A stretch of 64,000 nt of DNA, taken from Bacteroides sp. Lineage in GTDB: Bacteria > Bacteroidota > Bacteroidia > Bacteroidales > Bacteroidaceae. Shown here piece by piece: positions 1-64,000 of the stretch. Position numbers and translations under genes: made by a program. The stretch lies in assembly GCA_022648295.1 (NCBI GenBank), contig JALCME010000003.1, positions 124,001-188,000 of the forward strand. Direction: 5' to 3'. Every line of letters begins with the position of its first letter. The first letter of the stretch is position 1. The notes beneath the pieces are model-generated. The model did not search any database. It saw only the letters and a program-made list of their open reading frames with translations, and was not told the origin of the DNA.

Positions 1-1987
1 TATCTTTTGTTTTTTCTAAACGATCTTTTACAAAATTCATGGCTTCTATCGGAGTCATATCTGCTAAATATTTGCGAAGTATCCACATACGATCCAATGT
101 TTGTTTGTCTTGCAATAGATCATCCCGGCGAGTACTGGAAGCAACAATGTTGACAGCAGGGAAAATGCGCTTATTAGATAAGTTACGGTCTAATTGCAAT
201 TCCATATTACCAGTGCCTTTAAATTCTTCGAAGATGACTTCATCCATTTTAGAACCGGTATCAATTAACGCAGTGGCTAAAATTGTAAGTGAACCTCCGT
301 TTTCTATATTTCGTGCAGCTCCAAAGAAACGTTTGGGTTTGTGTAGGGCATTTGCATCTACACCTCCTGAAAGTACTTTCCCGGAAGCTGGAGAAACTGT
401 ATTATAAGCACGTGCCAAGCGGGTTATGGAGTCTAAGAAGATAACTACATCATGACCACATTCAACAAGTCTTTTGGCTTTTTCCAATACGATTCCGGCA
501 ATCTTAACATGACGCTCAGCTGGTTCGTCGAATGTAGAAGCAATGACTTCTGCATTGACGGTACGGGCCATATCGGTTACTTCTTCCGGACGTTCATCAA
601 TAAGTAGCATGATCATATACACTTCCGGGTGGTTGGCAGCAATGGCATTTGCTATGTCTTTCATTAAAATTGTCTTACCGGTTTTGGGCTGTGCTACAAT
701 TAAGGCACGTTGTCCTTTACCAATAGGAGCAAACAAATCGACTACACGTGCTGAAAGAGAGTCGGAATATCCACCTTTACATAACCTGAATTTTTCATCA
801 GGAAATAGCGGGGTAAGATGTTCAAAGGGAACACGATCACGTACAAATGACGGATCACGGCCATTGATTTTTTCTACTTTAACTAATGGAAAATACTTTT
901 CTCCTTCTTTGGGTGGTCGTATAACGCCTTCTACGACATCTCCTGTTTTTAATCCAAATAATTTGATTTGAGATTGTGATACGTATATGTCATCAGGAGA
1001 AGACAGATAATTATAGTCTGACGAGCGAAGAAATCCATAACCATCCTGTAATATTTCCAGCACCCCTGTTCCGGTAAGAATATCATCAAATTCATAAGCC
1101 TTTTCACGCTCTTGTATCACTTTACGTTCATTAGGTACAGGAGATTGAGTTTCGTTTGTACCCTGACTCTGAGCTGGACGTTGTTGTATAGGCCGTTGAT
1201 TGTTATTGTTGCGGTTATTATAAGTATTATTGTTGTTATTATTGTTATTTTCACGTTGCCGTAGACGTGGACGCTGAGGTGCCGGTTCGACCTCTGGCGT
1301 TTGCGTTTCACTTTTAGTAGCTTCGAATTTTCCAATCAATTCAGATGGCAGTTCTATGCTGTCAGTAGGTAAATCTTCGATAGGGATAAAGTCATCATCA
1401 GCTTCTTCTAAGATAGGACTCTCATCCGGTATCGTCTTTTTGGGGGCTGGTTTTGGTGCTGTAGCCTCAAAATTGAGTTGTGGCTCTGGTTTTGTGGCCT
1501 CTATTGCTTGAGCTTTGGCAGCCTGTGCCGCTTCAGCTTTTGTTTTACGTGGACGACCAGGTTTCCGTTTAGAGGAAGACGCCGTGTTTTTGACAGCAGG
1601 CGTTGTATCTTCATTGGCAGGTGCCTGTTCTGTGCTCGGTGGCGTTTGAGTTTGCACTGTTGCGTTAGGTTGTGGTTGCGCTTTTTGCAAAATAGGAGCA
1701 TTTGCTTTAGCTTTAGTCAGGTCTCCATTTTTATTTGCCGAAAAAACCTTATCGACATTCTCTTTTTTAACGGTAACACGATTACGCTTTTGTTTGTCAG
1801 CCTTTTGTTCTTCTTTTAATTTTTCAGCGGCTACTTTTTTGGTTGCACCTGCTATTGCCTGTTCATCTAATATTTTATAGACAAGCTCTTCTTTTTTTAA
1901 TGAATCTGTTTTTTTTATACCCAGCTCTTGGGCAATAGTTTGTAGGTCCGACAAATTTTTGTCGTTCAATTGAATAATATTATACAT
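1..1987 (-). CDS. rho: Transcription termination factor Rho (3' end outside window)
   Basis: Hexameric RNA helicase that ends transcription at Rho-dependent sites. The reading frame runs leftward from an ATG at 1985-1987 and is still open at base 1, giving about 662 codons; roughly a dozen residues should be missing. The N-terminal SAP-like region ([20 protein letters not shown]) is followed by about 250 residues of low-complexity K/Q/P/N-rich sequence including an Asn run near residue 250. The cold-shock RNA-binding domain ([15 protein letters not shown]) and the RecA-type ATPase follow, with Walker A QPKTGKT, Walker [16 protein letters not shown] and the Q/R loops. The long disordered insert is known in Bacteroidetes Rho and is absent from E. 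coli Rho (419 aa). Transcribed alone; tilS lies upstream in the same direction but has about 240 bp between. Confidence 0.97.
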
Positions 1988-2186
1988 ATAGTATATGTGA
2001 ATGGTTTAATGTTTACTGTTTTTTGAATAGGCATGCTACATCGCTCGCTAGGGTTGTTACTACACACAACGTCGTGGCAAAAACATACCTTAATTTATTT
2101 TATATGAATGGGATGATGTTATTATTGAATTGGAAATCTGGTTAACTTTTCTCGCTTAGAGATGATAACAGAATGTTTCAACGCCG

Positions 2187-2194
2187 CAAAGGTA
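2187..2194 (-). promoter_or_regulatory. Probable rho promoter (-7 box TACCTTTG)
   Basis: On the minus strand this reads TACCTTTG, a perfect match to the Bacteroides -7 consensus TAnnTTTG. It lies about 200 nt upstream of the rho ATG, implying a long 5' leader of unknown function. The -33 element is weak. Confidence 0.55.
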
Positions 2195-2231
2195 ATAAAT
2201 AATTTTGTTTTCATAAAAGAAATAGTCTTTT

Positions 2232-3575
2232 TTATTTTAATTGTTCCTTAAGTTTGTTTGGAATGTCGATATTCGATGGGGTTATTTGTATTTTGACGAT
2301 AATAATCTGCTGAGTGTAATTATCTATTTTGAATCTATCGTCAATACGTTCTCCCACAAGCCATGCAATGTTTTCACCGCTACAAAGCAACCATTGTTGT
2401 TGTTTTTGGAGAATAGAGAATTTTCTATTAGTAAGATAATCGCTCACTTTTTTTCGCCCGTTCATGCCATAAGGAATAAAGCTGTCTCCTTGTTTCCACA
2501 AACGGAAAGAAAGAGAGCTTTTGAGTTTATCTTTATCGAAGCAGGCGGTATTAGGGTCACGAGGAATCGTGAAGTTTGCCCCTTTTACTTGCTCTTCAAT
2601 AGTATAAGAGAAAGGTGGTTGTTCCGCTATTAATGTTTTTATTTCGGGATGTATTGCTTTAATTAATAGATATTCTCTGTCTTTTACCACTATCCATTGT
2701 TGACTGGTGAATATTTTGCCAGATTGCCCTGTCAGTGATTTAAAGATATTTTCAGTTTGGGTTGTATTAAATCCTAAGGGATGTAACAATTCAAATAACA
2801 GAGCTTCGGGTGCAGGTTCATTCAATAAAGCATTTATTAGGATACCTTGTTGGGTTTGCACTCGCTTTTTCCCGTCCTCTATACCTTTTTTATATATAAG
2901 GGCAACCTCATTTAGATATTCTGTGGTATGAATAAGAGTTTCCTTGATAGACGGATTGATTTCTGCCAACTGAGGCAATAAATTCAATCGTATTTTATTG
3001 CGGGTATATTCTTCTTGAAGATTAGTACTGTCTGTCACATAACTTTGTCCAATGCCTTGCAGGTATGTTGTAATATCCTGCCTGGTGAGGCATAGGAGAG
3101 GACGAACTATATTTCCATTTATGGGGCGAATACCTAATAGTCCATTAATTCCCGCTCCACGAATCAAATTAAGTAGAAAAGTCTCTACACTGTCATCTTT
3201 ATGATGTCCTACTGCAATATATCCGGCTGTTTGTTTTTGTCGGAGTGTTTCAAACCATGTATATCGTAGTTCCCGTGCGGCCATCTCTATGGAGAGGTGT
3301 TGCTCGGCTGCAAATTTTGCAGTTTGGAAGTGTTGAATATGTAGCGGTATATTTAAAGTTTTGCATAAGTCATTCACAAAAGACTCATCTCTATCAGATT
3401 CTTTACCACGCAAATGAAAGTTGCAATGCGCCGCTTCACAAGTATAGCCTAAGTCAACAAGTAGTCGCAATAAGGCTACCGAATCAGCTCCTCCACTCAA
3501 TGCCACTATAATTTTGTCCTTTAAGGTAAAGAGCCTGTTTTCTTCAATGTACTGCGCTATTTTGTTTTTATACAT
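2232..3575 (-). CDS. tilS: tRNA(Ile)-lysidine synthase TilS
   Basis: ATP-dependent ligase that adds lysine to C34 of the CAU-anticodon tRNA-Ile, changing its codon from AUG to AUA. The N-terminal PP-loop SGGADS at residues about 27-32 binds ATP; the [28 protein letters not shown] and [11 protein letters not shown] segments are typical of the family. The C-terminal TilS substrate-binding domain ([25 protein letters not shown]) is complete, and about 447 aa is a normal length. The frame extends seven codons further up (to 3596), but the ATG at 3573-3575 matches the usual start of the family. A -7-like box sits only 4 nt upstream of it, so the mRNA may be nearly leaderless. Confidence 0.95.
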
Positions 3576-3579
3576 GATG

Positions 3580-3587
3580 CAAAGATA
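3580..3587 (-). promoter_or_regulatory. TAnnTTTG box abutting the tilS start
   Basis: Minus-strand TATCTTTG ends 4 nt before the tilS ATG. If it is the true -7 element, transcription would begin at or next to the start codon. No clear -33 TTTG lies about 20 nt further up, so it could be coincidental. Confidence 0.35.
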
Positions 3588-3665
3588 TATATTCATTATA
3601 TTTTATGTAATTATAGTCCGGAAAATATGAATTTGCCCTTCCTTATTTAAAAACGATCTAAATAA

Positions 3666-3697
3666 TTTGGGGGCTATATACATTTCTTGTATCTTTG
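3666..3697 (+). promoter_or_regulatory. Promoter of the feoAB operon
   Basis: TTTG at 3666-3669, a 20-nt spacer, then TATCTTTG at 3690-3697: a full match to the Bacteroides -33/-7 pattern. It ends about 27 nt before the chosen feoB ATG (3725). No Fur box was recognised by eye. Confidence 0.75.
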
Positions 3698-3724
3698 TGT
3701 CGTAAACAAATTAAGAGAGATCAT

Positions 3725-6196
3725 ATGCGTTTATCTGATTTAAAAACAGGTGAAAAAGGGGTGATAGTTAAGGTCTATGGCCATGGCGGTTTCCGCAAGC
3801 GGATTGTTGAAATGGGGTTCATTAAAGGTAAGACTGTAGAAGTGATATTGAATGCTCCCTTGAAAGATCCTGTAAAGTATAATGTAATGGGTTATGAAAT
3901 TTCTTTGCGACGGCAGGAAGCTGAAATGATAGAGGTCATTAGCGAGCAGGAAGCAGAGGAACAGGCTACCACTTCTGGTATTCTTCCCGGAATGAGCGAG
4001 GAAGTCTATCAGGAAGAAGAAAAGATGAAGCGTTTGGCATTAGGTAAGCGTCGAACTATTAACGTTGCATTAGTGGGAAATCCCAATTGTGGAAAGACTT
4101 CTTTATTTAATATTGCTTCCGGTGCACACGAGCGTGTGGGTAATTATAGTGGCGTTACGGTGGATGCTAAAGAAGGTTACTTTGATTTTCAGGGCTATCA
4201 TTTTCGTATTGTAGATTTACCGGGAACTTACTCTTTATCTGCTTATACCCCGGAAGAATTATATGTCCGTCGCCATATTATCAACGAAACGCCGGATATT
4301 GTTATTAATGTTGTGGATTCGTCTAATCTGGAGCGAAACTTTTACCTTACCACCCAACTCATAGACATGAATGTACGCATGGTGATTGCTCTAAATATGT
4401 ACGATGAGTTGGAAGCTAGTGGCAACACATTAGATTATGTGAAGTTGGGGCAACTGTTTGGAGTACCGATGATTCCCACTGTTTGCCGGACCGGAAAAGG
4501 CATAGATCAACTTTTTCATATCATTATTAGTATTTATGAAGGAGCCGACTACGTAGAGCTAAGCAAAAAACTACGTGCCGAGATCTTAAAAGATTTGGAG
4601 GATTGGCACAAAACGTATGTACCCGATCATGAGTTTGGAAGTCATGAAGAGGATAAGCAGCATTCTCGGGGACCGTATCGCCATATCCATATCAATCATG
4701 GACCGGAATTGGAACGAAGTATTAAAGAGGTGAAGCAACTTATCGGGGCGAATGAGAATATTCGTCACAAGTATTCCACCCGCTTTTTGGCTATAAAGCT
4801 GTTGGAAAATGATTCGGATGTGGAATCTTTTATCCAGACATTGCCTAACGGCAAAGATATTATTGATGCTCGCAACCGCGAATGTCAGCGCATACACGAT
4901 GTGATGAATGAAGATTGCGAGCAAGCTATTATTGATGCTAAATACGGTTTTATATCGGGAGGACTAAAGGAAACCTTTATAGATAATCATCAGGATACAG
5001 AACAAACCACTCGTGTGATAGATTCTATTGTGACTCATAAAATATGGGGATTTCCCATCTTCTTCTTGTTTCTGTATCTGATGTTTGAAGGAACTTTTGT
5101 ACTTGGCCAATATCCTATGAAAGGAATAGAATGGTTGGTGGGGATTTTAGGAGATTTAATACGTAACAACATGGAAGCTGGCCCGTTGAAGGATATGCTT
5201 GTTGATGGAATTGTAGGAGGAGTGGGGGGAGTCATTGTTTTCCTTCCTAATATTTTAATTCTGTACCTGTGCATTTCCTTGATGGAAGATTCAGGTTATA
5301 TGGCGCGGGCGGCATTTATCATGGATAAGATTATGCATAAAATGGGTCTTCATGGAAAGTCTTTTATTCCTCTAATTATGGGGTTTGGATGTAATGTCCC
5401 GGCGATATTGGCTTCGCGTACTATAGAAAACCGTAAAAGCCGCCTGATTACCATGCTTATCAATCCGTTGATGTCATGTAGTGCCCGCCTGCCAATTTAT
5501 TTGTTGTTGGCGGGCGCTTTTTTCCCTCATAGTGCCGGATTAATACTGCTGGTCATTTACGCCCTCGGCATTTTTTTAGCTGTTATATTAGCCCGCTTGT
5601 TTAACCGTTTTTTGGTGAAAGGAGATGATACTCCTTTTGTAATGGAACTTCCACCATACCGTATGCCGACAGCCAAATCCATATTTCGGCATACATGGGA
5701 GAAAGGAGCGCAGTATCTCAAAAAGATGGGTGGCATCATTATGATTGCTTCCATTGTGATTTGGGCTTTGGGGTATTATCCCCGACATTCAGGCTATAAT
5801 GATGCATCAGAGCAGCAGGAAAATTCATATATCGGACAAATAGGAAAGGTCATTGAGCCGGTGCTTACCCCCTTAGGGTTCGATTGGAAACTGGGGATTG
5901 GATTATTGTCAGGAGTTGGGGCTAAGGAATTGGTTGTAAGTACGATGGGAGTTCTTTATGCAAATGATGCTGATACAGATACGGTAAGTCTTGCCCAACG
6001 CATCCCTATAACTCCTTTGGTTGCCTTTTGTTATATGGTTTTCGTATTGATCTATTTTCCGTGTATAGCTACGTTAGCGGCTATTCGGCAAGAGTCCGGT
6101 AGTTGGAAGTGGGCTGTATTCACGATGTTTTATACCACGTCATTAGCTTGGGTGGTAACCTTTATTATTCATTTAATCGGAGGAATGTTTGTATGA
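3725..6196 (+). CDS. feoB: Ferrous iron transporter, FeoA-FeoB fusion
   Basis: Inner-membrane G-protein-like Fe(II) importer. Residues 1-75 are a FeoA SH3-like domain (MRLSDLKTGEKG ... VEMGF ... GYEISLRR). The GTPase domain follows with G1 GNPNCGKT near residue 117, G3 DLPGTYS near 165 and G4 NMYD near 224. Two Gate domains with transmembrane helices make up the C-terminal half (VFLPNILILYLCISLMEDSGYMARAA; PLMSCSARLPIYLLLAGAFF; GVGAKELVVSTMGVLY). In many bacteria FeoA is a separate protein; the fusion is common in Bacteroidetes. The start at ATG 3725, after a purine-rich AAGAGAG, is preferred over an in-frame ATG ten codons upstream, which overlaps the promoter. The stop overlaps the next gene (ATGA). 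Confidence 0.97.
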   Translation: MRLSDLKTGEKGVIVKVYGHGGFRKRIVEMGFIKGKTVEVILNAPLKDPVKYNVMGYEISLRRQEAEMIEVISEQEAEEQATTSGILPGMSEEVYQEEEKMKRLALGKRRTINVALVGNPNCGKTSLFNIASGAHERVGNYSGVTVDAKEGYFDFQGYHFRIVDLPGTYSLSAYTPEELYVRRHIINETPDIVINVVDSSNLERNFYLTTQLIDMNVRMVIALNMYDELEASGNTLDYVKLGQLFGVPMIPTVCRTGKGIDQLFHIIISIYEGADYVELSKKLRAEILKDLEDWHKTYVPDHEFGSHEEDKQHSRGPYRHIHINHGPELERSIKEVKQLIGANENIRHKYSTRFLAIKLLENDSDVESFIQTLPNGKDIIDARNRECQRIHDVMNEDCEQAIIDAKYGFISGGLKETFIDNHQDTEQTTRVIDSIVTHKIWGFPIFFLFLYLMFEGTFVLGQYPMKGIEWLVGILGDLIRNNMEAGPLKDMLVDGIVGGVGGVIVFLPNILILYLCISLMEDSGYMARAAFIMDKIMHKMGLHGKSFIPLIMGFGCNVPAILASRTIENRKSRLITMLINPLMSCSARLPIYLLLAGAFFPHSAGLILLVIYALGIFLAVILARLFNRFLVKGDDTPFVMELPPYRMPTAKSIFRHTWEKGAQYLKKMGGIIMIASIVIWALGYYPRHSGYNDASEQQENSYIGQIGKVIEPVLTPLGFDWKLGIGLLSGVGAKELVVSTMGVLYANDADTDTVSLAQRIPITPLVAFCYMVFVLIYFPCIATLAAIRQESGSWKWAVFTMFYTTSLAWVVTFIIHLIGGMFV

Positions 6197-6408
6197 GTGA
6201 TTGGCAACAATGGGTGGTCATTGCATTACTTTTGCTATGCTTAGCGAGGATCGGATGGGGAATATATGCTTTTTTTCGTCGTGCCCGTAATAAGGAGAAT
6301 CCGTGCAATAGCTGTGTAAGCGGTTGTGAATTAAAACATTTGCTGGATGAGAAGCGAGAGAAATGCAAAACGGAACAGAAAGGTACGAAGAAAAAGTGTT
6401 GCGGATAG
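6193..6408 (+). CDS. FeoB-associated Cys-rich membrane protein
   Basis: A 71-aa protein whose ATG overlaps the feoB stop by four bases, so it is translationally coupled to it. One N-terminal transmembrane helix (WVVIALLLLCLARIGWGIYAF) is followed by a short tail with a Cys pattern (NPCNSCVSGCELKHL, KCKTE, KKCCG) that could bind iron or another metal. Small Cys-rich proteins (FeoC-like or 'FeoB-associated') commonly follow feoB and are thought to help assemble or regulate the transporter. The role is inferred from context and the cysteine pattern, not from known biochemistry. Confidence 0.85.
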   Translation: MSDWQQWVVIALLLLCLARIGWGIYAFFRRARNKENPCNSCVSGCELKHLLDEKREKCKTEQKGTKKKCCG

Positions 6409-6438
6409 TTGCCGGTTTGAAATTTTGTACTACCTTTG
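6409..6438 (+). promoter_or_regulatory. Promoter of tRNA-Cys
   Basis: TTG at 6409-6411, 19-nt spacer, TACCTTTG at 6431-6438, about 20 nt before the tRNA 5' end. It starts immediately after the stop codon of the upstream gene. Confidence 0.65.
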
Positions 6439-6457
6439 CAACCGCAAACGGCAAAAT

Positions 6458-6528
6458 GGTACCTTGACCGAGTGGCTAGGTAGCGGTCTGCAAAACCGTG
6501 TACGGCGGTTCGAATCCGCCAGGTACCT
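6458..6528 (+). tRNA. tRNA-Cys (GCA)
   Basis: A cloverleaf can be drawn by hand. The acceptor stem GGTACCT (6458-6464) pairs with AGGTACC (6521-6527). The anticodon stem GCGGT/ACCGT encloses a seven-base loop CTGCAAA with anticodon GCA. The T arm is GGCGG-TTCGAAT-CCGCC. The discriminator is T/U as usual for tRNA-Cys, and CCA is not encoded. Length is 71 nt. Confidence 0.95.
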
Positions 6529-6530
6529 CT

Positions 6531-6570
6531 AAACCCCCTTTCAGATTTTTTCTGAAAGGGGGTTTTCTTT
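6531..6570 (+). terminator. Intrinsic terminator after tRNA-Cys
   Basis: AAACCCCCTTTCAGA (6531-6545) pairs with TCTGAAAGGGGGTTT (6551-6565) around a T-rich loop, followed by T residues. It lies directly behind the tRNA. Confidence 0.85.
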
Positions 6571-6661
6571 GAAATGCACTAAAATGGTACTACATTAGGA
6601 CCATATTGAAATCAGTGCATATATTCCTCATTTGTAGATTTCTGTTAAAATAGTAAATATG

Positions 6662-6695
6662 TTTGCAATTATATGTGTCATAAAATATACCTTTG
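6662..6695 (+). promoter_or_regulatory. Probable promoter of the GH3 gene, in a 370-bp gap
   Basis: TTTG at 6662-6665 and TACCTTTG at 6688-6695 with a 22-nt spacer. It would give a leader of about 240 nt before the GH3 ATG at 6941. The rest of 6571-6940 holds only a 63-codon frame (6725-6916) with no recognisable features, which I do not accept as a gene. Confidence 0.55.
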
Positions 6696-6940
6696 TGAAA
6701 AGAACTTTATTGTGAACTGATACTATGAATGGAAATAAGAAAATTTGTTGTGAATATATTCATAATAATATAAGAATCGTGTATCGTAAAGTTTGCGGTG
6801 CATTAAAGTATCTTTTTTTAGCTCCTGGCAAGATCAATATTTCGATATGCCTTCAAAACAGGAATTCGCTGGCACTGAAGATGGTAGCCGGAATAGATGG
6901 AAAGAGTAGTTATTGAGTTCTTATTATAAATACAAATGCA

Positions 6941-9544
6941 ATGAAAATCAAGCACTTCGTCAAAAAGAATGTAGGTATGGTAGGACTATGTCTTTTATCT
7001 ACGGTTTTATCTGCCCAAGAGTCTTATAAAAATCCGCAGTTAACTCCTTCTGAACGGGCGAAAGATCTGCTTCAACGACTCACACTCGAAGAAAAGGTGG
7101 GGTTAATGCAAAATTCGTCAAAGCCTGTTTTCCGATTAGATATTAAGGCATACGATTGGTGGAGTGAAGCGCTTCACGGTATTGCACGTGCTGGTAAAGC
7201 TACGGTCTTTCCACAAGCTATAGGCATGGCGGCTTCGTTTGATGATTCTTTGCTTTATAAAGTATTTGATGCGGTAAGTGATGAAGCGAGAGTGAAGTAT
7301 CGGCAATTTAGTAGTGCTGGACAACATGGACGTTATCAGGGACTTACTGTCTGGACTCCTAATATTAATATTTTTCGTGATCCGAGATGGGGAAGAGGAC
7401 AAGAAACCTATGGTGAGGACCCTTATCTGACAAGTACAATGGGGCAGGCCGTAGTGCGTGGTTTGCAAGGTAGACCAAAAGCCGGTTATGATAAACTTCA
7501 TGCTTGTGCCAAACACTTTGCTGTGCATAGCGGACCGGAATGGAACAGACATACTTTTAATGCCGAAAAAATTTCACCTCGTGATCTATGGGAAACGTAT
7601 TTACCGGCTTTTAAAGATCTTGTTCAAAAGGCTGATGTAAAAGAAGTGATGTGTGCTTATAATAGCTTTGAAGGTGAACCGTGCTGTGGGTCTAACCGGT
7701 TATTGATGCAGATTTTGCGTGACGAATGGAACTATAAAAACTTAGTGGTAAGCGATTGTGGTGCAATCAATGATATTTATATGCCTGTTCCCAAAGGACA
7801 TGGCGCGGAACCTGACGAAGCTCATGCAAGTGCCAGAGCCGTGGCGAGTGGAACGGATGTGGAATGTGGTTCTGTTTACCGGAATTTGTCGGAAGCCGTA
7901 AGCCGCGGACTAATAAATGAGGATAAGATAGACAAATCTGTTTATCGCTTGTTGAAGGCTCGTTTTGAGTTGGGTGAGATGGATGATCCGGAACTAGTGC
8001 CCTGGATGCAACTAAAAGACAATGTCATTAATAGTCCGGAACATCAGCAACTAGCTCTTCAAATGGCACGGGAAAGCATGGTTTTATTGCAAAATAAAAA
8101 TAATATTCTGCCTCTATCCAGACAGTTGAAGGTAGCAGTAATGGGACCTAATGCTGCTGATTCAGTAGCGATGTGGGGTAATTATAATGGTTTTCCATAT
8201 CATACCACGACTGTTTTAGAGGGAATAAAGAAATTGGTTGGCACTGATCGTGTGATTTATACTCAGGGATGTGATTGCGTCAGTGACGTATCATTGAGCA
8301 GCTTGTTCAATCAGTGTACACTAAATGGTAAAGCCGGTTTTCAAGCTATTTATTGGGGGAATACAGAATTTAAAGGAGATCCTGTTGCCGAAGATTGGCT
8401 CACTACTCCATTAAATTTTTCGGCTGCCGGTGGAACAGTGTTTGCCCGGGGAGTACCTTTGTCTCACTTTTCGGCGCGTTATCATTCGGTTTTTACAGCA
8501 GAAGAATCCGGTAAGATTGATTTTTATGTGAAACTCAATGGATATTATAAGCTGTTTGTTGACGGAGTACAGCAAAGTGAAGGGAAATATTTGAGTTTAC
8601 CCACTAATGTATATTCTTTGGATGTAAAATCCGGAAAATCTTATGATATTCGCTTGGACTATAGTAGCCGCTATGACGGAGTATTAGACTTTGATTTGGG
8701 CAAAGAGGTTGCCGTTAATTTAGAAAAGGCGGTTGCAAGTGTTGAAAGTGCAGATGTTGTTGTCTTTGTTGGTGGCATATCCCCCCGGTTAGAGGGTGAA
8801 GAAATGGCGGTTAAAGCCGATGGTTTTAAGGGAGGTGACCGAACTAATATAGAATTACCGGCTGTGCAGCGCAAACTACTTGAAAAATTGCATCATACAG
8901 GTAAGAAAGTGGTCTTTGTCAATTGTTCCGGTTCGGCTATAGGATTGGTGCCCGAAACCAGAAGTTGCGATGCTATTTTGCAGGCTTGGTACCCCGGGCA
9001 AGCTGCTGGAACAGCTGTAGCGGATGTTTTATTTGGCAATTACAATCCGGCAGGACGACTACCTATAACTTTTTATAAGAATATAAGTCAGCTACCCGAT
9101 TTTGAAGATTATTCGATGAAAGGTCGCACATATCGCTATTTCAAAGGAAACCCATTGTTTGCTTTCGGGTATGGTCTTAGCTATACTACGTTTACATATG
9201 GGAAGGCTAGTCTAACAACGCCTGTTATAGATGCCGGAGATTCCATAACATTGAGTATTCCTGTTACTAATGCCGGTAAACGTGACGGTGAAGAAGTCGT
9301 GCAAGTCTATCTAAGTCGTCCCGGTGATGTAAATGGTCCGGTAAAAACGTTACGCGCTTTCCGTCGTATATTTATAAAATCCGGTGAATCTCATCAATTG
9401 AATATAACGTTAAGTGCAGATGATTTGCAGTGGTTTGATGAGAAGTCCAATACGATGAGATGCGTTCCGGGAGAATATAAACTGCTTTATGGAGGCAGTT
9501 CAATCAGAAACGATTTGAAGGAAGTGGGATTTGTGATACAGTAA
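6941..9544 (+). CDS. Glycoside hydrolase family 3 (beta-xylosidase/beta-glucosidase type), exported
   Basis: An exported retaining glycosidase that probably removes terminal beta-linked glucose or xylose. A signal peptide ends near SAQES. The GH3 N-terminal barrel has LHGIARAG, the VWTPNINIFRDPRWGRGQETYGEDP block and the nucleophile region VVSDCGAINDIY. The GH3 C-terminal domain begins near residue 370 (ESMVLLQNKNNILPL) and is interrupted by a PA14-like insert at about residues 440-580 (YYKLFVDGVQQSEGKY). The end is a fibronectin-III-like domain (GEEVVQVYLSRPG). The 867-aa length and domain order fit the Bacteroides xylosidase-like GH3 group. The substrate cannot be fixed from sequence alone. 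Transcribed singly, followed by a small basic ORF. Confidence 0.93.
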   Translation: MKIKHFVKKNVGMVGLCLLSTVLSAQESYKNPQLTPSERAKDLLQRLTLEEKVGLMQNSSKPVFRLDIKAYDWWSEALHGIARAGKATVFPQAIGMAASFDDSLLYKVFDAVSDEARVKYRQFSSAGQHGRYQGLTVWTPNINIFRDPRWGRGQETYGEDPYLTSTMGQAVVRGLQGRPKAGYDKLHACAKHFAVHSGPEWNRHTFNAEKISPRDLWETYLPAFKDLVQKADVKEVMCAYNSFEGEPCCGSNRLLMQILRDEWNYKNLVVSDCGAINDIYMPVPKGHGAEPDEAHASARAVASGTDVECGSVYRNLSEAVSRGLINEDKIDKSVYRLLKARFELGEMDDPELVPWMQLKDNVINSPEHQQLALQMARESMVLLQNKNNILPLSRQLKVAVMGPNAADSVAMWGNYNGFPYHTTTVLEGIKKLVGTDRVIYTQGCDCVSDVSLSSLFNQCTLNGKAGFQAIYWGNTEFKGDPVAEDWLTTPLNFSAAGGTVFARGVPLSHFSARYHSVFTAEESGKIDFYVKLNGYYKLFVDGVQQSEGKYLSLPTNVYSLDVKSGKSYDIRLDYSSRYDGVLDFDLGKEVAVNLEKAVASVESADVVVFVGGISPRLEGEEMAVKADGFKGGDRTNIELPAVQRKLLEKLHHTGKKVVFVNCSGSAIGLVPETRSCDAILQAWYPGQAAGTAVADVLFGNYNPAGRLPITFYKNISQLPDFEDYSMKGRTYRYFKGNPLFAFGYGLSYTTFTYGKASLTTPVIDAGDSITLSIPVTNAGKRDGEEVVQVYLSRPGDVNGPVKTLRAFRRIFIKSGESHQLNITLSADDLQWFDEKSNTMRCVPGEYKLLYGGSSIRNDLKEVGFVIQ

Positions 9545-9569
9545 GTAATAATAGTAAAAAATAAACGAT

Positions 9570-9755
9570 ATGAGTATAGAAGAAGCCATGATGGACGGCA
9601 TTGTCTTTAAAGGAAAAGGTGAAAAGCCGAAAGAAGAAGCAAAAGTGAAGACAAAGGCAAAAAAAACAAGCTATATCCGGGGATTGCATGGTTCGGGTGC
9701 GGCTAAAATGAAAGCAACTATTCGGAGGAAACGTGCTAATCGGCATAAAAAGTAA
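9570..9755 (+). CDS. Small Lys/Arg-rich hypothetical protein
   Basis: A 61-aa frame starting 25 bp after the GH3 stop. It has an acidic/hydrophobic first ten residues (MSIEEAMMDGIVF) and then a very basic tail (KPKEEAKVKTKAKKTSYIRGLHGSG ... RRKRANRHKK). There is no signal peptide or membrane segment. The charge suggests nucleic-acid or ribosome contact, but no family is recognised. A-rich sequence before the ATG could act as a Bacteroides-style ribosome binding region. It might share the GH3 transcript. Confidence 0.5.
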   Translation: MSIEEAMMDGIVFKGKGEKPKEEAKVKTKAKKTSYIRGLHGSGAAKMKATIRRKRANRHKK

Positions 9756-9845
9756 AAAAAACACATTTCTTTTTGTTGAGTTCTGTTTTTTTGTTATATT
9801 TACTGAGTCTTTGTTATTTACGGTTATATAAAGCTTTTATTAATT

Positions 9846-12179
9846 GTGACAATGAATTTTATTCCCGAAAGCAGACTTGAAGAACTGCTGAATGATAAAC
9901 TCGACTTTCTATTCATATTAAATATGGATGGGATCATCATTGATATGAATTTGGCTGCTATAACCATTTTGGGCTTTAGCAGAGAGGAACTAACCCATAA
10001 GCATTTTCTCAGTGCATATGCTCCTAATTATAGGGAAAAAATGGCTGTTACTTTACCTTTGGCCATAAAAGGGGATGTTTTCTCCTGTCCATACCCTTTT
10101 GTTACAAGAACAGGTGAAATCATTCCTGTTGATACAAAATTTTATGTTGGTTGGTGGAAGGGAGAAAATGTTCTTGTTGCAGTAAGTACCAATTTGGCTG
10201 TGAAATACTTTTCCGAGGAAATATTTCTCAGCATCTTTAATGGCTCCCAAGTGATGATGGCTATTACAGCCATTGATTCCAATACTGTTTTCAATGTAAA
10301 TAGTGCTTTTTTGGAAATGTTGGGATATTCTTTAGGGGAGGTGTCCGGTAAGACTGTCCGTGAGTTGGGTGTGTATTATAACTATTCTCAAAGGGAAAGT
10401 ATGCTCAGGCAGTTTGCTGTTGACGGGAAGGCGGAAGGAGAAGCTACAATAAAGACAAAGTCTGGTGAGTTGTTAGATTGTTTGCTTTCATTCAAACGAA
10501 TAAAGATTCAAAAGGATTATTATTTGCTTGCTGCCATAACCAATATAACTCGTAGAAAACAAATGGAGGAGAAGCTGAAGCATCTCAACTATCAGCAGAA
10601 ATTGTTGGCAGATGTAGCCCAGCTTCTTAATAAATCAGATGACTTTGAAGGTATTATAAATATTGTTTTAAGATTAGTTGGTCAGCATTCGAATGTCAGT
10701 CGTGTGTACATCTTTGAGAATACCTTAGATGAACAATTTACAACTAACACTTATGAATGGTGCAATGAAGGAATTTCCGGAAAGAAAGAACTATTTCAGA
10801 TGGTCCCTTATACCAATGTTCCTTCGTGGAAAAAAATATTGAAAGAAGAAGGGCGAATCTTCTCAGTCGATATTAAAAAATTACCTCAAGATATAATAGA
10901 TGTCTTGGCTCCGTTAAACGTAAAGTCATTATTAGCCTATCCCATTTATATACAGAACCGCTTTTGGGGATTTATGGGCTTTGATGAATGCGTACAAGAG
11001 AAAGTTTGGCTGGACGATGAAGTGAATTTGCTTTTGACCGTAACTAATAATGTAACGAATGCATTGGAGCGAAAACTTTATCTGGATCAGGCCAAAAACA
11101 GTGAAATGCGACTCCGAATGGCTCTAAATGGAGCACGTGAGGGATTATGGGAATGGAATCTTCTTACAGATAAAATGTTTTTCACTGATGCATGCTACAC
11201 CATGCTTGGTTATGAAGCAGATAAGGAGGGAAGAGACCGAAGCTGGTGGGAGGAGCTTATACATCCGGATGATTTGCCTAATGTCTTACATGCTTTCGAG
11301 GAACATCTAAAAAGAAAGACGGATTATTATGAAAGCATATTCCGGGTGAAAGATAAGGCTGGTGAGTGGCGGTGGATTTTAGACCACGGAAAAGTTGTGG
11401 AAAGGGATAAATCGGGGAATGCCATGCGTGCCGTGGGCACTCATATTGATATTACCAAACAGAAACAAGTAGAGGAAGAGCTGCATGAAATGGTGGTGAC
11501 CAAAGACAACCTTTTCTCTATTATATCCCATGATCTTCGTGGACCGGTGGGGAATTTTATGCAAATCATTGAACTTTTGACCAGCGATATGGATATTTCC
11601 CCTGATATGCGTGCTGATCTTCTCAATGAATTAAGGAGCACGTCAAAGAATACATTCTATTTATTGGAAAATCTCTTAAATTGGTCTCGGTCCCAGCGGA
11701 GTGAAATTGTCTGTAATCCTAAAGCATTTATTATTAATGAGCTGGTTGCCCAGAACATTTTATTACTTTCTACTGCGGCCAACCAAAAAACAATAGATCT
11801 CCAGTTTGATGAAAAGACTAATTATGAGGTTTATGCCGATTACGATATGATTAATCTGGTTGTCCGCAATCTGCTTTCCAATGCTATAAAATTTACCCGA
11901 TTGTCGGGAACAATTACGATTAGCTTATCCAGACAGATTGAGTTTGTCGAGGTGACAATTGCCGATAATGGGGTGGGTATGTCTGAAGATAGAGTCAGCA
12001 AGTTGTTTACGAATAATGAGTTCCACTCCACATATGGTACAAACAATGAGAAAGGTTCAGGTCTGGGACTTGTGTTATGCAAGGATTTTGTTTCTCGAAA
12101 CAAAGGAACAATAAAAGCTGAGAGTGTTTTGGGACAGGGGAGTCGGTTTATCTTTACTGTTCCACTTAGCGTTCAATAA
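9846..12179 (+). CDS. Multi-PAS/GAF sensor histidine kinase, no membrane anchor
   Basis: A cytoplasmic sensor kinase of 777 aa. It has two N-terminal PAS domains (about residues 10-115 and 125-240), a GAF domain (about 250-405), a third PAS/PAC pair (about 410-540; GEWRWILDHGKVVERD), then HisKA with phospho-acceptor His near residue 562 (FSIISHDLRGPVGNF). The HATPase has an intact N box (NLLSNAIKFT), G1 (DNGVGM, near 707) and G2 (GSGLGLVLCKDF). No signal peptide, transmembrane helix or receiver domain is visible, so it should sense an internal signal and phosphorylate a separate regulator that is not adjacent. An in-frame second ATG two codons in is equally possible as start. Confidence 0.93.
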   Translation: MTMNFIPESRLEELLNDKLDFLFILNMDGIIIDMNLAAITILGFSREELTHKHFLSAYAPNYREKMAVTLPLAIKGDVFSCPYPFVTRTGEIIPVDTKFYVGWWKGENVLVAVSTNLAVKYFSEEIFLSIFNGSQVMMAITAIDSNTVFNVNSAFLEMLGYSLGEVSGKTVRELGVYYNYSQRESMLRQFAVDGKAEGEATIKTKSGELLDCLLSFKRIKIQKDYYLLAAITNITRRKQMEEKLKHLNYQQKLLADVAQLLNKSDDFEGIINIVLRLVGQHSNVSRVYIFENTLDEQFTTNTYEWCNEGISGKKELFQMVPYTNVPSWKKILKEEGRIFSVDIKKLPQDIIDVLAPLNVKSLLAYPIYIQNRFWGFMGFDECVQEKVWLDDEVNLLLTVTNNVTNALERKLYLDQAKNSEMRLRMALNGAREGLWEWNLLTDKMFFTDACYTMLGYEADKEGRDRSWWEELIHPDDLPNVLHAFEEHLKRKTDYYESIFRVKDKAGEWRWILDHGKVVERDKSGNAMRAVGTHIDITKQKQVEEELHEMVVTKDNLFSIISHDLRGPVGNFMQIIELLTSDMDISPDMRADLLNELRSTSKNTFYLLENLLNWSRSQRSEIVCNPKAFIINELVAQNILLLSTAANQKTIDLQFDEKTNYEVYADYDMINLVVRNLLSNAIKFTRLSGTITISLSRQIEFVEVTIADNGVGMSEDRVSKLFTNNEFHSTYGTNNEKGSGLGLVLCKDFVSRNKGTIKAESVLGQGSRFIFTVPLSVQ

Positions 12180-12201
12180 TATTCTGCTAATTTTAAAGAA
12201 A

Positions 12202-12240
12202 CGCCCTCATCATAGTATTTTGTGATGAGGGCGCTTTTTA
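12202..12240. terminator. Bidirectional terminator between convergent genes
   Basis: CGCCCTCATCA (12202-12212) pairs with TGATGAGGGCG (12223-12233), flanked by T-rich sequence on the right and A-rich sequence on the left. It can serve both the kinase gene and the leftward group. Confidence 0.85.
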
Positions 12241-12245
12241 CTTAC

Positions 12246-12623
12246 CTATTTCGTCGGTAATATTTCAATCCAATAATCATCAGGATCATGGATAAAGTAT
12301 AGTCCCATAGACGTGTTCTCAAAACAAACCCATCCTTCTTCTTTATGGTATTGGCGGATAACTTCATAATCTCCCTCAACACGAAAGCAAAGGTGACTTT
12401 CATTTTCTCCCAGTTCGTATGCCTGCGTGTGATTTTTCAAACAAGTGAGTTCCAATAGAAACCCAGTGCTGTTATCTGTGAGATATACGAGTGTGAAAGA
12501 ACCATCTGAAGTCTCTTTCCGATGATGCTCCTTTAGCCCGAGAGCCTTTTCGTAAAAAGCAATGCTCCGTTCCAAATTCGTAACATTAATATTGAAATGA
12601 TCAAACTTACTTTTTATCTCCAT
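12246..12623 (-). CDS. VOC-superfamily protein (glyoxalase I-like)
   Basis: A 125-aa vicinal-oxygen-chelate protein with two beta-alpha-beta-beta-beta modules. Likely metal ligands are His9 (KFDHFNINV), Glu in FLLELTC, His in ESHLCFRV and Glu in YWIEILP, the pattern of lactoylglutathione lyases. Length and residues fit GloA-type enzymes, which detoxify methylglyoxal. Bacteroides lack a full glutathione pathway, so the thiol partner is uncertain. It is the last gene of a leftward group. Confidence 0.85.
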   Translation of the reverse strand: MEIKSKFDHFNINVTNLERSIAFYEKALGLKEHHRKETSDGSFTLVYLTDNSTGFLLELTCLKNHTQAYELGENESHLCFRVEGDYEVIRQYHKEEGWVCFENTSMGLYFIHDPDDYWIEILPTK

Positions 12624-12636
12624 CTGTTTTTATCTT

Positions 12637-13755
12637 TTATTTCGTCCAGACTTTCACTACTTCGCCTGAATACATACGTGGTTGACCTTCCATTGGCGCC
12701 TGAGAAGGTAGTTTTTTACATTCCATTATAATGGAAGGTTCATTTTCTCCCGTAGGATAGAAACGAACAACATAATTTTGAGCTTTTTCCAGTTGTCCGT
12801 ATGGCTGATCGGGAGTAAATAACGTATAAATCACGGCCTTTCCGGATGTTTTACCCAATGAACCGCCTGCATTTGCAGCCATTATTGTCATATTAAACTG
12901 ATCTGTGCCAATGACAACTACTAATTTCCCTTTTCCCATGTTAATCATATCTGTTGTTAATTCCCCGGGAGCTGTTTGCTGATACCCGTTTAATTCAGAG
13001 GTCTTTGTTTCAATAACGGATTTACCCTGCATCGGTACTGCCTGATTGTTTACCTTAGAGGAACTTTCTTGTTTCAGTAGTTGATTATTGGGGGTAATCA
13101 CCATAGTGCCGGAAGTAGCAATGCTTTTCTCTTCTTTTTGTTTTTCTTCTTTCTGTTCTTGCGCCATCTCTTCTTGATTCTTGACTGTTGCGCTTAAAGT
13201 TCCGGCTGCTTCCATGCAGAGCCCATCTACAAAATCAACTGTTTTTCTCCGCCATTTGGCAAGTCCACGAACCAATTTGGTTTGTGCCTTGTTTAGCGCA
13301 TATTTATCTGTAATCCATTCCTCTGCCGTGTACTTTTCTTTTCCTTCCCGGTAGCTATAACGTATCTTTTCTACTTTCAATATGCATGTTTCCGGCTGGC
13401 AAGTGACAGAAAGTTGATATTGTATCAGCGTACGGTCTAAAGACAAAGCACTGGAACTAAAAACAATCCATTCTTCCCCTATTCCTACAATCTGGCCTTT
13501 TACCTGATTGGTATAGACCACACGGCTGATATTATTATTGCTTTTCAAGCGTCCCGTTATCCATTCCAACATCCGGTTGTATATTTCATCTTGCGACATT
13601 CCGGGTATACTGAATTCCTTGGAAAATACCACTTTACCTTCTGTTTCAGGTACGGCTCCTGCTAAGTATTTACTGTTATCATCCTTTTGTGCGTGTAGTG
13701 TGGCAGGCAAGTAAAGACAAAATAGGGTAATAAGAATTTGTGTTAACTTTTTCAT
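12637..13755 (-). CDS. DUF4468-like exported protein
   Basis: A 372-aa protein with an N-terminal signal peptide (MKKLTQILITLFCLYLPATLHAQ). The N-terminal half (VVFSKEFSIPGMSQDEIYNRMLEWI ... TAEEWITDKYALNK) resembles the DUF4468 TBP-like fold seen in Bacteroidetes envelope proteins. A Gln/Glu/Lys-rich linker (QEEMAQEQKEEKQKEEKS) separates it from a second beta-rich domain. Function is unknown. It lies between an MBL hydrolase and a VOC protein with gaps of about 15 bp on each side, so the three are probably cotranscribed. Confidence 0.8.
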   Translation of the reverse strand: MKKLTQILITLFCLYLPATLHAQKDDNSKYLAGAVPETEGKVVFSKEFSIPGMSQDEIYNRMLEWITGRLKSNNNISRVVYTNQVKGQIVGIGEEWIVFSSSALSLDRTLIQYQLSVTCQPETCILKVEKIRYSYREGKEKYTAEEWITDKYALNKAQTKLVRGLAKWRRKTVDFVDGLCMEAAGTLSATVKNQEEMAQEQKEEKQKEEKSIATSGTMVITPNNQLLKQESSSKVNNQAVPMQGKSVIETKTSELNGYQQTAPGELTTDMINMGKGKLVVVIGTDQFNMTIMAANAGGSLGKTSGKAVIYTLFTPDQPYGQLEKAQNYVVRFYPTGENEPSIIMECKKLPSQAPMEGQPRMYSGEVVKVWTK

Positions 13756-13772
13756 AAATCATATCTATTTTA

Positions 13773-14501
13773 TTAAGTAATATCAAAGCGTTCTCCCCGT
13801 TTGGAGATTGTAAGGAAGCGGCAGCCTTTTCTTTCCGCAAATGATTGAAAGGCATTTCCCCCCTCATAATCTTCGCTGAAATGCATAGGGACAAAGATTT
13901 TAGTTTTAATTCGTTCTATAAACTGTTCGGCCCCCCTCATGTAGTCTTTTCCGAGGCGTCTGTCCACCGGAAACAAAACGATATCCATTGCCGGAGCGTT
14001 CTTTTGGATGTATTTTACCTCTGCCAGAAAGTCAGCTTCGGCTTTGTGTGCTTCTTCGGGAGTGGATTCTTCATTCCAGTGCCAGTTATTAAGGTCACCT
14101 GCATGAAAAAAACGCATACCTTGCAGGTCTATTAATAATGAAATTCCGGAATCAGTGGAGCCGAAAGCTTCTATACGGATGTTACTATCTTCGTATACTT
14201 CTCCTTTATTAATATATATGGCATCTGTCCGTGATGCCCGCCGATGCTTCAAAATGTCTTTGGAGAAAATATAATGAATATCTTTTTTTCTCTCCTTCCA
14301 TAAAAGCACTTCTTTGTTAAAGTGGTCAGGATGAAAATGAGAAGATAACACATAACAGGCTCCTTCTCTTTCCAATAAATCATCATTGACCATATTTCGT
14401 GCGGAAGTTTCTTCCTGAGAGTCCTTGTAATAGTCAATAATTACAGTGATATTATTCGCTTCAATAGCAAAACCACTATGATAAATATAGTCGAGTTTCA
14501 T
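13773..14501 (-). CDS. MBL-fold metallo-hydrolase
   Basis: A 242-aa cytoplasmic metallo-beta-lactamase-fold protein. The metal-binding HxHxDH motif is clear (SSHFHPDHF), with further ligands in FFHAGDLNNWHW and VPMHFSED near the end. This small single-domain type resembles UlaG/YycJ-like hydrolases with unassigned substrates. No signal peptide. It is the first gene of the short leftward cluster with the DUF4468-like and VOC genes. Confidence 0.85.
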   Translation of the reverse strand: MKLDYIYHSGFAIEANNITVIIDYYKDSQEETSARNMVNDDLLEREGACYVLSSHFHPDHFNKEVLLWKERKKDIHYIFSKDILKHRRASRTDAIYINKGEVYEDSNIRIEAFGSTDSGISLLIDLQGMRFFHAGDLNNWHWNEESTPEEAHKAEADFLAEVKYIQKNAPAMDIVLFPVDRRLGKDYMRGAEQFIERIKTKIFVPMHFSEDYEGGNAFQSFAERKGCRFLTISKRGERFDIT

Positions 14502-14570
14502 ATAACGATCGTTTATAGCGCAATATTACTAAAACGCCACATAATACATGTTTTGTAATTGTTATTTTAT

Positions 14571-15572
14571 CTAAATTTTTACTTCGTTTTCCAGAGGCTT
14601 ACCATTAATAAAGTCTTTAATGTTCTGTAAAGTGGTGGAAGCGATGTTGTTCAAAGCTTCCCGGGTAAAGAAAGCCTGATGTGAAGTCACTATGACGTTG
14701 TTAAAGGATAGCAACCGTGCCAGTACGTCATCGTCAATGATCCGGTCCGATTGATCTTCATAAAAATATTCGCTTTCCTCTTCGTAAACGTCCAGTCCGG
14801 CAGAACCTATTTTTTTGTTTTTCAGCGCTTCTATCAAGGCATTGGTATGGATCAGTTGTCCGCGTCCGGTATTAATAAGCATCACTCCGTCTTTCATTTT
14901 ACTGATGGAGTAGTCATTGATCAGATATTTGGTTTGTTCCGTAAGCGGGCAGTGCAGGGAAATGATGTCAGAATTATGATAAAGCTCATCCAGTGTGGTA
15001 TAAACCACCTGATGTTCCCTTGCAAAATTATAGTCCGGATACAAATCATAAGCCAAAATATTCATGCCAAACCCTTTTAATATGCAGATCAGTTTTTTAG
15101 CTATCTTGCCGGTTCCTATAATGCCGGCTGTTTTTCCGTACATATCGAAGCCTAATAATCCGTGAAGTGAAAAATTTCCGTCACGAGTGCGCCATGTGGC
15201 ACGGGGAATCTTTCGGTTGAGTGACAACATCAGGGCTACCGTATATTCAGCCACAGCATAAGGCGAGTAAGCCGGCACACGCACTATGGTAATGCCATGG
15301 GCATGGGCTGCATTAATATCTACATTATTATAACCGGCACAGCGCAATGCCAGCAGCTTTACGCCGTTTTCCGCCATTAGGGAAATTACCTCGCTATCGG
15401 CCGTGTCGTTCACAAAAATGCATACTACATCCACCCCCTGTGTGAGGATGACGTTGTTTTTGTTTAAATGCCCTTTATAGAATCGGAGTTCAAAATCATA
15501 TTCTTTGTTCTTTTCCTTAAAAGATGCCTCGTCATAAGGCTTGGTCCCAAAAAAAGCGATGGTATATGCCAT
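14571..15572 (-). CDS. ldhA: D-lactate dehydrogenase (2-hydroxyacid dehydrogenase family)
   Basis: An NAD-dependent D-2-hydroxyacid dehydrogenase of 333 aa, probably making D-lactate from pyruvate in fermentation. Visible family features are LRCAGYNNVD, the Rossmann motif GIIGTGKIAKKL near residue 150, NTGRGQLIHTNAL with the catalytic Arg, the Glu-rich stretch DVYEEESEYFYED typical of LdhA, and the catalytic His in VTSHQAFFTREAL. It is separated by 69 bp from the next leftward gene, so readthrough is possible but not required. Confidence 0.92.
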   Translation of the reverse strand: MAYTIAFFGTKPYDEASFKEKNKEYDFELRFYKGHLNKNNVILTQGVDVVCIFVNDTADSEVISLMAENGVKLLALRCAGYNNVDINAAHAHGITIVRVPAYSPYAVAEYTVALMLSLNRKIPRATWRTRDGNFSLHGLLGFDMYGKTAGIIGTGKIAKKLICILKGFGMNILAYDLYPDYNFAREHQVVYTTLDELYHNSDIISLHCPLTEQTKYLINDYSISKMKDGVMLINTGRGQLIHTNALIEALKNKKIGSAGLDVYEEESEYFYEDQSDRIIDDDVLARLLSFNNVIVTSHQAFFTREALNNIASTTLQNIKDFINGKPLENEVKI

Positions 15573-15809
15573 AATTCTGTTTTTTATGAGGTGATTTTTA
15601 GCTTTACAAAGTTAACATTTATTTCTATCCGAAAGTTCGTAAGGATATTTTTTATGCCTTATTTTAAATTGTTCTGTTTCACTCTGCTTTTTATTAAAAT
15701 ACACATTCTCTGTGCTTTAGTTTAATTTGAAACAATGTATTTAGTTGGCTATTTTATGGTTAAAGTGAATTTGTATGCACAAAGTTCTTTCTAATGTGCA
15801 ATAATGTTG

Positions 15810-15817
15810 TATATTTG
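15810..15817 (+). promoter_or_regulatory. Probable promoter (-7 box) of the FadL-type gene
   Basis: TATATTTG matches TAnnTTTG and lies 27 nt before the ATG at 15845. No good -33 TTTG is at the usual distance. Confidence 0.5.
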
Positions 15818-15844
15818 CGCCCGCTAACAATAAAAAAGACTTAG

Positions 15845-17194
15845 ATGAATAAAAAATCATGGATTAGCATCATGATGCTAATAGTTTCAGTTTCAACTTT
15901 CGCCGGAGGCATACTGACCAATACCAATCAGCACGTTGCTTTTCTTCGTATGCTGGCTCGTGGTGCTTCTATTGATATAGATGGTGTATATTACAATCCG
16001 GCAGGTTTGTCCTTCTTGCCCGCTGATGGTTTCTACCTTTCTTTGAATGGGCAAAGCGCTTATCAAACCCGTGTGATTGATGCTACTTTTCCTTTATTTC
16101 CTGAAGAAGGTCATCACCGTCATTATAAAGGTACGGCTTCGGCCCCATTTATCCCCAGCATTCAGGCTGCTTATAAAAAGGGTAATTGGGTTATCTCCGG
16201 TAGTTTTGCCGTAGGTGGCGGCGGTGGTAAAGCATCGTTCGATTCAGGTTTGCCTATGTTTGATTCTAAAGTGATGGCAGGTTTGGCTGGTAATAGTAAA
16301 TTGCAGCAATTAGCGCAGATGACCAATGCCGGAGTTGTGTCCGATCTGTACAGCATTTCTTCGGCTATGGAAGGGCGGCAATTCATTTATGGTGCACAGT
16401 TGGGCTTTTCTTATAAAGTTAATGACTGGCTGTCGGTTTTTGCTGGAGGACGAATGAACTATTTTACAGGAGGCTACGAAGGCTATCTTACGGCTTCGTT
16501 GAAAGATGCCTATAAAGCTTATGTGGAAGATCCAACGCTTTACGGGCTTGAACTCGACTGTGACCAGACCGGTTGGGGACTGACTCCTATATTAGGAGCC
16601 GATCTTAAATTTGGAAAATGGAATATCGGGTTGAAATATGAATTTATGACCAGCTTGAATATAGAGAATAAAACCCATAAAAACAGTGATCCCGATGGAG
16701 CTCTGGCTGCTTACAGAAACGGGGTGAATACTCCGAATGATATTCCTGCCTTATTAACTGCTGCTGTTGGCTATGAGATACTTCCCACGCTCCGTGCTTC
16801 TGCAGAATATCATCATTTCTACGACAAGCAGGCAGGTATGGCAAATGATAAACAAAAAGCGCTCACCGGAGGTACTAATGAATATCTTTTTGGTGTGGAG
16901 TGGGATGTACTTAGCCGCGTAAGCATCAGTGGCGGTTATCAGCGTACCGACTATGGCCTGGCCGATGGTTTCCAGAGTGATACCAGTTTTTCCTGTGATT
17001 CCTATTCACTTGGTTTTGGTGCCGGTATAAAGCTATCTCCGAAATTGAAATTGAATGTCGCTTATTTCTGGACTAATTATAGCGATTATACCAAATCCAT
17101 GGATACCGGTTATAATGGTCTCCCCCTTGGAGGTACTGACGTTTATAGCCGTACCAACAAAGTATTTGGCTTGGGGGTCGATTATAAATTTTAG
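15845..17194 (+). CDS. OmpP1/FadL-family outer-membrane transporter
   Basis: A 449-aa outer-membrane beta-barrel for hydrophobic substrates such as fatty acids. A signal peptide (MNKKSWISIMMLIVSVSTFAGG) is followed by the family N-terminal hatch region with the NPAGLSFLP motif near residue 50. Repeated amphipathic strands end in a terminal aromatic residue (VFGLGVDYKF), as expected for barrels recognised by BAM. The gene stands alone between divergent ldhA and a terminator. The substrate is inferred from the family only. Confidence 0.9.
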   Translation: MNKKSWISIMMLIVSVSTFAGGILTNTNQHVAFLRMLARGASIDIDGVYYNPAGLSFLPADGFYLSLNGQSAYQTRVIDATFPLFPEEGHHRHYKGTASAPFIPSIQAAYKKGNWVISGSFAVGGGGGKASFDSGLPMFDSKVMAGLAGNSKLQQLAQMTNAGVVSDLYSISSAMEGRQFIYGAQLGFSYKVNDWLSVFAGGRMNYFTGGYEGYLTASLKDAYKAYVEDPTLYGLELDCDQTGWGLTPILGADLKFGKWNIGLKYEFMTSLNIENKTHKNSDPDGALAAYRNGVNTPNDIPALLTAAVGYEILPTLRASAEYHHFYDKQAGMANDKQKALTGGTNEYLFGVEWDVLSRVSISGGYQRTDYGLADGFQSDTSFSCDSYSLGFGAGIKLSPKLKLNVAYFWTNYSDYTKSMDTGYNGLPLGGTDVYSRTNKVFGLGVDYKF

Positions 17195-17218
17195 TGCAAT
17201 ATATTCCTCTTAAAGTAG

Positions 17219-17256
17219 AATCCGCTACGGAGTAAAATTCCACAGCGGATTTTTTA
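17219..17256 (+). terminator. Terminator after the FadL-type gene
   Basis: AATCCGCT (17219-17226) pairs with AGCGGATT (17244-17251) followed by T residues. It also faces the end of the converging hypothetical gene at 17263. Confidence 0.75.
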
Positions 17257-17262
17257 TGCTTT

Positions 17263-17730
17263 TTATCTTTTATTTCTCTCCCTTTCTTTTTTCAGTTTGT
17301 TCTGCCAGAGGTAGAAGCTCTTGATAAGCGTCTCCTCTTTAATAAGCTCTTCCATGCCGTATTTCTCCATAAAAATCTGTGTGGACCGCAGGAAGGTGAT
17401 TCCATGCCTGAACTTGTTTTCCAGTATAAATCGGTAGTAGTTCATTCTCATTTCCCTTTCCACTTCCTTTTCAAAGAGCTCCACATGTTCTTTGCCCATG
17501 TAGTTGTATATTCTGGGATCTTTGCCCACCTTTGGCCAGGGGAGTATGAGGGCCAGATTTCCCTCATCTTTCCATGAGATGTCCTTCGGCCTTGTGGTGG
17601 TGAGTTGTAAGAGGCAGCTGTAAAGGTTTTGGTTTTTCGAGAATCGTATGGCTCCGTTCAGTGTGCAGTAATCATATTGTATATCCAGATAGGCTTTCAG
17701 ATAGGGCTTGATCTCTATTCTGATCTCCAT
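17263..17730 (-). CDS. Bacteroides-type hypothetical protein, 155 aa
   Basis: Soluble, charged protein with no signal peptide or membrane helix. It opens IEIKPYLKAYLDIQYDY, has a central NLALILPWPKVGKDPRIYNYMG block and a basic helical end (FLRSTQIFMEKYGMEELIKEETLIKSFYLWQNKLKKE). Proteins of this general layout recur as hypotheticals in Bacteroides genomes, but I know no function. The ATG at 17730 is chosen over an upstream TTG. It is divergent from the recombinase gene, sharing a 360-bp region with a four-copy motif, so the two may be linked in regulation. It marks the left edge of the accessory island. Confidence 0.6.
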   Translation of the reverse strand: MEIRIEIKPYLKAYLDIQYDYCTLNGAIRFSKNQNLYSCLLQLTTTRPKDISWKDEGNLALILPWPKVGKDPRIYNYMGKEHVELFEKEVEREMRMNYYRFILENKFRHGITFLRSTQIFMEKYGMEELIKEETLIKSFYLWQNKLKKERERNKR

Positions 17731-17863
17731 CCTTCCCAATAGTTGTTATATCCGTAATTTTTTCTTAGGTTTGCATGGCACAGCCGGTTTTAAAGGGTTT
17801 TCCAGGGTTCCGGCTCGACAAACAAACGAATGAAATACAAACGATTACCACAGACACTATTTT

Positions 17864-17942
17864 GTTCTACGATGAACGGGTCGTTGCTCTACGATGAAGG
17901 TGTCTTTCCCCGTAGAGCAAGACCACCTTGCTCTACGAGGAA
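17864..17942 (+). repeat. Four copies of a 13-bp motif GYTCTACGRKGAA upstream of the recombinase
   Basis: Copies lie at 17864-17876 (GTTCTACGATGAA), 17886-17898 (GCTCTACGATGAA), 17906-17918 (minus strand, GCTCTACGGGGAA) and 17930-17942 (GCTCTACGAGGAA), spaced 20-24 bp start to start, about two helical turns. The region 17731-18098 otherwise holds only A+T-rich sequence running into the recombinase gene. Regular spacing and mixed orientation suggest protein-binding sites or pairing RNA stems. Confidence 0.7.
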
Positions 17943-18098
17943 TTTTTCCTTTCTTTTATCCGGTACAAATATCGGTCAAAAAATACGATAAAACTAAAAA
18001 ATAGCAATGATTGTTTATATCTTATATGTAACTAAACATTCTTTTTATTATTTTTCAATCACCTGTTTAGCTCTAAATAAAATGTATAGAAATAGAAA

Positions 18099-19139
18099 AT
18101 GAAAAAAACTTTGATGTTAACTGAGTACATGACTTCGGTAATGGAAGCTCTGCGCCGGTCAGAACAATATAGTACGGCCCATGTGTATTCCAGTGTCATT
18201 CATTCTGTCTCCGCTTATGCGGGTCGTGACTTCCCTTTGTCGGGACTAACTCCTGTTTTCTTAAAAGATTACGAGGACTACCTGATTTTGCAGAAAGGGC
18301 TTTCGTGGAATACCTCCTCTACGTATATGCGTTGTTTGCAATCGGTATATAACCGTGCCCTTCGGTCTCAGGAGGTTCCCTTTATTGCGCAATTGTTTAA
18401 AGGTGTTTTTACGGGGGTGAAGCGTAATCACCGCCGTGCTCTAAGAGTGGAAGACATGCGTCGTCTACTCTGTGAGTCTCCTGTACAGGTAGAGTGTTCA
18501 TCTTCTAAGGATTTGGAACCACCGGTTTCCTCAGAGAAGGGTACGAATACCCATAAGGCGCGTACCTGCATGGAACTGATGATCCGTTTACAAGGGATGT
18601 GTTTTGTAGATCTGGCCTTTCTTCGCAAGTCCGATCTAAAAAATGGCTATTTAATGCTTCGCCGTCATAAGACACGTATGCCTCTCTGCATCCGTATAAC
18701 GGATGAAATACGCCGCTTGGCTTCTTTTTATAAAAGCAATGATTCTTCTTCTCCCTATTTGCTAAATATCCTTGATGGTCATCTTCGTGGCTATGCGGCT
18801 TACCGAGATTACCAGTGTAAACTACGTCGTTTCAATGCCGCGCTGAAATGTTTGGCTCGCGAACGGCATGTATGTGTAAGTGTTAGTACTTATTGTGCCC
18901 GTCACACGTGGGCTACCCAAGCAAAGTATTGCGGCATTCCTACAGCCGTGATCTCTGAAGGTTTGGGGCATGCTTCAGTGACAACTACGGAGGCTTATCT
19001 GAAGAGTTTTGAAAATGGCGTTCTTGACCGTGCCAATGCCCAGGTCACCGCTTATATTTTTAATGGGAAGATGAGGAAACGACGATGTGCCGAAAAGACT
19101 GGTTCCCATCCTGTTGTTAATAAATTACTTTGCAGGTAA
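18099..19139 (+). CDS. Tyrosine recombinase, probable DNA invertase of the fimbrial promoter
   Basis: A 346-aa phage-integrase-type recombinase. An N-terminal SAM-like core-binding domain (residues about 1-110) precedes the catalytic domain. Catalytic candidates are Arg in LMIRLQGMCFVDLAFL, Lys in LRRHKTRMPL, ARHTWA with His and Arg, LGHASVTTTEAYL with His, and Tyr in EAYLKSF. This is the Bacteroidetes type that often sits beside invertible promoters of surface loci. Its last codons overlap a 20-bp inverted repeat (19125-19144) whose partner lies at 19413-19432, so inversion keeps the stop codon. The gene points toward the fimbrial operon. Target assignment is inferred from position. Confidence 0.9.
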   Translation: MKKTLMLTEYMTSVMEALRRSEQYSTAHVYSSVIHSVSAYAGRDFPLSGLTPVFLKDYEDYLILQKGLSWNTSSTYMRCLQSVYNRALRSQEVPFIAQLFKGVFTGVKRNHRRALRVEDMRRLLCESPVQVECSSSKDLEPPVSSEKGTNTHKARTCMELMIRLQGMCFVDLAFLRKSDLKNGYLMLRRHKTRMPLCIRITDEIRRLASFYKSNDSSSPYLLNILDGHLRGYAAYRDYQCKLRRFNAALKCLARERHVCVSVSTYCARHTWATQAKYCGIPTAVISEGLGHASVTTTEAYLKSFENGVLDRANAQVTAYIFNGKMRKRRCAEKTGSHPVVNKLLCR

Positions 19140-19144
19140 CGGAT
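19125..19144 (+). repeat. Left inverted repeat (IRL) of the invertible segment
   Basis: TTACTTTGCAGGTAACGGAT, the exact reverse complement of 19413-19432. It contains the recombinase stop codon (TAA in CAGGTAAC). A 7-bp core TTTGCAG is flanked by TTAC and GTAACGGAT. The outer arm is degenerate because it is coding. Confidence 0.9.
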
Positions 19145-19155
19145 GGTTTCCGGTG

Positions 19156-19187
19156 CAATGATAGCTAATATCCAATAAATAAGCAAA
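19156..19187 (-). promoter_or_regulatory. Leftward promoter inside the invertible segment
   Basis: On the minus strand: TTTG, a 20-nt spacer, then TATCATTG, one mismatch from TAnnTTTG. It starts 11 nt inside IRL. No equally good rightward promoter is visible in the segment or between IRR and the first fimbrial gene; TATTATTG near 19506 has no -33 partner. Confidence 0.6.
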
Positions 19188-19300
19188 TAAAAACCTTAAT
19201 AATTTGAAGTAATACTCTATATTTTTCATATTATTCCAATTTGTCTCTTTCAAAAGGCTTGAATAAGCACTTTCCGTTTCATACGGGACAAATGATTTTC

Positions 19301-19337
19301 TTTCCCGTTCATATGTCTGAACGGGAAATGTCTTTTT
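19301..19337 (+). terminator. Hairpin terminator inside the invertible segment
   Basis: TTTCCCGTTCA (19301-19311) pairs with TGAACGGGAAA (19318-19328) over a 6-nt loop, followed by TGTCTTTTTATT. As oriented it would stop readthrough from the recombinase gene into the fimbrial operon. Confidence 0.75.
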
Positions 19338-19412
19338 ATTCTCCTTATATATAATAAAATATTATCTAAATAATTCAGTTTAATGAAAACGGAATGTATT
19401 TAAATTGTATCT

Positions 19413-19432
19413 ATCCGTTACCTGCAAAGTAA
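19413..19432 (-). repeat. Right inverted repeat (IRR), centred in a larger palindrome
   Basis: ATCCGTTACCTGCAAAGTAA, partner of IRL. Here the 7-bp core CTGCAAA (19421-19427) is flanked by perfect 14-bp arms, TATCTATCCGTTAC and GTAACGGATAGATA, the geometry expected for two recombinase monomers on a tyrosine-recombinase core site. Downstream, 19433-19567 is an A+T-rich leader with no gene. Confidence 0.9.
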
Positions 19433-19567
19433 CGGATAGATATCATTTATTATAAATGTAAATATAGTTACAAATAGGTAAATCAAAATATGTTTATTTT
19501 CGTGTATTATTGCAATTCTGGAGCATAAACATACAAATTGATGATAGGAATAAAACGATATGATATA

Positions 19568-20161
19568 ATGAGCGTTCTGCGGTTTTCTGCTCTTTTTCGG
19601 TTGGCGATGCTTTTCATCCTGCTTTCCGGTTCGGTTGAAATTAACGGCCAATCCCTTGCAGTGAAGAGTGATTTATTATCTGATGCTTTGCTTTCACCGA
19701 ATGTGAGTATGGAACCGTTACTGTCTGCACATTGGAGTATGGAAGTGGGCATTCATTACCAGCCGTTTTCCTTAGATAGCCGTCGCCGGTGGAAACATTG
19801 GATGGGAAGAATTGAATTCCGCCATTGGTCGTGCAGTCCGTATTCCGGATTTTATTACGGCTTCCATACACTTGGTGGCCAGTTCAATGTGGGTGATGTT
19901 CATCTTCCCTTCGGTCTATATCGTGGTGTACGCAACTTCCGTTACGAAGGTTGGGTCTGGGGTGGGGGATTATCTGTGGGGTACCAGTGGATTCTTTCTC
20001 CCCGTTGGGGAGTGGAAGGTAGTTTCGGTGGCGGTCTTGTTTTTGCGGATTACTCCCGTTATCGTTGTGGTCATTGTGGTGAGCGTATGACTTCAAGCTG
20101 GCACAAAACTTACTTGGGGCCTACGCGTGCGGCCATTTCGCTGGTATATCTGCTTAAATAA
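19568..20161 (+). CDS. DUF3575-like outer-membrane protein, first gene of fimbrial operon
   Basis: A 197-aa protein with a signal peptide (MSVLRFSALFRLAMLFILLSGSVEINGQ) and a beta-rich body with alternating aromatic strands (YYGFHTLGGQFNVGD; WGGGLSVGYQWILSPRWGVEGSFGGGL), as in DUF3575 proteins of Bacteroidales fimbrial clusters. It is likely a small outer-membrane barrel. An upstream in-frame ATG at 19541 would add nine residues; I prefer 19568 because it gives a compact signal peptide. It lies 135 bp after IRR, so it would be the first gene read from a flipped promoter. The exact role in pilus assembly is unknown. Confidence 0.8.
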   Translation: MSVLRFSALFRLAMLFILLSGSVEINGQSLAVKSDLLSDALLSPNVSMEPLLSAHWSMEVGIHYQPFSLDSRRRWKHWMGRIEFRHWSCSPYSGFYYGFHTLGGQFNVGDVHLPFGLYRGVRNFRYEGWVWGGGLSVGYQWILSPRWGVEGSFGGGLVFADYSRYRCGHCGERMTSSWHKTYLGPTRAAISLVYLLK

Positions 20162-20226
20162 GAAACATGTGTAAAGTGCATATAAATAAGGATATAAACA
20201 AATAAAGCAAAACAAAAATAAAACTT

Positions 20227-21186
20227 ATGAATTTAAATTGGAAGATAATGGGTATACTGGGTTTGTGCCTGCTGCTGCCTTCTTTGATGCATGGTCAGAG
20301 CGCTTACCGCGGACGCCTTTTGCTGGATAGTCTGAACTTTTCGGTATCCGGTGGCAAGTTGGAGGTGGGTATGGAAGTGAATTATGAAGGCCTTGACCTG
20401 TCTTCAGATGAATATTTAACGTTGACCCCCCTTCTGATTTCTGGTGTGGAACGTCTTAGACTCCCTTCCATTCTGCTTAATGGCCGTACGCGTCAGAAAG
20501 TGTATGAACGTTCCCGTTTACTGGGACGGGCTGTTGGCACTGCCCCATCGGTTGTGGTGAGGGATGGTGTACGTGGCAACCGTCATTTCCGATATTCGGT
20601 TTCCGTTCCTTTCCGGGAGTGGATGAGTGGTAGCACACTGTTTTTCCGTACTGAGGAATGCGGTTGCAACGGTTCTCCGGCAAGTATTTATACAGACAGT
20701 ATCGCTTCGGATGTGCTGCTTCCTTCGATTAGGGTAAAGGGGTTGGAGAAAGATGTGGATGTTCGCTGTCTGTCATGGGTTGAATTTATTCCTGCTCCTT
20801 TGGATAGTGCCGTCCTTGTTGCCCCGGCCTGTCCAAGTAGTGGTGTCACACTTGGTGGTCTGTTCTCACTGGCTTATTGCTACCGTCCCGGTTCGGGGGA
20901 GTTTAATTCCATTTACCTGCTTGCTGCACGTCTTTTCCCTGATAATGCGGAAGCTGCAATTAATGCTGCTGCCGTTGCATTAATCAAGCGAGACACACGT
21001 ACGGCCCGTCATTACCTGTCACGTTTCTCTACGCTTCCAGAGGCTTTCAATAACATGGGTGTGCTCTGTATGCTCGAGGGCAACCGTGAGAAGGCTGAGG
21101 TATATTTGGAGATGGCTGTTTCCCGTGGGGTGAAACGTGCATCCGCCGTTCTTACCGAACTCCGCAACGGGCGTCTGATGCATTAA
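20227..21186 (+). CDS. DUF3868-like exported protein with TPR-like C terminus
   Basis: A 319-aa protein with a signal peptide ending near MHGQS. The N-terminal about 180 residues (RGRLLLDSLNFSVSGGKLEVGMEVNYEGLDL ... RHFRYSVSVPF) resemble DUF3868, a domain found beside DUF3575 in fimbrial clusters. The C-terminal part (DNAEAAINAAAVALIKRDTRTARHYLSRF ... AFNNMGVLCMLEGNREKAEVYLEMAVSRG) reads as two tetratricopeptide-like helix pairs, suggesting protein contact in the periplasm. It is 65 bp after the previous gene and 20 bp before the next, so cotranscribed. An assembly role is inferred from context. Confidence 0.8.
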   Translation: MNLNWKIMGILGLCLLLPSLMHGQSAYRGRLLLDSLNFSVSGGKLEVGMEVNYEGLDLSSDEYLTLTPLLISGVERLRLPSILLNGRTRQKVYERSRLLGRAVGTAPSVVVRDGVRGNRHFRYSVSVPFREWMSGSTLFFRTEECGCNGSPASIYTDSIASDVLLPSIRVKGLEKDVDVRCLSWVEFIPAPLDSAVLVAPACPSSGVTLGGLFSLAYCYRPGSGEFNSIYLLAARLFPDNAEAAINAAAVALIKRDTRTARHYLSRFSTLPEAFNNMGVLCMLEGNREKAEVYLEMAVSRGVKRASAVLTELRNGRLMH

Positions 21187-21206
21187 ATGCTAATGAATTT
21201 AATAAT

Positions 21207-22478
21207 ATGATGATGACTAATTCTATATTCCAACCTGGAGGTTGCGAGGCCCAGTCTCGTTTTCCTTCCCGTCCGGTCCGCTTGTCCGGTGTGCGGAAGA
21301 AAGGCGTCCGTTCGCTGAAAGTGCTGCTTTTCTGTCTGTTGACTTGGCTTTATGCCATATTGTTTGCTGTTCTTGTTTCATCCTGTTCAGATGAATCCGG
21401 TTCGGGTTCGGGCTCTTCCTCCTCTCGTTTGTTTCTTCATGTCGGTGGTGTCCCCACGCGTTCCATGGGAAGTAGTCTTCCCTCTGACGAAGGTACTATC
21501 GGTCGACTGGTTGTGGGTTTGTTCTATGCAGACGGCTCGGTGAATACCATTGTAGAGCCTACACTGTCTTTCGGTTCTGACGGTACGATTGAAACAGGGA
21601 GCATTCTTTGTTCTCCGGGTAATTGCGATGTGATTCTTGTAGCGAATGCTCCGGAAGGCATTTTCTCTGGTGTTCGTACAAAAAACGAGTTTATCGGGAA
21701 AACCCTTGCGCTGACTTCCACGGCAAGTGACGGTGTGCAGTCTTCGGACCATCTTCCGATGTCCGGCATCAGTGATTCTCCGATTCATCTGGAAGCCGGT
21801 GCTTCCGTGTCGGCTATGGTTCATTTATCACGTCTGGTAGCCCGTATCTCCATCTCCAGTATTCGTACGGCTTTTTCTTTGGATAATGCCAATGCCACAT
21901 TCACCCTGGACCGTATTTTCCTGTGCAATGCGCTTGAATCCTCCAAAGTGGCTCCTGGCGATGTGGGTGAGACGATGCCGGACAGCCCGACGTGGCTTCA
22001 CGGCGGACTGACCGAGGAGCAGCCGGACGGCAGCTACCTCTGGACCGCTGGGGCAGGTTTCCTGCTAAACGATGTGACTCCCGAAGGCGGTGTCCAAATC
22101 ACTTCGGATGCTTATACGGTACCTTACTGGTTCTACGCTTTTGCCAATAACAATACGACCTACCGTACGAAGCTGGTTCTTTCGGGGTATTTCGATCCGG
22201 ATGGTTCCGTAGGGAGTTCTCCTGCTGTCTATGTGTATTATCCCATTGTGGTAAACCAGGCCCAGACAGGTACAACTATCACCCCTTCGGATGCTTCCCA
22301 AACGGACCACGTGGGTGACGGCACGATTGCGCGCAACCATGATTACCGGATTAAGGCGGTGATCAAGGGTGACGGTGAAACCAATCCGGGCAGTGAGATT
22401 CATCCTTCAAATCTTGACTTGACGGTTGAAGTGGACGACTGGACCCTTCAGATCGTTCAGGAAGTGGAATTGGATTAG
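21207..22478 (+). CDS. FimA/Mfa1-type fimbrial subunit lipoprotein
   Basis: A 423-aa fimbrillin-superfamily protein. A lipobox (VLVSSC) follows a hydrophobic segment, with Cys near residue 60; the stretch before it is unusually long for a lipoprotein signal, so the true start may be internal, although no better ATG is obvious. The body has the FimA-like pattern: a Ser/Gly linker, then RLVVGLFYADGSVN and CDVILVANAP, and a RLVARISISSI strand. Such subunits are exported as lipoproteins, trimmed by an Arg-specific protease and polymerised by strand exchange. It could instead be the anchor-type (Mfa2) subunit. Confidence 0.8.
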   Translation: MMMTNSIFQPGGCEAQSRFPSRPVRLSGVRKKGVRSLKVLLFCLLTWLYAILFAVLVSSCSDESGSGSGSSSSRLFLHVGGVPTRSMGSSLPSDEGTIGRLVVGLFYADGSVNTIVEPTLSFGSDGTIETGSILCSPGNCDVILVANAPEGIFSGVRTKNEFIGKTLALTSTASDGVQSSDHLPMSGISDSPIHLEAGASVSAMVHLSRLVARISISSIRTAFSLDNANATFTLDRIFLCNALESSKVAPGDVGETMPDSPTWLHGGLTEEQPDGSYLWTAGAGFLLNDVTPEGGVQITSDAYTVPYWFYAFANNNTTYRTKLVLSGYFDPDGSVGSSPAVYVYYPIVVNQAQTGTTITPSDASQTDHVGDGTIARNHDYRIKAVIKGDGETNPGSEIHPSNLDLTVEVDDWTLQIVQEVELD

Positions 22479-22501
22479 AGATTAAATAAAGTATAAAACC
22501 G

Positions 22502-22702
22502 ATGATGAAAATAAAGGCGTTGTTCATTTTTCGAGGTTTGGCAGGAGTTATTCTTGCCGGATGTTTCCTGCTGTTTTTGTTGTCGGGTTGCATTCCCGAT
22601 GATTACAGCGGATGTCCTTCACAGCACGAGAGTGATATTTCCGTAACAATAGGGGCTGGTGATTCCATTACGGATAGTGGTCAGGAGACTCAGATGCCCT
22701 GA
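22502..22702 (+). CDS. Short lipoprotein resembling the N terminus of FimB/Mfa2 anchors
   Basis: A 66-aa frame with a lipoprotein signal (FLLFLLSGC) followed by IPDDYSGCP, which recalls the conserved start of FimB/Mfa2 anchor proteins. The homology stops after about ten residues and the protein ends at TGA (22700). The next gene starts 35 bp later and is unrelated, so no frameshifted remainder is present. It may be a relic of a deleted anchor gene or a genuine mini-lipoprotein. Loss of an anchor would affect pilus length, as known for Porphyromonas FimB. Confidence 0.6.
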   Translation: MMKIKALFIFRGLAGVILAGCFLLFLLSGCIPDDYSGCPSQHESDISVTIGAGDSITDSGQETQMP

Positions 22703-22737
22703 GTGGTGGTTTCCCTGCAGAAAAGAAAGAAAAACAG

Positions 22738-24315
22738 ATGAAAGAAAAGAGAAGAATGAATGCCGGAAGAACTCATATCAGATTGTGCCACCTGTGGCTT
22801 CCGCTTATGTTGTTGCTGGTGTCGTTTCCCATGCATGGCATGGCTCATCCGGCAGATACACTTTACCGTGATTCGGTTTATCGTCAAGTTATTCTTGAGG
22901 GACGTTCACGCATGAACTGTTATTTCTCTTATCCTTCGGGTGGGAGTAAAATTCTGCAGGACTACGGAAATAATTCCGCTGAATTGTACAAGCTTGACGG
23001 TTTTATCCGCTCTGCAATAGAAGATACGCTGGTTTGTGTGCGTCAGGTTGTTCTGACGGGTTACAGTTCCATTGAAGGGAGCTACGATTTAAACCGCCGC
23101 CTCTCTCGTGATCGCGCCTTCGGCCTGAAAACCTGGCTTGACTTTCGTTACGGTCTTTCCCGGCGGTATGCGGTGGAGGTTTCCTATTTCGGAGAAGACT
23201 GGGGTAAACTTCGTGAACTGGTAGCAGGTTCCGATCTGGATGAGAAAACGGAAGTGCTGATGATCATCGATGAAGTTGATTTGTTCAAGGGGCGTGAGAA
23301 ACGGCTGATGGACCTGAATGTGGGTATCCCTTATCACCGTATGGAAAAGGATTTCTTCCCCTTACTCCGGCGTGTTGAAATCACGGTTGATTACGACCTT
23401 CGTCGTATCATTGAGCATCGTTACCGTCGCAAAGTGAGTACTTCCGAATTTGCGGAGCTGCTTGCCCGTGAACGTGCCGCTGTGGCCCGTGAGGAATCCC
23501 GTCTGGATTCGTTGCGTGAGGTCCGTGCAGCTCTTTCCCGGCATATCCGTGAAGAACAGGTTCGTGCCCGCGAGGATAGCCTGTTATGGGTTTCGCGTGC
23601 AAAGGAACGCAGGGTGGAAGTACAATCGGAGGGGATGGAACAAAACAAAACTGGAAATAAATATGAGCATGAATATAAAAAAGCAACTAAAAAGGCTGAG
23701 GCCGAAAAGACATATGAGGAAGATAAACGGATAGTGAAAAAGGAGGGGAAACGTCCGTTTATAGCCCTGAAAAGCAACCTGCTTCTTTGGGGTGGTGTCT
23801 CCCCATCGGCGGATTGTCGGAGTGTTGAACGCACCACCTTTATGCCGAACCTTTCGGCGGAGCTGTTCTTTTTCCGCCGTTGGTCGTTGTGTGTGAGCGG
23901 CATGTATGCGGACTGGGATTATGAGGGTGGAAAGCAGCATCTTGGTGTTTCTGGCTACCGTACCGAAGGCCGCTTCTGGCTAACGGACGGCTGGGGTTAC
24001 CGCTGGTTTTTTCTGGGCGTTTACGCGCAGGCCGGCGATTTTGACCTGCTGAGTACCGCCGCTTCGCTTGTTTCAGCGGGTGAAAACCACTGTACTGGGA
24101 CTTATGTTGAAGGCGGTCTTTCAACGGGCTGTTATTTTCCGCTGGGTTCCCGTCTGGGCATAGAGGTTGGTGCCCGCGGGGGTTGGCGTCGCAGTGCGGG
24201 CAAAGCCTATGATGTGGAGGGTGATGAGCGTTATTTTAACCATTCGGTGAAAAAGTCGCGTATGGGGCTGACCGGTCTGGTCATCAGTCTGAGTTACCGT
24301 TTCGGGAGAAAATAA
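22738..24315 (+). CDS. OmpA-like/DUF3575 outer-membrane protein of the fimbrial operon
   Basis: A 525-aa protein with four visible parts: a signal peptide (ending near GMAHPADT); a peptidoglycan-binding OmpA-like domain (VLTGYSSIEGSYDLNRRLSRDRAFGLKTWL); a long charged coiled-coil-like section (about residues 220-335, rich in E/R/K: FAELLARERAAVAREESRLDSLREV); and a C-terminal DUF3575 barrel (PFIALKSNLLLWGGVSPSADC ... LVISLSYRFGRK). It could tie the pilus base to the cell wall while the barrel sits in the outer membrane. Signal peptide start at 22738 or 22756 (MNAGR) are both possible. Confidence 0.82.
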   Translation: MKEKRRMNAGRTHIRLCHLWLPLMLLLVSFPMHGMAHPADTLYRDSVYRQVILEGRSRMNCYFSYPSGGSKILQDYGNNSAELYKLDGFIRSAIEDTLVCVRQVVLTGYSSIEGSYDLNRRLSRDRAFGLKTWLDFRYGLSRRYAVEVSYFGEDWGKLRELVAGSDLDEKTEVLMIIDEVDLFKGREKRLMDLNVGIPYHRMEKDFFPLLRRVEITVDYDLRRIIEHRYRRKVSTSEFAELLARERAAVAREESRLDSLREVRAALSRHIREEQVRAREDSLLWVSRAKERRVEVQSEGMEQNKTGNKYEHEYKKATKKAEAEKTYEEDKRIVKKEGKRPFIALKSNLLLWGGVSPSADCRSVERTTFMPNLSAELFFFRRWSLCVSGMYADWDYEGGKQHLGVSGYRTEGRFWLTDGWGYRWFFLGVYAQAGDFDLLSTAASLVSAGENHCTGTYVEGGLSTGCYFPLGSRLGIEVGARGGWRRSAGKAYDVEGDERYFNHSVKKSRMGLTGLVISLSYRFGRK

Positions 24316-24358
24316 GGATAAATAAAGCGTAGGAATTGAAGTGAATGAAACAGAAGCA

Positions 24359-25267
24359 ATGAAAGCGAAGAAAATGATGATACTAACTGCGATAAGCGTG
24401 GCGGGATCCCTAGGCGGTTGCACGGAGGTTTCGCTGGGCTATCCCTCCGATGAGGGACTGGTCCGGATTATTCCCGACTGGAGCGAGCTTTCGGTTCCCG
24501 GTTCTGCCTCCTGCATCTTCTTTCGCAGTGGAGAGTTCTCCACTTCCTACGCGTATGGGGATGTTTCTCCCGTTTCTTTTTCCGTTCCGCTCCCCTCAGG
24601 GACCTATCGTATGCTGGCCTATAACAGCGATGCTTCGGGGGTGACTTTCTCGTCTTTGCGTGATGCGGATTCTGCACGTGTCTCTCTGGGTTCGACCGCT
24701 CAACCGGGTGAGGTTTATGTATGGTCTGGTAAGGGGCTGAGTGTGCTTGCGGGTGATACGGTTGAGGTGAATACGGTTCCCCGGAGTCTGGTAAAAACGT
24801 TGACGCTTCATTTCCAACTGACCGGTCTGGAAGGTTCGGGGAGTCTGGAAGGCCTGTTGTCGGGTGTTTATCCTTCGCTGCTGCTTTTTACGGGCGAGCC
24901 TCCTGCTTCGGCCGTATCTGCGGCTCCGCAGACGGTTGTAGCTTTCAGTGCGGAGCTGAGTTCGGAAACGAAAGGCAGCTCTCAACTATCCGGCAGTTCT
25001 TCCGTCCGGCTGTTCGGCCTGCTTGACCCGGATAACGGCAGTTCCTATGACAACCGCCTGAAGCTGGCCCTGCGTGATTCGAGTGGAAGCAGCCGTTCTG
25101 CGGAAGTGGGTCTGAGTGGTGTTCTGACGGAGATCTTGGCCGCCTGTTCGGGTGAATTGACAGTTGAAGTTCCTGTTGAAATTTCCATTGATTTGCAATG
25201 GACGGATTCAGCTCTGGTGGCTTCGGTGAAAGCGTGGAGTCTGGGTGAAGGTAGCGGAAAAGTATAG
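24359..25267 (+). CDS. DUF5119-like lipoprotein of the fimbrial operon
   Basis: A 302-aa lipoprotein (SLGGC lipobox near residue 20) with a beta-rich body: VRIIPDWSEL, SCIFFRSGEFSTSYAYGD, LPSGTYRMLAYNSDASGVTF. This order (pseudo-numeric 'D-W' strand, then a 'G-Y-R-hLAYN' strand) is typical of DUF5119 proteins that sit upstream of fimbrillins. The body is rich in Ser/Gly/Leu. An upstream GTG at 24341 also lies in frame. Function is not established; probably a minor pilus subunit or anchor. Confidence 0.75.
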   Translation: MKAKKMMILTAISVAGSLGGCTEVSLGYPSDEGLVRIIPDWSELSVPGSASCIFFRSGEFSTSYAYGDVSPVSFSVPLPSGTYRMLAYNSDASGVTFSSLRDADSARVSLGSTAQPGEVYVWSGKGLSVLAGDTVEVNTVPRSLVKTLTLHFQLTGLEGSGSLEGLLSGVYPSLLLFTGEPPASAVSAAPQTVVAFSAELSSETKGSSQLSGSSSVRLFGLLDPDNGSSYDNRLKLALRDSSGSSRSAEVGLSGVLTEILAACSGELTVEVPVEISIDLQWTDSALVASVKAWSLGEGSGKV

Positions 25268-25334
25268 GCAAGAGATAAGATAATGGGGTAGAATGGATAA
25301 ATAGAGGTATATCTATTATTTAAAACGTAAAGAT

Positions 25335-26336
25335 ATGAAATTTAAATTACAACTGATTGGTCTAATGTTGACGGTTCTCCCGCTCCTGTGCTGCACAGAG
25401 CGTGGAGACCTGTCTTCTTCGGGATTGATCCGTCTGGGTGCTTCCCGTGAAGGCTATACCCGGAGTTCGGTGAACGACCTTGCGGGCCTTTCGGCCGTTG
25501 GAGACCGTGTGGGTATCTACGGGGTGGTGACCGCGAACAGTGATGCTCTTTCTTCCGCGTTGACGGATGAGTGGAATGTGACCCCGCTGATGGATAATGT
25601 TTGCACCACCTCCATCAATGCCTCTACGGGTGTGCTCTCCTGGAGTGATGCCTATGCCTATCCGCTGGAAGAGGGTCAATACGTTAAATTCTGTGTGTAC
25701 CACCCTTATGCTTCCCCAGGTACGTCAGGTGATAATTACGTGGAGTCCCGTACAGGCGCTTCCCCGCTTCTTCATTTCACGCTGAGCGGTGAAGAGGATG
25801 TGATGTGGGCCTCTCCGGTGCTTGGTTCCCGTACGCAGTCCCCCGATGGTTTGGTTTTTAGCCATGTGTTGACCCAGCTCCGTTTCTGTCTGGTGGATGA
25901 TGAAGGCAATTTTGCAGGGACGAGTCTGACCGCCCTTCGCTTCAACAGGGTGAATACCACCTGTTCACTTAATCTGGAAACAAGTGAGCTGGGTAGCTGG
26001 GGTACACTTTCGGATGCGGTGTCGTTTCCCCTTTCGGAATCTTTTGCTGACGGGACTTCTTCGGTTCCCATCTCCGGGACAAGTACTTCCCCGCTGTCCT
26101 TATCGGGTTCTGTGATGCTCCAGCCGGGACTATCTTCTTTCAGCCTGAGGGTTGAAACCGATAACAAAGGCAGTTTTTCGAATGTGACGATCACCCCTTC
26201 GGGTGGTGAGGGCACTTTTGCTGCGGGTCATTCCTACCTGGTGAGGCTGACCTTCCGTGAGCGTACGCCCGTTGCCCTTGCCGCTACGGTCACCCCGTGG
26301 GTGATGGACGGCACGGGTGAAGGTACGGTGCAATAG
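25335..26336 (+). CDS. Fimbrillin-family lipoprotein (1 of 3 tandem)
   Basis: A 333-aa Mfa-like fimbrillin. Lipobox LLCC; N-terminal domain with RSSVNDLAGLSAVGDRVGIYGVV; conserved EEGQYVKFCVYHPYAS, EEDVMWASPV and FSHVLTQLRFCLVDD blocks; the end LVRLTFRERTPVALAATVTPWV is the usual C-terminal strand plus 'T-x-W' motif. Probably a minor or major pilin polymerised by donor-strand exchange. It shares the same block order with the next two genes, which suggests duplication. Confidence 0.88.
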   Translation: MKFKLQLIGLMLTVLPLLCCTERGDLSSSGLIRLGASREGYTRSSVNDLAGLSAVGDRVGIYGVVTANSDALSSALTDEWNVTPLMDNVCTTSINASTGVLSWSDAYAYPLEEGQYVKFCVYHPYASPGTSGDNYVESRTGASPLLHFTLSGEEDVMWASPVLGSRTQSPDGLVFSHVLTQLRFCLVDDEGNFAGTSLTALRFNRVNTTCSLNLETSELGSWGTLSDAVSFPLSESFADGTSSVPISGTSTSPLSLSGSVMLQPGLSSFSLRVETDNKGSFSNVTITPSGGEGTFAAGHSYLVRLTFRERTPVALAATVTPWVMDGTGEGTVQ

Positions 26337-26438
26337 GAGACGGAATGAAGAGGACTTGAGATAAGATAAATTAAAAATAGCATATATATAAAGAATAGCA
26401 TTGGAAATGGAAGAAATGACCCCCAAACGATTATTGAT

Positions 26439-27470
26439 ATGAAAAGAATTGTATTATCGGTGCTTGTCCTGACAGGATTGTGGGGCTGCACGCAGAGCGA
26501 ACTTGTTTCGCATGAAGAAGAAAATGTGGAAATACGTCTGAGATCCACGGCCCTTTCCGTGGAGTCGGTGACCAAAAGCGCTACCCGTTCCGCCTTTGAG
26601 GGCGGCATCAGTAGTGGCAATACGCTGACCGCCCGTGTACTGGCTTCCAGTGCAACCGGAAATTATACTTCCACTTATTTATCCGCGGACGGAACGATGA
26701 CTTTTAATGATGACGGCCTTACCCAGGTTGGTTTTAATACCACTCCGCAGTATTATCCGGTGAACAATGCCAATGTTTATTTTTGCGGGTTGTATCCCTC
26801 TACCGGTTGGGATGCAGATCAGACCATCACAGCCAGCTTTACTTTTCATGGAAACGAGGATGTGATGTCCGCCGCACAAGTTTCGTCAAAGAAGGATGAA
26901 GCCAAGGGAGGTACATTTAAGACACTGAATTTCAATCACCTGCTTACGCAGCTGGTTATTAGTGTGGTTGCGGAGAATGATGCTGCGATCACCGCTTGGG
27001 GCAATCTTCAGACCCTCAATTTGTCCAAGGCCGGTGGAGATAATCCGAATTCGGCGGTGAAAGTGACCTTGTCTAGCGGCGCGGTGGCTGAGAATGGCTT
27101 TTCAAGTCCCCTCAGCGATAACTCTTTTAAATTCTGGGTATGCAATCCCGGTCCCGCATCGGAAACGGCTTTTAGCGGTCAGAGCAAAGCTTTGACAACG
27201 ACGGCTACCGTGGTGGCTTATTCGATGGTTTGTCCGATAGCAGCGGATGGGGCGGATGATTACACCCTTTTGGTGACCACAGCCAATTCCGGCGGTGCGG
27301 TAACCGTACCGGTCAACCTGAAGGCTACAGCCGGTGGTGCAGCCTATTCGGGGAATACGCAGGGGCGGAAGTTTGTAGTGACCCTGACATTTAAGTCCAC
27401 CGAAATCCAGGCGCTCGGTTCGGTGACGGACTGGGTGAACGATGGGGGAGGCAGTGAAGTGATTCAGTAA
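26439..27470 (+). CDS. Fimbrillin-family lipoprotein (2 of 3 tandem)
   Basis: A 343-aa fimbrillin with signal and lipobox (TGLWGC). It has the family blocks YPVNNANVYFCGLYPSTGWD, GNEDVMSAAQVSSKKDEAKGGTFKTLNFNHLLTQLVISVVAEN and the C-terminal KFVVTLTFKSTEIQALGSVTDWV. It aligns more closely by eye with the following gene than with the previous one (the FNHLLTQ block). A 102-bp gap before it is the largest in the operon; no strong internal promoter was seen. Confidence 0.88.
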   Translation: MKRIVLSVLVLTGLWGCTQSELVSHEEENVEIRLRSTALSVESVTKSATRSAFEGGISSGNTLTARVLASSATGNYTSTYLSADGTMTFNDDGLTQVGFNTTPQYYPVNNANVYFCGLYPSTGWDADQTITASFTFHGNEDVMSAAQVSSKKDEAKGGTFKTLNFNHLLTQLVISVVAENDAAITAWGNLQTLNLSKAGGDNPNSAVKVTLSSGAVAENGFSSPLSDNSFKFWVCNPGPASETAFSGQSKALTTTATVVAYSMVCPIAADGADDYTLLVTTANSGGAVTVPVNLKATAGGAAYSGNTQGRKFVVTLTFKSTEIQALGSVTDWVNDGGGSEVIQ

Positions 27471-27504
27471 GTGTTGAAAGACCAATGAATAAACAAAGAA
27501 AAAA

Positions 27505-28596
27505 ATGAAAGAGAAAAAGTATATCCGGTCTCTGACCGGTAAGGTAAGTCGTTGCAGCGTTCTTTGGGGGACGATGCTATGCCTGTTCCTGCTTCCCTCC
27601 GGTTGTTTATCGGATGAAAGCGGCAATGGTTCGGATAATGATTTGGTTGAGATCCGTCTGAATGGCGGGATCAGTTCGTCCACATCGGTTTCGACGCGTG
27701 GTGATGGAATGTTCAATGGTACGGATACCTGGCCGGACGATCTGGCAGTGCGTTTTGCGCGTGCGGACAAGGCTACGGATTACACTGCGGGCTATTTGAG
27801 TACTCCCCTGGATGCAGTTGTTAACAAAACGGCTACTGGTGATGTCACCAAAACCCATGTCATTACCTTTGGAATGGCCCTGAATCCCTCTCCGGCCTAT
27901 TATCTGGCCAATGGGAATAAGAGTAAGCTGATCGGGTGGTATCCGTCTACGGGGACCTTTGATCCAAGTGCCCATACGGTCGCTTTTCCGGCTGCAACCC
28001 TTGACGGTTCCACCGACCTGATGGCTACGGACTTGTACGAAGGAGACAAAAACGCCAAAATCACCTCTGTTGCTTTCAATCACCTGCTGACGCAGATCAG
28101 TGTCAGGGTTTATACGGAAAGTACAACTACGTCCACAGTGTGGGGTACGCTGAGCTCCGTTGCGATTGTGGGAATGAGCCGGTCGTGCATCGTAACCCTT
28201 CCGGCAGCTACCGCAGCAACTACAGGCGGTACGGAAAAAGTGACGGCGGCCTTTTCCGGTTCAGATAACCTTTCCCTGGTGGAAAAAAATCCTTCGGGCA
28301 ACTCGGATATCAGTTATCCCGTAACTCCGGGCATTGGTGCCGGTAATTCCGTGCTGGCCGGTTATGCGATGTTTGCTCCACAGACAGACAGTGATAATAC
28401 AAATAATAAAATTACGCTAACGGTGATCACCTCGGCGGGTGGAACCCATACGGCCGCCATTCCTGCTCCCGACGGCGGTTTCAAGGCCGGATCTTCGTAT
28501 GTGGTGACGCTGAAGTTCGGTGCAGCCGAAATAGAGCCGTCGGTGAGTATCACGGACTGGCAACCGGGAACAACTCCCGGGGAAGTGGAAATATAA
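27505..28596 (+). CDS. Fimbrillin-family lipoprotein (3 of 3 tandem)
   Basis: A 363-aa fimbrillin with lipobox LLPSGC. Blocks: SPAYYLANGNKSKLIGWYPSTGTFD, GSTDLMATDLYEGDKNAKITSVAFNHLLTQISVRVYTES, and the end YVVTLKFGAAEIEPSVSITDWQPG. It is a clear paralogue of the preceding gene. Tandem fimbrillins with divergent surface loops are usual in Bacteroidales pili. The next ATG follows after 13 bp. Confidence 0.88.
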   Translation: MKEKKYIRSLTGKVSRCSVLWGTMLCLFLLPSGCLSDESGNGSDNDLVEIRLNGGISSSTSVSTRGDGMFNGTDTWPDDLAVRFARADKATDYTAGYLSTPLDAVVNKTATGDVTKTHVITFGMALNPSPAYYLANGNKSKLIGWYPSTGTFDPSAHTVAFPAATLDGSTDLMATDLYEGDKNAKITSVAFNHLLTQISVRVYTESTTTSTVWGTLSSVAIVGMSRSCIVTLPAATAATTGGTEKVTAAFSGSDNLSLVEKNPSGNSDISYPVTPGIGAGNSVLAGYAMFAPQTDSDNTNNKITLTVITSAGGTHTAAIPAPDGGFKAGSSYVVTLKFGAAEIEPSVSITDWQPGTTPGEVEI

Positions 28597-28609
28597 GAAT
28601 GATAATCGG

Positions 28610-29860
28610 ATGCGGAAACAGGGAATAAACCATATACTACTTATAAACCGGCTCATCGTCGCATTGGTGCTGCTATCTGGTTGCCGGGGCGGGGATGATC
28701 CTTCCCTCACGGCCCCCTTCGCGGTGTCCTTCACGGCTGTGGGGGTGGGTGTGACGGTTTCCACGCGTAGTGAAACCTCTCCGCTTCCCTCCGGCACCAC
28801 ACTCCGTATCCTTGCTTTCCGACGTACAGGCGCCGCGGCTGATCTTTCCGCGGATGAATATAGGGGTGAAGGCACCTATGAAGTTCCTTCGGATGAGGGT
28901 GGCGGTATTTTGAGAGCTGTCAGTCCGCTGTTGCTTTCGGCAGGAACCTATGATTTCTATGCGCTGACCCCCGCTCTGGCGGTTACCCGTGGAAGTAACG
29001 GGGCAGGCAACACTTATGCCGTGCAGGTTGAAAATGGGACGGACTACGCCACATCGCTGACAGAGTCTGTAACGGTGAGTGCAACGTCGCCTTCGGTGAA
29101 TCTGGACGCACTGATGCGTCGTTGTACGAAAGTGACCTTCGCTCTTTCTCCCAAGGGGGATAACATCACGGCGGTAAATATTTCTTCTGCCGGGATAACG
29201 AACATGACGGATGCTCCGGTGACGGGCGGGCTGAACGAAGCGCTGAATGTCTCCGGCCTTTCCAAAACCACGGAGGTGAGTGTGAGTGATTTCACCGCTC
29301 CGGACAGCAGCCAGCCCCTGGTGCAGGAATCCTCCACAGTGGTATTGCCCCGTGAGGCGGGTGCTTTCAGCTTTAAGATGGTGGTGGAATACGATAACAG
29401 CGGTAAAACCACGGAGCTTTCCGCTTCGCTTCCCGCTGATCTGGCCTTTTCAGCAGATACGCACTATACCTTTACGGTGAAGATGCGCGGCGAGCGTGCC
29501 GACCTGGTACTGAGTGTCTCTCCGTGGATTGATTCGACAGATTTCAGTACCGATATGGGTGGTCCGGATGTGATTGAGATCGTGATAGGTGGCTGGACGG
29601 ATGTGTACTGGGACAGTAGCAATACGGATACCGGTGGTGGTAATAGTGTATTGGTTGTTTCGGGTTGGGAGGCCAATCCGGCATGGAATGATGAGTTCGG
29701 CCGTTATCCCGGTCTGGGTGTGGTTTGTACGACCTGGCAGGATGTGCTCTGGACCAGCCATTCGGGTACGGGTGGGGGAAACGCCGGTTTGGTTCCTGAT
29801 AACTGGAATACGACACATACCACCGATGGAACAAACGGTGGATCTTTGGGCGGGGAATAA
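28610..29860 (+). CDS. Fimbrillin-like lipoprotein with C-terminal Trp/TGGGN repeats
   Basis: A 416-aa lipoprotein (LLSGC). The fimbrillin-like body (TLRILAFRRTG, GTYDFYALTPALAV, RCTKVTFALSP, HYTFTVKMRGERADLVLSVSPWI) ends near residue 310. About 95 residues follow with two imperfect repeats: GGWTDVYWDSSNTDTGGGNS and TWQDVLWTSHSGTGGGNA, each a Trp-Asp-Val-x-Trp unit with a TGGGN turn, plus SGWEANPAW / PDNWNTTH. Such a tail is not part of the usual fimbrillin fold and may be a binding or junction module near the tip. Confidence 0.78.
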   Translation: MRKQGINHILLINRLIVALVLLSGCRGGDDPSLTAPFAVSFTAVGVGVTVSTRSETSPLPSGTTLRILAFRRTGAAADLSADEYRGEGTYEVPSDEGGGILRAVSPLLLSAGTYDFYALTPALAVTRGSNGAGNTYAVQVENGTDYATSLTESVTVSATSPSVNLDALMRRCTKVTFALSPKGDNITAVNISSAGITNMTDAPVTGGLNEALNVSGLSKTTEVSVSDFTAPDSSQPLVQESSTVVLPREAGAFSFKMVVEYDNSGKTTELSASLPADLAFSADTHYTFTVKMRGERADLVLSVSPWIDSTDFSTDMGGPDVIEIVIGGWTDVYWDSSNTDTGGGNSVLVVSGWEANPAWNDEFGRYPGLGVVCTTWQDVLWTSHSGTGGGNAGLVPDNWNTTHTTDGTNGGSLGGE

Positions 29861-29899
29861 TCACCCGATTTGAATGAGTGTAATTAATAAAGAAAAAAA

Positions 29900-32314
29900 A
29901 TGATACGAATAACGAAAATAGGAACTGTGCTTGTTTTAGCTTTTTTATTTTGCTCTTCCTGTGCTGACAATTCAATTGATTCTGTGAATGGCACTCCTGG
30001 AATTCAGGGAAAAACAGTCAGGCTGATGCTTTCTTCTTCCTCTCTCCAAGTATCAGGTGGTACAAGCCGTTCTGTGGGAGAAGGAATGAATGTCTCGTTA
30101 GGCTCCACCGAGGCGAGTGCAACCCGTGCAGTAACAGAAGACAAAATAGACAATGTTTGTGTATTTCAATTTGCCGGAAGTGCGGAATCCAGTACCGCTG
30201 TTCTGAAAAGTAAAACTTATGTGAGTGATCTTATTGACCGCACGTTGGATGTTTCACTGATCTCTTCCACGACATGTTTTCTTTACGTTTGTGCCAATGT
30301 GGGAGATATTACGAATGATTACACGGTGGACAGTTCCACTTATCAGGACTTGATGAATGCTTCGCTTTCCGTTTCCAGTCAGGCGGATTTCAGCAGTCTG
30401 CTACCTATGTGCGGGGCCTCGGCTACGCTGAATTTGACCACCATGACCGGTAATATTGATGTGAGCCTGACCCGTCTGGTCGCAAAGGTCTCTTTTACCT
30501 GTAATTTGAGCTCCCTGCCTACAGGTGCTACCTTCAGTATTACCAATGCTACTTTGCGCAATGTTCCGAAGTCGGTTTCTTATGTGGCTCCCGCTACGGG
30601 TACACTGACCTCAACCACGACAGTGGATTCTTATATTGGCACGGGTGCTATAGTAAATGAAACGGCTGCGACCACCACTTACGTGTGGTACATGCCTGAG
30701 AATCTTCGTGGAACAGGGACGTCCATCAGTTCCTGGACGGAACGGATTTCAAAGAATGCCCCTGCTTATTCCACTTACATTGAGTTGACCGGCAATTATA
30801 CCCCTGTCAGTGGAGGTGAAACTTATGAAGCAACTTATGTAATTTATCTGGGTAATGCAACGGATATGAATAATTATGATGTGGTGCGTAACCATTCTTA
30901 TGCGGTGACTGCTACAATTAAAGGTATTAATTTGGCAGATGAGCGCGTTACTACGGATACTAATTTAAGTGCCGGTGGTTTATCAAACTGCTATCTGGCT
31001 TCAACTTCGAACCACTGGTACCGTTTTACGGGTACGACCCGTGGTAATGGGAACACAACGGATTATACTTCCACTTATACAGGTATTAGTATTATGCCTT
31101 CCGTAGTGACTGATGCTTCGGATGCGGTGACTATTCCGGCAGCGCAGATTGCAGATGCGGTGATTGTGTGGGAAACGTCCGATGGGTTGGTCAGTCAGGT
31201 GCAATGGGATTCCGAATCGGGTTGTGTAAAATTCAAGACGGGTGATACTACGGCAGGCAATGCGGTGATTGCCGTACGAAATTCCAGTGGTACCATTTTG
31301 TGGAGCTGGCATATCTGGCGTACAACCTTTGATTTGGCAGGCCTGAACGAAAATCATGTGTTACAAATTAAAACGAATACGAATTATTCATGGTACGGGA
31401 CTTTGGTTGGTGATGCAGCCATGAAAGAGCGTAAATTAGTGATGATGGACCGCAATTTAGGCGCTTCCGGTACGGACTGGGCTACCAATAAAGGGGTAAA
31501 TTGCCTTCATTACCAGTTTGGCCGTAAAGACCCGCTACCCGGAGGAGGTACGGTTGAAGGAAGTGGTGAAGTAAACGGGGATATTACACTCTACGGTTAC
31601 GGTTCAGGTACTTCAAACGGGCAGTTTACCATTGTCGGTAAAGCGAAAAGTACAACAACCCTGCAAAGTGAATCTTGCACTACAGCTCAGAAAACGGTTG
31701 ATTACACGATTCAGCATCCTGAGGCCTTTATTTATAGTAATATAACTTCCGGTACTTATACCCGGGATAATACGGGTTATAGCTGGATATATACAGCGAC
31801 GCTGACTTCGCCGGATTGGGAAATCTCCAATTGCCTTTGGGGGGATAATAATCTGGCTAACGGTGGTGTGAATGCCGGCTACCTGGATCCCGTTCCGTGG
31901 GACGGGAATAAAACGATATATGATCCCTGTCCCGCAGGTTGGCGTGTTGCTCCGGCTGATGCCTTTACCGGAGTGACACACGATATTACCAACGGACGAA
32001 GTGGTAATAGCGATCAAGGATGGATAAATATAGCCCCTGCCAATATTTATAATACCGGTTGGTCTACGGGTTGGGCTTTCCGTTTCGGAAGCGAATCCAC
32101 GGATACCAGTACCTTCTCTCCGGCGTCCGGCTCTCGCGACGCGGGCAGTGGTACGTTGTGCAACGTTGGTGTCTACGGTTACGATTGGCTTTCTTCGTCC
32201 GGAGGTGCCACGAGTTTGAACGGGAGCAGCTTAGGCTTCACTTCGAGCATCGTGCGCGTTGCGTACGAGAGCTACCGTGCGCACGGCTTCCCCGTGCGTT
32301 GCGTCCAAGAATAA
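29900..32314 (+). CDS. DUF4906-like tip lipoprotein with DGR-type variable C terminus
   Basis: An 804-aa lipoprotein (FCSSC lipobox), the last and largest gene of the operon, the usual place of tip adhesins. The N-terminal half is fimbrillin/DUF4906-like (KIDNVCVFQFAG; LTRLVAKVSFTCNLSSLPTGATFSITNATLRNVPKSVSYV; TYEATYVIYLG). The C-terminal about 300 residues form a FISUMP/C-type-lectin-like domain (LVMMDRNLGASG ... DPCPAGWRVAPADAF). The final 64 codons (FSPASGSR ... CNVGVYGYDWLSSSGG ... RAHGFPVRCVQE) have the shape of a diversity-generating-retroelement variable repeat. A hairpin with a GAGA tetraloop follows the stop. Likely a surface receptor-binding protein with a diversified ligand face. 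Confidence 0.85.
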   Translation: MIRITKIGTVLVLAFLFCSSCADNSIDSVNGTPGIQGKTVRLMLSSSSLQVSGGTSRSVGEGMNVSLGSTEASATRAVTEDKIDNVCVFQFAGSAESSTAVLKSKTYVSDLIDRTLDVSLISSTTCFLYVCANVGDITNDYTVDSSTYQDLMNASLSVSSQADFSSLLPMCGASATLNLTTMTGNIDVSLTRLVAKVSFTCNLSSLPTGATFSITNATLRNVPKSVSYVAPATGTLTSTTTVDSYIGTGAIVNETAATTTYVWYMPENLRGTGTSISSWTERISKNAPAYSTYIELTGNYTPVSGGETYEATYVIYLGNATDMNNYDVVRNHSYAVTATIKGINLADERVTTDTNLSAGGLSNCYLASTSNHWYRFTGTTRGNGNTTDYTSTYTGISIMPSVVTDASDAVTIPAAQIADAVIVWETSDGLVSQVQWDSESGCVKFKTGDTTAGNAVIAVRNSSGTILWSWHIWRTTFDLAGLNENHVLQIKTNTNYSWYGTLVGDAAMKERKLVMMDRNLGASGTDWATNKGVNCLHYQFGRKDPLPGGGTVEGSGEVNGDITLYGYGSGTSNGQFTIVGKAKSTTTLQSESCTTAQKTVDYTIQHPEAFIYSNITSGTYTRDNTGYSWIYTATLTSPDWEISNCLWGDNNLANGGVNAGYLDPVPWDGNKTIYDPCPAGWRVAPADAFTGVTHDITNGRSGNSDQGWINIAPANIYNTGWSTGWAFRFGSESTDTSTFSPASGSRDAGSGTLCNVGVYGYDWLSSSGGATSLNGSSLGFTSSIVRVAYESYRAHGFPVRCVQE
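32120..32311 (+). other. DGR variable-repeat-like region (VR), 192 bp
   Basis: The last 64 sense codons of the tip lipoprotein align without gaps to a second 192-bp copy at 32611-32802. Where that copy has AAC codons (11), this region has GAC, GCG, AAC, TAC, AAC, GGC, ACT, CGC, TAC, TAC and CAC. Changed residues sit at the positions that form the ligand face in C-type-lectin VR proteins, while NVG, GY, WLS and GFPVRCVQ-like framework residues are kept. Confidence 0.8.
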
Positions 32315-32316
32315 CC

Positions 32317-32334
32317 GCGGCACGAGAGTGTCGC
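32317..32334 (+). other. Stem-loop just downstream of VR (DGR-type hairpin)
   Basis: GCGGCAC-GAGA-GTGTCGC: a 7-bp stem with one G-T pair and a GRNA-type tetraloop, starting 5 bp after the VR end. A hairpin with a GRNA loop immediately after VR is a known cis element of DGR retrohoming targets in Bordetella phage. The template-like copy lacks one, as expected. Confidence 0.65.
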
Positions 32335-32610
32335 TTATTCGATTTTTGATTTTTATTGCTTGGGGCTTTAAAGCCATGATTTCCAGTTATTTATCGAGAG
32401 TACCGCAGGCCCTGCTGCTTGCGGTAGGGTGATAAGTAAATTCAGCAATCCACTGGCGGTGTAAAGACGTATAGGACTACACGTGGTACGATAACTATTT
32501 CGTACACGTCCCGAATTACGTATCCGCTAGTTGTCCATACCAGTTTGTACGGACGTTGGGGAGGTCTTCTTTTCTTCCGTCGGCACATTCATTTTCAGTG
32601 ATTGCTTTTT
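32335..32610 (+). other. Gene-free region between VR and TR with several hairpins
   Basis: No credible gene. Visible stems are TACCGCA/TGCGGTA around 32400-32426, and ACGTG-TACGA / TCGTA-CACGT around 32476-32510 with one bulged base. A TGA at 32599-32601 closes the frame of the downstream repeat. It may encode the 5' part of a DGR-type RNA or be remnant sequence. Confidence 0.45.
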
Positions 32611-32802
32611 CCGGCCTCCGGTTTGCGCAACAACTCGAATGGTGCGTTAAGCAACGTAGGCTCCAACGGTTACGGTTGGCTGTCTGCTCCCGGGGGTGAC
32701 TCGAGTGTGAACGGGGTCTACCTCAACTTCAACACGGGCAATGTGAACGTTGCAAACGAGACCAACCGTGCGAACGGCATGTTTGTGCGCTGCGTCCAAG
32801 AA
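32611..32802 (+). repeat. Template-repeat-like (TR) copy of the variable region
   Basis: A 192-bp AAC-rich copy (11 AAC and 2 AAT codons among 64 if read in the VR frame: LRNNSNGALSNVGSNGYGW ... FNTGNVNVANETNRANGM). It has no start codon or ribosome site, and a stop lies just upstream, so it is not a protein gene. AAC in variable positions is the hallmark of DGR templates. About 34 differences from VR at non-adenine bases show it is not the immediate template of the adjacent VR. Confidence 0.7.
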
Positions 32803-32952
32803 CTTACGTACTGGAACATTTTTTATAAATTTTTCGAAAAACCGGAAGAGTAACGGGATGCTTACTTGGTATATTTTTCCCCGCTTTTCCGGCCATGACT
32901 GCGTCGGATGCCGATGTGATATCGTTCTCCGGAGCATAATTTGTTTGTTTGT

Positions 32953-32989
32953 AAGGTTCCTCTCAGGCGTGGGAGGAACCTTCTTTTTG
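32953..32989 (+). terminator. Strong terminator downstream of the TR-like region
   Basis: AAGGTTCCTC (32953-32962) pairs with GAGGAACCTT (32973-32982), followed by CTTTTTG. It would end a transcript containing TR and a 150-nt spacer (32803-32952), a layout resembling DGR template RNAs. Confidence 0.85.
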
Positions 32990-33018
32990 AGACTAAACTT
33001 TAAATTAATATATATGAT

Positions 33019-33195
33019 ATGACTGCAAAGGAAATTATTCAATTGGAGAGCAGCAATTATACTAACATTTATTTGCTGCATGAAGGTGTTTTTGGGAAAG
33101 CTTATGAAAAATCGGTATTTACTTTTTTTTCGCAGATACGCTGTTATAAGCCGGTGAGAAAATGGCTGCAAGTGTTGAAAGGAGATTTAAAGTGA
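33019..33195 (+). CDS. Short DGR accessory-like protein (MutS domain I-like), probably truncated
   Basis: A 58-aa frame not in any longer ORF: MTAKEIIQLESSNYTNIYLL, then HEGVFGKAYEKSVFTFFSQI and KPVRKWLQVLKGDLK. It recalls the 'Y-x-x-hh-LxxxGxFhxAYE' N-terminal domain I of MutS, and small MutS-like ('MSL') proteins encoded in Bacteroides DGR cassettes, which as I recall are about twice this length. A TGA truncates it after a basic segment. In a normal cassette a reverse transcriptase gene would follow; here there is only 90 bp of A+T-rich sequence and then a gene on the other strand. Confidence 0.6.
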   Translation: MTAKEIIQLESSNYTNIYLLHEGVFGKAYEKSVFTFFSQIRCYKPVRKWLQVLKGDLK

Positions 33196-33284
33196 AAAGT
33201 GGTTTGATCTAAGATTGTATCTGTAAATACAATGATGTATGTTTTATAATAAATATATAAAAGTAGCAGTAGTCTTCTAATTTT

Positions 33285-34136
33285 CTACTGAGGTTCGGCA
33301 TAAACATATGTTTGTTTCAAGCCATCCCTATCTCTCATTAAAAGCACTATTTTGCTTTTAGGTGTTAGCCATATGGCTTGCGGTACAGAATTGATATCTT
33401 TGTACGAAAACAGTTCTTGATATTTCTCCATCAAATTATCTGCTTCGCGATCGTACACTGGTTGCTGATAGATGGAAGAGATGTAATCATAAAGAAATTG
33501 ATGACTGAGTTCGGCAAATTCATTGTCATCGTCAATAGTCTGTTGCAAGTAAAGTTGAATGCTAGGTGTATCACCATGCATCAGCCGTAATGCAGAGAGA
33601 GTGCGCGTGTCGTTTAACGCGTTGTTAAAGCCGATAGAAGTCTTATCGGATACCTTTACTTCGTCCCAATTGTACATTAAGAAGTCCTTTTCGTCCACAA
33701 CCTCAACTTTCAAAGTATCGCTATAAACAACTTGGTTGTCTTTATAACAAAGCAGATAAGTCTCATATTCTCCCGGCAAGTAGAATGTCTGAGACCAGAG
33801 AGATACCAATTTACACCCGGAGTAGCTATTGCCTGTTTCAATTGAAAATACTTTCATACGTCCTTTCTGTGCCGGTGAGCTCCAAGTGATGGAGTCGTAT
33901 ATTTGTTTCAATTCGGAGAACGAAACATCTAATCCTTTCTCATCTTTATTCAGTAGAAAGAACTCAAACAGATGGAAGATGTTTCCTCTGTTCTCTGTGG
34001 CAGTCAATTTGAATTTATAGCTATCGGATGAAGTTTCCGGTTGTCCGGGGTCCGGTATATCGGGAACTATTTCGTTAGCATCATGCGAACAAGAAGTGAA
34101 AAGTATAACCAAAAGGAAAGTAAATAAAGTCTTCAT
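33285..34136 (-). CDS. Hypothetical lipoprotein, 283 aa
   Basis: Signal peptide with lipobox LFTSC near residue 16, then a Pro/Asp-rich linker (IVPDIPDPGQPETSSDS). The body is mixed, with a beta-rich first half (YKFKLTATENRGNIFHLFEFFLLN; FYLPGEYETYLLCYKDNQVVYSDTLKVEV) resembling a PKD-like or Ig-like fold. No family is recognised. It lies 28 bp from the end of the next leftward lipoprotein gene, so the two may form an operon. Its 3' end faces the DGR remnant. Confidence 0.7.
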   Translation of the reverse strand: MKTLFTFLLVILFTSCSHDANEIVPDIPDPGQPETSSDSYKFKLTATENRGNIFHLFEFFLLNKDEKGLDVSFSELKQIYDSITWSSPAQKGRMKVFSIETGNSYSGCKLVSLWSQTFYLPGEYETYLLCYKDNQVVYSDTLKVEVVDEKDFLMYNWDEVKVSDKTSIGFNNALNDTRTLSALRLMHGDTPSIQLYLQQTIDDDNEFAELSHQFLYDYISSIYQQPVYDREADNLMEKYQELFSYKDINSVPQAIWLTPKSKIVLLMRDRDGLKQTYVYAEPQ

Positions 34137-34164
34137 ATCTCTTTCATTTAATTAAATTGATACA

Positions 34165-35178
34165 TCATTGTTCATTGTCGGTTTTGACGTATCCCACAAA
34201 CCTATTGAAGTCTGTTTGTTCATTTTCGCTAAGCTCAAGATAGAAAATCTGGTCGGAGAAATTATATCGAAGCCGGTAATTAAAGATAAGTTCATCATCA
34301 TTCATATGAAGATACAGCATATTACTGCCGCTGAAGTCATCCCAGATATATTCTTTACGGCCTTTGTTTCCGTTCTGCGTAAAGTAATCTATCACTATGT
34401 GGTTCTTCTCTTTGTATGTTGATTCGTAATGAAACATGCTAAGCGTGCTGTAGGGATATTGTCCGTATGCAAGCTTACCCTCCTCGTTGTAGACCGATTT
34501 CCATTTACCGTAGAAGCTCCACTTATTATCCCTAATGAATTGTTCACCGTTGTCCAAGGTCAGCACATCACCGTCCACTTGATAGGAAAAGTGTTTTTTC
34601 ATTCCATCCACTATCACTTGTATTCCACCGTCTTCTGCGCGTTGCCAGGTATATCTAACCGGCTGTTTTACTATTCCGGTATTGTCAAAACACCTGTAAT
34701 AGGCATCGCCTTGCGATCGGAAGTTAATAGAGAAATTATATGACGATTGTTTTTCCGTGTTCAACTTGCTGATGAACCATTCGCCCAAGATGGGAATGTT
34801 AATGGTATATTCCTTATCATTGAAAGTGAGAATGGCACCGTTTACACTGTAAGAAGATTCACTGATAGTGCCATCATCCAACTCTATTAAGAGAAAGAGC
34901 TTTTCGTCTTCCCATTTGGTTCCCCATCTAAGTGAACCGGTTTTCTTTTGTTTGATGTAAGAGCCGTTACCGTCATCGGATAACACTATTTTATCGGCTA
35001 TGCCGCCTTCCGCTCCTGTTTTTTGTGCCGTCCATTCTCCAACTAGCTCAGAGTCTTGTTTGACGCCTTCAAACTTATCCGAAACGGTGTCATCGGATGA
35101 ACATCCTGCCATCACAATAAGCAGAAGAAATGTAAATATTAATTTGTATTTCTTTTTAGAAACTCCCATTTTTGCCAT
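34165..35178 (-). CDS. Lipocalin-like lipoprotein
   Basis: A 337-aa lipoprotein (VMAGCSSDD lipobox). It contains two or three similar modules with a W-x-A/S-x start and alternating strands: ELVGEWTAQKTG ... IVLSDDGNGSYIKQKKTGSLRWGTKW; ILGEWFISKLNTE; KWSFYGKWKSVYNEEG. This 'G-x-W' pattern is typical of lipocalin-like domains of Bacteroides lipoproteins. Start at ATG 35178 (MAKMGVSKK) is chosen because it gives a normal signal peptide; the frame extends 16 codons upstream. Confidence 0.75.
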   Translation of the reverse strand: MAKMGVSKKKYKLIFTFLLLIVMAGCSSDDTVSDKFEGVKQDSELVGEWTAQKTGAEGGIADKIVLSDDGNGSYIKQKKTGSLRWGTKWEDEKLFLLIELDDGTISESSYSVNGAILTFNDKEYTINIPILGEWFISKLNTEKQSSYNFSINFRSQGDAYYRCFDNTGIVKQPVRYTWQRAEDGGIQVIVDGMKKHFSYQVDGDVLTLDNGEQFIRDNKWSFYGKWKSVYNEEGKLAYGQYPYSTLSMFHYESTYKEKNHIVIDYFTQNGNKGRKEYIWDDFSGSNMLYLHMNDDELIFNYRLRYNFSDQIFYLELSENEQTDFNRFVGYVKTDNEQ

Positions 35179-35544
35179 ATGTCTTCTAATATCAAATTTT
35201 CCTCTTATTTGACTGTAAAGGTACATAATATTATCTGGTATTAGACATTACTCTTCAGAAAAGTGTAGTTTGTGTACATGAAAGAGTTGGTCCATACATT
35301 ATGTTTTGATTAAGAAGCTAGTTCAGTTCCTTAAAATAAAGTTAGTCTGACTTTTTGGCTTAATCTTAACGGACTTGCTTCTCTTTTTTTTCTCTTTATT
35401 TCCTTATTTGTGGTTTTATAATCGGACTTGGCTATAGAAAAAATCTGCTAATTAGGGATAATGGCTTTTTAAGTAGGTCCGTGTGGGTATTCTGAGGTAA
35501 AAATGGAAATGATTGCATCTGGAAAAGTGCATTTAAAGTGTTCA

Positions 35545-35575
35545 TTTGACTTCTGGAGAAGTTGCCTCATCTTTG
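35545..35575 (+). promoter_or_regulatory. Promoter of the HU-like gene and adjacent palindrome
   Basis: TTTG (35545-35548), 19-nt spacer, CATCTTTG (35568-35575; one mismatch from TAnnTTTG). The -7 box begins an imperfect palindrome CTTTGC ... GTTAAC ... GCAAAG (35571-35595) that would cover the transcription start, a possible operator. The rest of 35179-35544 holds no gene. Confidence 0.6.
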
Positions 35576-35634
35576 CATCGTTAACGTTAGCAAAGAGATT
35601 ATAAACATGAATCATTAATTAAAAAAGAAAGAAA

Positions 35635-36162
35635 ATGAGCGTTTTATTTAAAAAGATTTTAAGACGTGTGAATCCTGTTGATAAGGATTCAGCAAAAAAA
35701 GTTTATCCGATGATAACCTACAAGTATGGAACACCGGCAACTCTCGATGATGTAGCGAAGGAGATCAGCGGTTCATCCGGTGTTAGTGAGGGCGAGACTA
35801 TTAGTGTGCTGAAAGATTTTCGTACGCAATTGAAAAAAATATTGCTTAGCGGACGTGCGGTGAATATAACCGGCCTAGGGTACTTTTATCTGGCTGCCCA
35901 CAGTGATGGTACAGATAAAGCGGAAGATTTCACGGCCAGCGATATCAACGGGCTCCGAATTTGCTTCCGTGCCAATAAGGATATTCGTATAACAGCATCG
36001 GGAACCACCCGTTCCGACGGATTGAGCTTTAAGGATGTGGATCGTATTAATGATGATGGATCCGATGATTCCGGTAGTGGAGAAGGTTCGCCTTCCGGTG
36101 ACGGTGGAAGTGGGTCTTCTTCCGGAAGCGGTGGCGTAATAGATGATAACCCATTAGGATAA
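35635..36162 (+). CDS. HU-like DNA-binding protein with acidic Gly/Ser tail
   Basis: A 175-aa protein. Residues about 1-125 are an HU/IHF-like domain of the Bacteroidales-specific type (YKYGTPATLDDVAKEISGSSGVSEGETISVLKDFRTQLKKILLSGRAVNITGLGYFYLAAHSDG). The helical dimer part and the G-x-G-x-F strand are present. The last 40 residues are a disordered D/G/S tail ending GGVIDDNPLG. A second protein in this window (58598-59107) ends with the same GGVIDDNPL. Such proteins sit next to smalltalk peptides and often to an amidase in Bacteroides; their biological role is not settled. Confidence 0.85.
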   Translation: MSVLFKKILRRVNPVDKDSAKKVYPMITYKYGTPATLDDVAKEISGSSGVSEGETISVLKDFRTQLKKILLSGRAVNITGLGYFYLAAHSDGTDKAEDFTASDINGLRICFRANKDIRITASGTTRSDGLSFKDVDRINDDGSDDSGSGEGSPSGDGGSGSSSGSGGVIDDNPLG

Positions 36163-36213
36163 AGCTACTTAAAGAATATAGTAGTAAACTGATTTATTAA
36201 AAACAAAAAAGAA

Positions 36214-36315
36214 ATGAGTAAAATGAAAAAATCTGTTTGGAATACGATCCTGAAAGTGGTCATCGCTGTGGCATCTGCCGTGCTGGGTGCATTGGGTGGC
36301 AGCGCAATGAAGTGA
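36214..36315 (+). CDS. Smalltalk-type small membrane peptide
   Basis: A 33-aa peptide, MSKMKKSVWNTILKVVIAVA then a Gly/Ala-rich helix ending GGSAMK. A basic N terminus and one hydrophobic helix match the 'smalltalk' family, which accompanies HU-like genes in Bacteroides. It begins 51 bp after the HU-like stop and precedes a terminator, so the pair is one transcript. It is too short for routine ORF calls. The function of the family is not known to me. Confidence 0.8.
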   Translation: MSKMKKSVWNTILKVVIAVASAVLGALGGSAMK

Positions 36316-36352
36316 TTGTGCAGATGTAAAATAGAATCTGCAAAGTGAATGG

Positions 36353-36392
36353 AAAGAGACCGGTCTGTATAATAAGAACCGGTCTCTTTTTT
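36353..36392. terminator. Terminator between HU/smalltalk and the LRR gene
   Basis: AAAGAGACCGGT (36353-36364) pairs with ACCGGTCTCTTT (36378-36389), followed by T residues; convergent genes on both sides. Confidence 0.85.
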
Positions 36393-36396
36393 ATTT

Positions 36397-37455
36397 CTAT
36401 TTGTAGATAAGTTTACTCTTTGACTCTCCAAACAAATTATCCCCCAACGTAGTGATTTTATTGCCGGTGAGTTGTACATGGCGAAGATTATCACATCCAA
36501 TGAAGGCTCCATATTCTATAGCGGTCAGGCTGGCCGGAAGGATCAGAGTTCCGCATAAACGTCCGCATCCGCTAAATGCCCGTTGTCCGATGCTTTTCAG
36601 TGCATGAGGCAACTTGATGTTCAAAAGGTATTTCTTTTGGGTGAATGTATATTCGGGAATAGCGGTTGCATTGCATTTACTCAGGTCGACAGATACAAGA
36701 TTGGGCATATAGTCGCGTATGAGTTTAAAATCGGCTTCGTCTAACTTTCCTTCAACGCTTAAGAAATTAATATCTTTAGGCTGTAATCCGACTTTGACCA
36801 GTTCACTACCCAAGCTTCCCATTAATCCGACTTGTACCTGTGCCTCAACCGGCTTACCTTCTATAATGGAAAATGTTTTCCAGCCTTTTTTACCTCGATA
36901 AGCATCACTGGTCCCTATTGGAATAAAAACGGCTGTGGTGCTGTCGGCCATTGCTTCGGGTAGTAGGTTGGGAGCTGATTTCCGACGTATCTGACATATC
37001 TTTAGCTGATTGCATCCCTTAAACGCTGCGTCTTCTATGTTTTTTGTCTTGTCTGAAAGAATGACCTCCTGTAAAGAGCTCTTTCCTTCGAAAGTGCTAT
37101 CGTTTATTTGTCTGCAAAAAGCATAAGCGGGAATACAGTTCATTGGGTAGACATAGAAGTGATCGGTGTAGGTACCTTTTTTCCCGATATATAATCGGAT
37201 GGAGGCATTGGATATATCCAACACTTGCAATTTTTTGAATTCATCCCTCAGATGCTTGAAATCAATGGCATTGAGTTTCCCCGTCAGAGTGAGGTGGGTG
37301 ATATTGTTGGCTTCCCCCTCGGTTAACAGGGAAATTAGGGTACCAGGTTTATCAACATAGTATGTCTTACTACTTTCAGGTGGTACAATGACTCTTTGAG
37401 AGGCTGTTGCAGATATGCTGGCAGCCAATATTATAATGGATAATAATTTCTTCAT
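36397..37455 (-). CDS. BspA-type leucine-rich-repeat protein, exported
   Basis: A 352-aa exported protein. Signal peptide MKKLLSIIILAASISATA; start ATG 37455 is preferred to an ATG 13 codons upstream for this reason. Two halves each carry LRR_5-like units: ITHLTLTGKLNAIDFKHLRDEF, SLQEVILSDKTKNIEDAAFKGCNQL, and NLVSVDLSKCNATAIPEYTF, LLNIKLPHALKSIGQRAFSGCGRL, SLTAIEYGAFIGCDNLRHV. BspA-like repeats mediate adhesion in Tannerella and are common in gut Bacteroidales. No T9SS tail or lipobox is visible, so final localisation is uncertain. Confidence 0.85.
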   Translation of the reverse strand: MKKLLSIIILAASISATASQRVIVPPESSKTYYVDKPGTLISLLTEGEANNITHLTLTGKLNAIDFKHLRDEFKKLQVLDISNASIRLYIGKKGTYTDHFYVYPMNCIPAYAFCRQINDSTFEGKSSLQEVILSDKTKNIEDAAFKGCNQLKICQIRRKSAPNLLPEAMADSTTAVFIPIGTSDAYRGKKGWKTFSIIEGKPVEAQVQVGLMGSLGSELVKVGLQPKDINFLSVEGKLDEADFKLIRDYMPNLVSVDLSKCNATAIPEYTFTQKKYLLNIKLPHALKSIGQRAFSGCGRLCGTLILPASLTAIEYGAFIGCDNLRHVQLTGNKITTLGDNLFGESKSKLIYK

Positions 37456-37568
37456 GTTGTTATTAATAGTGAATATGCATAGACAAATATACACTTTTTG
37501 TGAGAGAATATTCGCTCTTTTTACATTTATAGGTATTTTTGCCTACCTATTAACATAAAAACAGTATA

Positions 37569-38429
37569 ATGGAACAATTGAACAGTAAAATATTTGCATC
37601 GACCGCTAAGATAGGAACATTTCTCGTCTTACTCATTCTTTTTTTCAGCTTCTTTTCTGTGATTCTCAATTATTTGTCAAAGGCTTTTCCGGTACTTGAA
37701 GACCAAATACTTATTCAGACTTTGGCAGAAGTCGGTCTGCTGGCAAGCGGTGGATTGGCGGCTTTTCTGATTCTAAAGTTTTGGGACCACTTGCCTTTCT
37801 CAAATTTGGGATTATCACCAAATGGACGGGTTGTTGACATGATGTGGGGGACACTTACTGCTGCAGGACTTTATGCCGTTGGATTCGGATTGTTGCTGAT
37901 GTGGGGTGAGGTGAAAATTACAGGTGCACACTTTAATGGAAGTTATCTAATACAAATGTGGATATTCATGCTGGTAGTGGCTGTTACGGAAGAACTGATT
38001 GTGCGGGGTTTTGTTTTGGGACATCTGCTAAATGCCGGAGTAAATCGTTTTGTGGCCTTATTTTTGTCTTCTTTATTGTTTTCGTTGATGCACTTCTTTA
38101 ATCCAAATTTCTCGTTTTTACCTTTTGTGAATATTGTGCTTGCCGGACTTTTGTTGGGTTCCACCTACATATATACCCGAAATCTATGGTTTCCGATAGC
38201 TCTTCACTTGTTTTGGAACTGGCTTCAGGGACCTGTGCTTGGTTTTGAAGTGAGTGGGGGAGATATGGGTGCAACCTGGCTTACCCTCAAATTGCCTGAA
38301 AATAACCTAATCAATGGAGGTACTTTCGGCTTTGAAGGTTCGCTGGTGTGCACTGTGTTAATGATTGCTCTTACGATTCTGATTCTGGGAATGCAGGAGA
38401 GAAAATTAAGAAAGAAACAAAGCTTGTAA
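37569..38429 (+). CDS. CPBP-family intramembrane protease (Abi/CAAX type)
   Basis: A 286-aa polytopic membrane protein with about eight hydrophobic segments. The conserved motifs are EELIVRGFV (EExxxR, motif 1), SLMHFFNPN (motif 2) and HLFWNW (motif 3), the metal-independent glutamyl-protease core of the CPBP family. Members process prenylated proteins or bacteriocin peptides in some bacteria, but the substrate here is unknown. Transcribed alone and convergent with tex. Confidence 0.88.
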   Translation: MEQLNSKIFASTAKIGTFLVLLILFFSFFSVILNYLSKAFPVLEDQILIQTLAEVGLLASGGLAAFLILKFWDHLPFSNLGLSPNGRVVDMMWGTLTAAGLYAVGFGLLLMWGEVKITGAHFNGSYLIQMWIFMLVVAVTEELIVRGFVLGHLLNAGVNRFVALFLSSLLFSLMHFFNPNFSFLPFVNIVLAGLLLGSTYIYTRNLWFPIALHLFWNWLQGPVLGFEVSGGDMGATWLTLKLPENNLINGGTFGFEGSLVCTVLMIALTILILGMQERKLRKKQSL

Positions 38430-38434
38430 AACGA

Positions 38435-40561
38435 TCACTCTTCTATCCGTTTTAAAGCGATGCGTTTACGTTCCATATCGATGCTTAACACTCTGACCCG
38501 TATTTGTTGATGGATATGGACCACTTCGTTGGGGTCCGAAATGTAACGATCGGTAAGTTGGGATAAATGGATAAGCCCGTTTTCCTTGATGCCAATGTCA
38601 ACGAAAGCTCCGAAGTTTGTGATATTCCCTACAATACCGGGCAATTCCATGCCTTCGCATAAATCGTTGATGGTGCGTACGTTTTTGTCGAACTCAAAGA
38701 ACTGAATAGGTCCTCGCGGGTCACGTCCCGGTTTGTCCAACTCTTGCAAGATGTCTTTCAGGGTCGGCATTCCTACGGTTGCGGAGAGATAGTTTTCCGG
38801 TTTAATTTTTAATCGCAGCTCTTTATTGGAAATGAGTTCCATGATGCTACATTTCAAATCTTCCGCCATCCGTTTTACAATGTAATAGCTTTCGGGATGA
38901 ACGGCGGTATTATCAAGTGGATTGTCAGCCTGCGGTATGCGAAGGAAACCGGCACACTGTTCAAAAGCTTTAGCTCCCATACGTGGAACTTCCATTAGCT
39001 CTTTACGGGAGTGGAAGGCTCCATGTTCGGCACGGTAGTTTACAATGTTTTGGGCCAGTTGCGGACCTAAGCCTGAAATGTAGGTCAGTAAATGGCTACT
39101 GGCTGTATTTAGATTTACACCAACCAGATTGACACAACTTTCTACGGTTTGATCCAGAGACTTTTTTAGTTTATTCTGGTCGACATCGTGCTGATATTGT
39201 CCCACACCGATGGATTTAGGATCGATCTTGACTAGTTCGGCGAGCGGGTCTATTAATCTTCGGGCTATGGATACGGCTCCCCGCACAGTGACATCATATT
39301 CGGGAAATTCATCCCGGGCTATTTTGGAGGCTGAATAGATGGATGCTCCTTGTTCGCTAACGATAAAAATCTGAATGGCTTGTTTAAATGTTTGTTTCTT
39401 TAAAAAGTCTTCCGTTTCCCGGCTGGCGGTGCCATTACCCACGGAGATGGCTTCTATTCGGTAAGCTTCTATCATTTTCTGTAATTTGGATGTTGCGTCC
39501 TTTTCTTTATTAACAGGAGGATGTGGATAGATATTTTCATTGTGCAACAAATTACCTTGGGCATCCAAACATACGACCTTACACCCTGTCCTGAATCCCG
39601 GATCAATGCCCATTACCCGTTTCTGTCTCAAAGGAGGAGCCAGAAGCAACTGACGCAGGTTTTGTACAAAGACACGAATGGCTTCTTCATCGGCTTGCAT
39701 CTTGCTTTGCGCGGCAAATTCCGTTTCGATAGATGGCTTCAACAGTCGTTTATAGGCATCTTGCACTGCATCGGCCACATGATGACTGCAACTTCCGTTT
39801 CCACGTACAAACCGGCGTTCCAGCCGTTCGATACATTCATCATCGTTAGGACTGATGTTTGCTTTGAGCAATCCTTCGGTTTCTGCACGGCGAATGGCTA
39901 ACAGTCGGTGGGAAGTACACCGTTTTAATGGTTCGCTGAAGTCAAAATAATCCCGGTATTTGATGGCTTCTTCTTCCTTTCCTTTCACCACTTTGGCGGT
40001 CAGGATGGCTTGACGTGAGAAAGCGTTGCGCAGGGTGTTGCGTGCCTGTTCATCTTCGCTGACTTGTTCGGCTATGATGTCTTTGGCTCCTTTCAGCGCT
40101 TCTTCCACATCTTTGACTTCTCCTTTGACATAGCTGGCAGCCCGCCCTTCTGGATTAGGTTCCCGTTGTAGCATGAGTATGACAGCAAGGGGTTCCAACC
40201 CTTTTTGCCGTGCGGCTTCGGCACGTGTACGTCGTTTGGGTTTATAGGGTAGATAGAGGTCTTCCAATGCCGTTCCATCCCATGTATCATCAATGCGTTT
40301 TTGTAATTCGGGAGTCATTTTCCCTTGTTCGTTAATGGTACTGACAATGGTTTCTTTCCGTTTGGCTATCTCACTTAACTTCTCATATTGGGTTTGTACG
40401 GTTTCTATCTGGACTTCATCCAATCCTCCTGTAACTTCTTTACGATAACGACTTATGAATGGAATGGTAGAGCCTTCTTCCAGTAATTTGAGTGTACGCT
40501 CTATTTGTTTTTCAGGTATTCCGGTTATATCGGAAATCATTCTGTGGAATAATTGCATCAT
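38435..40561 (-). CDS. tex: Tex-family RNA-binding S1 protein
   Basis: A 708-aa protein with full Tex architecture: N-terminal helical region (ISDITGIPEKQIERTLKLLEEGSTIPFISRYRKEVTGGLDE), YqgF/RNase H-like domain (RVMGIDPGFRTGCKVVCLD near residue 325), helix-hairpin-helix pair (YISGLGPQLAQNIVNYRAEHG) and a C-terminal S1 domain (VGNITNFGAFVDIGIKENGLIHLSQL). Tex binds nucleic acid and is linked to transcription and RNA turnover. A promoter box lies 27 bp upstream. Confidence 0.95.
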   Translation of the reverse strand: MMQLFHRMISDITGIPEKQIERTLKLLEEGSTIPFISRYRKEVTGGLDEVQIETVQTQYEKLSEIAKRKETIVSTINEQGKMTPELQKRIDDTWDGTALEDLYLPYKPKRRTRAEAARQKGLEPLAVILMLQREPNPEGRAASYVKGEVKDVEEALKGAKDIIAEQVSEDEQARNTLRNAFSRQAILTAKVVKGKEEEAIKYRDYFDFSEPLKRCTSHRLLAIRRAETEGLLKANISPNDDECIERLERRFVRGNGSCSHHVADAVQDAYKRLLKPSIETEFAAQSKMQADEEAIRVFVQNLRQLLLAPPLRQKRVMGIDPGFRTGCKVVCLDAQGNLLHNENIYPHPPVNKEKDATSKLQKMIEAYRIEAISVGNGTASRETEDFLKKQTFKQAIQIFIVSEQGASIYSASKIARDEFPEYDVTVRGAVSIARRLIDPLAELVKIDPKSIGVGQYQHDVDQNKLKKSLDQTVESCVNLVGVNLNTASSHLLTYISGLGPQLAQNIVNYRAEHGAFHSRKELMEVPRMGAKAFEQCAGFLRIPQADNPLDNTAVHPESYYIVKRMAEDLKCSIMELISNKELRLKIKPENYLSATVGMPTLKDILQELDKPGRDPRGPIQFFEFDKNVRTINDLCEGMELPGIVGNITNFGAFVDIGIKENGLIHLSQLTDRYISDPNEVVHIHQQIRVRVLSIDMERKRIALKRIEE

Positions 40562-40587
40562 ACAGGTTTCTTTTTAGATATGGTTGG

Positions 40588-40595
40588 CAAAGATA
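40588..40595 (-). promoter_or_regulatory. Probable tex promoter (-7 box)
   Basis: Minus strand TATCTTTG, perfect TAnnTTTG, 27 bp upstream of the tex start; divergent from fkp. Confidence 0.55.
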
Positions 40596-40710
40596 CAAAA
40601 TGTGCTTCATTTTCTATTTACATTATAAAAATAGTCCGAACTTTTCTTTGTATTTGGATAAGATTGCTTTATTTTGCACATCCGCAATTTGAAAAACGAA
40701 TAAGTGAAAC

Positions 40711-43623
40711 ATGCAGAAACTATTGTCTTTGCCGCCCAATCTGGTGACAGCCTTTTATGAATTAGAGAATGTAAATCGTGATGAATGGTATTGTACTTCT
40801 GATCCGGTCGATGTTAAGTTAGGATCGGGAGGGGGGACAGCTTGGCTCTTACAGAAATGCTATGATGCATTTATGAAGCACGGACGACAACCGGAAACGG
40901 GAGAGGAGCGGGATGGAAGCTGCCAGAATCATGAATTCGGGAACGCTAGTTTTGAAGAGTGGCTTGCTTCCGATAAACGGATATTGCTTCATGCCGGAGG
41001 GCAGAGCCGACGTTTACCGGGTTATGCTCCGTCGGGTAAAATCCTCACGCCTGTTCCTGTATTTCGTTGGGCGCGGGGACAGCGGTTGGGGCAAAATTTG
41101 TTGTCACTCCAGCTTCCTTTGTACGAGAAAATAATGAAATGTGCACCGGAAAGTCTGCATACACTGATTGCCAGTGGGGATGTGTATATCCGGGCGGAAA
41201 AGAACTTGCAGGAAATCCCCGATGCAGATGTCGTTTGTTACGGTCTTTGGGTTGATCCTGTTTTGGCTACTCATCATGGGGTCTTTGTGTCTGCCAGAAA
41301 GGATCCCGAAAAATTGGATTTTATGCTTCAAAAGCCTTCGTTGGAGGAACTGGAAGAACTTTCGAAAACGCATCTGTTTTTGATGGATATAGGCATTTGG
41401 TTGTTGAGCGACCGGGCTGTGAGTTTGTTAATGGAGCGTTCCGGATCAAAGAGTGGTGACGGATTGAACTATTATGATTTGTATTCGGACTTTGGTTGTT
41501 CGTTAGGAGCGCATCCCCGTATTGCAGATGATCAGTTAGATGCTCTTTCCGTTGCTATTTTACCGCTTTCTGGAGGGGAGTTTTATCATTACGGAACAAG
41601 TCCCGAATTACTCTCTTCTACTGTTGCATTGCAAAACAAAGTTTATGATCAGCGGCAGATTATGCAACGTAAAGTGAAACCTAATCCGGCGATATTTGTG
41701 CAGAATGCGGAAATGGGAGTTTCTCTTACCGGTAAAAACGATAATTTATGGATAGAAAATAGCTGTGTGGGAAAATCGTGGAAAGTGGGCTCGCGGCAAA
41801 TTATTACGGGGGTTCCTTGTAATGACTGGAAATTGGAGCTTCCGGATGGAGTTTGCGTAGATATTGTTCCTATTGGAGAATCTTATTGGGCGGTTCGCCC
41901 TTATGGATTTGAAGATGTGTTTAAGGGAAGTCTTGAAGCCGGGAATACACGCTTTCTAGGTGAGAAGTTTGTGGAATGGTTGAAGAAACGGAATTTGAGA
42001 TTGAGTGATGTGTTCGGTTGGAAGGATGATTTGCAGGCAGCGGAGTTGTTTCCTGTGGTAGAGAACTTGGTGCAAATGGAAAATGTGCTGAAATGGATGG
42101 TTTGCAATCCGGAATTGGTTGAAGGAAAGAATGTCTGGCTTGAATCACAACGACTTTCTGCCGATGATCTTTCAGCGAAGGCCAATTTACACAGGCTTTA
42201 TGCGCAACGTGAAGATTTTAAGAAAAAGAATCTGGAATTATTATCGCATAATTATGAGAAGAGTGTGTTTTATCAATTGGATTTGGCAGATGTTGCCGGA
42301 GAATTTCATCGGCTGGGGTTGACAAAACCGAGTGTTTTGCCGGAAGATGCGATGCAAATGCAACGTATTCATAATAGAATGTTACGGGCTCAGATAGATA
42401 AGCTGAATGGTCGAAACTTTGAAGTGGACGAAAGAGAGGCTTTCGGGCTATTACGGGAAGGGCTGTTGGCTGACCTGTATGAACATAAAAGCAATCCCCG
42501 GTTGAATGTATATGGTGACCAGATTGTATGGGGGCGGAGTCCGGTGCGCATAGATGTGGCCGGAGGGTGGACCGATACACCACCTTATTCTTTGTTTGCA
42601 GGGGGGAATGTTGTGAATTTGGCCATCGAACTGAATGGGCAACCTCCTTTACAGGTATATATTAAGCCGGCTAGTGAGTTCCATATTGTACTCCGTTCCA
42701 TTGATATGGGAGCCATGGAAGTGGTTGAGACTTTTGAGGAGTTGCAGAACTATAAAAAAGTAGGTTCACCTTTCTCCATACCCAAGGCGGCTTTAGTTTT
42801 GGCTGGCTTTAATCCGGCTTTCTCGGACGTGGAATATTCTTCATTGCAAAAGCAATTGGAAACTTTTGGTATGGGTATTGAGATTACGCTATTATCAGCT
42901 ATTCCTGCCGGTTCGGGATTGGGCACCAGTTCCATATTGGCGTCGACAGTGTTGGGCTCGCTGAGTGACTTTTGCGGTTTAATGTGGGATAAGAATGAAA
43001 TATGCCGTCGTACTCTGGCTTTGGAGCAATTGCTCACTACGGGTGGTGGATGGCAAGATCAATACGGGGGAGTATTGCAAGGTGTCAAGTTATTGCAAAC
43101 CGGACAGGGATTTACACAAAATCCATTGGTACGTTGGCTACCCGAACATCTTTTTACCCATCCCGAATATCACGATTGCCATCTGTTGTACTATACTGGT
43201 ATAACCCGTACAGCCAAGGGGATTTTGGCGGAAATAGTGCGCTCCATGTTTCTTAATTCGTTCTTCCATTTAAGTTTGTTGGAGGAGATGAAGGTTCATG
43301 CATTGGATATGGCAGAGGCGATTCAACGGAATGACTTTGCAGCGTATGGGGCATTGGTAGGAAAAAGTTGGGAACAGAATAAGGCATTGGATTGTGGCAC
43401 TAATCCGGAGGCAGTGGAAGATATTATTAACAAGGTTAAAGATTATACGCTGGGATATAAACTTCCCGGTGCGGGTGGTGGAGGTTATCTCTATATGGTG
43501 GCGAAAGATCCGCAGGCGGCCATGCGAATCCGGGAAATCCTGACACAAAATGTTCCTAATCCACGTGCCCGTTTTGTATCAATGGGCTTATCTGATTCCG
43601 GATTTCAGGTATCCCGGTCTTAA
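40711..43623 (+). CDS. fkp: Bifunctional fucokinase / L-fucose-1-phosphate guanylyltransferase Fkp
   Basis: A 970-aa fusion that turns free L-fucose into GDP-fucose. The N-terminal half is the GTP:fucose-1-P guanylyltransferase (GSGGGTAWLL near residue 34; HAGGQSRRLPGYAPSGKI). The C-terminal half is a GHMP kinase (WGRSPVRIDVAGGWTDTPPYSL; IPAGSGLGTSSILAS near 731-745; GAGGGGYLYMV). In Bacteroides, Fkp supplies fucose for capsule and glycoprotein decoration. The downstream permease, 28 bp away, would bring in fucose, so the pair is a salvage operon. Confidence 0.97.
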   Translation: MQKLLSLPPNLVTAFYELENVNRDEWYCTSDPVDVKLGSGGGTAWLLQKCYDAFMKHGRQPETGEERDGSCQNHEFGNASFEEWLASDKRILLHAGGQSRRLPGYAPSGKILTPVPVFRWARGQRLGQNLLSLQLPLYEKIMKCAPESLHTLIASGDVYIRAEKNLQEIPDADVVCYGLWVDPVLATHHGVFVSARKDPEKLDFMLQKPSLEELEELSKTHLFLMDIGIWLLSDRAVSLLMERSGSKSGDGLNYYDLYSDFGCSLGAHPRIADDQLDALSVAILPLSGGEFYHYGTSPELLSSTVALQNKVYDQRQIMQRKVKPNPAIFVQNAEMGVSLTGKNDNLWIENSCVGKSWKVGSRQIITGVPCNDWKLELPDGVCVDIVPIGESYWAVRPYGFEDVFKGSLEAGNTRFLGEKFVEWLKKRNLRLSDVFGWKDDLQAAELFPVVENLVQMENVLKWMVCNPELVEGKNVWLESQRLSADDLSAKANLHRLYAQREDFKKKNLELLSHNYEKSVFYQLDLADVAGEFHRLGLTKPSVLPEDAMQMQRIHNRMLRAQIDKLNGRNFEVDEREAFGLLREGLLADLYEHKSNPRLNVYGDQIVWGRSPVRIDVAGGWTDTPPYSLFAGGNVVNLAIELNGQPPLQVYIKPASEFHIVLRSIDMGAMEVVETFEELQNYKKVGSPFSIPKAALVLAGFNPAFSDVEYSSLQKQLETFGMGIEITLLSAIPAGSGLGTSSILASTVLGSLSDFCGLMWDKNEICRRTLALEQLLTTGGGWQDQYGGVLQGVKLLQTGQGFTQNPLVRWLPEHLFTHPEYHDCHLLYYTGITRTAKGILAEIVRSMFLNSFFHLSLLEEMKVHALDMAEAIQRNDFAAYGALVGKSWEQNKALDCGTNPEAVEDIINKVKDYTLGYKLPGAGGGGYLYMVAKDPQAAMRIREILTQNVPNPRARFVSMGLSDSGFQVSRS

Positions 43624-43650
43624 TTATCAGGAAGACGTAATTATTAATGC

Positions 43651-44883
43651 ATGTATACGATGAAAATAGTAGAAACAAAAAACGGGACTTCATATTTGTT
43701 ACCTTTTATATTGGTGACTTCTTTGTTCTTTTTATGGGGATTTGCACATAGTATTCTTGATGTATTGAATAAGCACTTTCAGGAAGTATTGGTCATTTCC
43801 AAAGCTAAATCGGCCATGGTACAGGCGGTTGTTTACGGTGGATATTTTTTGATGGCTATTCCTGCGGGAAGGTTTATTCGTCGTTACGGGTATCGGAAGG
43901 GAGTTGTTCTTGGACTGCTATTGTATGCCTTCGGAGCTTTTCTTTTTATTCCCGGAAGTAAGATTATGTCTTTTAATTTCTTTCTGTTTTCACTGTTTAT
44001 CATAGGATGTGGACTTACTTGTTTGGAAACAGCGGCAAATCCTTATGTTACGGTGCTGGGAGAACCGGAAACCGGAGCCAGTCGTTTGAATCTGGCTCAA
44101 TCTTTCAATGGATTAGGTTGGATACTTGGCCCGTTAGTTGGCGGATTAGTACTGTTTTCTGGTAATGGCAGCGGGAATGATAGCGATATAGCCTTACCTT
44201 ATTTAGGCATAGGTTGTGTAGTTGTATTAGTAGCTTTCTTGTTTATGCGTGTGCGTTTGCCCGAAATACAGGACGCTGATGAAGAATCTGTTGCTTTCGT
44301 TAAGAAAAAGCTTTGGCGGCATGCTCATTTTTCGATGGGAGTACTGGCTTTGTTTTGTTATGTAGCGGCTCAAACCGGCATTAATAGCTTTTTTATTAAT
44401 TATGTTACGGAAGCCTCCATCGGAATGGATAACAGAGATGCTTCCCTATTGCTTTCTTTTGGTGGAATGGGGCTATTCATGGTGGGGCGTCTTTCGGGTA
44501 GCTCGTTAATGAAACGCATTCCGGCGGAACGGCTATTGCTTTATTTTGTAGGTGGAGCCCTGCTCTGTATCGGAGGAGTAATAACCGGTATGGGATGGAT
44601 AGGTGTTATAGCACTGTTTTGCTGTTATTTATTTGAATCTATTATGTTCCCTACCATTTTTGCTTTGGCTATAAGACAGTTGGGACAACATACCAAACGT
44701 GCTTCTTCTTATCTCATTATGTCTATTGTAGGTGGTGCAATAGCTCCTGTACTAATGGGGCTTTGCGGAGAGCAGGAAATCCGTAATGGTTTTTACATTC
44801 CGTTGCTTTGTTTCATTGTAATAGGAGTCTATTCCGTCTTTTATAAAAAATGGTTTACTCGTGATGATACGGTCCTCCGTTAA
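43651..44883 (+). CDS. fucP: Fucose permease-like MFS transporter
   Basis: A 410-aa major-facilitator protein with 12 predicted helices of the FucP/GluP family (LFFLWGFAHSILDVLNKHFQ; AVVYGGYFLMAIPAGRFIRRYGYRKGV; ETAANPYVTVLGEPETGASRLNLAQSFNGLGWILGP). The ETAANPYVT and NLAQSFNGLG blocks are typical of the L-fucose:H+ symporter group. Linked to fkp, which supports fucose as substrate. ATG 43660 (MKIVETKNG) is an alternative start. The 3' end overlaps convergent rlmH by 29 bp with no terminator between them. Confidence 0.9.
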   Translation: MYTMKIVETKNGTSYLLPFILVTSLFFLWGFAHSILDVLNKHFQEVLVISKAKSAMVQAVVYGGYFLMAIPAGRFIRRYGYRKGVVLGLLLYAFGAFLFIPGSKIMSFNFFLFSLFIIGCGLTCLETAANPYVTVLGEPETGASRLNLAQSFNGLGWILGPLVGGLVLFSGNGSGNDSDIALPYLGIGCVVVLVAFLFMRVRLPEIQDADEESVAFVKKKLWRHAHFSMGVLALFCYVAAQTGINSFFINYVTEASIGMDNRDASLLLSFGGMGLFMVGRLSGSSLMKRIPAERLLLYFVGGALLCIGGVITGMGWIGVIALFCCYLFESIMFPTIFALAIRQLGQHTKRASSYLIMSIVGGAIAPVLMGLCGEQEIRNGFYIPLLCFIVIGVYSVFYKKWFTRDDTVLR

Positions 44884-45328
44884 GGATATTCATAGCCCGG
44901 TACAATTGTTCAACAAAAACGAGACGCACCATCTGGTGGGAGAAAGTCATGCGTGATAAAGCTATCTTTTCATGTGCGGTATCATAAACCTTATTGGAGA
45001 ATCCATACGGTCCTCCAATGACAAATAAAAGCCGTTTGTTTACGGTATTCATTTTATTTTTCATATAGTCTGCAAATTCTAAGGAACGCATTTCTCTGCC
45101 ACCTTCATCCAGCAATACAATGACATCGCCCGGTTGAAACGATTTGCAGATTAAGTCCCCTTCTTTTTCTTTCTGTTGTTCTGTAGTGAGGTTTTTCGTG
45201 TTTTTTAGTTCGGGAATCACTTCCATATCGAAAGATAAATAACGTTTACTCCTTTGCACATAATCATTGATTGCCGTAATAAAGTGCTGTTCTACGGTTC
45301 GTCCTACCACAAGTAATACTGTTTTCAT
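44855..45328 (-). CDS. rlmH: 23S rRNA pseudouridine-1915 N3-methyltransferase RlmH
   Basis: A 157-aa SPOUT-class methyltransferase that modifies pseudouridine 1915 in helix 69 of 23S rRNA. Features: KTVLLVVGRT at the start, LLDEGGREMRSLEFADYM, FVIGGPYGFS (SAM-binding knot) and MTFSHQMVRLVFVEQLYRA near the C terminus. ATG 45328 is used because the family begins MKxxLLxxGKT; ten extra codons are open upstream. Divergent promoters occupy the gap to the next gene. Confidence 0.95.
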   Translation of the reverse strand: MKTVLLVVGRTVEQHFITAINDYVQRSKRYLSFDMEVIPELKNTKNLTTEQQKEKEGDLICKSFQPGDVIVLLDEGGREMRSLEFADYMKNKMNTVNKRLLFVIGGPYGFSNKVYDTAHEKIALSRMTFSHQMVRLVFVEQLYRAMNILNGGPYHHE

Positions 45329-45355
45329 AATGCCTGTACGTTTCTGATTACCGCA

Positions 45356-45363
45356 CAAAAATA
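45356..45363 (-). promoter_or_regulatory. Probable rlmH promoter (-7 box)
   Basis: Minus strand TATTTTTG (TAnnTTTG), 27 bp before the rlmH ATG. Confidence 0.5.
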
Positions 45364-45374
45364 GTGCATTTTTA

Positions 45375-45403
45375 TTGTATTTTACATTAAATGCTTACCT
45401 TTG
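45375..45403 (+). promoter_or_regulatory. Promoter of the DUF4783/nadC pair
   Basis: TTG (45375-45377), 18-nt spacer, TACCTTTG (45396-45403), 17 nt before the ATG at 45421. Confidence 0.65.
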
Positions 45404-45420
45404 CCTAACCATTAATACTT

Positions 45421-45819
45421 ATGGCTATGAAAAAGCGGATAGTTTTAGTATTGATTAACCTGTTCTTTTGGATATCTTCTCTTTTTGCACAAGATGTTCC
45501 TGAGGGAGTGATTGTGGCGTTCAAAGAAGGGAATTCCCAAGAATTGGGGCAATATTTAGGGAATAAGGTTGATTTGATTATTCAGAGCCAACCTATTGCT
45601 GCGGATAAGCAAAAGGCAGAGAAAGAAATTGCTGCTTTTTTTGCAGATAATAAAGTGTGCGGTTTTGATGTGAACCACGAAGGGAAGAGGGATGAATCCA
45701 GTTTCATCATTGGTACATTAAGTACACAGAATGGTACTTTTCGAGTGAATTGCTTCTTTCGGAAAGTGCGGGATAAATATACCATACATCAAATAAGAAT
45801 AGATAAAACGAATGAATAA
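45421..45819 (+). CDS. DUF4783-like exported protein
   Basis: A 132-aa protein with a signal peptide (ending LFAQDVP) and a compact NTF2-like fold typical of DUF4783: EGVIVAFKEGNSQELGQYLGNKVDLII, AEKEIAAFFADN, FIIGTLSTQNGTFRVNCFFRKVRDKYTIHQIRI. No catalytic residues are recognised. Its end overlaps nadC by 8 bp, so the two are translationally coupled although their products work in different compartments. Confidence 0.85.
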   Translation: MAMKKRIVLVLINLFFWISSLFAQDVPEGVIVAFKEGNSQELGQYLGNKVDLIIQSQPIAADKQKAEKEIAAFFADNKVCGFDVNHEGKRDESSFIIGTLSTQNGTFRVNCFFRKVRDKYTIHQIRIDKTNE

Positions 45820-46660
45820 AGAAGAGGAATTAATTGACAGGCTGATAGATCTGGCATTTGCTGAGGATATAGGTGATGGGGACCATACTACGCTTTCGTG
45901 CATACCTGTAACAGCAATGGGTAAATCGAAGCTATTGATAAAAGAGACCGGAGTATTAGCCGGAATTGAAATTGCGAAGGAAATATTCCGTCGTTTTGAT
46001 TCGGATATGAAGGTGGAAGTGTTAATCAATGATGGAGCAGAAGTGAAACCCGGGGATGTGGCAATGGTTGTAGAAGGGAAAATACAATCTTTATTGCAAA
46101 CGGAACGCTTAATGCTGAACGTGATGCAACGTATGAGTGGCATTGCCACTATGACGCGTAAGTATGTAGATCGTTTGAAGGGTACGCATACTCGTGTACT
46201 TGATACCCGTAAGACTACTCCGGGAATGCGCATCCTTGAAAAAATGGCAGTAAAGATAGGTGGAGGTGTTAATCATCGTATTGGACTTTTTGATATGATT
46301 TTACTGAAAGATAACCATGTGGACTTCGCCGGAGGTATTGATAAAGCAATTATGCGGTCTAAGGAATATTGCAAGGAGAAAGGGAAAAATCTTAAAATAG
46401 AGATTGAAGTACGCAGTTTTGATGAATTGCAGCAAGTGCTTGATCTGGGCGGCGTAGATCGTATTATGTTTGATAACTTCACTCCCGAGATGACGAAAAA
46501 GGCGGTGCAAATGGTAGCCGGGCGTTATGAAACCGAATCGTCAGGAGGCATTACGTTTGATACCCTACGGGATTATGCAGAATGCGGAGTGGATTTTATT
46601 TCAGTAGGGGCCCTGACCCATTCTGTAAAAGGACTGGATATGAGCTTTAAAGCATGTTAA
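45812..46660 (+). CDS. nadC: Nicotinate-nucleotide pyrophosphorylase (quinolinate phosphoribosyltransferase)
   Basis: A 282-aa cytoplasmic enzyme that turns quinolinate and PRPP into nicotinate mononucleotide in de novo NAD synthesis. Motifs: EDIGDGDHTTLSCIP, LQTERLMLNVMQRMSGIATMTR, DTRKTTPGMRILEKMAVKIGGGVNHRIGLFDMILLKDNH, IEIEVRSFDEL, DRIMFDNFTPEM, SGGITFDTLRDYAECGVDFISVGALTHS. The length is normal. nadA/nadB are not in the window. Confidence 0.96.
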   Translation: MNKEEELIDRLIDLAFAEDIGDGDHTTLSCIPVTAMGKSKLLIKETGVLAGIEIAKEIFRRFDSDMKVEVLINDGAEVKPGDVAMVVEGKIQSLLQTERLMLNVMQRMSGIATMTRKYVDRLKGTHTRVLDTRKTTPGMRILEKMAVKIGGGVNHRIGLFDMILLKDNHVDFAGGIDKAIMRSKEYCKEKGKNLKIEIEVRSFDELQQVLDLGGVDRIMFDNFTPEMTKKAVQMVAGRYETESSGGITFDTLRDYAECGVDFISVGALTHSVKGLDMSFKAC

Positions 46661-46700
46661 TAGGCTCTTATTTAGGGCACTGACAGATAGATAGGAAGAC

Positions 46701-46746
46701 GACTCTCATAATGTTTGCGGCGAATCCGCCTTATGGGAGTTTTTTA
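46701..46746 (+). terminator. Terminator after nadC (branched hairpin)
   Basis: ACTCTCATAA (46702-46711) pairs with TTATGGGAGT (46731-46740), with an inner GCGG/CCGC stem, followed by TTTTTT. Confidence 0.8.
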
Positions 46747-46784
46747 TGATGATTATAGTTTATTCTTTAACTTCTTTTTAGAGA

Positions 46785-46792
46785 TACTTTTG
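46785..46792 (+). promoter_or_regulatory. Probable promoter (-7 box) of the ECF sigma gene
   Basis: TACTTTTG, a TAnnTTTG match, about 80 nt upstream of the sigma start. The -33 is poor (TTCTTTAA). Confidence 0.5.
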
Positions 46793-46874
46793 CAGCATTC
46801 GTTAAGGTGCTGCGTCTAATTAACAAAAGGCGCGATGAGCGTCATGTAAAAGAGCACTGACCTTGGGAAACGAA

Positions 46875-47414
46875 ATGGACATGATAGAGGGTTGTCGGGT
46901 AGGGAAGGACTCCGCTCGAAAAGATTTATACACACTCTATTCCAAGCAGATGCTGGCGTTGTGTTACCGCTATACGGGAGATATGGATACAGCGCATGAT
47001 GTTTTACATGACGGATTTATTAAAATCTTTACTCATTTTAACTTTCGGGGAGAATCTTCATTGGTCACATGGGTGGCGCGGGTAATGGTAACGCAAGCGA
47101 TTGATTATTTGCGACGACAGAAACGAATAGGTCAGTTTGTGGTAAACGAAGATCAGTTACCTGATGTGGTAGATGAAGATAGCATTGTGGAAAAGGGTAA
47201 TCGCCTTTCCGAAGAACAGTTGATGGCTTTTGTAGCAGAACTTCCGGATGGATGTCGGACCGTATTCAACTTATATGTGTTTGAAGAAAAATCACATAAG
47301 GAAATTGCGGAACTTCTCCATATTAAGGAACATTCCTCTACCTCGCAATTGTCCCGTGCCAAATGTATTTTAGCAAAAAGAATTAAAGAATATACAAAGC
47401 ATGAAAGTAAATGA
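46875..47414 (+). CDS. ECF-type RNA polymerase sigma factor
   Basis: A 179-aa sigma factor with region 2 (LYTLYSKQMLALCYRYTGDMDTAHDVLHDGFIKIFTHFNFRGESSLVTWVARVMVTQAIDYLRRQKR) and region 4 (LPDGCRTVFNLYVFEEKSHKEIAELLHIKEHSSTSQLSRAKCILAKRI), with no region 3. The start at ATG 46875 is chosen because GGGAAA lies 4 nt before it; a TTG at 46863 is also open. The following membrane protein overlaps it by 14 bp and may be its anti-sigma factor. Confidence 0.93.
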   Translation: MDMIEGCRVGKDSARKDLYTLYSKQMLALCYRYTGDMDTAHDVLHDGFIKIFTHFNFRGESSLVTWVARVMVTQAIDYLRRQKRIGQFVVNEDQLPDVVDEDSIVEKGNRLSEEQLMAFVAELPDGCRTVFNLYVFEEKSHKEIAELLHIKEHSSTSQLSRAKCILAKRIKEYTKHESK

Positions 47415-48501
47415 TAGTATAAATAATCTTTTTCATAATCGTCTTCTCAATGCCGAGATGCCAGTACGGGATGGCTTTTGGGAAAATTTGGAGAACGATT
47501 TGACAAGAACAGATGCTTCTGATGTTATTCAGGAAAAAGGGAAGCATTTTATCCTCATTTCACGGTTTTCACGTTTGATAGCGGCTGCCTCTGTTGTCCT
47601 GATATTGGGTATTGCTTCTGCTGCTTTCTGGTATTTTTCTCCTAAAGATGAAATTAAAGAAGCTTTTACGCAAGTTGCGGCATTAACTCCTCAAGCTAGC
47701 CTCAAGGGAGATGTAGTACAGGAAACATTTCCACCCGTTCACGGAGTAGCGTCGTCAACACCGGGTTCGAAACAATCCTTTGGGGGAGGGGTTACAGCTT
47801 ATGCTTCTGACGATGATGATAACGATTCTATTTCAGTGCGAGTGTCTATCACTATTACACAACGTGTTTATGGTCGTCATAAACAGATAGGCAATGAATT
47901 CTTTAGAAATAGTTCTGGACAGTCCGAAAATAATTACCGTGCAGCAACTGATTACACAAACACAAATTCAGATACAAATTCTTCTTCGGATGAAAAGACA
48001 TCGGAGGGAACACAATTGAAAAGCAAATTTTCTAAGTGGGCTTTTAAAGCTGGAATAGGTTCATCATTACCAAAAAGTGGTTATGACATGCCGCTAACAG
48101 CTGAACTTACCGTTGAACGCAGCTTGAATAAGCGTTTTTCTATTGAAACCGGCATCCGGTACAACCGTCTCCAAAGTAGTTCTACCTTGCATACATTAGG
48201 TATTCCGTTAAAATTGAATATGATGTTGGCTAGTGCTTCTAAAGTGGACCTTTATGCTATGGCAGGGGGAGTTGCCGAAAAGTGCATAGCCGGTGCAGGC
48301 AACAATAGTTTTGAAGCGGAACCAGTGCAACTCTCCGTTATGGCTGGCGTAGGAATTCGTTATAAAGTAAGCGATCGTTTTGCTCTTTTTGTAGAACCTA
48401 CAGTGTCTCATCATTTTGATACGGATTCTGCAACTAAAACTCTACGTACGGAGCGGCCCACAAATATGAATTTAATTTGTGGGATTCGGATGACTTATTG
48501 A
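47401..48501 (+). CDS. Single-pass membrane protein with C-terminal barrel-like domain, candidate anti-sigma factor
   Basis: A 366-aa protein overlapping the sigma gene. The N-terminal about 55 residues are soluble (MKVNDSINNLFHNRLLNAEMPVRDGFWENLENDL), then one transmembrane helix (LIAAASVVLILGIASAAFWYF), an acidic/Ser-rich linker, and a beta-strand C terminus (WAFKAGIGSSLPKSGYDMPLTAELTVERSLNKRFSIETGIRY ... MNLICGIRMTY) like OMP beta-barrel proteins. There is no signal peptide, so the barrel-like domain would lie across the inner membrane, in the periplasm. The layout (sigma, then overlapping TM protein) is that of an anti-sigma factor, here with an unusual sensor domain. Confidence 0.78.
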   Translation: MKVNDSINNLFHNRLLNAEMPVRDGFWENLENDLTRTDASDVIQEKGKHFILISRFSRLIAAASVVLILGIASAAFWYFSPKDEIKEAFTQVAALTPQASLKGDVVQETFPPVHGVASSTPGSKQSFGGGVTAYASDDDDNDSISVRVSITITQRVYGRHKQIGNEFFRNSSGQSENNYRAATDYTNTNSDTNSSSDEKTSEGTQLKSKFSKWAFKAGIGSSLPKSGYDMPLTAELTVERSLNKRFSIETGIRYNRLQSSSTLHTLGIPLKLNMMLASASKVDLYAMAGGVAEKCIAGAGNNSFEAEPVQLSVMAGVGIRYKVSDRFALFVEPTVSHHFDTDSATKTLRTERPTNMNLICGIRMTY

Positions 48502-48521
48502 CCTTAAATTAATATGTAACA

Positions 48522-49070
48522 ATGAAAAGACTATCTATATATATATATGGCAGCTTTGTAGCTATATTATTTGTTTCTTTCTCTTATACACTCACGTCTT
48601 GCAGTGAAGAGGTGCTGGATTATAATAATCCGGATGTTGATCTTTTTGTCAAGCAGTTAAAGGAAGGCAAGTATGTTACCGAGGATTTGGATGGATTGAG
48701 TACCATGCCTAAGTTTACGGTAGATGATATTGGACAGCTACTGAAATATGCAGAAGATATGACCGTTATCCCATCTTTTCCTTTGGCTCCGGTGTCGTAT
48801 TCGGCGGGAGGAAAACTTCGTCTGGGAGAATGTATCTTATGGACAGTGGAATCTATACGTCTGGGACACAATGCTTCAATGGGGTGTAAAATGGTACATA
48901 CCAATGCTGAAAACTACGAAGGAATTTATTTCCTTTCCGATGAGGAAGTATTGGATGCCGCTACCCGTTACCGACGGTGGTGGGAGAATCGCAAATACCC
49001 ACGTACCATGTGGACTATAGATCCTTGTTATGATGAGCCGCTTTGTGGCAGTGGATATATGTGGTGGTGA
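48522..49070 (+). CDS. DUF4943-like lipoprotein
   Basis: A 182-aa lipoprotein (LTSC lipobox). Body: LFVKQLKEGKYVTEDLDGLSTMPKFTVDDIGQLLKYAEDMTVIPSFPLAPVSYSAGGKLRLGECILWTVESIRLG, resembling DUF4943. A Cys- and Trp-rich end (PCYDEPLCGSGYMWW) is notable. It lies 20 bp after the barrel-like protein and should be cotranscribed with the sigma factor. Function unknown. Confidence 0.75.
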   Translation: MKRLSIYIYGSFVAILFVSFSYTLTSCSEEVLDYNNPDVDLFVKQLKEGKYVTEDLDGLSTMPKFTVDDIGQLLKYAEDMTVIPSFPLAPVSYSAGGKLRLGECILWTVESIRLGHNASMGCKMVHTNAENYEGIYFLSDEEVLDAATRYRRWWENRKYPRTMWTIDPCYDEPLCGSGYMWW

Positions 49071-49131
49071 TTTCAATAGGCTAAAGTGATATATAATTTT
49101 CGAATAGGTATCTCTCTTAATTAATTGTTAG

Positions 49132-49803
49132 GTGAAAAGATTGGTGTGTGTCGTCAGGCTACTGTTTGCAGTGACCTATTCTTTATTTGCTCAAAACTGG
49201 ACAGCTCAGGATTCATTAAAGTTGCACCAGTTATTGAATAGTAAGGAAGAATTGAAACTAAATCTGGATGCTTTGAAGGAATTGAGAAATCAATCTCTTT
49301 GGGGCATTCAGGAGGTTTCAGTAAATAAGTCATGGTTGAATTATGATGAAACGTTGCCGGAAGTACCCCATTCTCAAAATAAAGTAGTACTGACATTGCA
49401 TCCTTATACTGCCAATACGCGATATAATTGGGATCCTGTTTATCAGAAAAAAATAACGGTTAAGAAAGACACCTGGAGGGGTGATTTATTTTATGCTCTT
49501 ACTAAAATGTCTATTTATAGCAATTGGGCAAAGCATCCCTTTGATAAAGGTGCACGTCGCAGTATAGAAGAAATTGAAGCTACGGGGTTAAGTTATGGCT
49601 CTCATTTGGAAGGTAATATTGTGGCTACTGGCTGGAGTGGTGTGTCTTCTCCTTCCGGTCATGACTTTATGACTGCCTTTAGTAAAGAATTCTGGAGCCC
49701 GAAAATGAGAAAACGTCGTGCGCGTACTTTAGAAGTTCTCAGGGCCTATGGTGATTCCACCACGGTTTTGATAAACAAGCCGATACATGCCCTCGATAAC
49801 TAA
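49132..49803 (+). CDS. DUF4858-like exported protein
   Basis: A 223-aa protein beginning at GTG (49132-49134), with a signal peptide (MKRLVCVVRLLFAVTYSLFAQ) and a body KLHQLLNSKEELKLNLDALKELRNQS ... NKVVLTLHPYTANTRYNWDPVYQKKITV, as in DUF4858. No ATG is in a suitable place. It is the last gene of the sigma-factor group and overlaps the end of the convergent HTCS gene by 4 bp. Function unknown. Confidence 0.75.
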   Translation: MKRLVCVVRLLFAVTYSLFAQNWTAQDSLKLHQLLNSKEELKLNLDALKELRNQSLWGIQEVSVNKSWLNYDETLPEVPHSQNKVVLTLHPYTANTRYNWDPVYQKKITVKKDTWRGDLFYALTKMSIYSNWAKHPFDKGARRSIEEIEATGLSYGSHLEGNIVATGWSGVSSPSGHDFMTAFSKEFWSPKMRKRRARTLEVLRAYGDSTTVLINKPIHALDN

Positions 49804-52800
49804 TCTTTAATTTCTTTTAGATGAAGATCTCTGAATTGCTTTGGAGTGCAATTATGCTTTTTTCGGAAAACTTTAAAGAAGGTCACTTTGTTGGAGAAAC
49901 CGGATGCGAATACAATTTCATCTATATTTCTTTGAGTAGTGAGTAGTAAATCTTCTGCAACATGTATTCTGCACTCTTTTATTAAATCATTTGGACCAAC
50001 TTCTCCTATTTCTCCCATCTTTCGGTAAAGGCTGCGTGAACTGATCGCTAATTTATCTGCTATATAGTGAGGGGATAAATCCTTGTTAGTAATATTATCA
50101 TTAATTATTTTTAATACACTTTGTATAAATACTTTAGATTCTTTATGAGTCAGTTTCCCTTCGGCTTTTTCATATGAACTGATGGGTGAATGGAAATAAT
50201 CTTTTAGTATTTCTTTCCTTTTTAAAAGTTGTTCAATGGATACTTGTAGATATTCAGGGTCAAAAGGCTTGGGGATATATGTTTCAGCTCCGATTGACAA
50301 AACGAGTGTTTGTTTCTCCATTTCGTGTTGCCCTGATATAACAATGAGTGGGATGTGAGCTGTTTCTTTGGATGACTTTATATTCTTAATAAGTTCTATA
50401 CCGGCGTCTTCCAGATTGGTAATATCAAAAATAATCATGGAAGGAGACATCTCATTTAGTACTTTGTTGACTTCCGTTACATTTTTCAAAGGTATGATAT
50501 TATATGTTTTTGAAAGTATTTCTCCAATAAACCATAACATTTCTATTTCATTCTCTATGATTAGTAGGCTTGGCCTTACTTTATCAAATTTATATTCAGG
50601 AAGCTGTACAGGCACTTGGTCATGGATTTTGGGAATGTAATTGGAAGTGTTTTCCGTATATGAAAGTTCTTCTGAGGGCTTTTCCAATGGTGGCAATAGT
50701 AATGTAAATAAAATATTTTTATTATCTGTATTTTCAACTTGTAAATTGCCGTGTAGTAGTTTTGCCATATTATACGATAACGAGAGATTTAATGCCTTTT
50801 TAGATAAATGAGTGTCAGTGTCGGCATTGTTAAAGATGTCAGGATGATCAAAAAGAGAGTTTAGGCTTTTCTCGTCAATTTTCCCTTCATGAGATATTTG
50901 TACGATTAGTCTGTCATTTTCCTTTTTTATTTCGACTCTTATTTCTTTTTTATTAGAAGTATATTTAAAGGCATTTGATATGAGGTTTATAATAATTGTA
51001 GAAAATAGTCCCTTATCCGTATTCCAAATGATGGAATCCGGTGCTTTGCCAATGAGAGAGATATCCCTTGATTTGGCTACGTCTGTAAATGCTTTGATTA
51101 GATTAATGCATATTTCGGAAACATTCAATGTTTCTATCTTAAGTTTACGATACCCGGTTTCCACACGTCTGAATTCTATTAATTCCTCTATCAAGTTATT
51201 TAATCGCTCGGCATTCATTTGGATAATATGGACATAATCCGTTATAAATTTACTTATTCCTTTGGAAGATAAGATTCGTTGGCATGGGCCGTATATTAAT
51301 GTTAGCGGGGTGCAGAACTCGTGAGCAAGATTGGTGAAAAAGCTTAACTTCGACTCAAAGATTTCTTTCTGATGTTTAATTTTTATCTCTTTTATTAATT
51401 CTTGTTTCTTTCGTTTTGATTGATGTACTAATGATCGTATACTCAGCATGGAGGCAATCAAGAAGCAGATGGTATATGTGATATAAGCCGGAATAGAAGT
51501 ATACCAGGGATTTGCTATATGGATACTTATGGAATAAATATCACTTTGTTTCCCAAATACACTATTGTAATATTTCACTAACAAGGTGTATTCACCCGGT
51601 GCCATATTTGTAAAAGATATTTCATTCTTTGGCCCATTATTTATCCAATGCTCATTTACTCCTTTCAACTTATAGTAATAAATACGATTATTCCCGTTAA
51701 AAAAATCGACTGATGAGAATGATAAGGAGAAGAAATTCTGATTGTATTTAAGATAAACCACCTCCTTTTCTTTTTCCTGTTTTATAAACTTGTAGAGGTT
51801 ATGCTTCTCTCCGAAAATAGACAATTTATTAAAATGAATAGGGGGCATGTATGGCTTTTCGTTTTGCATATTCGGGGGTATGGATACGAATCCGTTTATT
51901 CCTCCAAAAAATAAAACTCCTGTTTTGCGGTCTTTAAATCCCCCCCCATCGCTGAATTCTACGACTTCCAATCCATTTTTTATGCCGTAGGACCTGAAGA
52001 TGTCTTTTTCTGTGTTAAAATTGACCAACCCTAAGTTAGTACTTAACCAAAAGCTATTGCCACTATCTTGAAGCATGTCGTGGATTGTGCTATTTATAAG
52101 TCCGTTCTTTATATTGAAAATTTGGTAGGACTTGGGAGATGTATGTTTGATAAGTCCGAAACTTGTTCCAAACAAATAATTGTTTTGTGCATCTTTACCT
52201 ATGGCAAGAATGTTATTTAACGTCATATAATCATAGTTGTTGTTTAAAAATGGTTCCAAACCATTAGTCTGTATGTTATATTTAAAGACACCATATCCTT
52301 TATTGCCAAATAACAATGTTGAATCATTTTCTGCATAAAGTGTGAAAAAATAGTTGGACTCAAAGTTGGAATGATTAATGGTATAATGTTGTATCTCTGT
52401 CAATACAGGATGATCTTCCGTCCCCCCGATGTGGGCTTTTACAATTCCCATTCCTACGCTAGAAAACCATATATCCGAATTCTTAGTTTCGTAAATATCA
52501 TGTATATATTTAAAGTCTTCGCCCTCAACTTTTAAGTCTATAGCTTCTATTTTCTTTTCCCGATATGAATAATAATTTAGTCCTTTCTCGTTGCCTATCC
52601 ATAGGATATTTCGATGGCTCTTGTGGAAGCAATAGATGGCATTGCTCTTTAGCGCACTGTTCTGTGTGGTTATTTTCTCCGTTTGATAGCTATTAAAATC
52701 TTTATGAATATCATAGTTAGGCACTTTTAGAATACCTGCGCCTTTGAGGCCGATCCAAAGCGTCCGTGCATCATCCCAGTACAATGCACGGACCGGTCGG

Positions 52801-53822
52801 TTGACTCTTTCCTTATATTTGTTTAGAACTGTGGATTTGATTGAATATGGGCTGCTAGAATAAATGAATACTCCTTGTCCATCCGTTCCAATCCACATCA
52901 AATCCTGAAAATCGTCTTTTTGCATGCAAAAAACTCCGCTATCTATCATCACTTTTTGGACTTCGTACTGATCGCTTTGCTGATTCTTTGATAATTTTAT
53001 GAGTCCGTCCATCAAAAAACCTATGAAGAAGTTTTCGTGGTATTTTATGATTGAGGATATTTTCCCATGCAACTTTATCTCATTTTTTAAGTTATATATA
53101 AGGACTTTAGTCCCCTTGTCAATATTGTAATAGAAGAAATTATATTCTTCATCAATAAAATAAATAGCATCATTTTCATTGAAACAATAGAGTAACGAAG
53201 ATTCATAGCTTAAATTCTTTTTGTGGAAATTTAATGTGATAGCTCCAGTTTCTTTATTCTTTTTTATTTTGTAGCAATAGCTGTATCCTTTTAAAATAAT
53301 CCACATCAGATTGTTCTTGTCTATAAAAAAGTCCATAATATCAGAAATTGGTATTCCTATGATACTGATTTTCTTGAAGGTGCCATCTGGATGATAATAG
53401 TATATGTAATTACTGTCTTTGATTATATATAATGTACCATCTTGGTCTTTACTCATGTGGAAGAGTTTTTGAAATTCATTATAGCGGGTTATTTGATTGT
53501 TTCGTAGGTTTACCTTATTTAAACCATAATAAGTTTGCATCCAGTAAATATCTCTGCCAGAATATATTATTTTATCAATCAAGTTGCCTGAAAAATAATC
53601 TTGGGTACTCTGCATTTGAAATTCTTCTATATTGCGTCCATCATATATATTTATACCATCACATGTGCCAATCCACATGAGCCCTTTATCATCTTGGCAA
53701 AGACAGGTTATGGAGCTATTCGTCATATATTCCTTATCGGCTATTTGCTTTAAGTTGTAGGCGTATGTAACGCTACACATAAAAAGTGCAAATATAAAAA
53801 TGAGAAGACTTTGCTTTATCAT
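49800..53822 (-). CDS. Hybrid two-component system regulator (HTCS) with eroded kinase ATP site
   Basis: A 1340-aa inner-membrane protein. Order: signal peptide/anchor, two seven-bladed Reg_prop propellers (DDKGLMWIGTCDGINIYDG; DDARTLWIGLKGAGIL; LQDSGNSFWLSTNLGLVNF), Y_Y_Y domain (residues about 690-760; NEISFTNMAPGEYTLLVKYYN), transmembrane helix (AYITYTICFLIASML), HisKA with His834 (TNLAHEFCTPLTLIYGP), HATPase, receiver with Asp1133 (MIIFDITNLEDAG) and C-terminal AraC-type DNA-binding domain. The N box (NLISNAFKYT, Asn950) is kept, but G1 reads SHEGKI instead of DxGxG and no GxGLGL G2 is present. HTCS proteins sense oligosaccharides in the periplasm and activate the neighbouring PUL. Confidence 0.92.
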   Translation of the reverse strand: MIKQSLLIFIFALFMCSVTYAYNLKQIADKEYMTNSSITCLCQDDKGLMWIGTCDGINIYDGRNIEEFQMQSTQDYFSGNLIDKIIYSGRDIYWMQTYYGLNKVNLRNNQITRYNEFQKLFHMSKDQDGTLYIIKDSNYIYYYHPDGTFKKISIIGIPISDIMDFFIDKNNLMWIILKGYSYCYKIKKNKETGAITLNFHKKNLSYESSLLYCFNENDAIYFIDEEYNFFYYNIDKGTKVLIYNLKNEIKLHGKISSIIKYHENFFIGFLMDGLIKLSKNQQSDQYEVQKVMIDSGVFCMQKDDFQDLMWIGTDGQGVFIYSSSPYSIKSTVLNKYKERVNRPVRALYWDDARTLWIGLKGAGILKVPNYDIHKDFNSYQTEKITTQNSALKSNAIYCFHKSHRNILWIGNEKGLNYYSYREKKIEAIDLKVEGEDFKYIHDIYETKNSDIWFSSVGMGIVKAHIGGTEDHPVLTEIQHYTINHSNFESNYFFTLYAENDSTLLFGNKGYGVFKYNIQTNGLEPFLNNNYDYMTLNNILAIGKDAQNNYLFGTSFGLIKHTSPKSYQIFNIKNGLINSTIHDMLQDSGNSFWLSTNLGLVNFNTEKDIFRSYGIKNGLEVVEFSDGGGFKDRKTGVLFFGGINGFVSIPPNMQNEKPYMPPIHFNKLSIFGEKHNLYKFIKQEKEKEVVYLKYNQNFFSLSFSSVDFFNGNNRIYYYKLKGVNEHWINNGPKNEISFTNMAPGEYTLLVKYYNSVFGKQSDIYSISIHIANPWYTSIPAYITYTICFLIASMLSIRSLVHQSKRKKQELIKEIKIKHQKEIFESKLSFFTNLAHEFCTPLTLIYGPCQRILSSKGISKFITDYVHIIQMNAERLNNLIEELIEFRRVETGYRKLKIETLNVSEICINLIKAFTDVAKSRDISLIGKAPDSIIWNTDKGLFSTIIINLISNAFKYTSNKKEIRVEIKKENDRLIVQISHEGKIDEKSLNSLFDHPDIFNNADTDTHLSKKALNLSLSYNMAKLLHGNLQVENTDNKNILFTLLLPPLEKPSEELSYTENTSNYIPKIHDQVPVQLPEYKFDKVRPSLLIIENEIEMLWFIGEILSKTYNIIPLKNVTEVNKVLNEMSPSMIIFDITNLEDAGIELIKNIKSSKETAHIPLIVISGQHEMEKQTLVLSIGAETYIPKPFDPEYLQVSIEQLLKRKEILKDYFHSPISSYEKAEGKLTHKESKVFIQSVLKIINDNITNKDLSPHYIADKLAISSRSLYRKMGEIGEVGPNDLIKECRIHVAEDLLLTTQRNIDEIVFASGFSNKVTFFKVFRKKHNCTPKQFRDLHLKEIKD

Positions 53823-53857
53823 AGTAGAATTATACTAAAAGGATGATTATGGTAAGG

Positions 53858-53865
53858 CAAAGTTA
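53858..53865 (-). promoter_or_regulatory. Probable HTCS promoter (-7 box)
   Basis: Minus strand TAACTTTG, 36 bp before the HTCS ATG. Confidence 0.5.
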
Positions 53866-53956
53866 AATAAAAAAATAGTAGTAAGCATATAGTGCCATAT
53901 TTATGAGTAAATATCCCTGCCATAGTAGTACATATATGAGCCATATTCTTAAAACA

Positions 53957-53964
53957 TACTTTTG
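53957..53964 (+). promoter_or_regulatory. Probable activated promoter (-7 box) of the GH92 operon
   Basis: TACTTTTG, 78 nt before the GH92 ATG. No -33 TTTG is present, fitting an activator-dependent promoter. Upstream, CATATTTATGAG (about 53896) and CATATATGAG (about 53932) repeat in direct orientation and are candidate HTCS sites. Confidence 0.45.
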
Positions 53965-54042
53965 ATAGGGGGATGATTCTCCTTATTCTGTTTATTTTCG
54001 CTCCATGAATCTTCTATTTAAATATTAAAACTTATTTTTATC

Positions 54043-56334
54043 ATGAGAACCTCTTTTTTTATAAAACCTTTATTCTGTCTGTTAGGATTGGTTTATTGTA
54101 GTATTCCGACTTTGGCAGTAAAAAGTCCGGTGGATTATGTGAATCCACTTGTGGGCACGCAGTCTAAGTTTGAATTATCTACTGGTAATACTTATCCTGC
54201 CATTGCTTTACCTTGGGGAATGAATTTCTGGACTCCCCAGACCGGAAAGATGGGAGATGGATGGGTTTACACTTATACAGCCGATAAAATTCGTGGCTTT
54301 AAACAAACCCATCAGCCGAGTCCTTGGATGAATGATTATGGTCAATTTTCCATCATGCCTGTTACTGGCAAGGCTGTTTTTGATGAAAATCAACGTGCAA
54401 GTTGGTTCTCCCATAAGGCGGAAGTCGCTACCCCTTATTATTATAAGGTTTATTTAGCCGATCATGATGTCACAACGGAACTGGCTCCTACAGAACGTGC
54501 TGCGGCGTTCCGTTTTACTTTCCCTGAGAGTAAGCATTCCTATATCGTACTGGATGCTTTTGACCGTGGTTCTTATGTGAAGGTGATCCCGTCCGAACAG
54601 AAGATAATAGGTTATACCACACGTAATAGCGGTGGGGTTCCTTCTAATTTTAAGAATTATTTCGTATTGGTTTTTGATAAAGCATTTCATAGTGTATCTA
54701 CGGTCCGTAATGGAAAAATAGAATCGGACAGTCTCTCCAGTACCTCAAATCATTCCGGGGCAATTGTTGGATTTCTTACATCGAAGGGAGAGCAAATTAA
54801 TGTGAAAGTTGCTTCTTCCTTCATTAGCTTTTCGCAAGCAGAACAGAATTTAAAGGAATTAGGTACTAGTAGTTTTGATGAAGTGGTTTCTAAAGGGCGC
54901 GAGCGTTGGAATTCCGTTTTAGGACGTATTGATGTCGAAGACAGCAATGTTGATCATTTGCGTACATTTTATTCTTGCTTGTATCGTTCAGTCCTTTTTC
55001 CCCGTAGTTTTTATGAATATGATTCTCACAATCGCGCTATCCATTATAGCCCTTACAACGGCAAGATACTTCCCGGTTATCTGTTTACCGATACCGGATT
55101 TTGGGATACTTTCCGCTGTTTGTTTCCATTCTTGAATTTGATGTACCCGTCAATGAATGTGAAGATGCAGGCTGGTTTGGTGAATGCCTATAAAGAAAGT
55201 GGCTTTTTACCGGAATGGGCTAGTCCCGGTCATCGTGATTGCATGGTTGGCAATAACTCGGCTTCTATTGTTGCCGATGCTTATTTAAAAGGATTGAGAG
55301 GGTATGATATTGAGACTTTGTGGAAAGCATTGATACATGGAACGGATCATCACCTGGAAGGAACAGCTTCGGGACGAGTGGCTTATCAGGTTTATAATAA
55401 CTTAGGTTATGTCCCGGATAATATAGGTATCGGTCAGAATGTAGCTCGTACGTTGGAGTATGCGTATGATGATTGGTCTATTTACAGATTGGGTAAAGAA
55501 TTGGGAAAACCGGAAAGTGAAATTGGTATTTTTAAGCAGCGAGCTTTGAATTACCGGAATGTATATGATCCGGAAAAGAAATTGATGGTTGGTAAAAGTG
55601 ATCAAGGTGTGTTTAATTCGAATTTTGCGGCAACGGATTGGAGCGGTGATTTTTGTGAAGGTAACAGTTGGCATTGGAGTTTTTGTGTCTTTCATGATCC
55701 CCAGGGCCTGATCAACTTAATGGGAGGTAACAAAGAATTTAATGCCATGATGGATTCGGTATTTATAATTCCAAGTAAAGAAGGGATGAAAAGTCGTGGG
55801 ATGATTCATGAAATGCGTGAGATGCAAGTAATGAATATGGGGCAATATGCCCACGGAAACCAGCCAATCCAGCATATGGTTTATCTTTATAACTATTCGG
55901 GGGAACCTTGGAAAGCCCAGTATTGGACCCGTGAAATTATGAATAAACTTTATAACGCAGCTCCGGATGGTTATTGTGGTGATGAGGATAATGGACAAAC
56001 CTCTGCCTGGTATGTCTTTTCGGCTCTTGGATTCTATCCCGTTTGCCCCGGAAGTAATGAGTACGTGCTTGGAAGTCCTCTTTTTAAATCGGTCAGATTG
56101 CATTTGGAAAATGGAAAAACAGTTCAACTGGAGGCTCCTGATAATGGTGCCGGTAACCGATACATAAAGAGCTTAAAAGTGAATGGACGGATGTATGATC
56201 GCAATTACCTTACCCAGTCTCAATTATTGGAAGGGCCCACAATTACTTATGATATGGATTCCCGTCCCTACAAGCATAGAGGTGTTACGAAAGAAGATCT
56301 GCCTTATTCTTTTTCCAATGAAATACAGAAATAA
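54043..56334 (+). CDS. Glycoside hydrolase family 92, exported alpha-mannosidase
   Basis: A 763-aa calcium-dependent exo-alpha-mannosidase. The signal peptide ends near TLAVKSP. Family motifs: VNPLVGTQSKFELSTGNTYPAIALPWGMNFWTPQTG at the N-terminal beta-sandwich; the (alpha/alpha)6 region with YSCLYRSVLFPRSFYEYD, PEWASPGHRDCMVGNNSASIVADAYLKG and EGNSWHWSFCVFHDPQGLINLMGG; GDEDNGQTSAWYVFSALGFYPVCPGSNEYVLGSP near the catalytic acids. GH92 enzymes cut terminal alpha-mannose from N-glycans or yeast mannan. First gene of an operon with the next two. Confidence 0.95.
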   Translation: MRTSFFIKPLFCLLGLVYCSIPTLAVKSPVDYVNPLVGTQSKFELSTGNTYPAIALPWGMNFWTPQTGKMGDGWVYTYTADKIRGFKQTHQPSPWMNDYGQFSIMPVTGKAVFDENQRASWFSHKAEVATPYYYKVYLADHDVTTELAPTERAAAFRFTFPESKHSYIVLDAFDRGSYVKVIPSEQKIIGYTTRNSGGVPSNFKNYFVLVFDKAFHSVSTVRNGKIESDSLSSTSNHSGAIVGFLTSKGEQINVKVASSFISFSQAEQNLKELGTSSFDEVVSKGRERWNSVLGRIDVEDSNVDHLRTFYSCLYRSVLFPRSFYEYDSHNRAIHYSPYNGKILPGYLFTDTGFWDTFRCLFPFLNLMYPSMNVKMQAGLVNAYKESGFLPEWASPGHRDCMVGNNSASIVADAYLKGLRGYDIETLWKALIHGTDHHLEGTASGRVAYQVYNNLGYVPDNIGIGQNVARTLEYAYDDWSIYRLGKELGKPESEIGIFKQRALNYRNVYDPEKKLMVGKSDQGVFNSNFAATDWSGDFCEGNSWHWSFCVFHDPQGLINLMGGNKEFNAMMDSVFIIPSKEGMKSRGMIHEMREMQVMNMGQYAHGNQPIQHMVYLYNYSGEPWKAQYWTREIMNKLYNAAPDGYCGDEDNGQTSAWYVFSALGFYPVCPGSNEYVLGSPLFKSVRLHLENGKTVQLEAPDNGAGNRYIKSLKVNGRMYDRNYLTQSQLLEGPTITYDMDSRPYKHRGVTKEDLPYSFSNEIQK

Positions 56335-56370
56335 ACGGAATCAGTTTAAATGAAATTAAATGATATAGTT

Positions 56371-57300
56371 ATGAAACTAAAGCATTGTTTTTTTGTTGGA
56401 GTAATATTGATTTTGGCGGGTTGCCAGACCTCTCATCTTACAACTTTTACCGTGGGAACTTATAATATGCGGAATGCAAATGCTTCTGATTCTGCATCAG
56501 GTAATGGTTGGGGACAGCGTTATCCGGTGATTGCCAAGATGGTGCAATTTCATGGATTCGATATTTTCGGCACTCAGGAATGTTTCCTTCACCAATTAAC
56601 GGATTTGAAACAGGCTCTTCCGGGTTATGACTACATTGGTGTAGGCCGTGATGATGGGAAAGATAAGGGGGAGCATTCTGCAATCTTTTATCGGACGGAT
56701 AAATTTACTTTGTTGGAGAAGGGGGACTTCTGGTTATCGGAAACTCCTGATGTTCCAAGCAAAGGTTGGGACGCCGTTCTACCTCGTATTTGTAGTTGGG
56801 GACATTTTAAATGCAAGGATACCGGATTTGAGTTTCTATTCTTCAATCTGCACATGGATCATATAGGTAAGAAAGCACGGGTTGAAAGTGCATATCTGGT
56901 TCAAAAGAAAATGAAAGAATTTAATGAGAAACTTCCAGCTATTCTTACCGGAGACTTTAATGTGGATCAACATAGTGAATCATATAAAGCTCTTGTCGCC
57001 CCCAAAAATCTGTATGATTCTTATGAAATAGCTGGTTTACGATATGCTGCTAATGGTACTTTTAATGGATTCAGTCCTGATAACTTTACAGAAAGCCGCA
57101 TCGATCATGTTTTTGTATCACCGGGCTTTCATGTTATTAAATATGGAGTTTTAACAGATACTTATAGGAGTAAGGCCGCAGATAATGTAAAAGCTGATGT
57201 AAAAGATGCGCCTAAAGAGATTGCTGTAGAGACTTATCAGGCGCGTGTGCCTTCCGATCATTTTCCGGTGGAAGTTGAACTGAGCTTTGAGAAATACTAA
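56371..57300 (+). CDS. Endonuclease/exonuclease/phosphatase-fold lipoprotein
   Basis: A 309-aa EEP-fold protein with a lipobox (LILAGC). Metal and catalytic motifs are visible: TYNMRNAN (Asn), GTQECF (Glu), NLHMDHIG (His), TGDFNVDQHSES (Asp, Asn), SRIDHVFVS and SDHFPVEVEL (Asp, His). A nuclease is unlikely in a glycan operon; related EEP proteins in PULs may act on phosphodiesters in glycans, such as mannose-phosphate of yeast mannan. Start could be 56350 (MKLNDIV); 56371 gives a cleaner lipoprotein signal. Confidence 0.85.
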   Translation: MKLKHCFFVGVILILAGCQTSHLTTFTVGTYNMRNANASDSASGNGWGQRYPVIAKMVQFHGFDIFGTQECFLHQLTDLKQALPGYDYIGVGRDDGKDKGEHSAIFYRTDKFTLLEKGDFWLSETPDVPSKGWDAVLPRICSWGHFKCKDTGFEFLFFNLHMDHIGKKARVESAYLVQKKMKEFNEKLPAILTGDFNVDQHSESYKALVAPKNLYDSYEIAGLRYAANGTFNGFSPDNFTESRIDHVFVSPGFHVIKYGVLTDTYRSKAADNVKADVKDAPKEIAVETYQARVPSDHFPVEVELSFEKY

Positions 57301-57311
57301 AAAAGTATCGG

Positions 57312-58466
57312 ATGAGAACTTTACAAAAACGATATTTCCTTCTGATGATATTGCTATCGTTTACTTATCTTGTAAACGGGCAAGAGTGTTCGGACTCAGG
57401 AAACTCATTGCCAGATTGGGCTTTGGGAGCATTTGAACGGCCGCAAGAGGCTAATCCTGTTATTTCGCCTGATTCAGTAAGCACCTTCTTTTGTCCGATG
57501 CAGCAAAAAAAAGTGCATTGGGAAGCTAATGACACATTTAATCCTGCAGCAACGGTTTACAAAGGAAAAATAGTTCTTCTTTATCGTGCGGAAGATAAAT
57601 CCGGTGTTGGCATCGGACATCGCACTTCCAGATTGGGGTACGCTTCATCCAGGGATGGACTCACTTTTAAAAGAGGTAAAATGCCAGTCTTTTATCCGGC
57701 CGATGATACCCAAAAAGAGCTGGAATGGCCGGGAGGGTGTGAAGATCCCCGGATTGTTCTGTCAAAAGCCGGGCTTTATGTGATGACATATACCCAATGG
57801 AACAGACAGATTCCCCGATTGGCTATTGCTACTTCTAAAGACTTGAAACATTGGATTAAGCATGGGCCGGCTTTTGCAAAGGCTTATGGAGGAAAGTTTT
57901 ATAATTTAGGATGTAAATCCGGTTCTATTTTGACAGAAGTAGTGAAGGGAAAGCAAACTGTAAAGAGAATAAACGGGCATTATTTTATGTATTGGGGAGA
58001 AGATCATGTTTATGGTGCTGTTTCCGATAATTTGGTTGATTGGATACCGCTAATTGATGATAATGGAGCATTAAAAGTTCTATTTTCGCCCCGTGATGGT
58101 TATTTTGACAGTCAATTGACTGAGTGTGGCCCTCCTGCGCTTTATACTAACAAAGGCATTATTCTTTTATATAATGGGAAGAATAGGGCGGATAGTCGCA
58201 GGGATAAACGATACACTGCAAATGTGTACGCGGCAGGTCAGGCTCTTTTCGATGCAGAAAATCCTGCACGTTTTGTCACTCGGTTAGATATTCCTTTTCT
58301 TTATCCAAAAGATTCTTTTGAAAAAAGCGGGCAGTATCCTGATGGGACTGTCTTTATAGAAGGTTTGGTTTTTTACAAAAATAAATGGCACTTATATTAT
58401 GGATGCGCAGATTCACGTGTGGGTACTGCTATTTATGATCCCAAAAATTCCAATTCCTTTCCTTAA
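57312..58466 (+). CDS. Glycoside hydrolase family 130 (mannosidase/mannoside phosphorylase)
   Basis: A 384-aa exported five-bladed propeller enzyme. Signal peptide ends near VNGQEC. GH130 signatures: HWEANDTFNPAATVYKGKIVLLYRAED, GYASSRDGLTF, GGCEDPRIVL, NLGCKSGSILTEV, YWGEDHVYGAVSDNLVDW, ECGPPALYTNKGIILLYNG, FVIEGLVFYKNKWHLYYGCADSRVG-like end. Some members phosphorolyse beta-mannosides and others hydrolyse beta-1,2-mannosides; the exported, PUL-linked type with GH92 is more often hydrolytic. Together with GH92 this argues for mannose-rich glycans. Confidence 0.93.
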   Translation: MRTLQKRYFLLMILLSFTYLVNGQECSDSGNSLPDWALGAFERPQEANPVISPDSVSTFFCPMQQKKVHWEANDTFNPAATVYKGKIVLLYRAEDKSGVGIGHRTSRLGYASSRDGLTFKRGKMPVFYPADDTQKELEWPGGCEDPRIVLSKAGLYVMTYTQWNRQIPRLAIATSKDLKHWIKHGPAFAKAYGGKFYNLGCKSGSILTEVVKGKQTVKRINGHYFMYWGEDHVYGAVSDNLVDWIPLIDDNGALKVLFSPRDGYFDSQLTECGPPALYTNKGIILLYNGKNRADSRRDKRYTANVYAAGQALFDAENPARFVTRLDIPFLYPKDSFEKSGQYPDGTVFIEGLVFYKNKWHLYYGCADSRVGTAIYDPKNSNSFP

Positions 58467-58515
58467 AAGTACAAACCTGAAATCAATTAGATCAGGTAAC
58501 AAGCGCCATAATGAA

Positions 58516-58553
58516 AAATGGGAGGTATCCTTAAAGAGGGCCTCCCATTTCTT
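58516..58553 (+). terminator. Terminator after the GH92-EEP-GH130 operon
   Basis: AAATGGGAGG (58516-58525) pairs with CCTCCCATTT (58541-58550), followed by CTT. The T tail is short. Confidence 0.6.
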
Positions 58554-58597
58554 GTAAGGAAAATGCAAAATTGTGTGGATTATAATGACAGTGAGAA

Positions 58598-59107
58598 CTA
58601 TTCCAACGGATTATCATCTATCACTCCACCATCACTACTGCCATCTTCAGTTCCTGCACTGCTTCCTGCATTGCCATTGTTACTGTCATTGGTTTCATCA
58701 TGAATACCGTCACCCCATTCTTCCCAAAATATATTGCTGTCAACCATAGAACGAGTAGTTACCTGCCTATTGCTGTTGCGACGTACTTCAGGGATGTAAC
58801 GCACACGAACGCTTGCAATTTGCGAAGCACTCACATCTTCTACCTTCTGTACTCCTCTTTTTGTAGAGGAAGCGGTGTAGTAAAACGTACCTATTCCGTC
58901 TATTTTTACGGTTCGTCCTTGTGCCATATAGTTAGCCAACACAGTTCCGAGGTTCTTTATTACTGCATAAGTATCACCCCGGGTCACGGTGGAAATAGTA
59001 GCTAACTGATCGGCTATTTGATCGGTAGTTACCGCTTTGCCTACTGTTATAGATTGAGGATACCACAAATTGTTAATCTTTTTTTGAACTCTTTTAAAAA
59101 AGGCCAT
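58598..59107 (-). CDS. HU-like DNA-binding protein with acidic tail (second copy)
   Basis: A 169-aa paralogue of the gene at 35635. The HU-like core reads FFKRVQKKINNLWYPQSI, VGKAVTTDQIADQLATISTVTRGDTYAVIKNLGTVLANYMAQGRTVKIDGIGTFYYTASST. The acidic/Gly/Ser tail ends EDGSSDGGVIDDNPLE. The ATG at 59107 (MAFFKRVQ) is chosen over an ATG 17 codons upstream, because the upstream stretch is hydrophobic and not HU-like. No smalltalk peptide is seen beside this copy. A 160-nt leader precedes it. Confidence 0.85.
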   Translation of the reverse strand: MAFFKRVQKKINNLWYPQSITVGKAVTTDQIADQLATISTVTRGDTYAVIKNLGTVLANYMAQGRTVKIDGIGTFYYTASSTKRGVQKVEDVSASQIASVRVRYIPEVRRNSNRQVTTRSMVDSNIFWEEWGDGIHDETNDSNNGNAGSSAGTEDGSSDGGVIDDNPLE

Positions 59108-59275
59108 GATTATAAATTTTATTAATACAACATTTATTGCAAATGAACTTGTCATCATTGCTTTGACCGATCAGGTTCTGGGCTGACCGAGCCCATCTCT
59201 CATTTAAAAGATAAAAGGAATTTTGCCGTGAGGCCTCAACGGTTCTGTCCTTTATCTCTCCCAAATTCAATATTG

Positions 59276-59306
59276 CAAAGTTAAGATGGAAAATAGAGGA
59301 TAGCAA
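59276..59306 (-). promoter_or_regulatory. Promoter of the second HU-like gene
   Basis: On the minus strand: TTG, 20-nt spacer, TAACTTTG (59283-59276). It implies a 160-nt leader with a possible GGGCT/AGCCC hairpin around 59178-59192. Confidence 0.6.
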
Positions 59307-60306
59307 GAAAATGGTATCTACTAATATTTCTTATAAATTATTGGTATATAGATCGTTATGAGATGGCGTCCTCTACAATTAATAAAGGAATAAAAAACAT
59401 AAGATGAAAGGATATGAAGACGTTCTCTACAGGTGATAATTATAAGATATTAATAATCAATGATATAGTATTTTGAAAGCTCTACAAGGAAGAAAGGGGA
59501 GAGCATTGAAATGGTATCGGTGGATCTTGTTGTATTAAGTTCTTCAAACGTAAGCAAGAATTTTCCTTTTTTCTTTTAGCATTTCATTTTTATATTCTTT
59601 ATATCTATGATATTTACTATATGCTATTTTTTGCTAGGAGGGGGCTACGATAAAGTATTACCCCTCACCAGAAGCCTTCAGAGAAGGGGTATAAACAGTA
59701 TACGACTGAATAGGGATCAGTCTTAGACTGAATGCCATTCAGTATACGACTGAATAAAGATCAATTCGCGACTAATTTGTATTCTCTTAGACTATTAATT
59801 AAAGTAGATCAAAAGTAATTGAATAATATAATTATTTTTTATAAATACATCTAATCATTTTCTCGATATTGATAGCTAAGAAAAATATGATTGGCAAATG
59901 ATCGTTTATATGGCTTATATAGGGATGGGAATGAAATTGTTAAATACTGATTTATAGTAGAAGGATCTTGCGTTGAAATGAGTCAAGTTCTAAGTGGAAG
60001 AGAAGAGATGGTGTCTAATAGTGCCAATTATTGCACTGTATTTTACTTTCGTACATTACACTCGAGTTTCTGTATGCAGAAATCAGGCTGTAATTGTGCT
60101 ATTCTTATTCTTGAAGGATAAATTACTTAATATTTAATATTCTCATTATTAAGTATTTATGAGATTATGAATATAGATATTTATTGTCTTAAATGTGTAA
60201 TTGAAGAATGGCACAAATGAGTACAGCTTATTAATAAATATAGTTTTTATTTGTTAGCGATATTAAATTTATTGATAACCTTATTTAGTAATCAAACAAA
60301 AAAGTT
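59307..60306. other. 1-kb gene-free region upstream of susC with repeats
   Basis: No credible ORF on either strand. It contains a paired 17-bp repeat (59696-59756), a hairpin with TACCCCT/AGGGGTA arms near 59659-59692, and loosely similar short stretches with ATGGYGTC or CTCTACA (59309, 59360, 59410, 59479, 59508, 60006). One of these, GCTCTACAAGGAA at 59479-59491, nearly matches the motif upstream of the recombinase. No clear TAnnTTTG promoter for susC was found. Confidence 0.6.
59696..59756 (+). repeat. 17-bp direct repeat pair with internal dyad, candidate operator
   Basis: CAGTATACGACTGAATA occurs exactly at 59696-59712 and 59740-59756, 44 bp start to start (about four helical turns). 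Each copy has a CAGT/ACTG dyad. A third half-match (AGACTGAATGCCATTCAGT) lies between them. About 590 bp upstream of susC. Confidence 0.75.
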
Positions 60307-63300
60307 ATGAATGAGAAATTAAAGTATCTTACCTTATTTATTGTAGGTATGGTGTTTAGTTTGGGCATTTCTGCCCAAACTGCAAAGACAATCTCCGGAG
60401 TAGTAACAGATGACACGGGTGAAACTATTGTCGGAGGAACTGTAATGGTCAAAGGCAGCTCTGTGGGAACGGTCACTGATATGAATGGTCGGTTCAAACT
60501 TTCGGTTACCCCTAATGCTACCTTGGTATTTTCATACTTAGGTTACGTTACACAAGAATTCAAGGTTGAAAGGCTTACGAGTAATGCTTTAAATGTGGTA
60601 TTGAAGTCCGACAGTAAAATGTTAAATGAAGTGGTGGTCGTTGGCTACGGTACTATGCGGAAATCGGATTTGACAGGTTCTATCTCGACTGCCAAAGGAA
60701 GTGATATTATCAAGTCTCAATCTTTTAGTGCACTTGATGGATTGAAAGGTAAAGTGGCTGGTGTAAATATCTTCTCAAATACTGGACAGCCTGGTGGAGA
60801 TATGCGTGTTATTATTCGCGGTATTTCTACCATTAATGCTTCTGCGAAGCCTTTGTATGTGGTTGATGGAGTTGTTATGACTGATTTTCAATTACTTAAT
60901 CCTAATGACATTGAATCCATTGAAGTATTGAAAGACGCTTCATCGGCAGCTATTTACGGTGCCCGGGGGGCTAACGGTGTTATTTTGGTGACAACAAAGC
61001 GGGGGAGTAATGTTGGAAAAGGAGTCCATATTTCTTATGAAGGCTCTTTATCCATTGGCACAATGGCAAAGTACATGGATGTTATGGATGCCAATGAATG
61101 GATGAGTACGTTTAAGCAAGGATTGGAAAATGCTAATGCATGGCAGGGTAAAAACTTTACCACAGATCTATCACAGATATTCACAGATGAACGTTTATTT
61201 AATTCTGATGGTTCTCCAAAATATAATACAAATTGGCAAAAAGAGGTATCCCGGACGGCTATTTCTCATAACCACCAGCTCAATATCCAACGTAGCATGG
61301 ATAATTCATCCATTGGGGCATTTTTGAACTATACTGATCAGGAAGGTATTTTACTTAATTCTTATTTTAAACGCATTAATGCTAAATTGGCATATGATGA
61401 TAAACCGACAAAATGGTTATCAACTTCTGTCAATTTGTTGGTGAATCACACTTGGGGTAACAGAACATCTGATAATCCGTATGGACAAGGTGCATTGCGT
61501 ACAATGATAGAACAGTTACCGTTTTTGCCTGTTAAGTTGGATGGAGAATATACACAAACTAATATCGTTCAAACCACTTCTATTCTTAAAGATAAGGACG
61601 ATCCCGATAGTGGAACACAAGGATTCAGTCCGGAAGGGGTAGGGAATCCTGTTGAGCTGCTCAATCGAATTTATGCCATGCAGTACCGGACACAAGTCTT
61701 TGGTAATGCAGCCTTAACTTTCCATCTTATGAAAGATCTTGATTTGAAAACGCAACTGGGTATAGATTATCATAATAATCGTAATGCTAACTACACGCCC
61801 TTTACTCCACGTCCAATGATTAATCAAAACTCCGAAGGTACAGCTTCTGCAAGTAATTCGAATTCATTATACTGGCAGGAAGAGACTTATTTGACGTATG
61901 ATAAGACTTTTCATAGACATCATATTAATGCGATGGCCGGTATGTCTTGGCAGCAGTCAGATTATACTTATTTCAGCGCTTCGGACAGTAAATACAATGA
62001 TGATTTTTATGGATATTATAATTTAGGTTCCGGAACAAACCGTCCGTCTGTAGGAAGTGATTATGATAAGTGGGCTATGAACTCTTATTTTTTACGTATG
62101 GCCTATTCTTATAATAATAAGTATATGGCAACTGTGACAGGTCGTTATGATGGTTCATCAAAATTTGGACAAAATAATAAGTATGCATTTTTCCCTTCAG
62201 TAGGTCTGGGATGGATGATGTCTAATGAGAATTTTTTGAGAGATAATCCGACTATTAGCAGGTTAAAGTTACATACCTCATATGGAGTGACAGGTAACTC
62301 TGAAATAGGAACATATCGCTCTTTAGCCACTGTTAGTCAATCAAATGCCATTATTGGTGACGCTTTGCATGTTGTTTCTTATCTTGATAACATGCCCAAT
62401 CCTGATTTGAAATGGGAAAAGACAAGCCAGTGGGATTTTGGATTTGAACTTGGTCTATTCAAAGATCGATTGAATTTTGATATATCGTACTACCATAAGT
62501 ATACATCTGATTTGTTGCTTGATCGTCCGGTGCCCGAATCAACCGGCTATTCTTCAATAATGGATAATATAGGGGCTGTTTCTAATCAGGGATTGGATAT
62601 ATTAGTTACCGCACATCCTATTGATACACCTGATTTTCACTGGACTTCCACCCTTAACTTAGGATATAACAAAAATAATGTCGAGAAATTGGATGAAGGT
62701 GCATCTGTTGATCCTATTACCGGTAAGCGTCAAATTACCACCGATGGTTTTGTTGGTTATGACATGCTTATTCGTGAAGGTGACGAGCTTTCTACTTTTT
62801 ATGGTTATAAACGAGCTGGCATCTACGATGGAGTACCTTCTAATTGGGATTCGGAAACGATGAATATTCCTTCTACTATTGGTGAAAAAGTTACGTATAA
62901 AGATCGTCAGATTATCGGTCACGGTTTGCCACATTGGATGGGGTCTTTTATCAATACGTTTAATTATAAAGGATTTGATTTAACCGTTGACTTACAGTTT
63001 ACATGGGATGTTCAGGTTATGCAAGAATATTTTCATTCTACTGTATCCCGTTTCTTAACAAATGGTCTCGATAGAATTTATAAGGAAGCATGGAATCCAA
63101 CTTCAAATCCTTCCGGTAAAGAGCAGGCTATAAGGTTGAATAATTTTGGTCAGGGGGCGAATAATCAAGCTGATGATGACTGGGTTTGTGACGGTTCTTA
63201 TTTACGTGCCAACATGATTCAGCTTGGCTATACGTTTAAACCGAATATTGTGAAGAAAGTGGGCTTATCTGCATTGCGTTTATATGCTAATGTAAACAAT

Positions 63301-63447
63301 GCCTTTCTAATAACTTCATCCAGCTATTTGGGATACGATCCGGACAATTCTTCTCGTTTGGGTGATAATAAATGGGGAGCTAACCGTCAGTTTTTTACTT
63401 ATCCGCGCCCAAGGACTTTCACGTTTGGTGTTAATGTTACATTTTAA
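60307..63447 (+). CDS. SusC/RagA-type TonB-dependent outer-membrane transporter
   Basis: A 1046-aa glycan importer. Signal peptide ends near GISAQTAK. A carboxypeptidase-regulatory-like domain (ISGVVTDDTGETIVGGTVMVKGSSVGTVTDMNGRFKLSV) comes first; there is no STN domain. The conserved LNEVVVVGYGTMRKSDLTGSI TonB-box/plug junction follows, then the plug (RGISTINASAKPLYVVDGVV; DIESIEVLKDASSAAIYGARGANGVILVTTKRG) and a 22-strand-type barrel ending RTFTFGVNVTF. With the following susD it forms a 'pedal-bin' importer, probably for mannose-rich oligosaccharides given the neighbours. Confidence 0.96.
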   Translation: MNEKLKYLTLFIVGMVFSLGISAQTAKTISGVVTDDTGETIVGGTVMVKGSSVGTVTDMNGRFKLSVTPNATLVFSYLGYVTQEFKVERLTSNALNVVLKSDSKMLNEVVVVGYGTMRKSDLTGSISTAKGSDIIKSQSFSALDGLKGKVAGVNIFSNTGQPGGDMRVIIRGISTINASAKPLYVVDGVVMTDFQLLNPNDIESIEVLKDASSAAIYGARGANGVILVTTKRGSNVGKGVHISYEGSLSIGTMAKYMDVMDANEWMSTFKQGLENANAWQGKNFTTDLSQIFTDERLFNSDGSPKYNTNWQKEVSRTAISHNHQLNIQRSMDNSSIGAFLNYTDQEGILLNSYFKRINAKLAYDDKPTKWLSTSVNLLVNHTWGNRTSDNPYGQGALRTMIEQLPFLPVKLDGEYTQTNIVQTTSILKDKDDPDSGTQGFSPEGVGNPVELLNRIYAMQYRTQVFGNAALTFHLMKDLDLKTQLGIDYHNNRNANYTPFTPRPMINQNSEGTASASNSNSLYWQEETYLTYDKTFHRHHINAMAGMSWQQSDYTYFSASDSKYNDDFYGYYNLGSGTNRPSVGSDYDKWAMNSYFLRMAYSYNNKYMATVTGRYDGSSKFGQNNKYAFFPSVGLGWMMSNENFLRDNPTISRLKLHTSYGVTGNSEIGTYRSLATVSQSNAIIGDALHVVSYLDNMPNPDLKWEKTSQWDFGFELGLFKDRLNFDISYYHKYTSDLLLDRPVPESTGYSSIMDNIGAVSNQGLDILVTAHPIDTPDFHWTSTLNLGYNKNNVEKLDEGASVDPITGKRQITTDGFVGYDMLIREGDELSTFYGYKRAGIYDGVPSNWDSETMNIPSTIGEKVTYKDRQIIGHGLPHWMGSFINTFNYKGFDLTVDLQFTWDVQVMQEYFHSTVSRFLTNGLDRIYKEAWNPTSNPSGKEQAIRLNNFGQGANNQADDDWVCDGSYLRANMIQLGYTFKPNIVKKVGLSALRLYANVNNAFLITSSSYLGYDPDNSSRLGDNKWGANRQFFTYPRPRTFTFGVNVTF

Positions 63448-63472
63448 TTTATAATACTAAAATTATAAGCAT

Positions 63473-64000
63473 ATGAAATATTTTGAAAAAACTATATATA
63501 TGTATTGCATGTTTGCATTATTATTAGTGGTGCTGAATTCATGTGATTCATTTTTAAAAGAAAAGCCTTTGGATCAAAAAACTTCTAAGCAATTTTGGGA
63601 AACTAAGGCTGATGCCGAGTCGGCTGTAAACGCACTTTATTATGGAGGAGTCCCATATTTGAATAATACAGATGTTGCCGGTGGATGGACTCCTAAGGCT
63701 ACGATGTGGGGTGGCATCATGTCTGGACTGTATGTAGATAAACGTAAGGACAGAACATTTACAACAGCTTCGGAAGGTTGTAATTTTAATATAGAGTCAT
63801 TTGATGATACTGCGATGAAATTGTGGCATGAGTTTTATAAGGGTATTTCACGGGCCAATTTTGTTATAGCGAATATACCTTCAATGACTAATGTATTGGA
63901 TGATGCCACGATTAAAAATTATGTTGCACAAGGTAAATTCTTTCGAGCATATGGCTATTTCTGGCTGGTAAAAGAATTTGGGGATGTTCCTTATGTCTCC
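63473..64000 (+). CDS. SusD/RagB-type glycan-binding lipoprotein (3' end outside window)
   Basis: The first 176 codons of a SusD-like surface lipoprotein, 26 bp after susC. Lipobox LNSC, then DSFLKEKPLDQKTSKQFWETKADAESAVNALYYG, typical of the SusD N terminus, and the TPR-type LWHEFYKGISRANFVIANIP and FFRAYGYFWLVKEFGDVPYVS blocks. It caps the SusC barrel and binds glycan. The start ATG 63473 is the first in frame after the susC stop. Confidence 0.95.
   Translation, partial: MKYFEKTIYMYCMFALLLVVLNSCDSFLKEKPLDQKTSKQFWETKADAESAVNALYYGGVPYLNNTDVAGGWTPKATMWGGIMSGLYVDKRKDRTFTTASEGCNFNIESFDDTAMKLWHEFYKGISRANFVIANIPSMTNVLDDATIKNYVAQGKFFRAYGYFWLVKEFGDVPYVS

What the first reader, a model, noticed from the sequence alone, without database searches (positions are those of the whole stretch)
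32120..32311. Diversity-generating-retroelement variable repeat at the end of a fimbrial tip protein
The last 64 codons of the 804-aa operon-terminal lipoprotein have the FISUMP/C-type-lectin VR layout. They align gaplessly to a nearby AAC-rich copy, and 9 of the 11 AAC codons of that copy are changed here. By hand count about 22 of 42 adenines differ against about 34 of 150 other bases. A hypervariable domain on a phase-variable pilus would combine two diversity systems on one adhesin.
Basis: partly seen in the sequence, partly recalled or inferred. Interest (0 to 1): 0.88.

Follow-up and report, generated by a model that had tools for sequence, protein, structure and literature searches.

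The report
Disarmed mutator of a pilus tip
The last 64 codons of a predicted pilus-tip protein in a bacterium, probably a Bacteroides, carry adenine-biased changes of the kind that a diversity-generating retroelement makes, but searches of the assembled genome found only a stump of the required reverse transcriptase, so this built-in mutator has likely been lost and the adhesin is likely frozen.

Summary
VR 32119-32311 aligns without gaps to a copy at 32610-32802; 22 of 42 copy adenines differ against 34 of 151 other bases, and 9 of 11 AAC codons are changed. The copy is very likely a template repeat (TR): AAC-rich, with one-directional mismatches, and abutted 5' by an RT-7 RNA (Rfam RF03028, 32394-32612, above the curated score). 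RT-7 also abuts the TR in 5 of 11 clean TR/VR pairs of relatives. The protein is a predicted type V pilus tip with a probably lectin-like end, behind an apparent invertible promoter.

Two working diversity systems are not supported. Searches of the 92%-complete assembly found no intact retroelement reverse transcriptase, only a stump beside a sister pilus gene. The MutS-like frame after the TR has 58 codons. The TR misfits this VR at 23% of non-adenine sites, against 9 of 1,199 in eleven clean pairs. Database copies of the protein differ outside the VR, not in it. Best reading: a real VR left by a retroelement that has likely lost its enzyme; an enzyme in the missing 8% stays possible. RT-less leftover targets are known from Treponema denticola; the RT-7/TR module and its arrays are the newer part.

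The parts
32119..32311 (+). Variable repeat (VR), last 64 codons of the tip gene
   Evidence: gap-free repeat with adenine-biased, one-directional mismatches
32610..32802 (+). Template repeat (TR): AAC-rich copy; does not fit the present VR at 34 of 151 non-A sites
   Evidence: its translation matches the VR of P0025 at 46/51 non-Asn but 2/13 Asn positions
32394..32612 (+). RT-7 RNA (RF03028), structured leader abutting the 5' end of the TR
   Evidence: 121.8 bits, gathering score 116.8, E 3.9e-28 over the window; covariation of its first hairpin
32317..32334 (+). Hairpin just after the VR stop codon, GCGGCAC[GAGA]GTGTCGC, like the target-site hairpin of DGRs
   Evidence: loop fits GRNA of PMC3240598; same arms, other loop, after the VRs of sister cassettes C16 and C13
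33019..33195 (+). 58-aa ORF resembling the start of a MutS-like DGR accessory protein
   Evidence: 45% identical over 55 aa to the start of an ORF near the DGR of L053 (tblastn against the session's loci, E 2e-12)
29900..32314 (+). Tip gene, 804 aa, predicted type V pilus tip with DUF4906 and a Fib_succ_major-like (sub-threshold) C-terminus
28610..29860 (+). Fimbrillin-like subunit (Mfa_like_2)
27505..28596 (+). Operon gene without a Pfam match, between fimbrillin-like genes
26439..27470 (+). Fimbrillin-like subunit (Mfa_like_1)
25335..26336 (+). Fimbrillin-like subunit (Mfa_like_1)
24341..25267 (+). DUF5119 protein of the pilus operon
22738..24315 (+). DUF3575 protein of the pilus operon
21207..22478 (+). 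FimA-like pilin
20227..21186 (+). DUF3868 protein of the pilus operon
19538..20161 (+). DUF3575 protein, first gene after the inverted repeat
19125..19432 (.). Apparent invertible promoter segment: 20-bp perfect inverted repeat (19125-19144 / 19413-19432)
18099..19139 (+). Tyrosine recombinase next to the inverted repeat

Best explanation
Window 32119-32311 is the variable repeat of a predicted type V pilus tip adhesin that was likely written by a diversity-generating retroelement (DGR) whose reverse transcriptase has likely been lost, leaving next to it one likely template unit (RT-7 RNA leader plus AAC-rich TR, 32394-32802) that is unlikely to be the template of the present repeat. When the DGR worked, error-prone reverse transcription of an RT-7-led template RNA would have replaced adenines of AAC codons at random, and the cDNA would have overwritten the end of the gene upstream of the hairpin at 32317-32334 (inferred from the BPP-1 model). 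In this assembly the enzyme is reduced to a C-terminal stump in a sister cassette (C16), the MutS-like ORF after the TR is only 58 aa long, and the VRs are likely inherited as fixed variants. The apparent invertible promoter would still switch the pilus on and off (inferred).
For: Adenine bias and its asymmetry. RT-7 match above the curated score, abutting the TR. Of 39 RT-7 matches in 9 sources I measured the distance to an aligned TR for 15; all 15 lie within -4 to +18 nt, among them 5 of the 11 clean pairs (L053, L191, L194, L197, L203). TR translation matches the VR of P0025 at 46/51 framework but 2/13 Asn positions, against 33/51 for the window's own VR. RT: no RVT_1; DGR RT protein without its TR part and PHROG 1423 find only the C16 stump, which lies after a MutS-like gene. 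Eleven clean pairs have 9 of 1,199 non-A mismatches, the window 34 of 151. C16 and C13 differ in the 100 codons before the VR at 5-8% of bases per codon position, but in the VR at 35% of residues, 15 of 22 amino-acid changes being NNC to NNC, so a DGR did work in this lineage. Database copies of three tip proteins: 1, 1 and 0 substitutions outside the VR, none inside.
Against: The assembly is 92.4% complete, so an RT could lie in the missing part. The RT-7 leader is well preserved, which points to recent loss or to help from elsewhere. Misfit alone does not prove death: in Alistipes L042, which has an RT, the VR also misfits all eight TRs (best 22 of 148 non-A), and L046 is similar (21 of 151). 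The eleven clean pairs were picked because they are clean; 7 of the 18 loci compared gave none. Six of the eleven have no RT-7 match at E <= 0.001, and every RT-7 match outside the window is below the curated score (40.6-111.8 bits). The unchanged VRs rest on very few, closely related sequences.
Confidence: 0.68

Rival explanations
1. The DGR is alive but split: an RT and a better fitting TR lie in the unassembled 8% or on another replicon, and act on this VR in trans.
For: Completeness 92.4%. Well preserved RT-7 leader and TR. VR differences of DGR type between C16 and C13. Post-VR hairpin in three cassettes. Some genus genomes have two or three strong DGR RT matches, such as G072, G084, G029.
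Against: No intact RT, and no better template than the adjacent TR, found in the assembled part. RT is missing inside contigs at C16 and C13, which run on into shared downstream sequence. VR unchanged in database copies that differ elsewhere.
Confidence: 0.24
2. The misfit comes from module exchange: the RT-7/TR unit was imported from a cassette of the P0025 kind and never templated this VR. This can be true together with the best explanation.
For: TR framework closer to P0025 (46/51), P0018 (40/51) and P0006 (38/51) than to the own VR (33/51). Sister locus C5b lacks about 480 nt, with 85% similar sequence on the far side. Units are multiplied in Alistipes.
Against: Long divergence of a once matching pair could give the same picture; the source genome of P0025 was not among the 399 family genomes searched.
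Confidence: 0.35
3. No DGR: an ordinary duplication of a lectin-like domain, with bias by chance.
For: At least 15 ORFs of this genome end in a similar domain, 12 of them without a GC-rich hairpin within 50 nt.
Against: One-directional adenine bias, AAC codon use, RT-7 leader, MutS-like ORF, RT stump in a sister locus.
Confidence: 0.03

Closest known systems
DGR-diversified type V pilus tips of Bacteroides (Macadangdang et al. 2024/2025; not held, seen only as cited in passages of PMC12632263 and PMC12875486)
   Same: Tip pilin with a diversified C-terminal binding domain; phase-variable fimbriae in the same genus
   Different: Here no intact RT was found, the TR misfits the VR, and the accessory ORF is short
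Leftover DGR target genes in Treponema denticola isolates lacking RT and TR (PMC4891356, passages)
   Same: VRs with adenine-type changes persist without the RT; read there as leftovers of lost systems
   Different: Here one TR with a well preserved RT-7 leader stays behind, and sister cassettes show partial deletions
RT-7 RNA, Rfam RF03028
   Same: Sequence and structure above the curated score in the window
   Different: The Rfam row gives no role; here it is placed as the 5' leader of DGR template repeats
BPP-1 DGR of a Bordetella phage (PMC3240598, PMC12875486, passages)
   Same: Adenine-specific VR changes and a hairpin after the VR
   Different: In BPP-1 the structured spacer that recruits the enzyme lies 3' of the TR; here a structured RNA lies 5'

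Membership tests
Working DGR | DGR-type reverse transcriptase in the genome | tested here: not met
   only a C-terminal stump at C16 in a 92.4% complete assembly; 3 of 14 control genomes rang
Working DGR | TR/VR pair whose mismatches fall almost only at TR adenines | tested here: not met
   bias is real (22/42 against 34/151), but clean pairs have 9/1,199 non-A mismatches
DGR lineage (ancestry) | AAC-rich TR with one-directional adenine bias | tested here: met
DGR lineage (ancestry) | Hairpin just 3' of the VR | tested here: met
   6 of 7 stem positions are Watson-Crick, GAGA loop; modest alone (14/500 shuffles as good; DNA fold z -2.0)
DGR lineage (ancestry) | Accessory protein Avd or MutS-like protein | tested here: inconclusive
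   MutS-like ORF in the window and longer gene at C16 (below Pfam's cut-off); Avd not found, but the control rang nowhere
DGR lineage (ancestry) | C-type-lectin fold of the target domain | tested here: inconclusive
RT-7 RNA (RF03028) | Score at or above the curated cut-off | tested here: met
   121.8 against 116.8 bits
Type V pilus tip | Mfa3/FimA-type pilin fold plus extra C-terminal domain | tested here: met
Phase-variable promoter | Inverted repeat with recombinase and observed inversion | tested here: inconclusive
   repeat and recombinase present; inversion not observed, my promoter pattern did not match
Working DGR | Mutagenic homing in cells | not testable with these tools
   needs population reads or an assay

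The most novel reading that the evidence does not exclude
RT-7 RNA is the 5' leader of the template RNA in one subclass of DGRs, and RT-7 plus TR is a self-contained template module: it multiplies into long arrays next to pilus tips (8 units in Alistipes L042, 21 RT-7 matches in L044), moves between cassettes, and stays behind when the enzyme is gone, so that adhesin repertoires would evolve by swapping templates as well as by mutating adenines.
Probability: 0.55. Interest if true: 0.78.

Novelty: new variant of a known kind. Interest (0 to 1): 0.58.

Why it matters
It separates two questions that the VR layout alone cannot: whether a surface protein has been shaped by a DGR, and whether it still is. 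It gives a candidate role for RT-7, a curated RNA family, as the leader of DGR template RNA on the opposite side of the TR from the structured spacer of BPP-1. And it points to a genome where a mutator seems to have been switched off by deletion, which makes the cost and benefit of adhesin hypermutation testable.

Tried and rejected
Better template for the VR elsewhere in the assembly: the DNA search gave only the adjacent TR (73%) and the two C5 genes (72, 71%). Mosaic origin of the L042 VR from its eight TRs: the best two-template mosaic still leaves 17 non-A mismatches, and 8 positions fit no TR. TR DNA in 61 genomes, own included: no match outside the own genome. TR-leader motif across 158 genus genomes with 2 mismatches: 23 genomes, own included, mostly single scattered matches; only G084 showed three on the contig of an RT. 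P0025 in 399 family genomes: source not found. Whole-protein fold search did not reach the C-terminal domain, hence a separate model; Foldseek on that gave nothing significant. Bacteroides promoter pattern in the invertible segment: no match. In one search the RT query still contained a TR translation and hit VRs as well as C13:528-1049; with that part removed only C16 remained at E <= 1e-5. Papers: the 2024/2025 Bacteroides DGR paper, the RT-7 source paper and the 2018 DGR survey are not held. Searches for template arrays, Alistipes DGRs and RT-7 with DGRs turned up no description in the listings and passages seen; PMC6642488 reports a DGR with two TRs (passage). That is no proof of novelty.

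First count of the leader hairpin used a structure string one column off; one search is the right one.

Full report
Observation. The repeat is there as described. VR 32119-32311 and the copy 32610-32802 align over 193 nt without a gap. Copy adenines differ at 22 of 42, other bases at 34 of 151; 9 of 11 AAC codons are changed and 9 of 11 keep their last C. The bias runs one way only: read from the VR side, adenines differ at 8 of 28, like the rest. It survives shuffling within codon positions (p 0.0002). The copy writes Asn as AAC 11 and AAT 2, the tip gene as 11 and 41.

The copy is very likely a template repeat. The RT-7 RNA (RF03028) lies directly 5': window 32394-32612, 121.8 bits against a cut-off of 116.8. 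I scanned 19 sources for Rfam families, some only in part. RT-7 appears in 9: window, L042, L044, L053, L191, L193, L194, L197, L203. It does not appear at E <= 0.001 in the other 10: L131, L132, L005, L195, L196, L198, L200, L202, L204, L205. Only the window match reaches the curated score; the others have 40.6-111.8 bits (E 4e-6 or better). There are 39 matches in all: 21 in L044, 8 in L042, 3 in L193, 2 in L053, one in each of the rest. For the 15 with a TR aligned the gap between RT-7 and TR is -4 to +18 nt. The 24 in L044 and L193 were not measured; 10 of 13 L044 units printed show a TR-like peptide behind RT-7 and 3 were printed in another frame; in L193 two are followed by a repeat and one only by its end. 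The first hairpin of the leader, aligned over the window and 20 Alistipes units, pairs in 94.7% of cells, with changes on both sides in 9 of 9 pairs; none of 500 shuffles reached that, and slid versions fall to 15-51%. I drew that structure from these rows and many rows are related, so the counts lean in its favour. Translated, the TR matches the VR of protein P0025 at 46 of 51 non-Asn but 2 of 13 Asn positions, the pattern of template and product.

Sister cassettes. At least 15 ORFs in the stretches I fetched end in a similar domain. Two of them, on C16 and C13, look like DGR cassettes in ruins. C16 keeps the VR, a hairpin, a MutS-like gene (MutS_I, E 0.005, below Pfam's cut-off) and the last part of an RT (PHROG 1423, E 6.6e-9). 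C13 keeps the VR, the same hairpin, the first codons of the MutS-like gene and a scrap of repeat. Both then run on into shared sequence (74% over 468 columns), so the loss is inside the contigs. In the 100 codons before the VR they differ at 5-8% of bases per codon position (13% of residues; further upstream 38%), in the VR at 35% of residues; 15 of 22 amino-acid changes there are NNC to NNC. A DGR did work in this lineage.

Is it working now? RVT_1 finds no RT in the assembly. A DGR RT protein and PHROG 1423 find only the C16 stump once the TR part of the query is left out. In the genus, 20 of 148 genomes match that RT protein at E <= 1e-50. As a yardstick I compared repeats in 18 loci of my choice, 15 from the genus and 3 from Alistipes. 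Eleven gave a clean pair: 9 non-A mismatches in 1,199 (for L195, whose pair has gaps). Seven did not: L042, L046, L192, L193, L199, L201, L202. The window with 34 of 151 is unlike the clean pairs but resembles L042 (best 22 of 148) and L046 (21 of 151), where an RT is present; the misfit is therefore not proof of death. Two more facts point to a frozen VR. The database holds copies of the three tip proteins on contigs of other lengths than in this assembly (285,153 and 559,293 against 201,076 and 176,326), so from at least one further assembly; two differ by one residue outside the VR and none inside it, the third is identical. And the MutS-like ORF after the TR is only 58 aa long. Against this stand the 92.4% completeness and the good state of RT-7.

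Target site and switch. Right after the VR stop lies GCGGCAC[GAGA]GTGTCGC; the GRNA loop is the consensus that PMC3240598 gives for phage DGR targets (passages). C16 and C13 carry the same arms with loop GTA; the other 12 tips of this genome show no GC-rich hairpin within 50 nt. The window hairpin alone is modest (14 of 500 shuffles as good). In front of the operon lies a 20-bp perfect inverted repeat with 268 nt between its arms, next to a tyrosine recombinase; similar repeats lie at the pilus loci of C5, C16, C13 and C8.

Place among known things. DGRs that diversify type V pilus tips in Bacteroides are in print (cited in PMC12632263, passages; the paper itself is not held). Leftover targets without RT and TR are in print for Treponema denticola (PMC4891356, passages). 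What I did not find in my searches is RT-7 as the leader of the TR, or arrays of RT-7/TR units. In BPP-1 the structured spacer that recruits the enzyme lies 3' of the TR (PMC12875486, passages); here a structured RNA lies 5'. That RT-7 was first found near RT genes is recalled, not seen. MutS-like accessory proteins of DGRs and IGxxxSQ as a DGR RT mark are recalled; the MutS link was tested.

Noticed in passing
L042 13889-17437, L044 12266-23019, L046 13965-16102 (Alistipes MAGs): Arrays of RT-7/TR units near a tip gene: 8 in L042 (then an RT), 21 RT-7 matches in L044 (8 of them copies at an offset of 7,657 nt), 5 TR copies in L046. In L042 the units differ from the reference unit by 15-39%.
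   Followed up: partly
L193 9737-11234 (-) and L044 behind 12832: Some repeats behind an RT-7 leader have few AAC codons and look already mutated, as if template units were themselves targets or silent variant stores.
   Followed up: no
L042 12088-12273: The VR of an RT-bearing locus misfits all eight of its TRs (best 22 of 148 non-A) and 8 positions fit none; its template is unknown.
   Followed up: partly
window 19125-19432; L005 1829-2140; L131 2772-3282; L132 8077-8594; L136 7659-8169: Five pilus loci of the genome share nearly the same inverted-repeat arms (GTTACTT..CAGGTAACGGA), each with a tyrosine recombinase or a similar 334-aa ORF close by.
   Followed up: partly
window 32836-32981 and L005 downstream of 12508: 85% similar sequence follows both tip genes; the window has about 480 extra nt with hairpin, RT-7 and TR in between, so the template block is present or absent as a unit.
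   Followed up: partly
window 32898-32991: Weak, sub-threshold match to the Bacteroides sRNA BTnc201 (31.8 of 105 bits).
   Followed up: no
L133, L134, L135, L136: Ten further tip-like ORFs end in a similar domain without a GC-rich hairpin, so the domain alone does not mark a DGR target.
   Followed up: partly
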